DNA of 42,402 nt from Deltaproteobacteria bacterium (GTDB lineage: Bacteria; Myxococcota_A; Polyangia; HGW-17; SLPX01): contig JAGGXR010000165.1 of NCBI GenBank assembly GCA_021162935.1, positions 1 through 42,402 of the forward strand, in the 5' to 3' direction. The notes under the pieces were generated by a model. It did no database searches. It worked only from the letters and a program-made list of their open reading frames with translations, and was not told the DNA's origin. Of this stretch, positions 1 through 42,402 are shown piece after piece (the stretch's first letter is position 1; each line of letters opens with the position of its first letter). The position numbers were made by a program, and so were the translations under genes.

Positions 1-417
1 ACGGATTACCGAATCCTGCGCTACCGCGATGACTACCGAGTCTTTGTCAACAGCCCACACGTCGGCGAGGCCATCGTCAAGTTGATAACTGAAGTGACGG
101 CGGACCTTGGCTTGAAGCTCAGCCCCATACGGAGAAAATTCACACAGATACCCAACACCGGCCACATGCAAATCTGGCTGCAGCGTGTGACATTCCCCCT
201 CGACAGGGATATTAACTACGAGGAGACAGTCTGCAGGCTGGTAGCAGGCAATGTCACGCGCCTGTGGAATAACGACTGGATTTCGTCCGCAGACCTTGTA
301 GACGCCGTGAACGCCGGCAAGATCGTGAATACGAAGATTCGTGACGAGATTGCGCCGGTCGTTCCGATGGCCGAAGTAGAGTTGTTCCGTTCCGGCACGG
401 CAGAGGGCTATTACTGA
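1..417 (+). CDS. Reverse transcriptase, C-terminal part (5' end outside window)
   Basis: The frame is open from base 1, so the gene begins upstream. The first residues contain [11 protein letters not shown], which matches the catalytic YxDD motif of bacterial reverse transcriptases (motif RY-x-DD-x-R/F), followed by a helix and LGLKL, which matches the next conserved RT motif. About 95 residues follow that I do not recognise as an RT thumb; the region rich in VNAGKIV and [17 protein letters not shown] could be a separate domain or a fusion. The RYRDDYR form resembles defence-associated (unknown-group/DRT-like) enzymes rather than group II intron RTs, but this is from memory of the motif. Its TGA overlaps the next ATG by one base (TGATG), so it is translationally coupled to the DUF6978 gene. 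The likely role is anti-phage defence by cDNA synthesis; this is inference. Confidence 0.6.
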
Positions 418-866
418 TGGCAGACATCAACCTGACACAAGCCGAGGCGGATGCGTTGATGGCGATGGAGAAGCACCGCGCGAGCGAGGAGCACGCTGAC
501 TTCCCGATGGGCGGGCAGTCGGTGGTCCTGCCGCTCCAGTCCGCCGACAGGCGCGAGCAGTTTCTACTCGATCTGAGCCGGGGTCGCATCGACCTGATCA
601 AGGTGAAGATGCAGAACCGGGGACGCCAGGTTTTCGTGCTGGTGCGCCTCGATCTTGGCGGGGCGCCGCATCGCAACCCGGACGGCGAGGAGATTCCGGT
701 GCCGCACCTGCACGTCTACCGCGAAGGATACGGCGACAAGTGGGCTATGCCGGTTCCGGCGAACCGGTTTCACTCGCTCACCGACGTTTGGACGACGCTC
801 GATGACTTCATGCGTTTCTGCAACATCACGTTGCCGCCGCACATAGAACGGGGACTGTTCACATGA
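417..866 (+). CDS. DUF6978 family protein
   Basis: A soluble 149-residue protein with no signal peptide or membrane segment. It resembles the DUF6978 family: an N-terminal stretch (VVLPLQS), then [10 protein letters not shown], then [20 protein letters not shown] (about residues 90-110), YGDKWAMP, and a C-terminal DFMRFCNI. The His-rich HLH segment could bind metal or nucleotide, but no function is established. The start ATG overlaps the preceding stop (TGATG), and its own stop overlaps the next start (ATGA), so it is made in fixed proportion with the flanking proteins. Family members are commonly found next to DUF1828 proteins, as here, which suggests they work as a pair. Its location between an RT fragment and restriction genes points to defence; that is context only. 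Confidence 0.65.
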
Positions 867-1627
867 TTCAGGAGATTCAGAGCCTGCTCGATGCGTACCA
901 CGCCTGGCTCAGAGACAAGACCGCTCTGCGCCAGATCGATCAGTGGGTCGAGATCACGACGCCCTACCTCGATCGGCACAACGACTACGTGCAAATCTAT
1001 GCCAAGCGGGCGAATGGAGGGTTCATCCTGACGGACGACGGCTACACGATCGAAGATCTGGAACAAAGCGGCTGCAAGCTCAAGAGCCGCAAGCGTCAGG
1101 AGCTGCTGAAGATGACGCTCAATGGGTTCGGCGTCCAGACCGACGGCAAAGCGCTTCAGGTCCACGCATCTTCCGATAACTTTGCGCTGCGCAAACACAA
1201 TCTGGTGCAGGCCATGCTAGCTGTGAACGATATGTTCTATCTGGCCGTGCCGATGGTGGCGAGCCTCTTCTTTGAGGATGTGGTCGCCTGGCTCGATGTT
1301 CACGATGTACGCTATACGCCCAAGGTCACGTTCACCGGCAAGACCGGATACGATCATCACTTCGACTTCGTGATCCCGAAGTCGCGGCAGCAACCGGAAC
1401 GGATCGTCCAGACGATCAATCGGCCAAACCGCGATACAGTGCAGGCGGTCGTGCTGTCGTGGGTCGACACCAAGGAAGTGCGGTCGCCGGGCTCGCGTGC
1501 CTACGCGCTGCTCAACGACTCGGAGCAAGCGGTTTCACCGGCCGTCGTAGACGCTCTGCGGAGCTATGACGTCAGACCCGTGCCCTGGAGCCAGCGAGAG
1601 GGCGTGCGGCAGGAGCTGACGGCATGA
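863..1627 (+). CDS. DUF1828/DUF1829 domain protein
   Basis: A 254-residue soluble protein. The N-terminal half has DUF1828 features: [15 protein letters not shown] (about residues 27-41), YAKRANGG, and [15 protein letters not shown], followed by a basic [10 protein letters not shown] stretch. The C-terminal half matches DUF1829 in position and general pattern ([19 protein letters not shown], then a predicted beta-rich fold). The acidic EIxTP and LTDDG motifs resemble nuclease-like active sites, but this is only a visual resemblance. Start ATG overlaps the upstream stop by four bases and its stop overlaps the AlbA_2 gene start by four bases (ATGA both times). It probably works with the DUF6978 protein immediately upstream. 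No experimental function is known to me. Confidence 0.7.
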
Positions 1628-3045
1628 TCTCTCTGGACCAGATCACCGCCTGGGCCGCGGCCGGGGAATCCGAGACGTTGGAGTTCAAGCGCACCACGGG
1701 CCAGCGACGCGAAGCCGCGCAGACGCTCTGTGCGATGCTGAATCATCGCGGCGGCCGCGTGCTCTCCGGTGTCGAGCCGGACGGGCGCGTCGTCGGCCAG
1801 CAGGTGAGCGACCACACGCTGGAGGAAGTGGTGCACGAACTGGGCGAGATCGATCCGCCGGTCTTCCCGACGATCGACCGCGTCCCCGTTGCGAGCGGGC
1901 GCGAGGTGCTCGTCGTGGGAGTTTCGGTGGGCCAGAGTCAGCCGTACTCCTGCCGCGGTCGCGCCTACCGTCGCGTCGGCGCGACAAACCAGGCGCTGTC
2001 GCGGGAAGAGTACAACCGCGTGCTCATCGAGCGGCTGCACGCGGAGTCGCGCTGGGAGATCGAGCCGGCGTCGGGCTGGTCGGTTGCGGACCTCGACGAG
2101 GAGGAGATCCTGCGGACCCTGGAGGAAGGCGTCCGCATCGGTCGCGTGGGCGAACCGGGCACCCGTGACCCGGAGTCTATCCTGCGCGGCCTGGGCCTTA
2201 TGAAGCGGGACGTTCTTTTGCGCGCTGCGGTCGTGCTCTTCGGTCGGGCGGACCGGCTGTTGCCCGACTTCGCCCAGTGCCTCCTCCGCGTGGCGCGCTT
2301 CCGGGGGACGGAGAAGGGCGAGTTCCTCGACAACCGGCAGTTCCACGGCCACGCGTTCGATCTTCTCCAGCGGGCGCAACGATTTGTTCTGGACCACATG
2401 CCGATCGCAGGCCACTTCGAGCCGGGTCGCATGGAGCGCATTGACGAACCAGCATACCCGCCCCTCGCGTTCCGCGAAGCGATTGCCAATGCGATCTGTC
2501 ACCGCGATTACGCGAGCGGCGGGAGCTCCATCGGCGTTGCGATGTACGACGATCGTTTGGAGGTGACTTCCTCCGGGATTCTGCACTTCGGCTTCACACC
2601 GCAGGCGCTCTTCGAGCCCCACGAGTCCCGGCCCTGGAATCCGCTCATCGCCAACGTATTCTATCGGCGCGGCATCATCGAGACATGGGGGCAGGGGACG
2701 CTCAGGATGGCCGCTTGGTCGGAAGAGGCGGGCCTGCCGAAGCCCGAAATTCTGGAGATTCCGGGCGCGGTCGTGGTGCGGTTCCGCGCGAAAACGACGG
2801 GAAAAACGACGGGAAAAGCGACGGGAAAAACGACGGGAAAAGCGACGGGGAAAGCGACGGGAAAAGCCCACGAAGTCGTTCTGGCCCTGCTCGCTGCCGA
2901 ACCGTCGCTCACCATCCCGGAGCTCGCCCAGCGAATTGGGAAGGGACCGCGTGCAACGGAGCGGATGATCCGCACGCTCCGGGAGGCTGGGAAGCTCAGG
3001 CGCATCGGCCCCGCCAGGGGCGGTCACTGGGAGGTGATCGAGTGA
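1624..3045 (+). CDS. AlbA_2 (Schlafen-like) ATP-binding protein, COG2865 type
   Basis: A 473-residue protein. The N-terminus has the AlbA_2/Schlafen signature: E-x-L-E-F-K (about residues 17-22), a [11 protein letters not shown] loop, and YRRVGATN (about 117-124). The middle contains [13 protein letters not shown] (about 283-295), the GHKL-like segment found in COG2865 proteins, often annotated as RecG-like putative DNA-binding transcriptional regulators. After a TGK-repeat linker there is a C-terminal winged-helix region (about 418-473). Such proteins are common next to hsdS and hsdR in type I restriction loci, exactly as here: its TGA overlaps the GTG start of hsdR. Likely a defence-associated regulator or effector. 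It appears intact, unlike its neighbour. Confidence 0.8.
2791..2862 (+). repeat. 12-bp tandem repeat coding TGK(T/A)
   Basis: Six near-identical 12-base units (aaaacgacggga and variants) lie in frame in the AlbA_2 gene and encode a basic Thr-Gly-Lys linker between the ATP-binding region and the C-terminal winged helix. The unit length keeps the reading frame, so copy number could vary without harm. Confidence 0.9.
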
Positions 3046-4740
3046 GTTCCTTCACCGAGTCCGTCGTCGAGCAGGCCGCTCTCGCCTGGTTGGAGAGCGC
3101 GGGCTGGACGGTTGCCCATGGCCCCGACACCGCGCCGACTATGGCGAGGTCATAACTATGGCGAGGTCATATTGGCGCGTCGGCTGCACGATGCGCTGGC
3201 GCGGCTCAGTCCCGCCTTGCCGACGGACGCGATCGAGGAGGCATTCCGCAAGCTCACACGGCCCGAGGGGGCCGACCTGATCCAGGGGAATCGGGCCCTC
3301 CACCGATTACTGGTCGAAGGGGGTGACCGTCGAATACCGCGACCCCGATGGCGCGGTCCGTGGCGCGCAGGCGTAGGTTGTCGACTTCGATGCCGTGCAG
3401 GCCAACGACTGGCTGGCGGTGAACCAGTTCAGCGTGGTCGAGAACAAGCACACGCGTCGGCCGGATCTCGTCCTCTTTGTCAACGGCCTGCCGCTGGTTG
3501 TGCTGGAACTCAAGAACGCCGCCAACGAGGATGCCACCATCTGGACGGCCTTCCAGCAGCTCCAGACCGACAAGGCCGCGATCCCGGCGCTTTTTGCGAC
3601 GAACGACCTGTTGGTGGTGTTCGATGGTGTCGAAGCTCGCGCCGGGACACTCATCGCCGGTCGCGATTGGTTCGAACCCTGGCGAACGATTTCCGGGGAG
3701 GCCCTGGCCGACGCCCACGTCCCTCAACTCCAGGTGGTGACCGAGGTGCTCCTTGCGCCGAGGCCTCTTCTGGACCTGGTACGCGATTTCATCGTGTTCG
3801 AAGACAGCGTCGGCGGGAACATCGCAAAGAAGATGGCCGGCTACCACCAGGAGCTGAAGTCGGCGCTCGCCACGTATATCGAGAGCGGCGGCACCGGGCG
3901 GACGGCCCTCGACCAGGATGATGCCGTGGCCGTGATGCTGGAGAAGTACGATGTCTGCAGCGGCCTGTTCCACGACTTCGACCGGTCCAAGTGGATGGTC
4001 GGGAGCCCCCAGGAACGGCTCGGACTGCTGCCGTCAGCCCAGGAGCACATCCTCGTCCAGGAGAACGGCAAGGATCGCTGCATCCGCGCCGTCCGTGAGC
4101 TGTCCCAGGCCTTCGCGCTGGCGGTCCCGTACGAGGGGAGGCGCTGCGCATCCGCGACGACGTGGCCGTCTTCCAGGCGGTGCAAGCGGTGCTCGCCAAG
4201 AGCAGCCCTGCCGATGCTCGCCCGGAGGAGGAGCTGGGTCACGCCGTGCGCCAGATGATCTCACGCGCTGTCGCCCCGGAAGGTGTCGTGGACATCTTCG
4301 CCGCGGCTGGGCTCGACAAGCCTGACATCTCGATCCTCTCGGACGAGTTTCTGGCCGAGGTACGAGGCATGCCTCAGCGAAACCTGGCCGTGGAGCTGCT
4401 GCAGAAGCTGCTGAAGGGCGAACTCAAGACGCGCCAGCGCAAGAATGTCGTGCAGGCACGCTCCTTCGCCGAGATGCTGGAACGGACGATCCGGAAGTAT
4501 CAGAACCGTGCCATGGAGGCGGCCCAGGTGATCGAGGAGTTGATCCAGCTCGCGAAGGAGATGCGGGAAGCCAATGCGCGCGGCGAGCAACTCGGCCTGA
4601 CCGAGGACGAACTCGCTTTCTATGACGCACTGGAGACGAACGACAGCGCGGTTAAGATGCTCGGCGACGAGACCCTGCGCGGCATTGCACGCGAGCTGGT
4701 TGAGACGGTCCGCAACAATGTGACCATCGATTGGACCCTG
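3042..4740 (+). pseudogene. hsdR: Type I restriction enzyme subunit R, decayed remnant
   Basis: The GTG at 3042 opens [17 protein letters not shown], a typical HsdR N-terminus, but four or more lesions follow. A perfect 17-bp duplication (3138-3171) and a small deletion break the frame; the sequence resumes at [10 protein letters not shown] in another frame, shifts again near 3320, and meets an in-frame TAG at 3374-3376. The nuclease domain is then readable ([19 protein letters not shown], the PD..ELK core). At MAGYHQ the sequence jumps in frame to [10 protein letters not shown], so the whole SF2 helicase core (about 400 residues, Walker motifs included) is missing. Another shift occurs near 4138, after which the C-terminal region runs to VTIDWTL and stops matching at about 4740, roughly 45 residues short. 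The protein cannot be functional. No hsdM or hsdS is in the window. Confidence 0.9.
3138..3171 (+). repeat. 17-bp perfect tandem duplication in hsdR remnant
   Basis: The 17 bases actatggcgaggtcata occur twice head to tail. Because 17 is not a multiple of three this shifts the frame, giving a TAA at 3153-3155 that ends the N-terminal fragment. It looks like replication slippage. Confidence 0.95.
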
Positions 4741-4863
4741 TTTGTCACGAATCGTCTGACGACCAGATTTGTCCGGACTCGTCCGTCTGGCTGCCTTCGG
4801 GGCTGTCTGCGCGGTGGGTTCTGGCTGGATCGACTTCCAGCGCGGATGTGTCCGTGGTCGACG

Positions 4864-6264
4864 TCAGAACGCCTGCTGGGTGGCAATCATCAGGTCGAAG
4901 GTTCGAAACGGCGTCAGAGTGTAGGCTCCGTCGATGCGGAGGACCGCCTTGAAGAAAGGCACGAAGACGACGCGAAGTCCCGCTCCGATCGCGGACAGCA
5001 GACGCCCTGATTCACTGGTCGCGAAGTGGGGCGAGCCAGCGATGGTTCCAAGATTGGCGAACAGTACGCCCTGCCAGCGTAGAGTTTTGCCTCTCATGAA
5101 ATGAAAGATTTTGGCCACGATGGGAAACGCGGTGGCGATCAAACCGGAGCGATACTCGATGGTGCCAGCCACGAAGGAACGGCCGATGAATTGGGCGTAC
5201 TTGAACCCGCGCAGACCGGAAAAACTTCCCAGGGTGAATTGATCGGCGAGGGTGCCGCCCTGCATGAAGCCACCTTCGACCCATGCTGCTAGGTTGCCTG
5301 CCCTCGGTCCCAAGATCCAATAGCCCCGAGCATCCCAAGAGACCTTTTGGTACGTGACCTGGGCTCCAAGGAGTCTGGTGCTGGCCGAGAGCCAAACGTT
5401 CAGGATGAGGCCCTGCATCATGTAGTTTCGATACGATGTCTTGCCCAAGGAGAGTACGATGCCCGATTCGGAGACCCGACCGTCGTTGGGCAGGTAGAAA
5501 CGGTTGTTCGATGCACGGGCAAACTCGTAGTTGCGCCACAGGGCCTTCTGCCACAGACCGACGCGGGCCCAGACAAAGGGTTCCCACCGAATCATGAGGT
5601 TGACCCATCCACTGTCGATGACCAGGGTCTGACTCGGGTTCGTGCGTTCAACATAGGTGGTTCGCAATGAACGGGAGTAGCCGCCGTCGGCGTATAGGGC
5701 GATGGGTAGACCGCCGAGTCGGTCCATCTTGAAGTAGAGCATACCCGAGGGCTTGCCGTCGAATAGGACGAACATGGCGTCCAGCATGAACAAACGGCCT
5801 GCCAAGTTCACATCGTAGATGCCCGCGACCAGTTCATAGCTGCCTCCCCCTCGGACGAAGTTTGCGTAGGGTAGGAGCGACCACTTGTCCCGTAGATGGA
5901 TGGTGATGTCGATTCCGTTGCCGATGCGTCGTATGGAGACCGCGATCTTCTCGAAGAGTTCCAGGTTCCGGATGCGGCGCATGTCCTCCTGAAATATGGT
6001 TGCGTCGAAGGGCTGTCCGGGGTTGGTGTCCAGGTAGTTTTTCAGGAGCTTCGGCTGCGTCCGCTTCAGACCAACGAAAGTGATGTGGCGGACGGTGATG
6101 CCGTCATAGCGATCGTAAGATGTCTTTTGGTGTCGGATACGAGAGGCCGCCGCCGCTGGCGAACCCGCCATGGCCGATCGTATCGAACCCACGTCGAGCG
6201 ACAGGGTAAGCAACGGGGCGACCAGGAATGTGATGGGCAGGGCTGTCCCTCTGCGATGCTTCAC
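4864..6264 (-). CDS. Omp85/BamA-family outer membrane protein, single POTRA
   Basis: A 466-residue exported protein. The signal region is about residues 1-33 (hydrophobic stretch [12 protein letters not shown], then Ala-rich). One POTRA domain follows at about 56-130 ([14 protein letters not shown]...[16 protein letters not shown]), then a C-terminal beta-barrel with the conserved L6 motif SGLRGF at about 350, and a terminal Phe as in outer membrane barrels. It is shorter than BamA, which is present elsewhere in the window (25482-27920), so it is probably a separate assembly or translocation factor (TamA- or patatin-barrel-like), not the essential BamA. It starts 23 bases after the upstream lipoprotein stop, so the two are likely co-transcribed. 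The 3' end lies about 120 bases from the truncated hsdR, at the edge of the defence island. Confidence 0.85.
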
Positions 6265-6287
6265 GGTTCCTCGCGTGGGCGATGGCC

Positions 6288-8390
6288 CTACTGGGCCTGG
6301 AAGTGGAACGTGTAGGTGGCGGCAGCCGAAGCCGTCCAGTATTTTTCATTCATGTATCGATACGAAAATCCGTCGAAGTTCAGCCCTGGAACCTCGATGG
6401 AGTAGATGTGCCAAAGCATGGCGCCCGCGGGATAGCCGGCCAGGCCGTCCGCGGCGGATAGGTCCGGCAGACTGAACTGGGTCAGGTCACCGGATACATA
6501 GAGCCTCCAGAACGGGACGCCGTCTGGATAGGTGCGCACGAGCACCACATGCATGGTGGGCGCCGGTCCCTGTTCCATCCAGACCATGCGATGCGAACTG
6601 GGGGATCCGTCCGGCTCTGGATCCGTTGCCTGGGGAATGCCCAGGAAGTTGTCGAGCACGACCGCGTCCGGGTCATGGGGGGACAGGTCGGTCATGGTCA
6701 GCTTGGAGAACGGGTAGGTTCCGTAGTTGTACGCTTCAGCCACGACCTGGTACGAACCGCCTGCATCGGATCCCGTCAGGCCGGACAGGTGCTCGAATGT
6801 GAAGTCGGTGGTGGCGTCCTGCGTATCGAATTCGAGATCCTTGCGCACCACGTAGCCGTCGCCTCCAAGGTCCAGGAACATCCGAACGCGGTAGATGGCC
6901 GGGCCGGTCACGTCATCGAGTGGCGGAGGATCGGTCAGCCGGACGGTGATGGACTGGTCCAGCTTGAGGTCGATGTGCAGGTCCTGATCCAGGATTTGGC
7001 CGGGCGCTGTCACGAGACTGCGAGCAAATCCGATTGCCAACGGCGTGAACTTTTTCGTTTCATCGTCTTCGATGCCGGCCAGGGCATAGATGGCGTAGGA
7101 CCCTGGTCTCGTGTAGATAAAGTACGAGTACCCGTTGGCACAGGTCGCATCCTCTCGGATGATGCCGTCCTGGCCCGGTTCGGGCGAGGTTGCGTTGATG
7201 TTCGACACGGTCTGATAGAGCTTGATGACGCGGGTCTGGCCCGGCCCTGGTTTTGGGAGGATCAGGTCCCATGCGCAAGGGTCGCCTTCCTGCTCGATGC
7301 CGCCGAACAGGATTCGGCCTGTGACCGCAGAATATGAGGTGCCTGGGAACGTGCCCGACCCTTTGGGTGGAACGTACGGTTTCAGGTAGGCGGTCACTTC
7401 GCTGGCGTCGAAGGCCACGAAGGAAATCCTCTCGTATTGGGGCGCGGCGGCGGTGAGCATCTGAGGCCCGGTCAGGTAGGGATCCGAAAAGGTGATGCCG
7501 CCCGTGGCGTCCGTATACCCCTGGTAGGGCGTTGTCGAAGAGGCGCCCAGGATCACGTACGCCCCTTCGATGGGTTCCATGGTGTAGGTGTCATAGATGT
7601 GGACCGTCAGTTCTCCCTGGATCGGTCCGCCTCCCAGACCGCCGTTGATGGGATCGCTGCCCGAGAAGTACTGGTAGGCGTCATTGACCGTGTAGGTCTT
7701 GTCCCCTGATTCGATGCGGGCGGAGACGGACCCTTCTGGGGCGGCTGGAGTCACGCCGGTCACCACCGTGGGGCTGACGACTTTGACCTGTTCGAGGCTC
7801 TGGCTTCCGAGGTGCACGGTCGTGTCCGCTCCGAACTCGGTGTCCTTGCCGATGACGCGTACAAAGGTGCCGCCCGCCGTGGATCCCGAACCGGGATCCA
7901 GATAAAAGCGATCGTAGGTGAATCCGTTTTCCAGGGCCGCATCGATGGCCTCGGGTCGGACTACCTTCACATCGACCGGTCCCACCTCGCCGCCGGGATT
8001 GACGCAGATGATGCGCGTCTCATCTTGAATCTTTGTCGTGGATGGGTCGGCCAGGTTGTTTCCGAAGTACACCTTGCTGCCGCCCACGAAGCCGATGCCT
8101 CGGATCGTCACCACCGTTCCGCCGTTGAATGGGCCGTGGTTCGGCTCCACCTGGGTGATTCGGAAGGTATGGTTCAGGCCTGCGTCCGGGTCGAAAACAT
8201 GCGCGTCGGTATTGGGGTTGTTGTTGTTTTGTCCTGGTGAGGAGCTGCAGGCGGACAGAACGACCGCCAGCCACAGCACATGGAAGTCGCCTCTCCGAAT
8301 CGATGGATGCTCCCGCCGGACCCACATCCGACGGATTCGCACCCGCCGGACCCGTACCCGCCTAGTCCCTGTGTCTGTTGTTGCGTCCAT
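6288..8390 (-). CDS. IPT/TIG-domain lipoprotein with carboxypeptidase-regulatory-like domain
   Basis: A 700-residue lipoprotein. The lipobox LSAC is followed by a Ser/Asn-rich linker. Two IPT/TIG immunoglobulin-like domains follow: ITQVEPNHGPFNGGTVVTIRG at about 80-150, and a second with DPGSGSTAGGTFVRVIG at about 158-235. A carboxypeptidase-regulatory-like fold follows (VHIYDTYTMEPIEGAYVILG, then TDATGGITF), and the rest is beta-rich. The start is uncertain: the ATG at 8390 gives a very basic RVRVRRVRIRR leader encoded by a degenerate repeat; an ATG at 8327 or a GTG nearer the lipobox (with GGAGAGG upstream) may be the true one. The protein is probably on the outer membrane surface, in an operon with the Omp85-type protein downstream. 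Function unknown; cell-surface binding or adhesion is possible. Confidence 0.8.
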   Translation of the reverse strand: MDATTDTGTRRVRVRRVRIRRMWVRREHPSIRRGDFHVLWLAVVLSACSSSPGQNNNNPNTDAHVFDPDAGLNHTFRITQVEPNHGPFNGGTVVTIRGIGFVGGSKVYFGNNLADPSTTKIQDETRIICVNPGGEVGPVDVKVVRPEAIDAALENGFTYDRFYLDPGSGSTAGGTFVRVIGKDTEFGADTTVHLGSQSLEQVKVVSPTVVTGVTPAAPEGSVSARIESGDKTYTVNDAYQYFSGSDPINGGLGGGPIQGELTVHIYDTYTMEPIEGAYVILGASSTTPYQGYTDATGGITFSDPYLTGPQMLTAAAPQYERISFVAFDASEVTAYLKPYVPPKGSGTFPGTSYSAVTGRILFGGIEQEGDPCAWDLILPKPGPGQTRVIKLYQTVSNINATSPEPGQDGIIREDATCANGYSYFIYTRPGSYAIYALAGIEDDETKKFTPLAIGFARSLVTAPGQILDQDLHIDLKLDQSITVRLTDPPPLDDVTGPAIYRVRMFLDLGGDGYVVRKDLEFDTQDATTDFTFEHLSGLTGSDAGGSYQVVAEAYNYGTYPFSKLTMTDLSPHDPDAVVLDNFLGIPQATDPEPDGSPSSHRMVWMEQGPAPTMHVVLVRTYPDGVPFWRLYVSGDLTQFSLPDLSAADGLAGYPAGAMLWHIYSIEVPGLNFDGFSYRYMNEKYWTASAAATYTFHFQAQ

Positions 8391-8795
8391 GGTTCGTTTC
8401 CCAACTCAAGTGATAGTCTGAAACATCTGAGCCTCGGGGTTCGACCGTCTTCGGTGCCGAGGCGCTCTATGACTCATCTCCTTATCGTACCCCATTGAAT
8501 GGTGGGTTCAAGGTCTTTGAGCGCGGCGACCTGGACCGGGCCAAGTCCAACCAACCGAACATTTCGCCAGCAGACCTCACCGGAACGTCGCGGTTCGACC
8601 ATCGTGAGTGTCGAGACGAACGTGTCCTGTTCCTCTGAGATAGGATGCCGGCGGGCCGATTCGTCTACAAGTATCTGGCCAGGGTCACGACACCAGGTCG
8701 ATTCCTGTAGCCCTCGGCGCGGGCCGAGACAATGTACGAGCCGGACACATTGGGCCACGGTGCGGCTCGGTGGGGGACGTTCCGGTGAGGGGGCG
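8391..8795. other. Non-coding gap, possible remnant of a surface-lipoprotein domain
   Basis: No intact gene is recognised. On the minus strand near 8660-8750 one frame reads GSYIVSARAEGY...VVTLA before a stop, which is like the beta-sandwich (CarboxypepD_reg/PEGA-type) domains of surface lipoproteins. A neighbouring frame stays open to 8474 without recognisable homology. This may be the eroded end of a gene once linked to the lipoprotein downstream. The evidence is weak. Confidence 0.3.
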
Positions 8796-9815
8796 CTATT
8801 CCTGGCATTTGCGGACGAACTCTTCGTAGAGTTCCACTTCTTCCTTGTTGCCGATCACGACGGGCACCCGCTGATGCACCTCGGTGGGCTGGATGTCCAG
8901 GATGCGCTGCTTGCCGTCGCTCGCGGTACCACCGGCCTGCTCGGCGAGCATCGCGACGGGCGCCAACTCATACAGGAGCCTCAGCTTGCCCTTGCCAGTT
9001 TTGGCGTCGGCCGGGTACATGAAGACTCCTCCGTAGAGCAAGTTTCGATGGAAGTCGGACACGAGCGAGCCGATGTAGCGAGAGGTGACATTCGCATACC
9101 GGCCCTGTTTGCTGTATCGAATGTGGTCAGCAAATTTTTTGGTGCCCTCGTCCCATTTGGAGTAGTTGGAGTCGTTCGAAGAGAAACAGTGACAGCGGTC
9201 CGGAATCCGGATGTTTTCGTGAGACAGAATGTACTCGCCAATTTCCGGATCCAAGGTAAATCCGTGCACCCCGCGTCCAGTGGTGTAGACGAACATGGTC
9301 GAGGATCCGTAGATCACATATCCGGCCGCCACCTGCCTGTGGCCCGGCTGCAGGAAGTCGCGCAGTTCGGGCTTGGGCCCGGTCGAGATGCGACGATGAA
9401 TGGAGAAAATCGTGCCCACCGAAACGTTGGCGTCGATGTTCGAACTGCCGTCGAGCGGATCGAACATAACCACGTATTGGCCTTCTCCTTCATGACGTTC
9501 GAACAGGGTGACCTGTTCTTCTTCCTCGGTGCCGAAGCCTCCGATGGGCGGCATCCATCCAAGGGTTGCCTTGACCACTTCGTTGGCGAGAACGTCCAGT
9601 TTCATCTGCTCCTCGCCCTGGACATTGACCGCGCCTTCTTTACCCAAGACATCCACGAGACCGGCTCGTTGAACCTTCGATGAGATGATCTTCGTGGCGA
9701 GCCCGATACGACGGAGCAGGTTCGAAAAGACACCGCGGCTCTCGGGGTGCATCGTCTGCTCACGTGCAATGTGGCTCTCAAGCGTCTCAAAATCTTTCCA
9801 GCCGGACGTTATCAT
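8796..9815 (-). CDS. fbp: Fructose-1,6-bisphosphatase class I
   Basis: A cytoplasmic 339-residue enzyme that removes the 1-phosphate of fructose 1,6-bisphosphate in gluconeogenesis. The metal-binding signature FDPLDGSSNID is at about 118-128, the preceding GTEEEE at 95-100, and the C-terminal substrate region has KLRLLYELAPVAMLAEQAGG. Length matches class I FBPases (330-340). The start ATG at 9815 has GGAGGG seven bases upstream; longer in-frame extensions would overlap the next gene and are not supported. A sigma-70-like promoter lies just upstream on the same strand. A class II aldolase gene occurs elsewhere in the window, so the organism has at least two gluconeogenic enzymes here. Confidence 0.97.
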   Translation of the reverse strand: MITSGWKDFETLESHIAREQTMHPESRGVFSNLLRRIGLATKIISSKVQRAGLVDVLGKEGAVNVQGEEQMKLDVLANEVVKATLGWMPPIGGFGTEEEEQVTLFERHEGEGQYVVMFDPLDGSSNIDANVSVGTIFSIHRRISTGPKPELRDFLQPGHRQVAAGYVIYGSSTMFVYTTGRGVHGFTLDPEIGEYILSHENIRIPDRCHCFSSNDSNYSKWDEGTKKFADHIRYSKQGRYANVTSRYIGSLVSDFHRNLLYGGVFMYPADAKTGKGKLRLLYELAPVAMLAEQAGGTASDGKQRILDIQPTEVHQRVPVVIGNKEEVELYEEFVRKCQE

Positions 9816-9856
9816 GATGTTCCCTCCAGTTTTTGAACAGTCAACCAACCGACGAG

Positions 9857-9887
9857 AGTATATCGCAAATGAGCGACCGATTGACAA
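9857..9887 (-). promoter_or_regulatory. Candidate sigma-70 promoter for fbp
   Basis: On the minus strand TTGTCA (plus-strand 9882-9887) and TATACT (9857-9862) are separated by 19 bases, or 18 if the -10 is read as ATATAC. This is about 40 bases upstream of the fbp ATG. The spacing is slightly long; it is a pattern match only. Confidence 0.45.
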
Positions 9888-10005
9888 GGGGGAGAATGGT
9901 CGAGGATTTTTGCGTTGGAAAAGGCGTTCGTGATCGTTTTCGTCTGGTCCTGTTGGTTCTGCCTGGCGGATCTTTTTCGGTCGGCTGGTTCGCTCAGCAA
10001 GTAGC

Positions 10006-10923
10006 TTACCAGGCCAGGTTGGTCGGGAAGGGGAGCATGGTTTGGATCTCCTGGGGCAACGATGTCGCCCCGTTTTCTGGACGTTCGTCATTTCCGTTCG
10101 GCGCAGGCCCGTCGTCCGACGGTGGGCCGTGCGGCGTGGCATCCAGCGTCACGGGCGGTAGGGGGCCGCGTCGACTCGCCACCTGCCACGTGAACGACTC
10201 GGACGCCAGACCGCTTGTTTCCAAGGATTTATCGATAGCCTCGTCGCTGTTGTTCACTGCGCTCCTGTGGGCGAAGATCACATGACGCAGGCGACTGTGG
10301 AGCACCTGCGCGAGCAGAGCCATGGATTGATCGTTGCTCAGGTGGCCCTTCGGGCCGGCGATTCGTGTCTTGAGAAAGGATGCGTACGGTCCGTTTCGCA
10401 GCATGGTCGCGTCGTGGTTTGCTTCGAGGATCAACGCGTCCGCCCCGTCGAGGTGGCGCAGGACGGCATCGTCATAGGTCCCGAGATCCGTGGCGTAGGC
10501 CAGCGTGGCCGCGGGCGTTTCGATGCGGAAACCCAAAGGGCTCGCCGCGTCGTGGCTCACCGCGAACGTGGAGATCTGCATCGGTCCCACGGCCATGTCG
10601 CGATCGGGCCGGACGATCTCGATGTGTCCGACCGTCGATTCGCCGAGAAATTTCGCTGTCCCCGGACCGCAGTGGATCGTCAGCTTGGGTTGGCGGGCAA
10701 GCAATGCGTCGAGGCCGCGAATGTGATCGCCGTGTTCGTGGGTCAGCAGAACGTGGCTCAAATCCGAAACGTTCAGTCCGATTTCACCGAGTCGCCGCGT
10801 CAGTACCCTGGGACCGATTCCGATGTCGATGAGCAGACGCTGTTCGCCGTGCTCCACCAAAGTGCAGTTGCCGTTCGAACCGGACGCAAGGACGCAGAAT
10901 CGGGTGGGAATGACTGATGTCAC
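10006..10923 (-). CDS. MBL-fold metallo-hydrolase, YycJ/WalJ-like
   Basis: A cytoplasmic 305-residue metallo-beta-lactamase-fold protein. SGSNGNC at about 14-20 and LLIDIGIG at 30-37 match the VicX/YycJ family, the zinc motif THEHGDH is at 61-67, and later EANHD and KGHLSN segments are also typical. The family is thought to act as a nuclease or phosphodiesterase linked to DNA replication and cell-wall signalling in Firmicutes; the substrate here is unknown. The tail after about residue 255 is Pro/Asp/Asn-rich and not part of the fold. The start is a GTG at 10923. It lies upstream of fbp on the same strand with a 190-base gap and is probably transcribed separately. Confidence 0.85.
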   Translation of the reverse strand: MTSVIPTRFCVLASGSNGNCTLVEHGEQRLLIDIGIGPRVLTRRLGEIGLNVSDLSHVLLTHEHGDHIRGLDALLARQPKLTIHCGPGTAKFLGESTVGHIEIVRPDRDMAVGPMQISTFAVSHDAASPLGFRIETPAATLAYATDLGTYDDAVLRHLDGADALILEANHDATMLRNGPYASFLKTRIAGPKGHLSNDQSMALLAQVLHSRLRHVIFAHRSAVNNSDEAIDKSLETSGLASESFTWQVASRRGPLPPVTLDATPHGPPSDDGPAPNGNDERPENGATSLPQEIQTMLPFPTNLAW

Positions 10924-11353
10924 GAGCAGAACCTCTGATTCATCCTGCTAGCCTCCTTAGGTCGTACTGGGCCTGTTGGGCGGCGACCTCCGCCGCTGCC
11001 GGCGAGTGTATCATGCCTTCTGCTTGCTCCCTACGGTTTGTTGCCCTGTTTGCTTCGTCTGGTCGTGGCGCTTACTCGTGGAAGCGCATGGAACGCATGG
11101 AAGAAGTGGCTCGCCAACCGATCCACCGTGAGCCTGGGCATGGAGCCGGTCGCTCGAGCCTGCGAACTTGTTTCTTGCTTGTGCGCACAGGATGCGATGG
11201 TACGGGGCGTGGTGGAGTCGGTGGTTCCTGACGGTCGTGGACGGCTCGTGGACCGGGCTCACATGTGCAATAAACAAGGAATGGAACCTGTGGCCTGTTG
11301 GTTGTTCTATGAGAATATTGGCTGTTGTACGAGAAAAACGAAAGCGGTTGCTG
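10924..11353. other. Intergenic region, nothing recognised
   Basis: This stretch separates the divergent metallo-hydrolase and diguanylate cyclase genes. I see no RNA gene or convincing ORF in it. It presumably carries the minus-strand promoter of the metallo-hydrolase. Confidence 0.5.
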
Positions 11354-11381
11354 TTGCCACCGAGTACCAACTTGGTATAGT
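11354..11381 (+). promoter_or_regulatory. Sigma-70-like promoter with palindrome in the spacer
   Basis: TTGCCA (11354-11359), 16 bases, TATAGT (11376-11381). The 13-base palindrome TACCAACTTGGTA (11365-11377) overlaps the spacer and the first bases of the -10 box, the position of a repressor operator. The expected transcription start falls at about 11388-11390, almost on an ATG. Confidence 0.6.
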
Positions 11382-11389
11382 ATGACACG

Positions 11390-11509
11390 ATGTCTATGGA
11401 CCTGCGGGTGGAGATGAAGCATCAGGAGACAGTGCAACCGATAGGTGATGAACCAAGGTTTGGTTTGTCCGATGGTGCCCGCAAGATTGCTGGGATGCTG
11501 TATGGCTGA
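11390..11509 (+). CDS. Possible leaderless small ORF, 39 residues
   Basis: The ATG at 11390 starts a 39-residue frame (MSMDLRVEMKHQ... LSDGARKIAGMLYG) ending at TGA 11507-11509. That stop overlaps the ATG of the diguanylate cyclase at 11502 by eight bases. The promoter -10 box ends at 11381, so the transcript would begin within a base or two of this ATG, making it leaderless. The SDGARKIA end slightly recalls anti-sigma factors of the FlgM type, but that is a visual impression. It could instead be a translational coupler, or chance. Confidence 0.35.
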   Translation: MSMDLRVEMKHQETVQPIGDEPRFGLSDGARKIAGMLYG

Positions 11510-12473
11510 AAGTCACGACGAAAAGAAATCGCAGCGCGCAAAGGGAAATGAAAGACTGGGGCCCATGGTGGTCACGGCCGAGGACTCGGTGGATGATTCC
11601 GTGACCCAGGTGACGGCGATTGCTCCTGCGGTGGGTCAGGCTTCCGTGTCGCGGAAGGCGTTCTTGGTGCTCATCTACCCTCCCGGGCCGAGCATGGGGA
11701 AGCGGTACGAGCTGACCAAAGAGACGACCATCATCGGCAGGGGGAGCGAGGCGGATGTCATCATCGAGAAGGAGTCGGTGAGTCGCCGTCATGCGCGGGT
11801 GATGCGCCAGGGTGGCAAGTACGTGGTCGAGGATCTCAAGAGCACGAACGGTACCTATTTGAACGATCTGCCCATCACCGAGGGCGTGCTCCAGGACGGT
11901 GATTTTCTCAAGGTGGGAAACGCGATCTATAAGTTTTTGAGCGGCGGAAACGTCGAGGCTTCCTACTACGAGGAAATCTATCGGTTGACCATCGTCGACG
12001 GGTTGACCCGCGCCTACAACAAACGCTACTTTGAAGAGTTCCTCGAACGGGAGATGGCGCGTTGTTTCAGGACCGGGCGTCCCTTGTCCCTGGTGATGTT
12101 CGATATCGATCACTTCAAGAACATCAACGACACATACGGACACCTGACGGGCGACTTCATCCTGAAGGACCTCTGTCGCCGGATTCGAAGGACGGTGCGT
12201 CGAGATGAGTTGTTGGCCCGCTACGGCGGTGAAGAGTTCTGCGTGGTGCTGCCAGAGGCGGAAAAAACGGGAGCCGTGGAGTTTGCCGAGCGGATCCGTC
12301 GGATCGTCGAGGAAGAGGCGTTCGTGTTCGAAGGCACGAAGATCCACGTGACCATCAGCCTCGGGGTGACGACTCTCGTGGGCGAGGACATCGGCCTGGC
12401 CGCCTTCGTGCAGCAGGTGGACGAGAAGCTCTACGAGGCGAAGCGGACCGGCCGCAATCGCGTGGTGGCCTGA
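11502..12473 (+). CDS. FHA-GGDEF diguanylate cyclase
   Basis: A cytoplasmic 323-residue protein. An FHA domain occupies about 60-147 (IIGRGSEADVII, SRRHARV, STNGTYL are the phosphothreonine-binding motifs). A GGDEF domain follows at 163-323 with the active motif RYGGEEF (GGEEF at 242-246) and substrate residues DIDHFKNIND at 201-210. It is therefore predicted to make cyclic di-GMP in response to binding a phosphorylated partner. The inhibitory I-site is RRDE rather than RxxD (R233, E236), so product inhibition may be weak. The start is uncertain: ATG 11502 (coupled to the small ORF) or GTG/ATG at 11445/11448, none with a strong ribosome site. Transcription is from the promoter at 11354. Confidence 0.9.
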   Translation: MAESHDEKKSQRAKGNERLGPMVVTAEDSVDDSVTQVTAIAPAVGQASVSRKAFLVLIYPPGPSMGKRYELTKETTIIGRGSEADVIIEKESVSRRHARVMRQGGKYVVEDLKSTNGTYLNDLPITEGVLQDGDFLKVGNAIYKFLSGGNVEASYYEEIYRLTIVDGLTRAYNKRYFEEFLEREMARCFRTGRPLSLVMFDIDHFKNINDTYGHLTGDFILKDLCRRIRRTVRRDELLARYGGEEFCVVLPEAEKTGAVEFAERIRRIVEEEAFVFEGTKIHVTISLGVTTLVGEDIGLAAFVQQVDEKLYEAKRTGRNRVVA

Positions 12474-12477
12474 CGCT

Positions 12478-12555
12478 GAGGAGGCTGATCAGGGTACATT
12501 TGCCATCTGGAAGGCCGATCCACCCCGTCTTGTTTGTCGCTCCTTGGTGGCGTAC
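12478..12555 (+). repeat. Dispersed ~70-bp repeat, copy 1
   Basis: The sequence gaggctgatcag, catctggaa, gccgatcca and tttgtcgctcc, in that order and spacing, recurs at 29785-29855 (inside the aldolase gene) and 36737-36803. This copy lies just downstream of the diguanylate cyclase. The similarity to the aldolase copy continues for about 20 bases further. Confidence 0.75.
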
Positions 12556-12629
12556 CACCCGCCCGAAATTTCTCTGTTGAACGCACAGGAATCGAGCAGG
12601 GGAGGCGGGTATCCTGGGGACCCAGAGGC

Positions 12630-13649
12630 TTATTTCGGGACCCAGAGGCCGATGTTATTGGGCGCGACGAGTCGGCACATGAGTCCGTTGCTGTTGATCA
12701 CGATACGGGCCCAGCGAGGGTCGGACAGGGTGGAGACGGAAAAGCGCGTTCCAGGTTCGAGCCAAAGGATCGGAAATGCGTCATCCATTTGGGCGTAGAC
12801 GCCGAATCGTTGGGTTGCAACCTGGGAGCCTCGGATGTTGGCGTATCGTTTGGGCACGAAGGAACTGCCTCCCGTGTTGACGCCGTAGTATCCGTACCGG
12901 ATGCGTTTGCTCGGGACCCATCCCTCGATCCGGACGTGATAGCCGTCGCCCACCATGATCTTGCGCCACTTGCCTGACATCTGTCGTTGACGGACGCGTG
13001 ATAGGGCGGGAACCCGCGCGATGATCCGGCCGTTGGGCTTCGAGAAGATGGGGCCCGGCCTGACGAGACGGGTGGCGCCCGAGACGTAGCCAAAGGAGGA
13101 TGCCTGCGTGGCGTCGGCGGTGGTGAGTTTCCTGGCGTCGATCCACACGAGTATTTGGCTGTAACCCATGATGTTTACGAGGGCGAAGTGTCCGCGACGT
13201 CGTACGACGTGGACGAGTATCCCCCCGCTGATCTTGCCGATGACGTCGGTATCTTTCGGCGAGCCGAGGACGTGCGTGTCCGAGGACACACGGAACCCCA
13301 GGGCCGCCATTGGAAGGTATCCCGCGACGTGGAGCGATCCGATGGTCTGGACGGGAACCAGGTTTTTTCTGGCGTTTCCGGTCCGTCTCACGACCGTGCC
13401 CGTTCTGAACCGACACAAAGGCTCGTGGCCCTGCGGGTCCGCCCAGAGCCACAAGGGGCGACCAGTCCCCCGACCTCGCCTGCTGCTCGGCATGGTATGG
13501 GTTCCCGAGGTGGCCGATTTTGGCACCGGCAGATAGGTGCGGACCACCAGATATTTTGCGCCTTGCGCTTGCCCTCTCGAAGGACAAAGGAACCCAACAG
13601 TCAGGACAACGATGAAAACGAATGGGTAGGATGTGTGGGTGCGAGTCAC
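12630..13649 (-). CDS. Secreted SH3-like domain protein
   Basis: A 339-residue exported protein. The signal peptide is the first ~30 residues (YPFVFIVVLTVGFLC then RGQAQG). The middle contains two SH3-like segments: GSPKDTDVIGKISGG...WIDARKL and GPIFSKPNGRIIARVP...EGWVPSKRI, the pattern of bacterial SH3b domains that hold a protein to peptidoglycan. The C-terminus (WLEPGTRFSV... RLVAPNNIGLWVPK) looks like a third unit. No catalytic residues are visible, so it is a structural or anchoring protein rather than a hydrolase. The start GTG at 13649 comes 16 bases after the preceding gene's stop with AGGATC upstream; longer ATG starts would overlap that gene. It ends the three-gene minus-strand lipoprotein cluster. 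Confidence 0.75.
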   Translation of the reverse strand: MTRTHTSYPFVFIVVLTVGFLCPSRGQAQGAKYLVVRTYLPVPKSATSGTHTMPSSRRGRGTGRPLWLWADPQGHEPLCRFRTGTVVRRTGNARKNLVPVQTIGSLHVAGYLPMAALGFRVSSDTHVLGSPKDTDVIGKISGGILVHVVRRRGHFALVNIMGYSQILVWIDARKLTTADATQASSFGYVSGATRLVRPGPIFSKPNGRIIARVPALSRVRQRQMSGKWRKIMVGDGYHVRIEGWVPSKRIRYGYYGVNTGGSSFVPKRYANIRGSQVATQRFGVYAQMDDAFPILWLEPGTRFSVSTLSDPRWARIVINSNGLMCRLVAPNNIGLWVPK

Positions 13650-13665
13650 GAACGAAGATCCTGGA

Positions 13666-15567
13666 TCACTTACCGGCGCAATCCGGGTCAGCCGAGTCGA
13701 TGAGGCAGTCCTGGTCGTTGTCGCGACCATCCGAGCAAAGCTGCTCGGTCGGAGGGATGATGGCGCATTTGGAGTCCGTGAACGTTCTCGGTGGTGGGTC
13801 GTCGGCTCGAAGGACCTTGAACCCTGCGCTGAAGTCGCACGTCGTCTGAGAACTCATGTACCAACAGGCAGAAGCCAGGCCCTCGGTTCCCGTGGGGGCT
13901 TCTTTCCCCATTTGGGTCGGTTCCTGTCTTGGAATGAGCGTTGACAGAGTCGGATCCCTCGTGCCGAGCGGAGGATTCGCCTCCTCCGGGTTGCCGTTCG
14001 GGTAATGCAGAGCCGCACAGCCCTCGTTTCCAGCCAACTTGGTCGGGTAGGTCCCCGATGGACAGGTGCATTTTCCTGCGTCGTCGTAGTTGCAGGGCTG
14101 GATGTCGTTCGCCGTGCAGAGACCGTTCTGGCAGATTTCGCCGCACCAGTGGACCACGAGAGTCTTTTGCTGATCCGTGTTCCGCTGTTCCACATCCAGG
14201 ACGCTGCAGGTCGGCAGACAGGGAGCGCAGCTCGTGCCCGCAGGGCCGTTTCGGCATCCGTCGAAGGGCTGGGCCGGGCATTTCTCAGCCATGGCGTCGG
14301 CCAGTTTGTTGCCGACGCCGTGCAGAGCGGAGGAGAAGTCCGTGGAGCAGATGCTCGTGAACGCCCATTCATTCATGGCCGTGTCGTCGTTGAAGTGACC
14401 GATGACCGCCTTGAATCGGATGCCGGGAACTCCGCCTTCATTGGGGTTTACTGGGTCGAGGCAGGAGAAGCTCAGCTTCGGTCGCTGCTGGGCGTCCAGT
14501 TCCACGCTGAGCTGGTCCGGCACTGGGCCGTTGATGCCGGCGATGACCATCTGCATCGGGTCCTTGAGAGATTCGAGATAGGACGTGTAGCGGCTCACCG
14601 GGTACAACATGGCTTGGTCGTCGTCACGCGGCGTACAGTTGCCTCTTGGCCCCATGACCGTGCGGTCATTCACGTCGCAGGTGATGCCGAATTCGAAGCA
14701 ACGAAAGGACGTCAAGAAGCCCAGCGTTGAGTCCATGCGGTTTTCGTTCGGATCCGGGTTGAAGAGCACGTCGGGCTTGTTGGACGAGCAGTCGTCTTCG
14801 TCACTAATCCAGATGACCGCCAGGTACGCGCTGTTGCGGATGAATCCCGTATTCTGTGGGGTCAGCGATTCGTCCAGGGCGCGCCGCACCCCTTCGAGTT
14901 GGTGCTCGAAGCCGCAGCCGTTGATGCCCAGACCGGCATAGCAACTGAACACGTCTTCCAAGGTGCCGGTGTAGTTCACGCATCGTGGGCAACCGGTGGT
15001 CGAATCCTTGATGAGGGTTAGGGTTTCGCCTTGGCCGGCCACGGCGTCGCAGTTCGACTGGGCGCAGCTATCGGCCGTGCAGGTCACGCCGTGTTCTTGC
15101 GGCGCCTTGGTGATCTGGCAACCCTTTGGTTCCACGTCCACAATGTAATGCTGGCCGGCTCCGATGCATTGGGCGCCCAGGTCCGTGCCCTTGACCACGC
15201 CGAGGGCTCCCTTGTCGCCGCCGATTTCACGACAGCCGCCCACGGTGGTGTAGTTGCCCATGCCGAGGTCGGAGGAGACTACGCCCAGGTGCACGTTGGG
15301 CAGGCCGCCGCGCATCTGCTGCAGGGTGTTCATGAGGACGCTGAACTGGCCTCTCAGGTTCGTTTGCTCGTTGCTCATGGATTCGGAGTTGTCGATTCCG
15401 AACAGGATGTCCACGTCGCGTTCAGCAGACTGTGGCATCAAAAAGCTTTGGACCGTTATGTTGGACGGAACCGGCTTTTTCATTGGTCGTTGGATGCAGG
15501 CCCATGCGACCAGCAGACCTGCCGTCGCCAAGCCAAGGCCGAGTAACCGCCAATACTTCTTCTCCAT
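13666..15567 (-). CDS. Von Willebrand-like surface lipoprotein, paralog A
   Basis: A 633-residue lipoprotein. The signal has lipobox VAWAC at about residue 24. A von Willebrand type A-like fold starts with VDILFGIDNSESM (MIDAS motif DxSxS) at about 52-64, followed by many Cys residues. The C-terminus carries the Asp/Asn-rich motif DGRDNDQDCLIDSADPDC, typical of myxobacterial surface proteins. The ATG has AAGGAGG seven bases upstream. It is a tandem paralog of the 16026-17936 protein with nearly identical stretches of 20-30 residues, so the pair arose by duplication with perhaps gene conversion. The function is unknown; metal-dependent surface binding or adhesion is likely. It lies in a cluster with the SH3-like protein. 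Confidence 0.85.
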   Translation of the reverse strand: MEKKYWRLLGLGLATAGLLVAWACIQRPMKKPVPSNITVQSFLMPQSAERDVDILFGIDNSESMSNEQTNLRGQFSVLMNTLQQMRGGLPNVHLGVVSSDLGMGNYTTVGGCREIGGDKGALGVVKGTDLGAQCIGAGQHYIVDVEPKGCQITKAPQEHGVTCTADSCAQSNCDAVAGQGETLTLIKDSTTGCPRCVNYTGTLEDVFSCYAGLGINGCGFEHQLEGVRRALDESLTPQNTGFIRNSAYLAVIWISDEDDCSSNKPDVLFNPDPNENRMDSTLGFLTSFRCFEFGITCDVNDRTVMGPRGNCTPRDDDQAMLYPVSRYTSYLESLKDPMQMVIAGINGPVPDQLSVELDAQQRPKLSFSCLDPVNPNEGGVPGIRFKAVIGHFNDDTAMNEWAFTSICSTDFSSALHGVGNKLADAMAEKCPAQPFDGCRNGPAGTSCAPCLPTCSVLDVEQRNTDQQKTLVVHWCGEICQNGLCTANDIQPCNYDDAGKCTCPSGTYPTKLAGNEGCAALHYPNGNPEEANPPLGTRDPTLSTLIPRQEPTQMGKEAPTGTEGLASACWYMSSQTTCDFSAGFKVLRADDPPPRTFTDSKCAIIPPTEQLCSDGRDNDQDCLIDSADPDCAGK

Positions 15568-15941
15568 GACATTGCCTCCTTGTGTGCCTGCGGCGATTGG
15601 ACCGCACGGCCATTGTCTTACCGCGCTACGCGCGTTTTTTCAACTCTTCTGTCGAGTCCTTTTGAGTTCTGTCGACTCCTGTTGTCTTTGTCTGTGCATC
15701 CCAGCTCTGTTTCTGGACGGAATTTTCTGCAACGAATGTGCCCATTATCTGAAAAGAAGGGCATTGATTGGAGCGGTTCCGATGGTCAGGCGGCTGGTCA
15801 CGACGACAGGACGCTGCTTCTCTGTGAGGACCGCTCCTTTGAGAGATGGGCACGAAAGCAGTCGGCGGAGTTTGGAGCGGCGCAGTCGGGCTGTTGGGCT
15901 GGCCCAACTGGTTGTCTGTCACTCAAGGTGTCAACATTGGG

Positions 15942-15990
15942 TGACAACAAAGTTGATATATTGTCAACGCAGGCGACAACCAAATTGTCA
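15942..15990. promoter_or_regulatory. TGACAA/TTGTCA inverted repeats upstream of paralog A
   Basis: TGACAA (15942-15947) faces TTGTCA (15961-15966), and GACAA (15975-15979) faces TTGTC (15985-15989). A further GTCAA lies at about 15930. Repeated half-sites in the AT-rich part of the 458-base gap before paralog A look like an operator. The rest of that gap (15568-16025) holds no gene that I can see. Confidence 0.4.
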
Positions 15991-16025
15991 GTTGGAACCG
16001 GACACCCCGTCCGTCCTTGGTCGTT

Positions 16026-17936
16026 TCACCGCCCTTGGCAATCCGGGTCCGCCTGGTCGACGAGGCAGTCCTGGTCGTTGTCTAAACCGTCGAAGCAGTG
16101 GTGCTCCGTTGGTTGAACCGTGGCGCACCAGGCGGCCGTGAAAGTCCGTGGCGGCAGGGCCGCACTTTCGACGACTTTGAATCCGGCGCCGAAGGAACAT
16201 GTCGTGTTCGCGCTCACGAACCAACAGGCAGAAGCCACGCCTTCGGTGCCGCCGGGGCAGTCCCTGCCCATGCAGGTCGGTTCCTGCCGTGGAATCAGCC
16301 TGGCCAGGGCCGGGTCCGTCGCTTCGATGGGCGGAGCCGCAAACTCCGGGTTGCCGTTTGGATACTGTAGCGGAGCGCAGCCTTCCTCGTCGTCTATCTT
16401 GGTGGGGTACGTTCCATCCGGGCAGCGGCACCTGCCGGCCTCGTCGTACCCGCAGGGCTGGAGGTCATCTTTCCGGCACAGGCCATGCCGGCACAGCTCG
16501 CCACACCAGTGGACCAGGAGGGTCTTTTCCTGATCCGTGTTCCGCTGTTCCACATCCAGGACGCTGCAGGTCGGCAGACAGGGAGCGCAGCTCGTGCCCG
16601 CCGGGCCGTTTCGGCATCCGTCGAAGGGATGGACCGGGCATATGTCAGCCATGCCTTCGGCCAGTTTGTTGCCGACGCCGTGCAGAGCGTAGGAGAAGTC
16701 CGTGGAGCAGATGCTCGTGAACGCCCATTCACGCATGTCCGTGTCGTCGCTGAAGTGACCGATGACCGCGTTGAATCGGATGCCGGGAACTCCGCCTTCA
16801 TTGGAATGTACTGGGTCGAGGCAGGAGAAGCTCAGCTTCGGTCGCTGCTGGGCGTCCAGTTCCACCTCGACCTTGTCCGGCACTGGCCCGACAATGGCAG
16901 CGACGATCAACCGGAGCGGGTCTTTGAGCGATTCGAGAAAGGACGTGTAGCGGCTGACCGGATACAACATGGCTTGGTCGTCGAATCGCGGCGTACAGTT
17001 GCCTCTTAGCCCCATGACCGTGCGGTCATTCACGTCGCAGGTGATGCCGAACTCGAAGCAGCGAAACGAGGTCAGAGGGCCGAGATCCGAGTTCATGCGG
17101 TTTTTGTTCGGGTCCGGGTTGAAGAGCCGGTCGGGTTTGTTGGACGAGCAGTCGTCTTCGTCACTCATCCAGATGACCGCCAGGATTGCATCCTGGCGAA
17201 GGAATCCCGTGTTTTGTGGCGTCAGCGATTCGTCCAGGGCGCGTCGCACCGATTCGAGTTGGTGCTCGAAGCCGCAGCCATCGACGCCCAGGCTGGCGTA
17301 GCAATTGAACACGTCTTCCAAGGTGCCGGTGTAGTTCACGCATCGTGGGCAGCCCGTGGTCGAGTCGTGGACCAGGGTCAGGTATTCGCCCTGGCCGGCC
17401 ACGACGTCGCAGTTCGACTGGTCGCAGCTATCGGCCGTGCAGGTCACGCCTTCTTCCTGCGGCGACTTGGTGATCGGGCACCACTGTGGTTCCACGTCCA
17501 CGATGTAATGCTGGCCGGCTCCGATGCATTGGGCGCCCAGGTCCGTGCCCTTGACCATGCCGAGGGCTCCCTTGTCGCCGCCGATCTCACGACATCCGGG
17601 GATCGTGGTGTAGTTGCCCGCGCCGAGGTCGGAGGAGACCACGCCCAGGTGCAGGTTGGGCAGGCCGCCGGGCACCTGCTGGAGGGTGTTCATGAGCACG
17701 CTGAACTGGGCTTTCAGGTTCGTCTGCTCGTTGCTCATGGATTCGGAGTCGTCGATGGCGAACAGGATGTCCACGTTGCGGGTGCGTGCCTGGTCCACCA
17801 GACTGTACGGGCCCCGCGGACCACCAGTAGGAAGCGGCCCCTGGAGGGACCGTTGGACGCAGCCCCAGGCGGGCAGCAGGCTTGCTGTCACCACGCCAGC
17901 CGCGACCAGGACCCATTGCGCTTGTTTTCTTGCCAT
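16026..17936 (-). CDS. Von Willebrand-like surface lipoprotein, paralog B
   Basis: A 636-residue lipoprotein with the same architecture as its downstream neighbour: signal with lipobox PAWGC at about residue 26, MIDAS motif DILFAIDDSESM at about 54-65, Cys-rich body, and terminal DGLDNDQDCLVDQADPDC. Most of the sequence aligns with paralog A without gaps (for example LGVVSSDLG..GNYTT and KGTDLGAQCIGAGQHY). Differences cluster in the N-terminal linker (GPLPTGGPRGPYSLVDQA) and near the C-terminus. The start has AAGGAAG upstream. A four-copy 19-bp repeat lies just upstream of this ATG. Function unknown. Confidence 0.85.
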   Translation of the reverse strand: MARKQAQWVLVAAGVVTASLLPAWGCVQRSLQGPLPTGGPRGPYSLVDQARTRNVDILFAIDDSESMSNEQTNLKAQFSVLMNTLQQVPGGLPNLHLGVVSSDLGAGNYTTIPGCREIGGDKGALGMVKGTDLGAQCIGAGQHYIVDVEPQWCPITKSPQEEGVTCTADSCDQSNCDVVAGQGEYLTLVHDSTTGCPRCVNYTGTLEDVFNCYASLGVDGCGFEHQLESVRRALDESLTPQNTGFLRQDAILAVIWMSDEDDCSSNKPDRLFNPDPNKNRMNSDLGPLTSFRCFEFGITCDVNDRTVMGLRGNCTPRFDDQAMLYPVSRYTSFLESLKDPLRLIVAAIVGPVPDKVEVELDAQQRPKLSFSCLDPVHSNEGGVPGIRFNAVIGHFSDDTDMREWAFTSICSTDFSYALHGVGNKLAEGMADICPVHPFDGCRNGPAGTSCAPCLPTCSVLDVEQRNTDQEKTLLVHWCGELCRHGLCRKDDLQPCGYDEAGRCRCPDGTYPTKIDDEEGCAPLQYPNGNPEFAAPPIEATDPALARLIPRQEPTCMGRDCPGGTEGVASACWFVSANTTCSFGAGFKVVESAALPPRTFTAAWCATVQPTEHHCFDGLDNDQDCLVDQADPDCQGR

Positions 17937-17952
17937 GCCTCACTTCCTTTCG

Positions 17953-18028
17953 CTGTCGCGATGCGTCTCGATCGTCGCGATGCATTTCGATCGTCGCGAT
18001 GCGTTTCGATCGTCGCGATGCGTTTCGA
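17953..18028. repeat. Four tandem 19-bp units in the divergent promoter region
   Basis: Four head-to-tail copies of tcgtcgcgatgcgtttcga (first copy and one base of the second diverge), each containing the palindrome TCGCGA. They start about 16 bases before the paralog B ATG. Just beyond are TTGCAA and GTTGCAAC half-sites (18046-18065). The gap 17937-18316 otherwise contains only the promoter of the thiolase-like gene. Confidence 0.85.
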
Positions 18029-18213
18029 GCAACGCGATAACTTTTTTGCAAGCATTGTTGCAACCACTGTTGCTACGGCTGCTGCAACGACTGTGCCGAC
18101 GGTGAGGTGGCCGATTCATCGGGTGTCTTTGGAACTGGAGTTGGAACCGGACATCTACCAGCGCTGATGGACCGGACATTTCTGAGTGCTGATGACAAAC
18201 TGGTCGAACATGC

Positions 18214-18243
18214 TTGACCCACCGAGGCTGTTGCACGTATAGA
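18214..18243 (+). promoter_or_regulatory. Candidate promoter for the thiolase-DUF35 operon
   Basis: TTGACC (18214-18219), 18 bases, TATAGA (18238-18243), about 70 bases before the ATG at 18317. A strong Shine-Dalgarno GAGGAGG precedes that ATG. Confidence 0.5.
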
Positions 18244-18316
18244 TAGAAAACTGTTTGATAGGAGGAACAAGGAGACAGAGCCGAATCGAACGAACCAGAG
18301 AGGAGGCAAGAGTGAA

Positions 18317-19738
18317 ATGATACGATTTACGGAAAAAAACCTCAGGGTGCCCAAGCAGATGCGGCCGGTGTACGTGGTTGCCGGTGGGCAGTCGGACTAC
18401 AAGAAACATTATCCCGAAAAGAAGACTGAAGAGCTGGCAGTGGAAGCCTTCAAGATGCTCGCCGAGGAGAACAATCTCAAGGTGGACGGCGTGCTGGGCC
18501 TCAAGGGCTACATTCAGTCCGCATTCTATGGCCATTTTGCCGATCATTTCGGGGACCAGTTGCTTGGCGAGTCTGTGATCCACGACCGCCTTGGGCTGGA
18601 TCCTATGCCCAACATTGGCGTCAAGACGGGCGGGGCCACCGGCGGCTCTACCGTGTGGATGGCGGCAAACGCCATCGCGTCGGGCTATTCGGACTGCACC
18701 CTGGCCCTTGGTTGGGAACGGATGGACGAAGTCGGCACTCAGGAAGGAAATCACTACATCGCCTGTGCCGCCGACAAGGACTGGGAGACGGAACTTGGCC
18801 ACATCTACACCGGCTACTATGCGCTCATGGCGCAGCGCTATTGGAAGGTGTTCGGCAAGGAATCGGATGCGTTCCGCCGCACCATGGCCAAGATTTCGGT
18901 GAAGAACCACGGCTATGCCTGCTCGAATCCGTTTGCCCAGGCACCCATGCGGCTCACGGTCGAAGACGTGCTCAAGAGCCCCATCGTGGCCGACCCGCTT
19001 CGTTTCCTGGACGCTTGTCTGATGAGCGCTGGGGCTGCAGCCGTGTTGCTTTGCGACGAAAAGACGGCCCACGAGTTGAGTGATCATCCTGTGAGGTTGT
19101 ACATGGGGGCCGGCACCCATACCCTGCGCACCGCTGACCGACGGCCCATGGAGATTCCCTTGCTTCCCCACGAGGAGAAGGACGAGGAGATCAAGCGGTA
19201 CTACAAAGAGGAACTGTCCCATATCGACCGGTACCCGGGCTTCACCGGGTTCCTGGCCGCCAGGATGGCGACCTACTTTGCCTATCGGATGGCCGGCATC
19301 GAAAACGATCCCTGCGACGAACTGGACGTGCTCGAACTGCACGATGCGTTCACCATCAGCGACATCCAGACCTATGAAGACATCGGTTTGCGACCCTATG
19401 GCCGCGGCCCGGAGTACATCGAGAGCGGCGATGCCTTCCTCAAGGATCCCGAGACCGGCAAGAGGGGCCGTTGCCCGTCGAACCTGTCGGGGGGCCTGAT
19501 CGGCAACATGCACGCCGTGGGCGCAACCGGCATCATGCAGATCGTCGAGGTTCTGTGGCAGCTTCAGGGCAAGTGGGGCCAGTTCCACGCCGACCCCAAG
19601 ATGTGGGAGCGGTTCGGAAAGACCAAGCCTGCTGATTTCGAAGACCTGCAGGTGTCCGACGCCAAGACGGGTCTGGCCATCAGTCACGCCGGTGTCGGGT
19701 CTCACGTCACTGCCGCCGTGCTCAGGAAGGAGGACTGA
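18317..19738 (+). CDS. Thiolase-like protein lacking the nucleophilic Cys
   Basis: A 473-residue cytoplasmic protein of the thiolase superfamily (SCP2-like branch). The conserved segments are VKTGGATGGST at about 102-112, where the active-site Cys normally sits but here Gly occupies it; LHDAFTISDIQTYEDIG at 341-357 with His342 and Glu354; and NMHAVGATG at 397-405 with His399. The usual second Cys near the C-terminus is also absent (ISHAGVGSHV). It is longer than standard thiolases (about 390). The next gene is a DUF35 zinc-ribbon/OB-fold protein, the standard partner in thiolase-DUF35 complexes such as archaeal HMG-CoA synthase assemblies and BbsAB of toluene degradation. It may therefore act on an acyl-CoA without forming an acyl-enzyme, or be regulatory. 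The substrate is unknown. Confidence 0.85.
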   Translation: MIRFTEKNLRVPKQMRPVYVVAGGQSDYKKHYPEKKTEELAVEAFKMLAEENNLKVDGVLGLKGYIQSAFYGHFADHFGDQLLGESVIHDRLGLDPMPNIGVKTGGATGGSTVWMAANAIASGYSDCTLALGWERMDEVGTQEGNHYIACAADKDWETELGHIYTGYYALMAQRYWKVFGKESDAFRRTMAKISVKNHGYACSNPFAQAPMRLTVEDVLKSPIVADPLRFLDACLMSAGAAAVLLCDEKTAHELSDHPVRLYMGAGTHTLRTADRRPMEIPLLPHEEKDEEIKRYYKEELSHIDRYPGFTGFLAARMATYFAYRMAGIENDPCDELDVLELHDAFTISDIQTYEDIGLRPYGRGPEYIESGDAFLKDPETGKRGRCPSNLSGGLIGNMHAVGATGIMQIVEVLWQLQGKWGQFHADPKMWERFGKTKPADFEDLQVSDAKTGLAISHAGVGSHVTAAVLRKED

Positions 19739-19742
19739 CTCG

Positions 19743-20261
19743 ATGAAGACCTATGAATTCGACAACATGAATCCAGACGCCACCGTATTGCGTGGTGTTT
19801 CCCCGTTGGTCGTGGAGAAGCCTCGAGCCCTGTCGCACGTGCACACGTACGGAGGCGAAAGCAAGTTTTTCGAAGGCTTGACCCACGGGAAGCTCTACGC
19901 CACCAGATGCACCAACAAAGGCTCTGGCTGCGTGTCCGCTGAAAGCGGGGAGATGTACCTGCCTCCCAGGGTGTACTGCCCAGACTGTCTCGAACGGATG
20001 GAATGGGTGGAACTCAAGAATCCCAAGGCCAAAATCCATACCCACATCACCATCAAGTATCCGGGCGCGTTCAATCGGCTGCCCCTGCCGGCGCATCTCA
20101 TTTCCGTGGAGATCGAGGGCGTCGTCACCATCATGATGAGTTATCTCGTGGGCGCGGAGCCGAAGATCGGCATGGAGATCGAGCCTCGGTTCAACACGAC
20201 CAAGCCCACCTTCTCGATTCTGGACCTCCACTGGGTGCCCAAGGGCTATAAGGGCAGATAA
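19743..20261 (+). CDS. DUF35 zinc-ribbon/OB-fold protein, thiolase partner
   Basis: A 172-residue protein. A rubredoxin-like zinc ribbon has Cys56 and Cys63 and then Cys79 and Cys82 (YCPDC), followed by an OB-fold (KIHTHITIKYP, then HLISVEIEGVVTIMMSYLVG). DUF35 proteins bind thiolase-family proteins and channel acyl-CoA; some also act as acyl-CoA binding partners. The start ATG at 19743 has AAGGAGG at the end of the thiolase gene, four bases after its stop, so the two are co-translated. A longer frame would start inside the thiolase gene and is not supported. Confidence 0.88.
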   Translation: MKTYEFDNMNPDATVLRGVSPLVVEKPRALSHVHTYGGESKFFEGLTHGKLYATRCTNKGSGCVSAESGEMYLPPRVYCPDCLERMEWVELKNPKAKIHTHITIKYPGAFNRLPLPAHLISVEIEGVVTIMMSYLVGAEPKIGMEIEPRFNTTKPTFSILDLHWVPKGYKGR

Positions 20262-20289
20262 CGGCTCGCCTCGAGTTTTTCTTTGGTCC

Positions 20290-20320
20290 GTCGGGGGCGC
20301 GGTCGAATCCGGCCCCCGAC
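20290..20320 (+). terminator. Hairpin after the thiolase-DUF35 operon
   Basis: GTCGGGGGC (20290-20298) pairs perfectly with GCCCCCGAC (20312-20320) around a 13-base loop, 29 bases after the DUF35 stop. There is a T-run before it, but none after, so an intrinsic terminator is possible but not certain. Confidence 0.4.
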
Positions 20321-20444
20321 CTTCCGATTCACCTCAGGTTTCCATCGACCTGCTCATCTTTATTGGCGGCGTTCGTTGAACCACCGAATCATTGAACAGC
20401 AGCAAACAGGCAAGCAGCGGCCCGCGAACCGATTGCACGGCACG

Positions 20445-20516
20445 AGTGAACCAGACGATGCGACTGAACGGCATGCCGCGACTGAACGACACGCCACGAC
20501 TGAACCAGACGATGCG
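20445..20516 (+). repeat. Four tandem 18-bp units
   Basis: Four units of the type actgaacggcatgccgcg, units 1 and 4 alike and units 2 and 3 alike. They lie in the 327-base gap before the transporter gene. An open frame runs through them, but no start codon with a ribosome site supports translation here. Confidence 0.75.
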
Positions 20517-20537
20517 GCCACACGGCATGGCTCGCCG

Positions 20538-20569
20538 CTCCCTGTTGCGCCTCGGGGCGCAACAGGGAG
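20538..20569 (+). other. Perfect 14-bp hairpin with TCGG loop
   Basis: CTCCCTGTTGCGCC (20538-20551) pairs with GGCGCAACAGGGAG (20556-20569) around a four-base loop. It sits about 20 bases before the likely start of the EamA transporter. It could be an attenuator, terminator or protein-binding RNA element. There is no T-run on either side. Confidence 0.8.
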
Positions 20570-20588
20570 TACCACCGGTCAGTTCAAG

Positions 20589-21647
20589 TTGACAGGTCAG
20601 CTCTCCGGTCGGCATACGGGGCAGTCCGGTGGTGCGTCCATCGGCCATCTTACTGGTTGGCTCGCTCTGTTGTTGGTGGGCCTCAACATGGTCAAGGGCG
20701 GATCCGTGCTCGCCATCAAGTTCGGGTTGGGCGGCCTTCCTCCCGTGTTGAGCGCCGGCATGCGGTTCACCGCTGCCGGCCTCCTGTTGCTGCCGTTCGT
20801 CTTGCTTCGGAAAGGTGGCCTGCTCCGCAGGGGTGACCTTCTTCGGAAAGGTGACCTGCTTCGCAACGCTGACCTGATCCGCAATGGCAGCGTTTCTGGA
20901 GCGCCGCCGTCGCGGAACAGGACGTCCGGGTCTTCCTCGCCTGCCTCGTCCCTTTCGCCCTGGTGGATGCTCGGCATCGCCGGCCTCATGTCCCTGGCTT
21001 ACGCATTGTTCTATTCTGCTCTCGATCTCAGCCTGGTGAGTCGCAGCGCACTCTTCGTGAACCTGAACCCGTTCTACGTCGCCCTCTTGGCCGGCCTCTT
21101 TTTGCGCGAACGCCTCACCTGGCGTCAGTGGGCCGGCATGGCGGTCGCCTTCGGCGGCGTCGTCGGGATCGAATGGCACTCGGCGTATCAACGAGCCGGT
21201 GGCTGGATTGGGCTGGGCGACCAGTTGCTCATCCTGTCCGGCCTCGCCTGGGCGAGTCAGGCCGTGCTTAAAAAGTACCTCTCCGTGCGGATCCGTTCCG
21301 CCACCCTGACCCTGTGGGAAATTCTTCCCACCGGCCTCGTCTTGCTCCTGTACGGCACCTTGGTGGAAGGGTGGGGCCAGGTGCGGTTCTGCCCGTCTGC
21401 CCTCTGGTCGCTCGCCTACTTGATTGTGCCCGGAACGCTGGTCGCCTTCTTACTTTTCAACTGGGTCCTGGGCAGGGCCGACGCCTCGGTCATCGTGCCC
21501 TTCTCCTTCGTCATTCCCGTCACCGCCTTCGGCCTGGGCGTGTTCGTGCGGGGCGAACCCATGCAGTGGGACGTGGCTCTTGGGATCATCGCTGTGGGCC
21601 TGGGCCTCCTCGCCGTGAAATCCGGCGCCCGTTCACCAGCCCCGTGA
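20589..21647 (+). CDS. EamA/DMT family transporter
   Basis: A 352-residue inner membrane protein with about ten predicted hydrophobic segments: GWLALLLVGLNMV, AAGLLLLPFVLL, MLGIAGLMSLAYALFYSAL, FYVALLAGLFL and others. The two-fold EamA repeat is visible (GLNMVKGGSVLAIK and GLAWASQAVLKKYL). It probably exports or imports a small metabolite; the substrate is unknown. The start is uncertain. TTG 20589 leaves a normal-length N-terminus; the frame is open back to 20283 but that extension is low-complexity and crosses two hairpins. A cytoplasmic loop contains a five-copy LLRKGD-type repeat (20802-20891) not expected in the family. Confidence 0.8.
   Translation: MTGQLSGRHTGQSGGASIGHLTGWLALLLVGLNMVKGGSVLAIKFGLGGLPPVLSAGMRFTAAGLLLLPFVLLRKGGLLRRGDLLRKGDLLRNADLIRNGSVSGAPPSRNRTSGSSSPASSLSPWWMLGIAGLMSLAYALFYSALDLSLVSRSALFVNLNPFYVALLAGLFLRERLTWRQWAGMAVAFGGVVGIEWHSAYQRAGGWIGLGDQLLILSGLAWASQAVLKKYLSVRIRSATLTLWEILPTGLVLLLYGTLVEGWGQVRFCPSALWSLAYLIVPGTLVAFLLFNWVLGRADASVIVPFSFVIPVTAFGLGVFVRGEPMQWDVALGIIAVGLGLLAVKSGARSPAP
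20802..20891 (+). repeat. Five 18-bp in-frame repeats in the transporter loop
   Basis: Five consecutive 18-base units (ctgcttcggaaaggtgac and variants) encode LLRKGG, LLRRGD, LLRKGD, LLRNAD, LIRNGS, a basic insert between two transmembrane segments. Confidence 0.9.
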
Positions 21648-21961
21648 CGTGGGATGGATGCCTGACCAGTAGAACTGAGCCGGCTCGCGGTCCATCCCAC
21701 AGATCGGCGCCCCCGGTGCTCTTTGCTTCGCTCTTGGTTTCTTTGATCCTGTTGAACCGTATGGGTATGCGCTCCATTCGAACGATGAAATGGACAAGCC
21801 TGCGGGAGGACGGGAGGATTCCTGTGATTGACGATGAGCGCCTGGTGTCATAAATTTCTGGAACCGGCTTCTCGTCGAAATGACATTGCGCAGGCGAGAC
21901 GACCTGCACCTGTGTGCACCGGTATCTGGTCGATGAGACATCGAACCTGGAGGTATCGATT
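21648..21961. other. Intergenic region, nothing recognised
   Basis: A 314-base gap between the transporter and the secreted-protein gene. No gene, RNA or repeat copy is apparent. It probably holds the promoter of the downstream gene. Confidence 0.5.
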
Positions 21962-22594
21962 ATGAAGAAGTCGAGCATCAAAGAAACGATGAAACACAGT
22001 ATCGTGTTGGGTTTTGCCGCGGTGGCCTTCCTGGCGGCTGGGTCGGCGCGGGCCAAGAAGGTGTATCTCAACGGCGTCGACCTGGATGCGGTGTACCTCG
22101 TGAACATGAATTTCAAGGGCTGCATCGTGCGGCTGGACGCCAAGGGCAATGTGCACATCACGGCCCCGAATTACGAGATCAAGCCGACGGGTACGCCGGC
22201 CAGGGCCGCGTCGAGGCAGACACCCGTTGGGGTGGCCACGGACTACTACATCGTTTCGTTTACGAATCGACCGGGCGCGACCCAGTACGACGTGGAGGTC
22301 TTCATCAACGGAAAGTTCGTGCGCCGGATTCGTTCTTCGGACAAACAGGTATGGATGAAGGTGTCCCATCTGTTGAGGAGAGGGCGAAACGAGATTCTTT
22401 TCGTCTCTCGCAAGAACTACGGGGGCAAGGGCCGGATCAGCACGTCTCCAGTCGACTACATTCGGGTCGTCTTGGGCCGTGGATTTCTGACCCACGGTCG
22501 TTTGGTGATCAAGACGGCTGACGCTGAGACCAAGCGGACAGCGGCCGAAACCAAGGCAGTCATGTATGAGAAGCAGGTCATCGTGGCGCGTTAG
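21962..22594 (+). CDS. Secreted protein of unknown function
   Basis: A 210-residue protein with a clear signal peptide (KHSIVLGFAAVAFLAAGSARA, about residues 11-31). The mature part is beta-rich and basic (YLVNMNFKGCIVRLDAKG; WMKVSHLLRRGRNEILFVSR), with no Cys pair or catalytic motif I can name. The start ATG at 21962 has GGAGG nine bases upstream. It may sit in the periplasm. I do not recognise a family. Confidence 0.7.
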   Translation: MKKSSIKETMKHSIVLGFAAVAFLAAGSARAKKVYLNGVDLDAVYLVNMNFKGCIVRLDAKGNVHITAPNYEIKPTGTPARAASRQTPVGVATDYYIVSFTNRPGATQYDVEVFINGKFVRRIRSSDKQVWMKVSHLLRRGRNEILFVSRKNYGGKGRISTSPVDYIRVVLGRGFLTHGRLVIKTADAETKRTAAETKAVMYEKQVIVAR

Positions 22595-22612
22595 GTGGTG
22601 GTGGTTCGTTTC

Positions 22613-22694
22613 GTGCTGGTGGCCGCGCTGACGGTGCTGGTGGCCGCGCTGACGGTGCTGGTGGCGCGCTGACGGTGCTGGTGGCGCGCTGGCG
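22613..22694. repeat. Four tandem 20-21 bp units
   Basis: gtgctggtggccgcgctgacg occurs twice at 21 bases and twice at 20 bases in the gap before the PrsW gene. Because the units are not all multiples of three, and the only frames through them have no gene features, I read this as non-coding. Confidence 0.8.
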
Positions 22695-22833
22695 ATGCTG
22701 CTTGTACGGCCGTCCACTGGCGACCTCCGGTCGGTGCGTGGTGCAGCCGGAGGTTGGTGCCTGCGCGGTTCTCGTCTTTGATTTTTTCTGTTCTGAGTTT
22801 TGTTCGGTCTGACAGCATCCTGAGGAGCGTTTC

Positions 22834-23817
22834 ATGGTTGGATTCTGGATTGCAGTGGCGGCGGCGGTTTTGCCTGCTCTGGCGATTCTCGTCTACTTCG
22901 ACAAGAAAGACGTGTTTCCAGAGCCCAGGAAGGTGTTGCTGGCGACCTTTGGGTTGGGGGTCATGGCCGCCATCCCGGTGCTCATGGTGGAACTGCCCGT
23001 GCAGTACGCGCTCAACCGGATGGATCTCTGGCCGCAGACGAAGGGTATCCTCGAGGCCTTCATCGGGGCGGCGGTGCCAGAAGAGGGCTACAAGTTCATC
23101 GTGATCCTATACTTTGCATCCAGGCACAAGGCGTTCGACGAACCCATGGATGGCATCGTTTATGGGGTGACCGCATCGCTCGGATTCGCCACCCTCGAAA
23201 ACCTTCTTTATACCATGGGCGGCGGCCTCCATTTGGCCCTGGTTCGGGCAGTGACCGCGGTGCCGGCCCATGCCTTCTTCGGCGCCATCATGGGCTATTA
23301 CGTGGGTCAGGCGCGTTTTCGTCCCGGGGCCAACAGGACCTGGATGCTCTTCAACGCGTTGTTTTGGCCCATTATGCTCCATGGCCTCTACGACGCGCCT
23401 CTGTTGGTGGCCAAGGCTGTCGGCCTGCCCCCCACTGAACCGATAGGCGGGCCCTTTGGGCCGGTGCCCTACTTCGTCGTGAGTTTCGGCATTGTCATCA
23501 TCGAATGGATCTGGGCCGTGTTGCTGACGGCCAGGCTCCACAAGGACCAGATGGCGCTGTTGGCGAAGATGAACAACGAAGCAGCCGCGGCGGTGACGCC
23601 CGGGACCCGGGTGCTCCAGGTGGGGCTCGGATCGTTGCTCCTTCTCATCAGTCAGGTCGTGTTTTTATTCGTCATCGTGGCCGCGCTGAAAGGCAGCCTT
23701 GGCTACGTGCCATTGGCTATGGTGGGAGCCGTGGGCGGCCTGCTCCCATTCCTTTTGGGCCTGAGTCTCGTGCTGACCAAACGGAAGGTGCGGCGAAGGA
23801 CTGCCCAGCCGGAGTAA
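22834..23817 (+). CDS. prsW: PrsW family intramembrane metalloprotease
   Basis: A 327-residue polytopic membrane protein. PrsW motifs: PEEGYKF (Glu83-Glu84, Lys87), LENLLY (Glu122), PAHAFFG (His146), and a later LHGLYD. These residues form the zinc site of the CAAX-protease-related PrsW family. In Bacillus PrsW cuts the anti-sigma factor RsiW; the substrate here is unknown. The ATG has GAGGAG upstream. The nearest sigma or anti-sigma gene is not in the window. The next gene is a separately expressed thioredoxin-like lipoprotein. Confidence 0.88.
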   Translation: MVGFWIAVAAAVLPALAILVYFDKKDVFPEPRKVLLATFGLGVMAAIPVLMVELPVQYALNRMDLWPQTKGILEAFIGAAVPEEGYKFIVILYFASRHKAFDEPMDGIVYGVTASLGFATLENLLYTMGGGLHLALVRAVTAVPAHAFFGAIMGYYVGQARFRPGANRTWMLFNALFWPIMLHGLYDAPLLVAKAVGLPPTEPIGGPFGPVPYFVVSFGIVIIEWIWAVLLTARLHKDQMALLAKMNNEAAAAVTPGTRVLQVGLGSLLLLISQVVFLFVIVAALKGSLGYVPLAMVGAVGGLLPFLLGLSLVLTKRKVRRRTAQPE

Positions 23818-23979
23818 AGACTGCTCGGCCGGAGGGCGGCAGGGTTTCAGTTGACCAGAAGGAAAGTTGCCTGTAGGAGGAAGGGTCTGTGAATCGGAGC
23901 CCGGACGGCAAGTCTGGGCGGTATCGTGAACCGAGCGCGGGTCGCAAAATGGACCTGGCCTGTCGAGGAGGACACGAAC

Positions 23980-24501
23980 GTGAAGACGGATAGAATCCTG
24001 CATGTGGTGGTGTCGGCTGTGATGGCTGCGGCCATGATGGTGGGCCTGTCGGCCTGCAAGGACAAGGTCGGGCCCAAGGCGCCTGATTTCAAGCTGCCCG
24101 CGATGGGCGGCGGACAGTGCGACCTGTCGGCGGCCAAGGGCAAGGCCGTGCTGGTCGAGTTCTTCTCCTATCGCTGCCCGTACTGCCGTAAAGAGGTGCC
24201 GCATCTCAAGGAGCTGTCGGGGAAGTTCGATTCGGACAAGGTCGTGATTTTTGCCGTGCACACTTTTGGAGGCACCAGGGTCGATGCCCAACTGGCCAAG
24301 TTGGACTTCGGTACGAAGGTCAAGGTGTGTATGGACGATGGGACGGTGACCAAGAAGTATTCAGCTCTTCCCAAGCCCTATGGGATTCACGGCGTTCCCC
24401 ATCTCCTCATCTTGGACAAGAAGGGGCGCATCCGTCAGGTCCATCGAGGATTGACCAAGACGGCGGTCTTGAAGAAAGGCCTGTCCCGCTACGCCGATTG
24501 A
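23980..24501 (+). CDS. Thioredoxin-like (TlpA/redoxin) lipoprotein
   Basis: A 173-residue protein. Signal with lipobox LSAC (Cys26), then a thioredoxin fold with the active site CPYC (Cys66, Cys69) and a later cis-proline region (GIHGVPHLLIL). It probably reduces or maintains disulfides in periplasmic proteins, or supports cytochrome maturation, from the outer side of the inner membrane. The GTG at 23980 has GAGGAGG seven bases upstream; the longer frame from 23926 has no ribosome site and a non-signal N-terminus. Confidence 0.88.
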   Translation: MKTDRILHVVVSAVMAAAMMVGLSACKDKVGPKAPDFKLPAMGGGQCDLSAAKGKAVLVEFFSYRCPYCRKEVPHLKELSGKFDSDKVVIFAVHTFGGTRVDAQLAKLDFGTKVKVCMDDGTVTKKYSALPKPYGIHGVPHLLILDKKGRIRQVHRGLTKTAVLKKGLSRYAD

Positions 24502-24768
24502 GGCGTTTTCGAACAAGACAGAGAACAAGACGGATTCGAATGGTTCGATGGTTCATTCCGGCCCCTGCTCGTTGACAGGGTGGGCCGGATGTGGTTCGTA
24601 TATCACGTCGGTTGTTCCGGCCGACCCGCATGGTGAAATGCAGGGCCGAAAGCCGCCCGGATGTGCCTGGCAGGTGCCTTCCGTCGGGGAGGCGCTGCCA
24701 AAGGATACGATGATTGCAGAGCGGCGTTTGGGCGAGGCGATGACACAACACTCCATGATGGACCGGTG

Positions 24769-25485
24769 ATGCTCGTACAGGTGAAAGATCTTCACAAGGA
24801 GTATGCCCACGGAGGCCGGGCCATCCATGTCCTGCGGGGCATCGACATGGACGTGGACGAGGGAGAGATGCTCTCCATCGAAGGGGCGTCCGGAGTGGGG
24901 AAGAGTACTTTGTTGCACGTGCTGGGCGCGCTCGATCGCGCCACGTCGGGAAGTATTTCCTTCGACGGTCGGGAGTTGACTCGCATGAGCCAGTCGGAAC
25001 TTGCCCATTTTCGCGGCCGTCACATCGGATTCGTGTTCCAGGCCCACCATCTCCTGCCCGAATTCACGGCGTTGGAGAACGTGATGCTCCCCGCGCTGAT
25101 CCAGCGCGTGTCCATGGCGGAAGCGCGGCGTCGAGCCGAGGAACTTCTGACGTTGGTGGGGCTCGAAGAGCGCATGACGCACCGTCCTGGGCAATTGAGC
25201 GGCGGTGAGCAGCAGCGGGTGGCGCTCTGCCGTGCCCTGGTCATGAAGCCGCGATTGCTGTTGGCCGATGAGCCAACGGGCAACCTGGACAGCAAGACCG
25301 GTGATGGGATACACGACCTGTTTTTCGACATGAATGCCAGCACGGGAATCACCATTCTCATCGCGACGCACAATCGCGAATTGGCGAGTCGGATGCCGCG
25401 TCAGCTCCACATGGTGGACGGAAGGATCGAGGTCCGCCAGCCGATTTTGGATCATGGGGTGGAACAGGTAGGAGGTCTGTCGTGA
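24769..25485 (+). CDS. lolD: LolD-type ABC transporter ATP-binding protein
   Basis: A 238-residue ATPase with Walker [10 protein letters not shown] (39-47), signature LSGGEQQR, Walker [10 protein letters not shown] and a switch His in IATHNRE. Motifs and length fit LolD, the ATPase of the lipoprotein-release system LolCDE of the inner membrane. The start ATG at 24769 leaves a normal N-terminus. Its stop overlaps the GTG of bamA by four bases. The usual permease genes lolC/lolE are not in the window, so they are elsewhere. If they are missing, the protein could instead serve another exporter (MacB-like). Confidence 0.85.
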
Positions 25486-27920
25486 GCCGGACCCTTGCCT
25501 TGGTTTGGGCTTTGGTGGCTGTCTGGGCAGCGGTACCCGCCTCTGCAGAGCCATCGAACCTGCGGCTTAAGGTGGTTTCAGTCAAGGTTTCAGGGAACAA
25601 GTTCAAGGAGAGCGACGCCATCCTGCGCGAGGTGGGCCTGCGGCCTGGCCACTGGTTCACCATGCCCCAGGTGAGCCGGGACGTGCGCGCCATTTGGCGT
25701 ATGGGGGATTTCGACGACGTCAAGGTGGACGTGCGGCAGGTCACGGGCGGCCTGGCTGTGACGTATATCGTCAAGGAGAAGCCGGTCATTCGCAAGATCA
25801 TCGTGGGTGGCAACAAGGCGCTGACCCTGGATAAGGTCAATGAGGCGCTCGATCTGAAACGTGGTTCCATCTTGGATGTGGCGGCGGTGAAGAGAAATGC
25901 TGGCAAGATCCGCAGCGCCTACGTGGACAAGGGCTATTACCTGTGCCAGGTGGACTATGAAATCCGTCGGGTCACGAATAGCAAGGTGGACGTCCTGTTC
26001 AAGATTCGCGAGGGCCACAAGGTGATCATTCGGGATGTCCGGTTCATTGGCAACAGGCACATTCCGTCGGAACAGCTTCGAAAAATCATGCGGACCCAGA
26101 CTGGCGGGTTCTTTTCGTTTCTGACCTCTTCGGGCACGTACAAACAGGAGCATTTCAACAATGACCTGACCATGATTCGTGCCTATTACTACGACAAGGG
26201 ATACATCAACGTGCGTTTGGGCAAGCCCCTCAAGTCCCTCAGTCCGGACAAGCGTTACATGTATATCACCATTCCGATCCTGGAAGGGGTCCGCTATCGT
26301 CTGGGCAAGATCGATGTCCGTGGCGACCTGCTCGGGGTGACCAAGCATCACGGCAAGAGGGTCTATGTCCCCGTTTCCCCATCGGACAAAGCGAATTACG
26401 CGAGGGCCAAGAAACGGTACCTCAAGATGGTCAAGTCCCACCAGGGGCAGATGTTTTCACGGTCCAGGATCGCCAGGGACCTGCTGCGGTTGACCGGCCT
26501 CTACAAAAACAACGGGTACGCGTACGCGAATATCTCTCCCGTGACGAACGTGGATCCCAGTAAGCATATCGTGGGGATTACCTTCGAGATTCAGAAGGGC
26601 AAGTCGGTCATCATCGAGCGGATCGAAATCGTCGGCAACTCCAAGACTCGTGACAAGGTCATCAGGCGCGAACTGGTCATTTCAGAGGGCGACCAATTCA
26701 GCGCCAGGCGTCTCGCCCTGTCGAAGCGTCGTGTGGTCCAGTTGGGGTATTTCAAGGCCGTCAAGCTCCAGACACGGCGGGGCAGTGCCGATGACCGGAT
26801 CATCGTGACGATTCGTGTGACCGAACGGCCCACCGGGACCTTCCAGGTCGGCGCAGGGTTTAGTTCCGTGGAGAACTTCATCGCCCAGGCCCAGGTTTCT
26901 CAAAACAACCTGTTCGGGCGCGGACAGACCCTTTCGTTGCAGGCGCAGCTCTCCAGCCTGAGGCAGATTTTTATTCTGCGTTTCGTGGAACCGTATTTTT
27001 TGGATACGAGATGGACCTTCGCGTTTTCCATCTACAATTCCATGACGAGCTACGAGAGCTTCAACCGGAATGCCACCGGTGGCACCCTGACCTGGGGATA
27101 TCCCATCACCCACGATTTCCGGGCATACCTCACGTACAAAGTGGAAAACGTCAAGGTGGATACCGGTTCGAGCAACGTGCTTTTGAGCGGCACCTCACAG
27201 CTCGTGGTCCCGACCACTGCGGTCATCGCGAACCTCTACAACGACGGGTTGACCTCGTCGGTGCGCGCCACCCTGAGTTGGGACCACCGGGACAACCGGC
27301 TGTTTCCCACCAAGGGGTTCTATCACAACCTGTCGGTGGAGTTTGCGAGCCCTTATCTGGGATCGCACAACGTGTTCAACCGATATCGTGCATTCACGCG
27401 TTGGTACTATCCGCTCTTCAAGAAGGATGTCGTGCTCAAGTTTAACGCCGAGATGGGGATGATTGCTTCGAGTAATTCGGAGGGGGTCCCCATTTTCGAG
27501 CGGTTCTTCGTTGGTGGTATCTACAGTGTACGCGGGTTCCGACCCCGGTCCCTGGGGCCGAAGGTCCAGGTGCCGGTCTCGCCCGATCCGGGCGCGCCCC
27601 TGTTCAGTTTTCCCAAGGGCGGCAACAAGGAACTCATTTTCAACCTGGAACTCGAATTCAATATCTTCGAGCGGGTCGGAATCAAGGGCGTCCTGTTCCT
27701 GGATGCTGGAAATGCATTCGATGACAGTGAGAATTTCACTCTGTATCCGGACGTCGCGGGGATTCGTCAGGACAAGCCCATGCTGCGGACCTCGTGGGGG
27801 TTCGGTATCCGTTGGATTTCCCCCATCGGTCCGCTGCGTTTCGAGTGGGGCCTGCCCCTCAAGCGGCTACCAGGCGAAGAGCGGATCGTCTTCGAATTCA
27901 CCATTGGAAACATGTTCTAA
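25482..27920 (+). CDS. bamA: Outer membrane assembly factor BamA
   Basis: An 812-residue protein, the central beta-barrel insertase of the BAM complex. A signal peptide ending at about residue 22 ([14 protein letters not shown]) is followed by five POTRA-type repeats up to about 440 (for example [51 protein letters not shown]). A 16-strand barrel follows with the L6 motif YSVRGFRP at about 685 and C-terminal Phe. The GTG start overlaps lolD, so lipoprotein release and outer membrane protein assembly genes are coupled, as in many Gram-negatives. skp/ompH and lpxD, the usual next genes, are absent. Confidence 0.96.
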
Positions 27921-28367
27921 GCGGAAATACGTTCCAGGTCGTTCCCTCCAATTGACGCTTCGCCCAGTGCCGATTTACAGTCTACCCAGTGCCGCCGAGG
28001 CCTTTTCAGTGGGCCGATCTTCGTGTTGTCGTCCGACCTTTGTCCGGTCTTGAGACATTGTGGAATATGACGTGACATGTCGCATAGGTGGAGCATTGTG
28101 TGCCAACTTTTCGTCTCACCACGACCCTCCTGGGGCCTGTCTTGGGCGCTGTGCTGAACGGGGAGGAGGGGAGGATTTTTAGTCAATCCTGGCCAATTGC
28201 CGAAGATTGATGTGTTTTTCTGGAATAGGTGATCTGCGGTGCGTCGGGTCGAGTGAGCCGTCTCGCTGTGTGGCACGAGCCTTGCTCATGCAAAGAGGCG
28301 ACAGAAAGTAAAGGCGTCCTTCGAGACAAGGAGGATGCGAGGTTTGCTGAGCAGAAGGAGGTTCGTC
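27921..28367. other. Intergenic region, nothing recognised
   Basis: A 447-base gap between bamA and the DUF5320 gene. Near 28068 there is an imperfect palindrome around gacatgtc, which could be a protein-binding site, but nothing firm. No RNA gene or terminator with a T-run is visible. Confidence 0.4.
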
Positions 28368-28754
28368 ATGCCGGCATTCGATGGAACGGGACCGAGAGGA
28401 ATTGGAGCAGGTTCTGGATGGGGCATGGGACCCTGTCGTGGAACAGGCCGAGTTGGTCGCGGATACGGTGGCGGGGGTTATGGTCGCGGATACGGTGGCG
28501 GCGGCTATGGTCGCGGATACGGTGGCGGCGGCTATGGTCGCGGATACGGTGGCGGGGGTTATGGTCGCGGATACGGTGGCGGTGCTGGGTATGGCGTAGA
28601 AGCCGGAACCGTTCCTTGGGGCAATGGCTGGACCAGGGAGAATGAGTTGGAGATGCTCAGACGCGAGGTGGCCGATGCGGACCGGTTCCGCAAGGACCTG
28701 GAACGGCGCATCGCAGACCTGGAGGCCGAGGCGACGAAGGACGAGACTGTCTAG
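28368..28754 (+). CDS. DUF5320 family protein with GYGRGYGGG repeats
   Basis: A 128-residue protein. It opens with PAFDGTGPRGIGAGSGWG, the signature start of DUF5320 proteins, which occur next to Mrp-type iron-sulfur carriers and dinitrogenase iron-molybdenum cofactor proteins in anaerobes. The middle is nearly five copies of a nine-residue Gly/Tyr/Arg repeat; the C-terminus is a predicted coiled coil (ENELEMLRREVADADRFRKD). The ATG has AAGGAGG six bases upstream. Function unknown; RNA or protein binding is possible. The usual neighbours are not found here. Confidence 0.8.
   Translation: MPAFDGTGPRGIGAGSGWGMGPCRGTGRVGRGYGGGGYGRGYGGGGYGRGYGGGGYGRGYGGGGYGRGYGGGAGYGVEAGTVPWGNGWTRENELEMLRREVADADRFRKDLERRIADLEAEATKDETV
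28456..28590 (+). repeat. Five 27-bp in-frame repeats
   Basis: Five units of 27 bases (gtcgcggatacggtggcggg...) lie in the DUF5320 gene; four are nearly identical and the last is shortened in similarity. Each encodes a Gly/Arg/Tyr-rich nine-residue unit. Confidence 0.95.
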
Positions 28755-28857
28755 CAGACCTCTTTCAAGATTGTTTTACGTGTCATGGGGAAGGATGCGC
28801 TGTCGAAGGGCGATACAGTGAGCATTGGCCCGACGGGCTCTACTCCTGGCCGATCGA

Positions 28858-29049
28858 TCAGATGGCCTTGACCACCTTGCCGGAACGCAGGCAGCGTGTG
28901 CAGACCATGATGTGCTTGGTGTGGCCGTCGACCACGGCCTTGACGCGCTGGAGGTTCGGCTTCTGAACCCGCTTGGTCTTGATGTGCGAGTGGCTCACGT
29001 TGTTCGCGACGGATCGGTTCTTTCCGCAAATTTCACATACATACGCCAT
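28858..29049 (-). CDS. rpmB: 50S ribosomal protein L28, zinc-binding form
   Basis: A 63-residue ribosomal protein of the large subunit. It has two Cys pairs, Cys5/Cys8 (CEIC) and Cys50/Cys53 (CTRC), the zinc-binding form, and the family segments NNVSHSHIKTKR and RVKAVVDG. The start ATG at 29049 (MAYVC) has GGAGAG about seven bases upstream. No second rpmB is in the window. Confidence 0.96.
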   Translation of the reverse strand: MAYVCEICGKNRSVANNVSHSHIKTKRVQKPNLQRVKAVVDGHTKHIMVCTRCLRSGKVVKAI

Positions 29050-29213
29050 GATGTCTCTCCGATGCTTTTTCGTTGCCTTTCGTTTCGAGGCCACAAAAAA
29101 CGCCTCTTATCCAAACGAAGGCCTGAAACGTTTAGCAAAGCTTTGTGACTGAGGCAAGCAAAATCTGGAAGAAGGCGCCGTGCAACCGAATCGGCTGATC
29201 CGGGCGCCACCAA

Positions 29214-29235
29214 GCCTGCCTGTCGGCCGGCAGGC
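29214..29235 (-). terminator. GC hairpin after the aldolase gene
   Basis: GCCTGCC (29214-29220) and GGCAGGC (29229-29235) can form a seven-pair stem about 50 bases past the aldolase stop on the minus strand. It is not followed by a T-run, so its role is uncertain. Confidence 0.25.
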
Positions 29236-29281
29236 CCCGACCTGCGTTGGTTTTGCCGCTCGGATGGTTTCGGCCGGTTCG

Positions 29282-30844
29282 TCAGTTCAAATGGTCGCTC
29301 AGGGCTTCGGGCATGGGTGCATGGACAGGAACGGTCTGCACGTACTTGGCCACGATGGGAGCCGTGTTCGCCACGTTCAGCTTGGCCAAGAAGAGATCGA
29401 ATTTCTTTTCGAGTGCTTCCAAGATCGGGCCGAGCCGGTCGGCAGGCAGGGCCCAGAAACGTTCCTTGAGCCGGCTCCATCCCATCTTTCCCGTTTTGTA
29501 GAGAACATGTTCGTCGGCCTGGCTCGGTTGGCGCTCCGCGTCGTGCTGTTCCTTCAGGTAGGCATATATCTGGTTTTTGATGTCCTGTGGAAAAGCTGGA
29601 TGGTCGTAAACGATATTTTGAAATCTGGTGGCCAGGTGGAGTTCCGCCGTGCGGCACTTCGGAAAGTTGTCAAAGGTCTCGTCGGGCAGGGTCGAGGCTG
29701 CGTGCTGAACCACGCCGCAGAGGCCGTACCTGACCCGGGCCACCTGGGACAACTCCTCCAGCCTGTCGAAGTCGACCTCGACCTGAGGAGGCTGGTCAGC
29801 ATCAAACTCCCATCTGGAACGCCGATCCTTCCCGCCTGGTTTTGTCGTTCCTCGGCTGAGCACCCGGTAGGCGCCTTCGTCGCTTCGCACAAGACGGCCG
29901 TCTCGGCGCCCCAAATTGGCCACCCTATTTTGAACAGTTTCCTGAGCCACGGCCCCGTCGGGAAGGACCACGCCTCCATGGATGGTTCCAGTCTGGACCG
30001 AAATCTTGCTCACGGGCGCACGCCCCGGCTTCAGGGTGCGCAGCAGGCCGTCCATGTAGGAGACCAACTCCTCGACCGTGGAGTCCTTGTTGCCGACCTC
30101 GCCGATTTCGCCTCCCACCGACACGGTGATGTCCGTTGGTTCCACGGTGCGGATCCATTCGATCATCTTGGCGGTGACCCCATGATTGTCGGCCTGCTGC
30201 TCGTCCACCGTGTCTTTCGACAGGTCCACCAGGGTCGATGCGTCGATGTCGATGTTGTAGAATCCTGCTTCGACGGCTTCTTTGGTTATGGCTTCGAGCC
30301 TGGCGATTTCCGCGTCTCGGTCCTTGCGATAGCGTGCTGCCTTGACCTGGAAAAGGTCCCCTTGGATGAAGGCAGGTCCTTTGAATCCTTCTTTGATGAG
30401 CCCGGCCAGAACCGCAGCCGCGTATTCAGCGGGCCGATGATCGCTGTAGCAGATTTCAGACGCCGAAATTTCGAAAATGAGCGCGCCGCATCCAATCTTG
30501 ATGGCGGATTTGGCCAGGGTCCGGGCGATGCCGTACGTGATGCCATGAAGGTTCACCGCCGGAACGGTGAACCCCTCCACCTCGCCACGGCCCATGGCCT
30601 CATACAGTCCGTGGATGGAAGCGGGGACGATTCCGACGGCCTGAGCCGCCTCGCGGATGATCCATCGAGCAGCTTCTTTCGTCGCCTCATCTTGCGCAAG
30701 GGCGGCGCTGTGGGCGAGAAGATCGATGGCCTTGCCTCGCAGCGCTGTTTCGTTTCGGACCTGGATCCCCTGGCTGGTCACGGAAAGGGCGGGTTCGACG
30801 CTGGCGATCAGGTTCCCTAGGTTCGTTGCTGTCCGATTCGTCAT
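29282..30844 (-). CDS. Class II fructose-bisphosphate aldolase-like, with insertion
   Basis: A 520-residue cytoplasmic enzyme of the class II aldolase superfamily, longer than usual. The barrel motifs are FTVPAVNLHG (92-101), IQGDLFQV (160-167), FYNIDIDAST (195-204), SVGGEIGEVGN (242-252) and VQTGTIHGG (283-291). It probably splits or forms fructose 1,6-bisphosphate or a related sugar phosphate. In class II aldolases a Zn-ligand His normally follows the catalytic Asp; here that position is Leu (GDLFQ). About 55 residues (300-355) between LPDG and VEVDFDRLEE look inserted, and residues 332-353 are encoded by a copy of a dispersed repeat. The start ATG at 30844 has AAGGA upstream; a longer frame to 30916 is not needed. 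Confidence 0.82.
   Translation of the reverse strand: MTNRTATNLGNLIASVEPALSVTSQGIQVRNETALRGKAIDLLAHSAALAQDEATKEAARWIIREAAQAVGIVPASIHGLYEAMGRGEVEGFTVPAVNLHGITYGIARTLAKSAIKIGCGALIFEISASEICYSDHRPAEYAAAVLAGLIKEGFKGPAFIQGDLFQVKAARYRKDRDAEIARLEAITKEAVEAGFYNIDIDASTLVDLSKDTVDEQQADNHGVTAKMIEWIRTVEPTDITVSVGGEIGEVGNKDSTVEELVSYMDGLLRTLKPGRAPVSKISVQTGTIHGGVVLPDGAVAQETVQNRVANLGRRDGRLVRSDEGAYRVLSRGTTKPGGKDRRSRWEFDADQPPQVEVDFDRLEELSQVARVRYGLCGVVQHAASTLPDETFDNFPKCRTAELHLATRFQNIVYDHPAFPQDIKNQIYAYLKEQHDAERQPSQADEHVLYKTGKMGWSRLKERFWALPADRLGPILEALEKKFDLFLAKLNVANTAPIVAKYVQTVPVHAPMPEALSDHLN
29785..29855 (+). repeat. Dispersed ~70-bp repeat, copy 2, inside the aldolase gene
   Basis: Same element as at 12478 and 36737 (gaggaggctggtcag, catctggaacgccgatcc, ttttgtcgttcc). 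It lies in the aldolase coding sequence with no stop, encoding GTTKPGGKDRRSRWEFDAD on the minus strand (residues about 332-350). Confidence 0.8.
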
Positions 30845-30974
30845 GATGTTCCTTCGGCATTCTCCAGGGTTTGCCTTGGCAGAAGACGTTTTCCACGTCG
30901 TACGGGCCGATTCCATAACACGTGGGGGGCCTTTGTCCAGACGCCAGGCTCGTGGATGGGAGTCAGGGAAATGC

Positions 30975-31002
30975 TTGTCATCGGCACAGGAGCGACTATG
31001 CT
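30975..31002 (+). promoter_or_regulatory. Candidate promoter for the kinase-UbiD-AcnX-MntP unit
   Basis: TTGTCA (30975-30980), 16 bases, TATGCT (30997-31002), followed by the kinase ATG at 31056. A good sigma-70-like match placed just before the first gene of the cluster. Confidence 0.5.
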
Positions 31003-31055
31003 GTTATTGCTTTTTTCTTGTGAACTGGTGTTTCGGTTTTTCGCCAGCGAGGTCT

Positions 31056-32585
31056 ATGGTGGCACGAGACGTGCGGAACAGCCTATTCGACGCATTGCCA
31101 TTCGGGGTGTGCCTCGTGGACGCGGACTTCCGGGTCCTGGATTGCAACGTTCGTTTTGGCGAGTTGGCAGGGATCGGGGGGGCGCCCGAGTCCCTGCTGG
31201 GGATCGACCTGGCCAAGGATCGGGATGCCTTGCGCTATGGCTTCCTGGTTCGGGCCAGGAGAGGGGAACACGTCCATCAGGTGGCCCGTCTTGCCCTTGT
31301 TCCCGGGGCCAATCCGGTGGACGCGGAATTGGACGTCCAGCCCTTTTCCATGGAAGGCAAGCTCCCGCCCATCAAGGGTGATGCCGGTGATTTCCGTGCC
31401 TCGGCCGTGATCGTTTCAGTCTGTCGTGCGAAGACGCTTGGTTCCTCGGTGGAGTCTGGCTCCCAGAGGATCGGCCTGGGGATGCTCGCTGCCGGAATCT
31501 CCCACGAGTTCAATAATTTGCATGCCGGCATCATGGGGTTTCTCCAGCTCGATTTGCGCCGTTCAGACCTGGACCCATTGTTGCGACAGGACCTGGAGAA
31601 GATGTTTGCGCTCGTCAAGCGGGCATCGGCGATCAGCAAGAATCTGATGGCCTTTGCCAGGCGGCGTCATACGATCATGGGGGCCACGGACCTCAAGGCT
31701 TTGATCAGCGAGGCCTTGGACTCGGTGGCCGGAGAACTGGCGCAGGCTGGGGTCTCGGTGGACGTGCATTTCGTCGGTAAGGTTTTGGATGTGTACGTCG
31801 ACCGGAATCAGATTTCCCAGGTCCTGACCAATCTGGTTCGTAACGCGAAGGACGCGATGCTGTTCTCGACCAGCCGTACCCTGGCACTGAACGTCAGCCG
31901 GGAAGGGTCCATGGCCTGCGTGGAGGTCCAGGATTCGGGCAGGGGGATTCCTTCCGATGATTTAGGGCGGGTGTTCGATCCGTTCTTCACCACCAAGGGC
32001 AGTGCCGCCCGGGGACAAAGCCCCGAGAGGCATCTCAACGGGGTGGGGCTCGGCCTGAGTGTCTGTCGGAGTATCACGGAACAGCACGGTGGCTGGATGG
32101 ATGTGGCGAGCCAGGTGGGCCGAGGCAGTTCGTTTCGGGTGTACCTGCCGTTGTTGGAGGCTTTGGGCGATATTGCCGAAAGGACGCCCGTCGATCAGGA
32201 CAAAGTAGGTGGCGACCGACCGTCCGTGCTCGTGGTGGACGACGAGGTCTCCTTGCGGGAGTTGTTGGTCCGGGTCGCCGAACTCGAGGGTGCTGCCTGC
32301 GATCAGGCGGCCGACGGCGCCGATGCCATCGCGATTCTGGAAAAGCGAACCTACGACGTGTTGGTGATGGACATGCAGATGCCGGGCGTTTCCGGTATGG
32401 ACATCCTCGACCACGTCTCAGAGATGCCCGTCGATTCCAGGCCTACCGTCATCGTGGCGACCGGCCGCGTGTCCGACATGGAAGAGGTGGCATCGAAGGT
32501 CCATCACGTCCTGCGAAAGCCATTCGGCATCGAGGAATTCCAGGAAGCGTTCCGGAGCGCCCTGTCGTCCCATCCCGACGGATGA
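31056..32585 (+). CDS. Hybrid histidine kinase, PAS-HisKA-HATPase-REC
   Basis: A 509-residue cytoplasmic signalling protein. A PAS-like domain is at about 1-125 (LFDALPFGVCLVDADFRVLDC). HisKA follows with phosphoacceptor His150 (AAGISHEFNN), HATPase with N-box NLVRNAKDA (Asn263), G1 DSGRGIP, F-box VFDPFFTTK and G2 GVGLGLSV. A C-terminal receiver has VLVVDDE (391-397), phosphoacceptor Asp439 (LVMDMQMPG) and Lys488. No membrane segment is visible, so it senses a cytoplasmic signal. The ATG at 31056 has GCGAGG upstream; the longer frame from 30657 is antisense to the aldolase start. It is followed after 99 bases by the UbiD gene in the same direction, so it may regulate those enzymes. Confidence 0.9.
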   Translation: MVARDVRNSLFDALPFGVCLVDADFRVLDCNVRFGELAGIGGAPESLLGIDLAKDRDALRYGFLVRARRGEHVHQVARLALVPGANPVDAELDVQPFSMEGKLPPIKGDAGDFRASAVIVSVCRAKTLGSSVESGSQRIGLGMLAAGISHEFNNLHAGIMGFLQLDLRRSDLDPLLRQDLEKMFALVKRASAISKNLMAFARRRHTIMGATDLKALISEALDSVAGELAQAGVSVDVHFVGKVLDVYVDRNQISQVLTNLVRNAKDAMLFSTSRTLALNVSREGSMACVEVQDSGRGIPSDDLGRVFDPFFTTKGSAARGQSPERHLNGVGLGLSVCRSITEQHGGWMDVASQVGRGSSFRVYLPLLEALGDIAERTPVDQDKVGGDRPSVLVVDDEVSLRELLVRVAELEGAACDQAADGADAIAILEKRTYDVLVMDMQMPGVSGMDILDHVSEMPVDSRPTVIVATGRVSDMEEVASKVHHVLRKPFGIEEFQEAFRSALSSHPDG

Positions 32586-32684
32586 CGCCGGCTGGTGCGA
32601 TGGAGGACAGGCCGGTCCTTTGATCACGACGGGCGGCAACGGATCGACCCGGCAGGGCATGCCGGGCCCTTTTCGGAGAAGGTC

Positions 32685-34049
32685 ATGAGTACATTGAGAC
32701 AGTTTTTGGACCAGGCGTCAGCCGACGGCTTGGTCGTGGATTCGAACGAACCCATCGGCCGCACCAAGCCACTGGCCTCGGTCCTTTCGCGAGAGAGCGA
32801 TCAGGTCCACCTCCATCGCGTGGAGGGATACGATGGTCGTCTCGTCTCGGGCCTGGTATCCAGTCGGCGGCTCGCAGCCAGAGCGCTCGGCGTGGAGCCG
32901 GCTGCGTTGCTCGACTCCCTGTCGCGACTCCTCGCGGGAAGCGGCAGCGTTCGGGTCGTGGACCGGGCGCCGTTCGAAGAACATGTGGTGGAACGGCCCG
33001 ACCTGGGGACGTCGTTGCCCTTGCAGCCCTTCTATCCAGGCGACGGCGGCCCCTATGCCACGGCCTTCGTGGTGGCCGCTCGGTCATCGGTGACCGGGCA
33101 GAACCTGTCGTTTCACCGGATGATGTATCTGGGGAAGAACCGATTCGCCGTTCGGGTGGTGCGGCGGCATCTCCACGCCATTCTAGCAGAAGGGCAGGGC
33201 AAGGCGCAGGTGGCTGTGTTTTGTGGGGTGCACCCGGCAGTGCTCCTTGCCGCTGCCGTGTCCGCGGCGCCGGATATGGACGAGCTGCGTCTGGCCGCCA
33301 ATATGCTGGGCGGCCTGGATGTGTTCGAGGTCCTTCCGGAGCTTTTCGTTCCGGCTCACGCGGAGATCGTGCTGACCGGATCCTTCACGGGCGAATTGGT
33401 GGATGAAGGACCGTTCGTGGACCTGACGGGCACCTACGACGGGGTCCGGCGCCAGCCCGTATTCGAAGTGGATCGGCTTTGGATGCGTTCGGATCCCATC
33501 TATCATGCCATCGTGCCGGCAGGTCCCGAACACAAGGTTCTGATGGGCCTGCCCAGGGAAGCTGCTTTGCTGCGGGCGGCGCGTTCCGCCTGCCCGACGG
33601 TCGAAGATGCGGTTCTGACCGCGGGAGGGTCGGGGTGGCTCCACGCCGTGGTTTCGGTTCGAGATTCCGGCCCGGGACAGGCCGTCAACATTGGGACCGC
33701 AGTGCTTGCGGCTCATCAGTCGCTCAAGCGGGTCGTGGTGGTGGACCACGATATCGACATCTTGGCCCAGCAGGACGTCGAATGGGCCCTGGCCACCAGG
33801 GTCCAACCCGACCGGGACATCGTGATTTTGGATCCGGCCCGCGGGTCGAGCCTCGACCCGAGCCGTAGAAAAGACGGCACCACGTCCAAATGGATCGTGG
33901 ACGCGACCATTCCTGCTGGCGCCGATCGGAGCGAATTCCTTCGGGCCGACGCCCAAGGAGACGCCCAAGGAGAGGCCCAAGGAGACGTTCGGGACAACGC
34001 TCGGGGTGACGTGTCCGGCGGCCTCGACCAGACGCAGCGGGGGCGGTGA
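32685..34049 (+). CDS. UbiD-family decarboxylase, archaeal mevalonate-type
   Basis: A 454-residue enzyme of the UbiD prenylated-FMN decarboxylase family. Active-site elements: Arg145 (SFHRMMYLG), Glu237 and Glu241 in TGELVDEGPFVDLTGTYD (235-252), and a C-terminal GTTSKWIVDAT segment. The EGPFVDLTGTYD and MGLPREAALLRAA motifs are the form I associate with archaeal UbiD homologs, among which is anhydromevalonate phosphate decarboxylase, rather than E. coli UbiD. The ATG has GGAGAAGG upstream. Its stop overlaps the next gene, aconitase X. Together they fit the archaeal modified mevalonate pathway. prFMN synthase UbiX is not in the window. The C-terminal 30 residues are a repeat-rich tail (33948-34019). 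Confidence 0.85.
   Translation: MSTLRQFLDQASADGLVVDSNEPIGRTKPLASVLSRESDQVHLHRVEGYDGRLVSGLVSSRRLAARALGVEPAALLDSLSRLLAGSGSVRVVDRAPFEEHVVERPDLGTSLPLQPFYPGDGGPYATAFVVAARSSVTGQNLSFHRMMYLGKNRFAVRVVRRHLHAILAEGQGKAQVAVFCGVHPAVLLAAAVSAAPDMDELRLAANMLGGLDVFEVLPELFVPAHAEIVLTGSFTGELVDEGPFVDLTGTYDGVRRQPVFEVDRLWMRSDPIYHAIVPAGPEHKVLMGLPREAALLRAARSACPTVEDAVLTAGGSGWLHAVVSVRDSGPGQAVNIGTAVLAAHQSLKRVVVVDHDIDILAQQDVEWALATRVQPDRDIVILDPARGSSLDPSRRKDGTTSKWIVDATIPAGADRSEFLRADAQGDAQGEAQGDVRDNARGDVSGGLDQTQRGR
33948..34019 (+). repeat. 12-bp repeat coding an Asp/Gln/Gly tail of the UbiD protein
   Basis: Three clear units of gacgcccaagga followed by three degenerate ones encode DAQGDAQGEAQGDVRD-type sequence at the C-terminus. 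It is in frame and beyond the catalytic fold. Confidence 0.8.
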
Positions 34050-35362
34050 TGGGAGACGGCAGGCAGGACGAGACGAAGCGGCCTGGTCCAACCGATGAAC
34101 AGGCCGAACAGACCGACCTCGAACTGAGCGTCGAGGAGACCTCGATTTTGGAGGGATCCCAGGGGCCGGCGGCTGCCAAGGCCATGGAGATGATCGTGGC
34201 GCTCGGTCGCCTGTACGGGGCCGACCGTCTCGTGCGCGTGCGTTCGGTCCAGGTTGCAGGAGTGTCCTATCATAATCTAGGAGAGGCCGGGCTCGAGTAC
34301 CTCGAAGAGGTGGCTGCCACCGGTCGGGTGTCGGTTCCCATTGCGACGCTGAATCCTGCGGGGATGGATCTGGACGCCTGGGATCGGATGGGCATCGACC
34401 CGAAATTTGCCGAGCAGCAACTTGCCGTGGTCGAGGCCTATCGCCGCGTGGGCGTGATTGTCAACTGCACCTGTACGCCGTATCTGGCCGGGAACCTGCC
34501 GCTTTTTGGCGAGTCGGTGGCCTGGGCGGAGTCGTCGGCCGTGACCTTTGCAAACTCGGTAATTGGCGCGAGAACGAACCGCGAGGGCGGCCCTGCCGCC
34601 CTGGCTGCGGCCCTGGTTGGGCGCACCGCGCGATGGGGCCTGCATCTCGACGAAAATCGGGTCGGTACCCTGCGGGTCGAGGTTCGTGTCCGGCTGACGA
34701 GTTCCTTCGAGTGGGGCCTGCTCGGTGCGTTGATCGGCTGGCGTGCCCCGGGCGCCCTTCCCTGGATCCATCTGGTCCCTTCGCTTGGATCCGCTGGATT
34801 GGACCAGGACGATCGGCCCGACCTGGATGCTCTCAAGGCGCTCAGCGCCGCCCTGCCCACGTACGGCGCGCAGCCCATGTTCCACATCGATCAGGTGACT
34901 CCCGAGGCAAATCGGTACCCCCTGCCCGACGAGGTCCTGGTCCTGACCGAGGCGGATTTTGTCGAAGGGGTGCGTCGGCTCAACGACCCGGTGGACGAGG
35001 TGGACCTCGTGTGTCTGGGGTGCCCCCATGCTTCGCTGGACGAAATCCGTGCGGCTGCCGATGCCCTGGCTGGGCGCACGGTGACCAAACCTGTGTGGCT
35101 GAGCACGTCGAGAACGGTCTACGAAATGGCCCGAGGGCTCGGTCTCGTGGAACGACTCGAACGAACCGGCGCCCTGGTTTTGCGGGACACCTGCTTCGTG
35201 GTGGCGCCGCTGCGAGGCCGGTTCCATCGTTTGGCTACCACGTCCGCGAAGGGCTGTTACTATTCGCGTGGCCACAACGACATGGCGGTTCGCACGGGAA
35301 CCCTGCAGCAGTGCGTGGAGGCCGCGGTTACGGGGAGGTTCCCCACGGGGGCCGGCAGGTGA
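34049..35362 (+). CDS. Aconitase X catalytic (large) subunit
   Basis: A 437-residue iron-sulfur enzyme of the AcnX (former DUF521) family. Key segments: NCTCTPYLAGN at 139-149, ESSAVTFANSVIGARTNREG at 161-180, HLDENR at 199-204, and near the C-terminus CLGCPHAS and LRDTCFV. These Cys residues are the [4Fe-4S] ligand candidates. AcnX family members include mevalonate 5-phosphate dehydratase of archaea and cis-3-hydroxyproline dehydratase. The partner decarboxylase of the archaeal pathway is exactly the gene upstream, which favours the first. Many AcnX enzymes need a separate small subunit (DUF126); none is seen in the window and the domain is not fused. ATG 34049 overlaps the UbiD stop (a GTG at 34046 is an alternative). 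Confidence 0.88.
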   Translation: MGDGRQDETKRPGPTDEQAEQTDLELSVEETSILEGSQGPAAAKAMEMIVALGRLYGADRLVRVRSVQVAGVSYHNLGEAGLEYLEEVAATGRVSVPIATLNPAGMDLDAWDRMGIDPKFAEQQLAVVEAYRRVGVIVNCTCTPYLAGNLPLFGESVAWAESSAVTFANSVIGARTNREGGPAALAAALVGRTARWGLHLDENRVGTLRVEVRVRLTSSFEWGLLGALIGWRAPGALPWIHLVPSLGSAGLDQDDRPDLDALKALSAALPTYGAQPMFHIDQVTPEANRYPLPDEVLVLTEADFVEGVRRLNDPVDEVDLVCLGCPHASLDEIRAAADALAGRTVTKPVWLSTSRTVYEMARGLGLVERLERTGALVLRDTCFVVAPLRGRFHRLATTSAKGCYYSRGHNDMAVRTGTLQQCVEAAVTGRFPTGAGR

Positions 35363-35916
35363 CCTGGTCCGCGATTTTCCTACTCGCCATCGCCCTTGCG
35401 GCGGATGCGTTCAGCATCGGAGCCACCATTGGGCTCACCCACCGGACCGCCCGCCAGGTGTTTCGCGTCTCGTTCCACTTCGGTTTGTTTCAGGCACTCA
35501 TGCCCCTTGCCAGCGCCACGATCGGGACCAGGATCCGTCCCTGGGTCGACCCCTGGGGTCGCTACCTCGCCTTTGCCTTGTTGCTCTTTGTCGGTGTCAG
35601 GATGGCTGTCTCGTCCTTTGATGTCAAACATCGGGAAGATGCGGCCCAGACCGTCGATTTGACGAAGGGATGGAATCTGATCGGCCTGTCCGTGTCCGTG
35701 AGCATAGACGCGCTTCTGGCTGGGTTTGTGCTTGGACTGCACGGTAGCCTCATTCTGTCCGCCGTGTCCATCATTGGGGCGGTGACCTTCGTTCTGACGA
35801 TGGTGGGCATGCTGCTCGCCCGGTCCGTGGGTTCCAGGATCGGAACGAGATCCGAGTTGATCGCCGGATTCGTGCTCGTAGCCCTCGGGGTGGACGCCCT
35901 GCTCGGCGGGTTTTGA
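35359..35916 (+). CDS. mntP: MntP-type manganese efflux pump
   Basis: A 185-residue inner membrane protein with about six hydrophobic segments. The two-fold repeat motif of MntP is seen as AADAFSIG (14-21) and SIDALLAG (about 113-120). It probably exports Mn(II). The start is GTG at 35359, overlapping the AcnX stop by four bases; a conventional ATG further upstream would lie within AcnX. Co-translation with UbiD and AcnX is unexplained: it may be incidental, or relate to metal supply. No mntP riboswitch is expected inside an operon and none is visible. Confidence 0.85.
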   Translation: MTWSAIFLLAIALAADAFSIGATIGLTHRTARQVFRVSFHFGLFQALMPLASATIGTRIRPWVDPWGRYLAFALLLFVGVRMAVSSFDVKHREDAAQTVDLTKGWNLIGLSVSVSIDALLAGFVLGLHGSLILSAVSIIGAVTFVLTMVGMLLARSVGSRIGTRSELIAGFVLVALGVDALLGGF

Positions 35917-36197
35917 AGTTCGACTGTTTCGGCCATCTGCCATCGTATTGCGAATGCAGTGGTTTCGGGCTGTCGGGGCGCCTCGGATTGATGTTTCGAA
36001 GGTTTGATGTCGCTTGTCAAGCGGGCCCATGCATTGTACCATCCTTCCATTCGTTCAGGTTGGTTTCAGGTTGTTTCCGAAGGAGCAGGGGTGAGCCGAG
36101 GGGACCGAGTTAGGCGTCTGGTGTCCGTTTTGGGGCGGGCGCGGGTTTCGGACGGCGCTTCGGATTGGGTGTCACGAATCAGACAAGGAGGAGTCGC

Positions 36198-36647
36198 ATG
36201 AGAGGATATTTGTGGGTTGTCACAATAGGCTACATGTTGGCCGGCATCATATCGCTTGCCAACATCATCGTTGGGAAGAAGCCTGAATTGAAGGACAAGA
36301 TGGACATGCTCTTGTCGTATTCGGGCTACATCGGAACCGCGGTTTTGCTTGCCGGGTTGTGGGGCTTTATCGATGGGCTCTTTTTCACGAAGTTCTACAC
36401 GACAAGCCTGGGCCCCATGATGAAGATGATTCCGGTCGAGGGGCTCGCCATCTTGATTTTCCCTCCGCTCGGTGTCATTTTCGGCCTGTTGCTCGGGCTG
36501 CCCAAGATCGCTGAGTGGACCGGGAAGGACTTGAGCAAGGTGGAGGGATTCGCCAAGAAGCTTGCACCCTACCAGGTGCCCTTTGGTATCGTGGCGTTGG
36601 TCGATGGTTTTCTGCTGTTTCTCTTCCGCATCCACGTATTTTTCTAG
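36198..36647 (+). CDS. Small membrane protein, four hydrophobic segments
   Basis: A 149-residue polytopic protein (WVVTIGYMLAGIISLANIIVG; GYIGTAVLLAGLWGFIDGLFF; VEGLAILIFPPLGVIFGLLLGL; VPFGIVALVDGFLLFLFRI). No family recognised. The ATG at 36198 has AAGGAGG upstream. The 281-base gap after mntP shows no terminator, so linkage to that operon is possible but not shown. Confidence 0.75.
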   Translation: MRGYLWVVTIGYMLAGIISLANIIVGKKPELKDKMDMLLSYSGYIGTAVLLAGLWGFIDGLFFTKFYTTSLGPMMKMIPVEGLAILIFPPLGVIFGLLLGLPKIAEWTGKDLSKVEGFAKKLAPYQVPFGIVALVDGFLLFLFRIHVFF

Positions 36648-36736
36648 GTCCTTTCCATTACATGCACGTCAGACGATGACGCGCGTTTCATCATGACGAG
36701 CGCATCCTTTCCTGGGATGCAGGTGCCCGGCTGAAC

Positions 36737-36803
36737 TCAAGGAGGCTGGTCAGAACAGATCTGCTATCTGGAACGCCGATCCATCCCGCTTTCGTTTCGG
36801 CTT
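36737..36803 (+). repeat. Dispersed ~65-bp repeat, copy 3
   Basis: Third copy of the element at 12478 and 29785 (ggaggctggtcag, atctggaacgccgatccatcccg). Here it runs directly into a second repeat (ttcggcttcgatgaatgaaatgg), shared with copies at 37073 and 42402. Confidence 0.8.
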
Positions 36804-36826
36804 CGATGAATGAAATGGTGGGGCTG

Positions 36827-37040
36827 CTGCCATCGCAAGGCGATGGCAGGGTAGGGGGTGAGCTGGTACTGGCGCCATCGCCTCGCGATGGGAGTGTAGG
36901 GGGTGTGCGGGATAGGTCATTCATCTCCGCCGAGCCTGGAGGCCGGGACTTGGCCTCCCTCGGACGGCTTGTGAGAACGCGCCCAGGAGGGCGCGTTCGG
37001 CTGCGCCTCGACAAAGCTGCCTTCATCGGGCCTGATGAAG
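36827..37040. other. Cluster of hairpins between two genes
   Basis: Four perfect or near-perfect stems: CTGCCATCGC/GCGATGGCAG (36831-36853), GGAGGCC/GGCCTCC (36938-36958), GAACGCGCCC/GGGCGCGTTC with AGGA loop (36975-36998), CTTCATC/GATGAAG (37021-37040). Together they are likely a REP-type or structured RNA region. The 650-base gap 36648-37297 has no protein gene I can support. Confidence 0.65.
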
Positions 37041-37072
37041 TGAGGTGGATTTTCGGGAGCTGGCAGGAGTCG

Positions 37073-37250
37073 TTTGACGTATCCGTGAGTGTGTGGGCGT
37101 GGCCCGAAGCGGCGCTTTGACGCCTCGGTCGTGCCAAGGCTCCCGGCCTGTTTCGTCTCGGCTTCGATGAATGAAATGGTGGTGCTGCTGCCATCGCAAG
37201 GCGATGGCAGGGTAGGGGGTGAAGCGGAGGCGATGGCAGGGTAGGGGGTG
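37073..37250 (+). repeat. Inverted repeat copy B (hairpin-containing)
   Basis: About 135 bases match the reverse complement of 42268-42402 with only a few differences: tttgacgtatccgtgagtg, gcctcggtcgtgccaagg, gatgaatgaaatggtggtg. It contains the hairpin CTGCCATCGC-AAG-GCGATGGCAG (37190-37212) and ends in G-rich gggtaggggg units. Confidence 0.85.
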
Positions 37251-37297
37251 AAGCGGAGACGATGGGAGTCAGAGAGTGGAGTGGAGTGGGGGCTTGG

Positions 37298-38464
37298 TCA
37301 GTAGGCGCGCTGAGCGGCGAAGTGGGCGAGGTCCACGAGAGCGTCCCGGAAGGTAGATGCCGGGAGGTCGGCAAGGCTGGCCGCAGCCTTGTCCGCGTGT
37401 CCGATGGCCACCTGTCTCGTTCGATCGATGGCTCCGGTTCTGGTTACGGCCTGCATCACGGAGCGGGCCTCGATCAACGCATCCTGTTCAGGCAGTTCGG
37501 TCAGGTGCGCGACGGCGTCGCGTAGTTCGGGTTTTTCCTCGATGGCTTCGATGAGGGGTAGTGTCACCTTGCCCTCGGACAGGTCCTTGCCCAGGTTCTT
37601 GCCGAGTTCGTCCGGGTCGGCGAAGTAGTCGAGCAGGTCGTCGGTCACCTGGAAGGCGGTGCCCAGTTCCAAGCCGAAGGTTTCGAGGATTCGGGTTTCC
37701 GGATCGGCCGGCAGACCGCCAAGCGATGAGCACCAGGCCATGAGCGAGGCGGTTTTGCCTTGGATGACCTCGAAGTAGGCGGCTCGGGACAGGTCCAGTT
37801 CGTCTCTGCTTCTGATCTGGATGGCCTCGGCGTTCACCATGGACGTGACGGTGCGATTCAGGCTCAAGACGGCCTCGATGTGTCCAGTCGAAGCGACTTC
37901 GGATAGGGCCAGTGCGAGGCAGTAGTCCCCCGACAGAACCGAGAAGCTGTTGTTCCACACGATTCTGGAGGTAGGGCGGCCGCGGCGTCGATCGCCTTCG
38001 TCGAGCACGTCATCATGCAGCAGGCTGGCGGAGTGGATGAGTTCGGCGGCGCAGGCGATGGGAACCGCCACGTCGTCCAGATCGTCACGGCAGGCACCAG
38101 CGGCCAGGAGTACGAGGGCTGGCCTGATGCGTTTTCCACCGGCTTCGATCAGGTGCAGGGCCACCTTGCCGATGGGGTCTCCGAGCCGCGGGTCCACCAA
38201 GGCCTGGTGGAGACGCGCCTCGACGGCCCGGATGCCCGGTTCGACGACACGGTACCAGTTTGGCCTGTCGTGATGCCGATGGGAGTCGGCCTGCCTGCCG
38301 TCCTGCGGTTCAGCCACCGTTGGATTATGTGGCGTTCGAGCCGGGACCATTGAATTATGTGGCGTTCGAGCCGGATCCGTTGGAGTCGAGGCGGACGGCA
38401 TGTCTGAGGACTCGGATCCCAAGGCTTGTGGATTGCGGCGACTCATGGACAACTTTTTTTGCAC
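37298..38464 (-). CDS. Polyprenyl diphosphate synthase
   Basis: A 388-residue enzyme of the trans-prenyltransferase family that builds long isoprenoid chains (for quinones or carriers) from IPP and an allylic starter. The first aspartate-rich motif is DDVLDEGDRRR (151-161), with GGKRIRP at 109-115; the second is DDLLDYFAD (about 286-294), with KNLGKDLSEGK after it. The first 65 residues are Pro/Thr/Asn-rich and unrelated to the fold. Its product length cannot be read from sequence. The start is uncertain: GTG 38464 or ATG 38446. It lies near UbiD-AcnX, which would supply its IPP, and ends 48 bases from the hairpin repeat at 37250. Confidence 0.92.
   Translation of the reverse strand: MQKKLSMSRRNPQALGSESSDMPSASTPTDPARTPHNSMVPARTPHNPTVAEPQDGRQADSHRHHDRPNWYRVVEPGIRAVEARLHQALVDPRLGDPIGKVALHLIEAGGKRIRPALVLLAAGACRDDLDDVAVPIACAAELIHSASLLHDDVLDEGDRRRGRPTSRIVWNNSFSVLSGDYCLALALSEVASTGHIEAVLSLNRTVTSMVNAEAIQIRSRDELDLSRAAYFEVIQGKTASLMAWCSSLGGLPADPETRILETFGLELGTAFQVTDDLLDYFADPDELGKNLGKDLSEGKVTLPLIEAIEEKPELRDAVAHLTELPEQDALIEARSVMQAVTRTGAIDRTRQVAIGHADKAAASLADLPASTFRDALVDLAHFAAQRAY
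38316..38375 (-). repeat. Two 30-bp in-frame repeats in the synthase N-terminus
   Basis: Two units of 30 bases (accattgaattatgtggcgt... and variant) give a duplicated PARTPHN segment. In frame. Confidence 0.85.
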
Positions 38465-38506
38465 GGGTCCTTGGATGAGGGCAAGAGAAAAGGTTCCAGG
38501 GCGCGG

Positions 38507-39250
38507 TCAGTTTCCGCCAAAACCGAATGTTTTGGAGTCGATGACCGGTTCTGCGTAGGAAAGGAGACGCCAACCGTTGCGCGTCCTACCGACTCGCGTG
38601 ACCGAGACGTTCGTCACGTAGGGGTGCCGCGCCACGTTCAACCACTTTTTGTTGGGGGCCAGGATGTGGTTGGCGATGTAGTAGATGAGGTATCCGTGGG
38701 AAAATAGGGCGATGTGATTCTGGCCGTCGGATTCTTCGGCGAGTCGGTCCAAAACGGATTCGAGCCGCGAGCGCACCTGGTCCGGCGGCTCGCCGCCTTG
38801 GGTGCGTCCGGACATCCATCGGCTTACGTACACAGTGACGAAATAGAGGGCCACTGGCAGGAATACCTCACGGTTGGTCACTCGGGCGTAGACATCGTTG
38901 ATGCGAAGGGCCGTCTCCATGGATCGTTTGAGTCGAGGATGAAGGTCGGGCCGGACGTAGCCGACCTTCGCCTCTTTGAGTTGCTCCATGACGGTCACGT
39001 CGAGCCCCATGACCTTGGAGGCGAGCTGTGCCGTTTCGAAGGCCCGTTGCGTCGGGCTCGTGTAGATACGATCGATTCGGCGATTGCGTAGGAAGCGGCC
39101 GACCTGTTCCGCCTGACGTCGCCCCCGCTCGGTCAGGCCTCCGTGGTAGTTCCCGCTGCCGTACTCTTCGATGCGTTCGATGCGGTTTGGAGCGGTCATA
39201 TCGATTTTTTTGGTGACCGCCTCTCCATGACGGATAAAAAACAGTTCCAT
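38507..39250 (-). CDS. Histidine phosphatase (phosphoglycerate mutase-like)
   Basis: A 247-residue cytoplasmic protein of the histidine phosphatase superfamily. The catalytic RHG is at residues 7-9 (FFIRHGE), with YTSPTQRAFETA and a second His in ALFSHG. Substrate unknown: SixA-like phosphoprotein or a small phosphoester. The start ATG at 39250 gives a normal N-terminus; the upstream extension is not supported. It is on the minus strand 42 bases upstream of the prenyl synthase start, so they may be transcribed together. Confidence 0.85.
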   Translation of the reverse strand: MELFFIRHGEAVTKKIDMTAPNRIERIEEYGSGNYHGGLTERGRRQAEQVGRFLRNRRIDRIYTSPTQRAFETAQLASKVMGLDVTVMEQLKEAKVGYVRPDLHPRLKRSMETALRINDVYARVTNREVFLPVALYFVTVYVSRWMSGRTQGGEPPDQVRSRLESVLDRLAEESDGQNHIALFSHGYLIYYIANHILAPNKKWLNVARHPYVTNVSVTRVGRTRNGWRLLSYAEPVIDSKTFGFGGN

Positions 39251-39356
39251 GTCGTGCCACGTCTCCCTGCAGAACGTCCAATCGCGAGTCAGCGCTGCAA
39301 CATTGCTTTGGACTGCTAGCCTGGACGGCACACCTTGTCAATATCGGGAGGTGGAA

Positions 39357-39719
39357 TCAGATGGTTTGGGACGTTGCCCAGTTGTCGGTGGAGAAGACGA
39401 TCTCGATATTTTGGTACCGGACGCCCTGAGAGTCGAAGAACATCCACAAAGTGTCCGATCCGGGGCAGCGTACGAACGACATGCCTGGCGCCTGTCTCAG
39501 GCTCATGGCCAGGCCTTTGATCTGGTGGCGGAACAGGCGCAGCAATGCTGCGTATGCCTGATCCGAGGCAAAGGCGCCCTCGCCACGCAACCTGCCGGCG
39601 ATCACGATGCCCGTGATGGCGTCATCGGCGCTGTACGTGGCGATGATCGGGGCCAGGGCATGGACGTCTTCGACCGTCATTTTGGTGGATGAGTCGTCTG
39701 CCATCGCCGAGTCGACCAT
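39357..39719 (-). CDS. Small protein of unknown function
   Basis: A 120-residue frame with no signal peptide or membrane segment. The body (EDVHALAPIIATYSADDAITGIVIAGRL, then LWMFFDSQG) is mixed alpha/beta. No family recognised. The start is unclear: ATG at 39719, 39704 or 39680, none with a good ribosome site. The coding evidence is the length and composition only. The gene ends 107 bases upstream of the phosphatase. Confidence 0.5.
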   Translation of the reverse strand: MVDSAMADDSSTKMTVEDVHALAPIIATYSADDAITGIVIAGRLRGEGAFASDQAYAALLRLFRHQIKGLAMSLRQAPGMSFVRCPGSDTLWMFFDSQGVRYQNIEIVFSTDNWATSQTI

Positions 39720-39927
39720 GGAGAGAGCAGTGTGTCTTTTTCGCAGGGTCCGGGGCAATCGAGAGAACAGAGAGCCATGTGCAGGGGAGGAATCAAAAGG
39801 GTATTGAATGGCTTTGTCCGATGTGGTACCGACTCAAAGGTTGGAGAAAGTCGATGGATCCCTAAATCGAAAATGCCCGAGGAGAATGGGGCGCAGTTAT
39901 GGAATTTTTTGTATAGGAGGTGGAATC

Positions 39928-42042
39928 GTGAAGAAGATGACGTGCATGGGGGGGCTGCTAGCCGGGGCGTTCGTGTGGACCCTGGTGGGCGCAGCCTGCA
40001 GTGACGATGACAATGGCAACAAGATTGATGCGCAGGTGGCTGATGGCCAGACGGATTCGTCCGTGACGGACGGTGGCGTGGACTCGGCCGTGCAGCACGA
40101 TGGCACGGTGGACAGCGGTGCTGCGGACGCCGAGGTTTTGGGCTGCACGGGGGACTCCCCAGCGGAGCCTCAACCCACGGGCGCTTGTTGCCAGACCGAT
40201 GCGGACTGCATTGGCGGCACGTGTCTCGGCGGGTACTGCACGTCGACCGGCTGCCAGAGTGACGACGACTGCGATGAGGCCGTGACCGGTCCGTTCGCCG
40301 CAGGGACCAAGTTCAACTGCAGCCAGAACAATACCGGCTATCTGAACTTCTGTGGCCCGGGGAGCCTCCAGTCCTGCGGCGGTCAGAGCGACAGCCCATG
40401 CCCTACGGGTGAGTCCTGTATGCTCGGATGGAACGATCAGGCCATGGGGCCTGGGGATAACGTTCTGACCGGGGTTTGTGTGACGGACATGGGCGGTTCG
40501 GGACTGACCCCTGCCGGCGGTCAGTGCGACGAGCATTCCGACAACTTCGATTATCAGTGCGAAACCACGAGTTTCCTGCTGTCGAGTTGCCTGGGACGGC
40601 GTTGCACCACGGCCTGCGATGTGGAAAATCCGACGAACACCTGCCCGACGGGTATGGAATGTTCGGGGCCGCTGGCATTGAATGGCGGCGCCAATCCCCT
40701 GATAGGAAGTGGCCTGTGTGCCGGGGCCCTGTGCGGCCACCTGACCTTCACGGATCATCCAGACCAGGATGTCCGGGTTCCTGGGTCGGATGCCGACTGC
40801 CCAACGGGCCAGGTCTGCTCTCCCTTCATGCTGACCGGTACGGAAGGGGAGACGTATGAGATGCGCTGCCTCCCCGAGGTTTCGACCTATGGAGGAGCAG
40901 GCGATGCCTGTGAACACGCCGAGAAATTCGGCCAGTTCTGCAATTCCGATCTCTGTCTCCAGATGTCCGCGACCTGGGATGTCCATGGCGGCAACTGCAC
41001 TACGGACGATGACTGCCCGTCGGATCAGGTTTGTACATCGGCGTCCAATCCCAACTTCCCGAAGCGTTGCTCTCCGAAGCCGGACCCAGGGTTCTGCTCC
41101 ATAATGTGTCGAACCGACACGGATTGTCCGACTATGGGCGGACACCCTTCGTACTGCATCGAAATCGGGGTGGGTGCCCTGCTGAACGGACAGGACGCGT
41201 ACATCACGGCCTGCTATCCCGAGCAGGAGCTGTTCGAGCAGACGCCGACCACCTGCCAGAAGGAAAGCGATTGTGACACCGCCGCGGGTGAGGGCTGTGT
41301 CCGGATCAGTAACCACAGTATGCTGCAGGTTTGCAGTGCGATCATGACCGCTGATCCGACGGGGACGGACTGCACCACGGGCGGCCAGTCTGTCTGCGGC
41401 GCGAACGAAGCCTGCATCGACAACGGCGACAACACGAAGCGCTGCACGCCGGTTCTGTCCCTGGGCGATGGCTGCGACCCCGCCGACAATCGCTGCATGA
41501 GCGGCTGGTGTTTGGACAGTGAACTCGCGACGGACGACCAGGGAACGCCCACCAATACGTTCTGTTCGGCACCCTGCACCACCACGACGGATTGCGGCGC
41601 GAACGAAGTCTGTGAGAACATCCTTTGGGCCCAAAATGATCCAGATACCTCTGACGACAACGTCGTATCAGGATTGTGTCGGCCTATGCGGGTGCGCCAC
41701 GACGCAGACGCCTGTGCGAACGACGGTGATTGCGGAGGCGGCAAGACCTGTGACACGGTCACGGGCAGGTGCTACACCTCGTCGGCTGTTTGGGGCGGCC
41801 CTTGCACCGATGACACCGATTGTGGGCAGAATGGTTTGTGCGCCACGGACGCTCCTGGCGGTATGTGCTACCTGCCTGGCTGCGATCCGGCCAACGGCAA
41901 TACGGACTGCGGCGGTGGCGACACGGTCTGTTCCACGAGCAGCCCAGTTGGCGTGTGTGTGGAGGCCTGTACCACGAACACCGACTGCACCAGGAACGGC
42001 GCAGGCTATGTCTGCAACAACGGAGCCTGCGAAGCCCCCTGA
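39928..42042 (+). CDS. Large Cys-rich lipoprotein
   Basis: A 704-residue lipoprotein. The lipobox VGAAC (Cys24) is followed by an Asp-rich linker and then a long Cys-rich region of repeated units of the form C-x-(T/N)-D-x-D-C (for example TDADCIGG, NTDCGGG, TNTDCTRN), the pattern of EGF-like or Dickkopf-like surface modules of myxobacteria. Probably disulfide-stabilised and on the outer surface. The GTG has GGAGG six bases upstream. Function unknown. It is unrelated by sequence to the von Willebrand-like pair at 13.7-17.9 kb but shares their Cys-rich style. Confidence 0.85.
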   Translation: MKKMTCMGGLLAGAFVWTLVGAACSDDDNGNKIDAQVADGQTDSSVTDGGVDSAVQHDGTVDSGAADAEVLGCTGDSPAEPQPTGACCQTDADCIGGTCLGGYCTSTGCQSDDDCDEAVTGPFAAGTKFNCSQNNTGYLNFCGPGSLQSCGGQSDSPCPTGESCMLGWNDQAMGPGDNVLTGVCVTDMGGSGLTPAGGQCDEHSDNFDYQCETTSFLLSSCLGRRCTTACDVENPTNTCPTGMECSGPLALNGGANPLIGSGLCAGALCGHLTFTDHPDQDVRVPGSDADCPTGQVCSPFMLTGTEGETYEMRCLPEVSTYGGAGDACEHAEKFGQFCNSDLCLQMSATWDVHGGNCTTDDDCPSDQVCTSASNPNFPKRCSPKPDPGFCSIMCRTDTDCPTMGGHPSYCIEIGVGALLNGQDAYITACYPEQELFEQTPTTCQKESDCDTAAGEGCVRISNHSMLQVCSAIMTADPTGTDCTTGGQSVCGANEACIDNGDNTKRCTPVLSLGDGCDPADNRCMSGWCLDSELATDDQGTPTNTFCSAPCTTTTDCGANEVCENILWAQNDPDTSDDNVVSGLCRPMRVRHDADACANDGDCGGGKTCDTVTGRCYTSSAVWGGPCTDDTDCGQNGLCATDAPGGMCYLPGCDPANGNTDCGGGDTVCSTSSPVGVCVEACTTNTDCTRNGAGYVCNNGACEAP

Positions 42043-42094
42043 TCGAACGGACCTGTTTGAGCCTGCGAAGGATGTAAAGACCGCCTGAATCGCT

Positions 42095-42121
42095 GCCCGA
42101 GGCGCATCATGCGCCTCGGGC
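42095..42121 (+). terminator. Strong 12-bp hairpin after the lipoprotein gene
   Basis: GCCCGAGGCGCA (42095-42106) pairs perfectly with TGCGCCTCGGGC (42110-42121) around a three-base loop, 53 bases past the stop. No T-run follows, so termination may be factor-dependent. Confidence 0.7.
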
Positions 42122-42189
42122 GGTAGCCTTGCCCACGAAGACGGGCGGGTTCCTCCTACGACCAAGTCACCTGACACGCTTCGTTCCTC

Positions 42190-42402
42190 CCTACCCTGCC
42201 ATCGCCTCCGCCCCACAGGTAGACTGCCATCGCCTTCGCCCGGCCCCCTACACCCCCCCCTACCCTGCCCTCGCGAGGCGATGGCAGCAGCACCACCATT
42301 TCATTGATCGAAGCCGAGACGAAACAGGCGGGGAGCCTTGGCACGACCGAGGCGTCAAAGCGCCGCTTCGGGCCACGCCCAAACACTCACGGATACGTCA
42401 AA
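42190..42402 (-). repeat. Inverted repeat copy C, at the window edge
   Basis: Reverse-complement copy of 37073-37250, probably continuing beyond the window. It contains an imperfect hairpin (CTGCCCTCGC/GCGATGGCAG) and, on the minus strand, a run of four or more G-tracts (gggtaggggggggtgtaggggg) that could form a G-quadruplex. The gap 42043-42402 holds no protein gene. Confidence 0.8.

Follow-up and report, generated by a model that had tools for sequence, protein, structure and literature searches.

Genes for a probable archaeal-type mevalonate branch, encoding UbiD and AcnX homologs, in a deltaproteobacterial genome

The archaeal (modified) mevalonate pathway has been described in the form found in Aeropyrum pernix (Hayakawa 2018, doi 10.1073/pnas.1809154115, as cited in PMC13001223). 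PMC13001223 also ascribes an archaeal-type pathway to some Chloroflexota on the basis of Kanno 2024 (doi 10.1128/aem.01106-24, cited therein), in which the pathway is described for Ca. Promineifilum breve. Chloroflexota is the one other bacterial group in which the archaeal branch was previously known. For Ca. Promineifilum breve, the activities of the two key enzymes have reportedly been confirmed. Our literature search found no report of the pathway for the lineage treated here; most subscription papers were beyond its reach, and an earlier mention is possible.

The DNA analysed is a stretch of 42,402 nucleotides, referred to below as the window. The archaeal (modified) mevalonate pathway is defined by two enzymes, anhydromevalonate phosphate decarboxylase (AMPD) and phosphomevalonate dehydratase (PMDh), and two adjacent genes in the window very probably encode the former and the large subunit of the latter; this assignment, and the catalysis and flux that would follow from it, are drawn from sequence comparison. 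The genes and their neighbors are as follows.

30657..32585, plus strand: hybrid histidine kinase with PAS, HisKA, HATPase and receiver parts (Pfam), upstream of the UbiD gene
32685..34049, plus strand: UbiD-family decarboxylase, likely AMPD, ATG start at 32685 and stop at 34049 (Pfam, NCBIfam, motif, tree and AU tests)
34046..35362, plus strand: AcnX type IIb large subunit, likely the PMDh large subunit, GTG start at 34046 (Pfam, PDB, sites and tree)
35359..35916, plus strand: MntP-type manganese efflux pump (Pfam Mntp, 129 bits)
37301..38464, minus strand: polyprenyl diphosphate synthase (Pfam polyprenyl_synt, 202 bits)

A preliminary description of this DNA had placed the UbiD and AcnX genes side by side with overlapping stop and start, behind a histidine kinase and near a prenyl diphosphate synthase. 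This arrangement was confirmed: the two open reading frames share four bases (GTGA), the Pfam matches identified the gene ahead of the pair as a hybrid kinase, and the polyprenyl synthetase gene was found about 2 kb downstream of AcnX on the opposite strand. The motifs quoted for UbiD and AcnX were likewise found in the sequence, and DUF126 and UbiX were indeed absent from the window, both being located on other contigs of the genome. The polyprenyl diphosphate synthase is a consumer of IPP and DMAPP, and the upstream histidine kinase is a possible regulator of the pathway. The MntP gene, with a predicted start near 35359, would adjoin the AcnX stop, and the pump is probably unrelated to the isoprenoid pathway. 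Elsewhere in the window, a 544-aa open reading frame on the minus strand (29282-30916) matched neither Pfam nor NCBIfam families at E <= 0.001, and another (28335-28754) carries many repeated Gly-Tyr-Gly-Arg units.

The AcnX protein of the window matched the Pfam AcnX family with 441 bits, and its best PDB match was 7cnr_A, the large subunit of Thermococcus kodakarensis AcnX (TkAcnX), with 305 bits. The residues of the T. kodakarensis cluster and mevalonate 5-phosphate (MVA5P) site are listed by Watanabe et al. (PMC8184944). By alignment, all 14 of these [Fe-S] and MVA5P-site positions are kept in the window protein (A71, G72, V73, S74, N77, N103, C143, E162, S163, S164, C326, C383, K402 and Y406). 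The cluster cysteines 110, 283 and 342 of TkAcnX correspond to C143, C326 and C383, and its MVA5P-site residues Gly48, Val49, Ser50, Asn53, Asn79, Glu129, Ser130, Ser131, Lys361 and Tyr365 are identical in the window protein. In A. pernix, the three matching cysteines were shown by mutagenesis to be required for the iron-sulfur cluster (PMC10040528).

The AcnX family also includes cis-3-hydroxy-L-proline (C3LHyp) dehydratases, so AcnX and UbiD might instead serve the catabolism of another hydroxy acid, such as dehydration of cis-3-hydroxy-L-proline, with an unrelated substrate for UbiD. The nearest NCBIfam equivalog of the window AcnX is in fact C3LHyp dehydratase, but the score of 294 bits lies far under the cutoff of 700, and in the PDB search a C3LHyp dehydratase scored only 215 bits against the 305 of TkAcnX. 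Unlike C3LHyp dehydratases, the window protein has split subunits and the MVA5P-site residues, and it retains the phosphate-binding N103, the G-V-S loop and the type II cysteine positions. In the AcnX tree it belongs to a clade of six rows (SH-aLRT 99) on the archaeal side, on a separate branch far from the C3LHyp dehydratases (100). Genes for proline racemase or hydroxyproline metabolism do not lie alongside, unlike at plasmid C3LHyp loci, and the operon of the relatives holds genes for isopentenyl phosphate kinase (IPK) and mevalonate kinase (MVK). With cutoff, residues, tree and context all against it, an identity as hydroxyproline dehydratase was rejected, and we regard use of the gene pair for other hydroxy acids as very unlikely. 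The window AcnX is most likely the PMDh large subunit, which would participate in dehydration of mevalonate 5-phosphate. Searches of plasmids yielded outgroup sequences only. An AcnX lacking annotation on a Cupriavidus necator plasmid (L194, 3001-4242), with 41.6% identity to the window protein, forms a long branch on the archaeal side of the tree.

The UbiD protein matched the Pfam families UbiD (170 bits) and UbiD_C (115 bits), and NCBIfam TIGR00148 with 309 bits. Among its PDB matches no solved AMPD was present; the best was 6h6x, the furan-dicarboxylate decarboxylase HmfF. The protein carries the motif EGPFVDLTGTYD, which fits the pattern EGPFxD common to the homologs of archaea, Chloroflexota and the relatives. 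This pattern, a signature of the archaeal set derived in the present analysis and not from literature, occurs in 13/13 relatives, 13/13 Chloroflexota rows and 36/37 archaeal rows, and EGPFGEF stands in its place in six of seven other bacterial UbiDs. In the UbiD tree, in which the archaeal AMPDs were assigned by operon context, none being a biochemically characterised AMPD, the window protein fell on the archaeal side, in a clade of 13 relatives with an SH-aLRT of 99, and the other bacterial UbiDs stood apart (97). Holding the window protein together with these other bacterial UbiDs was rejected by the AU test (p = 0.002). Placement of the relatives with the outgroup was not rejected (p = 0.38), and their clade may root in more than one place relative to the archaeal UbiDs. 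The UbiD protein is thus most likely an AMPD, prFMN-dependent by family, which would decarboxylate trans-anhydromevalonate 5-phosphate. The phylogeny proposed in the preliminary description as a check therefore grouped both UbiD and AcnX with archaeal homologs and not with hydroxyproline- or aromatic-acid-specific families.

We also searched for the remaining pathway genes in the source genome, a draft of 168 contigs (C-numbers below) with 97% completeness and an estimated contamination of 3.15%. The gene for the AcnX small subunit, DUF126, was found on C27 (2530-2937), directly upstream of the IPK gene. The DUF126 protein aligns with 7cnr_B, with GKGSTVGSY, and contains the Ser62-Thr63-Val64 triad. 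The IPK exceeded the cutoff of 120 for NF040647 with 190 bits, and its PDB matches were 3ll9 and other IPKs. Genes for MVK, HMG-CoA reductase (HMGR) and IDI-2 were found together on C101, and UbiX on C10 (7266-7937; TIGR00421, 162 bits against a cutoff of 108.9). No match to TIGR01240, the diphosphomevalonate decarboxylase (MDD) of the classical pathway, was observed in this genome at E <= 0.001. The genome search that the preliminary description had called for thus yielded DUF126, UbiX and IPK but not MDD. The source genome carries nearly the whole archaeal mevalonate gene set, spread over three contigs with UbiX on a fourth.

Since the genome is a draft with some estimated contamination, the window genes could be thought to come from a contaminant or a mis-binned archaeal contig. 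The GC content of the window (0.608) and its tetranucleotide profile, however, match those of the other contigs, its remaining open reading frames are of bacterial type (for example an outer-membrane assembly protein-like protein and MntP), and the same genes, forming their own clade, recur in several relatives from the same family, order and class. Contamination was discarded on composition and presence in relatives, and its probability appears negligible.

With these genes, HMG-CoA would be converted to mevalonate by HMGR and then to mevalonate 5-phosphate by MVK (both on C101). PMDh, composed of the window AcnX and the C27 DUF126 with a [4Fe-4S] cluster, would yield trans-anhydromevalonate 5-phosphate, which the window UbiD, as AMPD with prFMN from the C10 UbiX, would decarboxylate to isopentenyl phosphate. 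The predicted last steps are formation of IPP by IPK (C27) and of DMAPP by IDI-2 (C101), followed by polyprenyl diphosphates. The gene set has in common with the A. pernix-type pathway AMPD, both PMDh subunits, IPK, MVK, HMGR, IDI-2 and UbiX, together with the cluster and MVA5P sites. It differs in that the host is bacterial, the genes lie on several contigs, HMGR groups with bacterial relatives and MEP genes are present too. The proposal of a bacterium with the archaeal mevalonate branch is therefore supported by families, sites, trees and genome searches, from which the catalysis itself is inferred.

We then compared 39 genomes, including the source genome; related genomes are denoted by G-numbers. 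MDD was found above cutoff in 21 of the 39 and AcnX in 15, both together only in G013, indicating that a genome with the archaeal branch hardly ever has MDD as well. A complete run of IDI, HMGR, MVK, UbiD, AcnX, DUF126 and IPK was observed in G002 (L112), and in G001, of another genus in the family of the source genome, DUF126 and IPK were found with an AcnX fragment. In Bathyarchaeota, Thorarchaeota and other archaea, UbiD, AcnX and DUF126 are adjacent, often with MVK, IPK, IDI and prenyl synthase. Among 379 evenly sampled genomes of the phylum, presumably Myxococcota, strong AcnX matches were limited to the source genome, G004, G006 and G016, and three further matches were weaker, indicating that the trait is rare. 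Two other genomes gave partial or empty patterns: G003 (same order, 93% complete) has HMGR and a marginal AcnX but no match to DUF126, MDD or IspH, and G017 (96% complete) was without match to HMGR, MDD, IspH and AcnX.

As in Ca. Promineifilum breve, the host is a bacterium carrying PMDh and AMPD, but it belongs to another bacterial lineage. A single bacterial origin shared with Chloroflexota was rejected for UbiD, as the relatives and Chloroflexota could not be held in one clade (AU p = 7e-10), and in the UbiD and AcnX trees the Chloroflexota homologs form two groups, both apart from that of the source genome. The archaeal branch apparently reached a second bacterial lineage by separate acquisition. 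In the IPK tree, a branch with a support of 99 likewise has 13 relatives on one side. In the HMGR tree, where the archaea were represented by three Lokiarchaeal sequences only, the HMGRs of the source genome, G002 and G016 fall together in a clade supported at 100/99, inside the same class and away from the Lokiarchaeal ones. Together, the UbiD, AcnX, IPK and HMGR trees fit a history in which a lineage already having mevalonate genes exchanged its lower branch. Most likely, the archaeal-type lower branch replaced MDD in a lineage with its own mevalonate-pathway HMGR.

The exceptional genome, G013, carries on its contig C209 (L035, 660-8870) genes for an IDI-2-like protein, a GHMP kinase, MDD, a second GHMP kinase, HMGR, UbiD, AcnX and DUF126, with an IPK fragment at the end of a different contig, and its cell would have both lower mevalonate branches. 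The IPK tree puts G013 with Chloroflexota; for UbiD, keeping all relatives together was not rejected (AU p = 0.165), and an independent acquisition of the G013 set is not firm.

Besides the mevalonate route, IPP may have another source in this bacterium. Absence of the MEP pathway, at first suggested by a weak IspH match, was dropped after the other MEP enzymes were found, namely Dxr (C114), IspG (C140), and a fused IspD-IspF and IspE (C22). IspE and IspF exceed their curated cutoffs, and Dxr, IspG and IspD fall under theirs. Dxr, IspG and IspDF were also detected in G001, and the MEP proteins of the two genomes are only 34-45% identical with key motifs intact in both, which suggests selection and speaks against contamination. 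The sole IspH homolog of the source genome, encoded on C22 (L031, 7314-8231, minus strand) between cytidylate-kinase-like and ribosomal-S1-like genes, reached 94.5 bits where the cutoff is 188. In alignment it keeps three cysteines, those of the Fe-S cluster, but shows H41D, H74C, H124A and E126D; the four replaced residues are conserved active-site residues of IspH. A complete classical or MEP pathway without IPK, named in the preliminary description as refuting its reading, is not what the genome shows: IPK is present and MDD absent, and the MEP genes come with a diverged IspH.

From the intact motifs of Dxr, IspD-F, IspE and IspG, and their counterparts in G001, it could be argued that the cell makes its isoprenoids through MEP and has the mevalonate set as an accessory, for example for a specialised isoprenoid or external mevalonate. 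We consider this unlikely, given that His41, His74, His124 and Glu126 are missing from the single IspH homolog, whose score lies below the cutoff, and that G002, G013 and G025 hold the archaeal set although searches for Dxr, IspG, IspF and IspD found nothing in them. In the reading favored here, the family of the source genome also kept the MEP enzymes up to IspG, with IspH having diverged. A conceivable explanation, offered tentatively and short of being probable, is that a complete archaeal-type mevalonate pathway stands beside an MEP pathway selected up to IspG without canonical IspH, which either ends at HMBPP, for signalling or other use, or has its last step performed by the repurposed IspH-like protein.

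The Chloroflexota precedent lessens the surprise of an archaeal mevalonate branch in a bacterium. What the present genomes offer is intermediates: G013, with both lower branches in one operon, and the family of the source genome and G001, with the archaeal mevalonate pathway and most of MEP. These make the swapping of an essential pathway a testable question, and the family may show how such a swap occurs.
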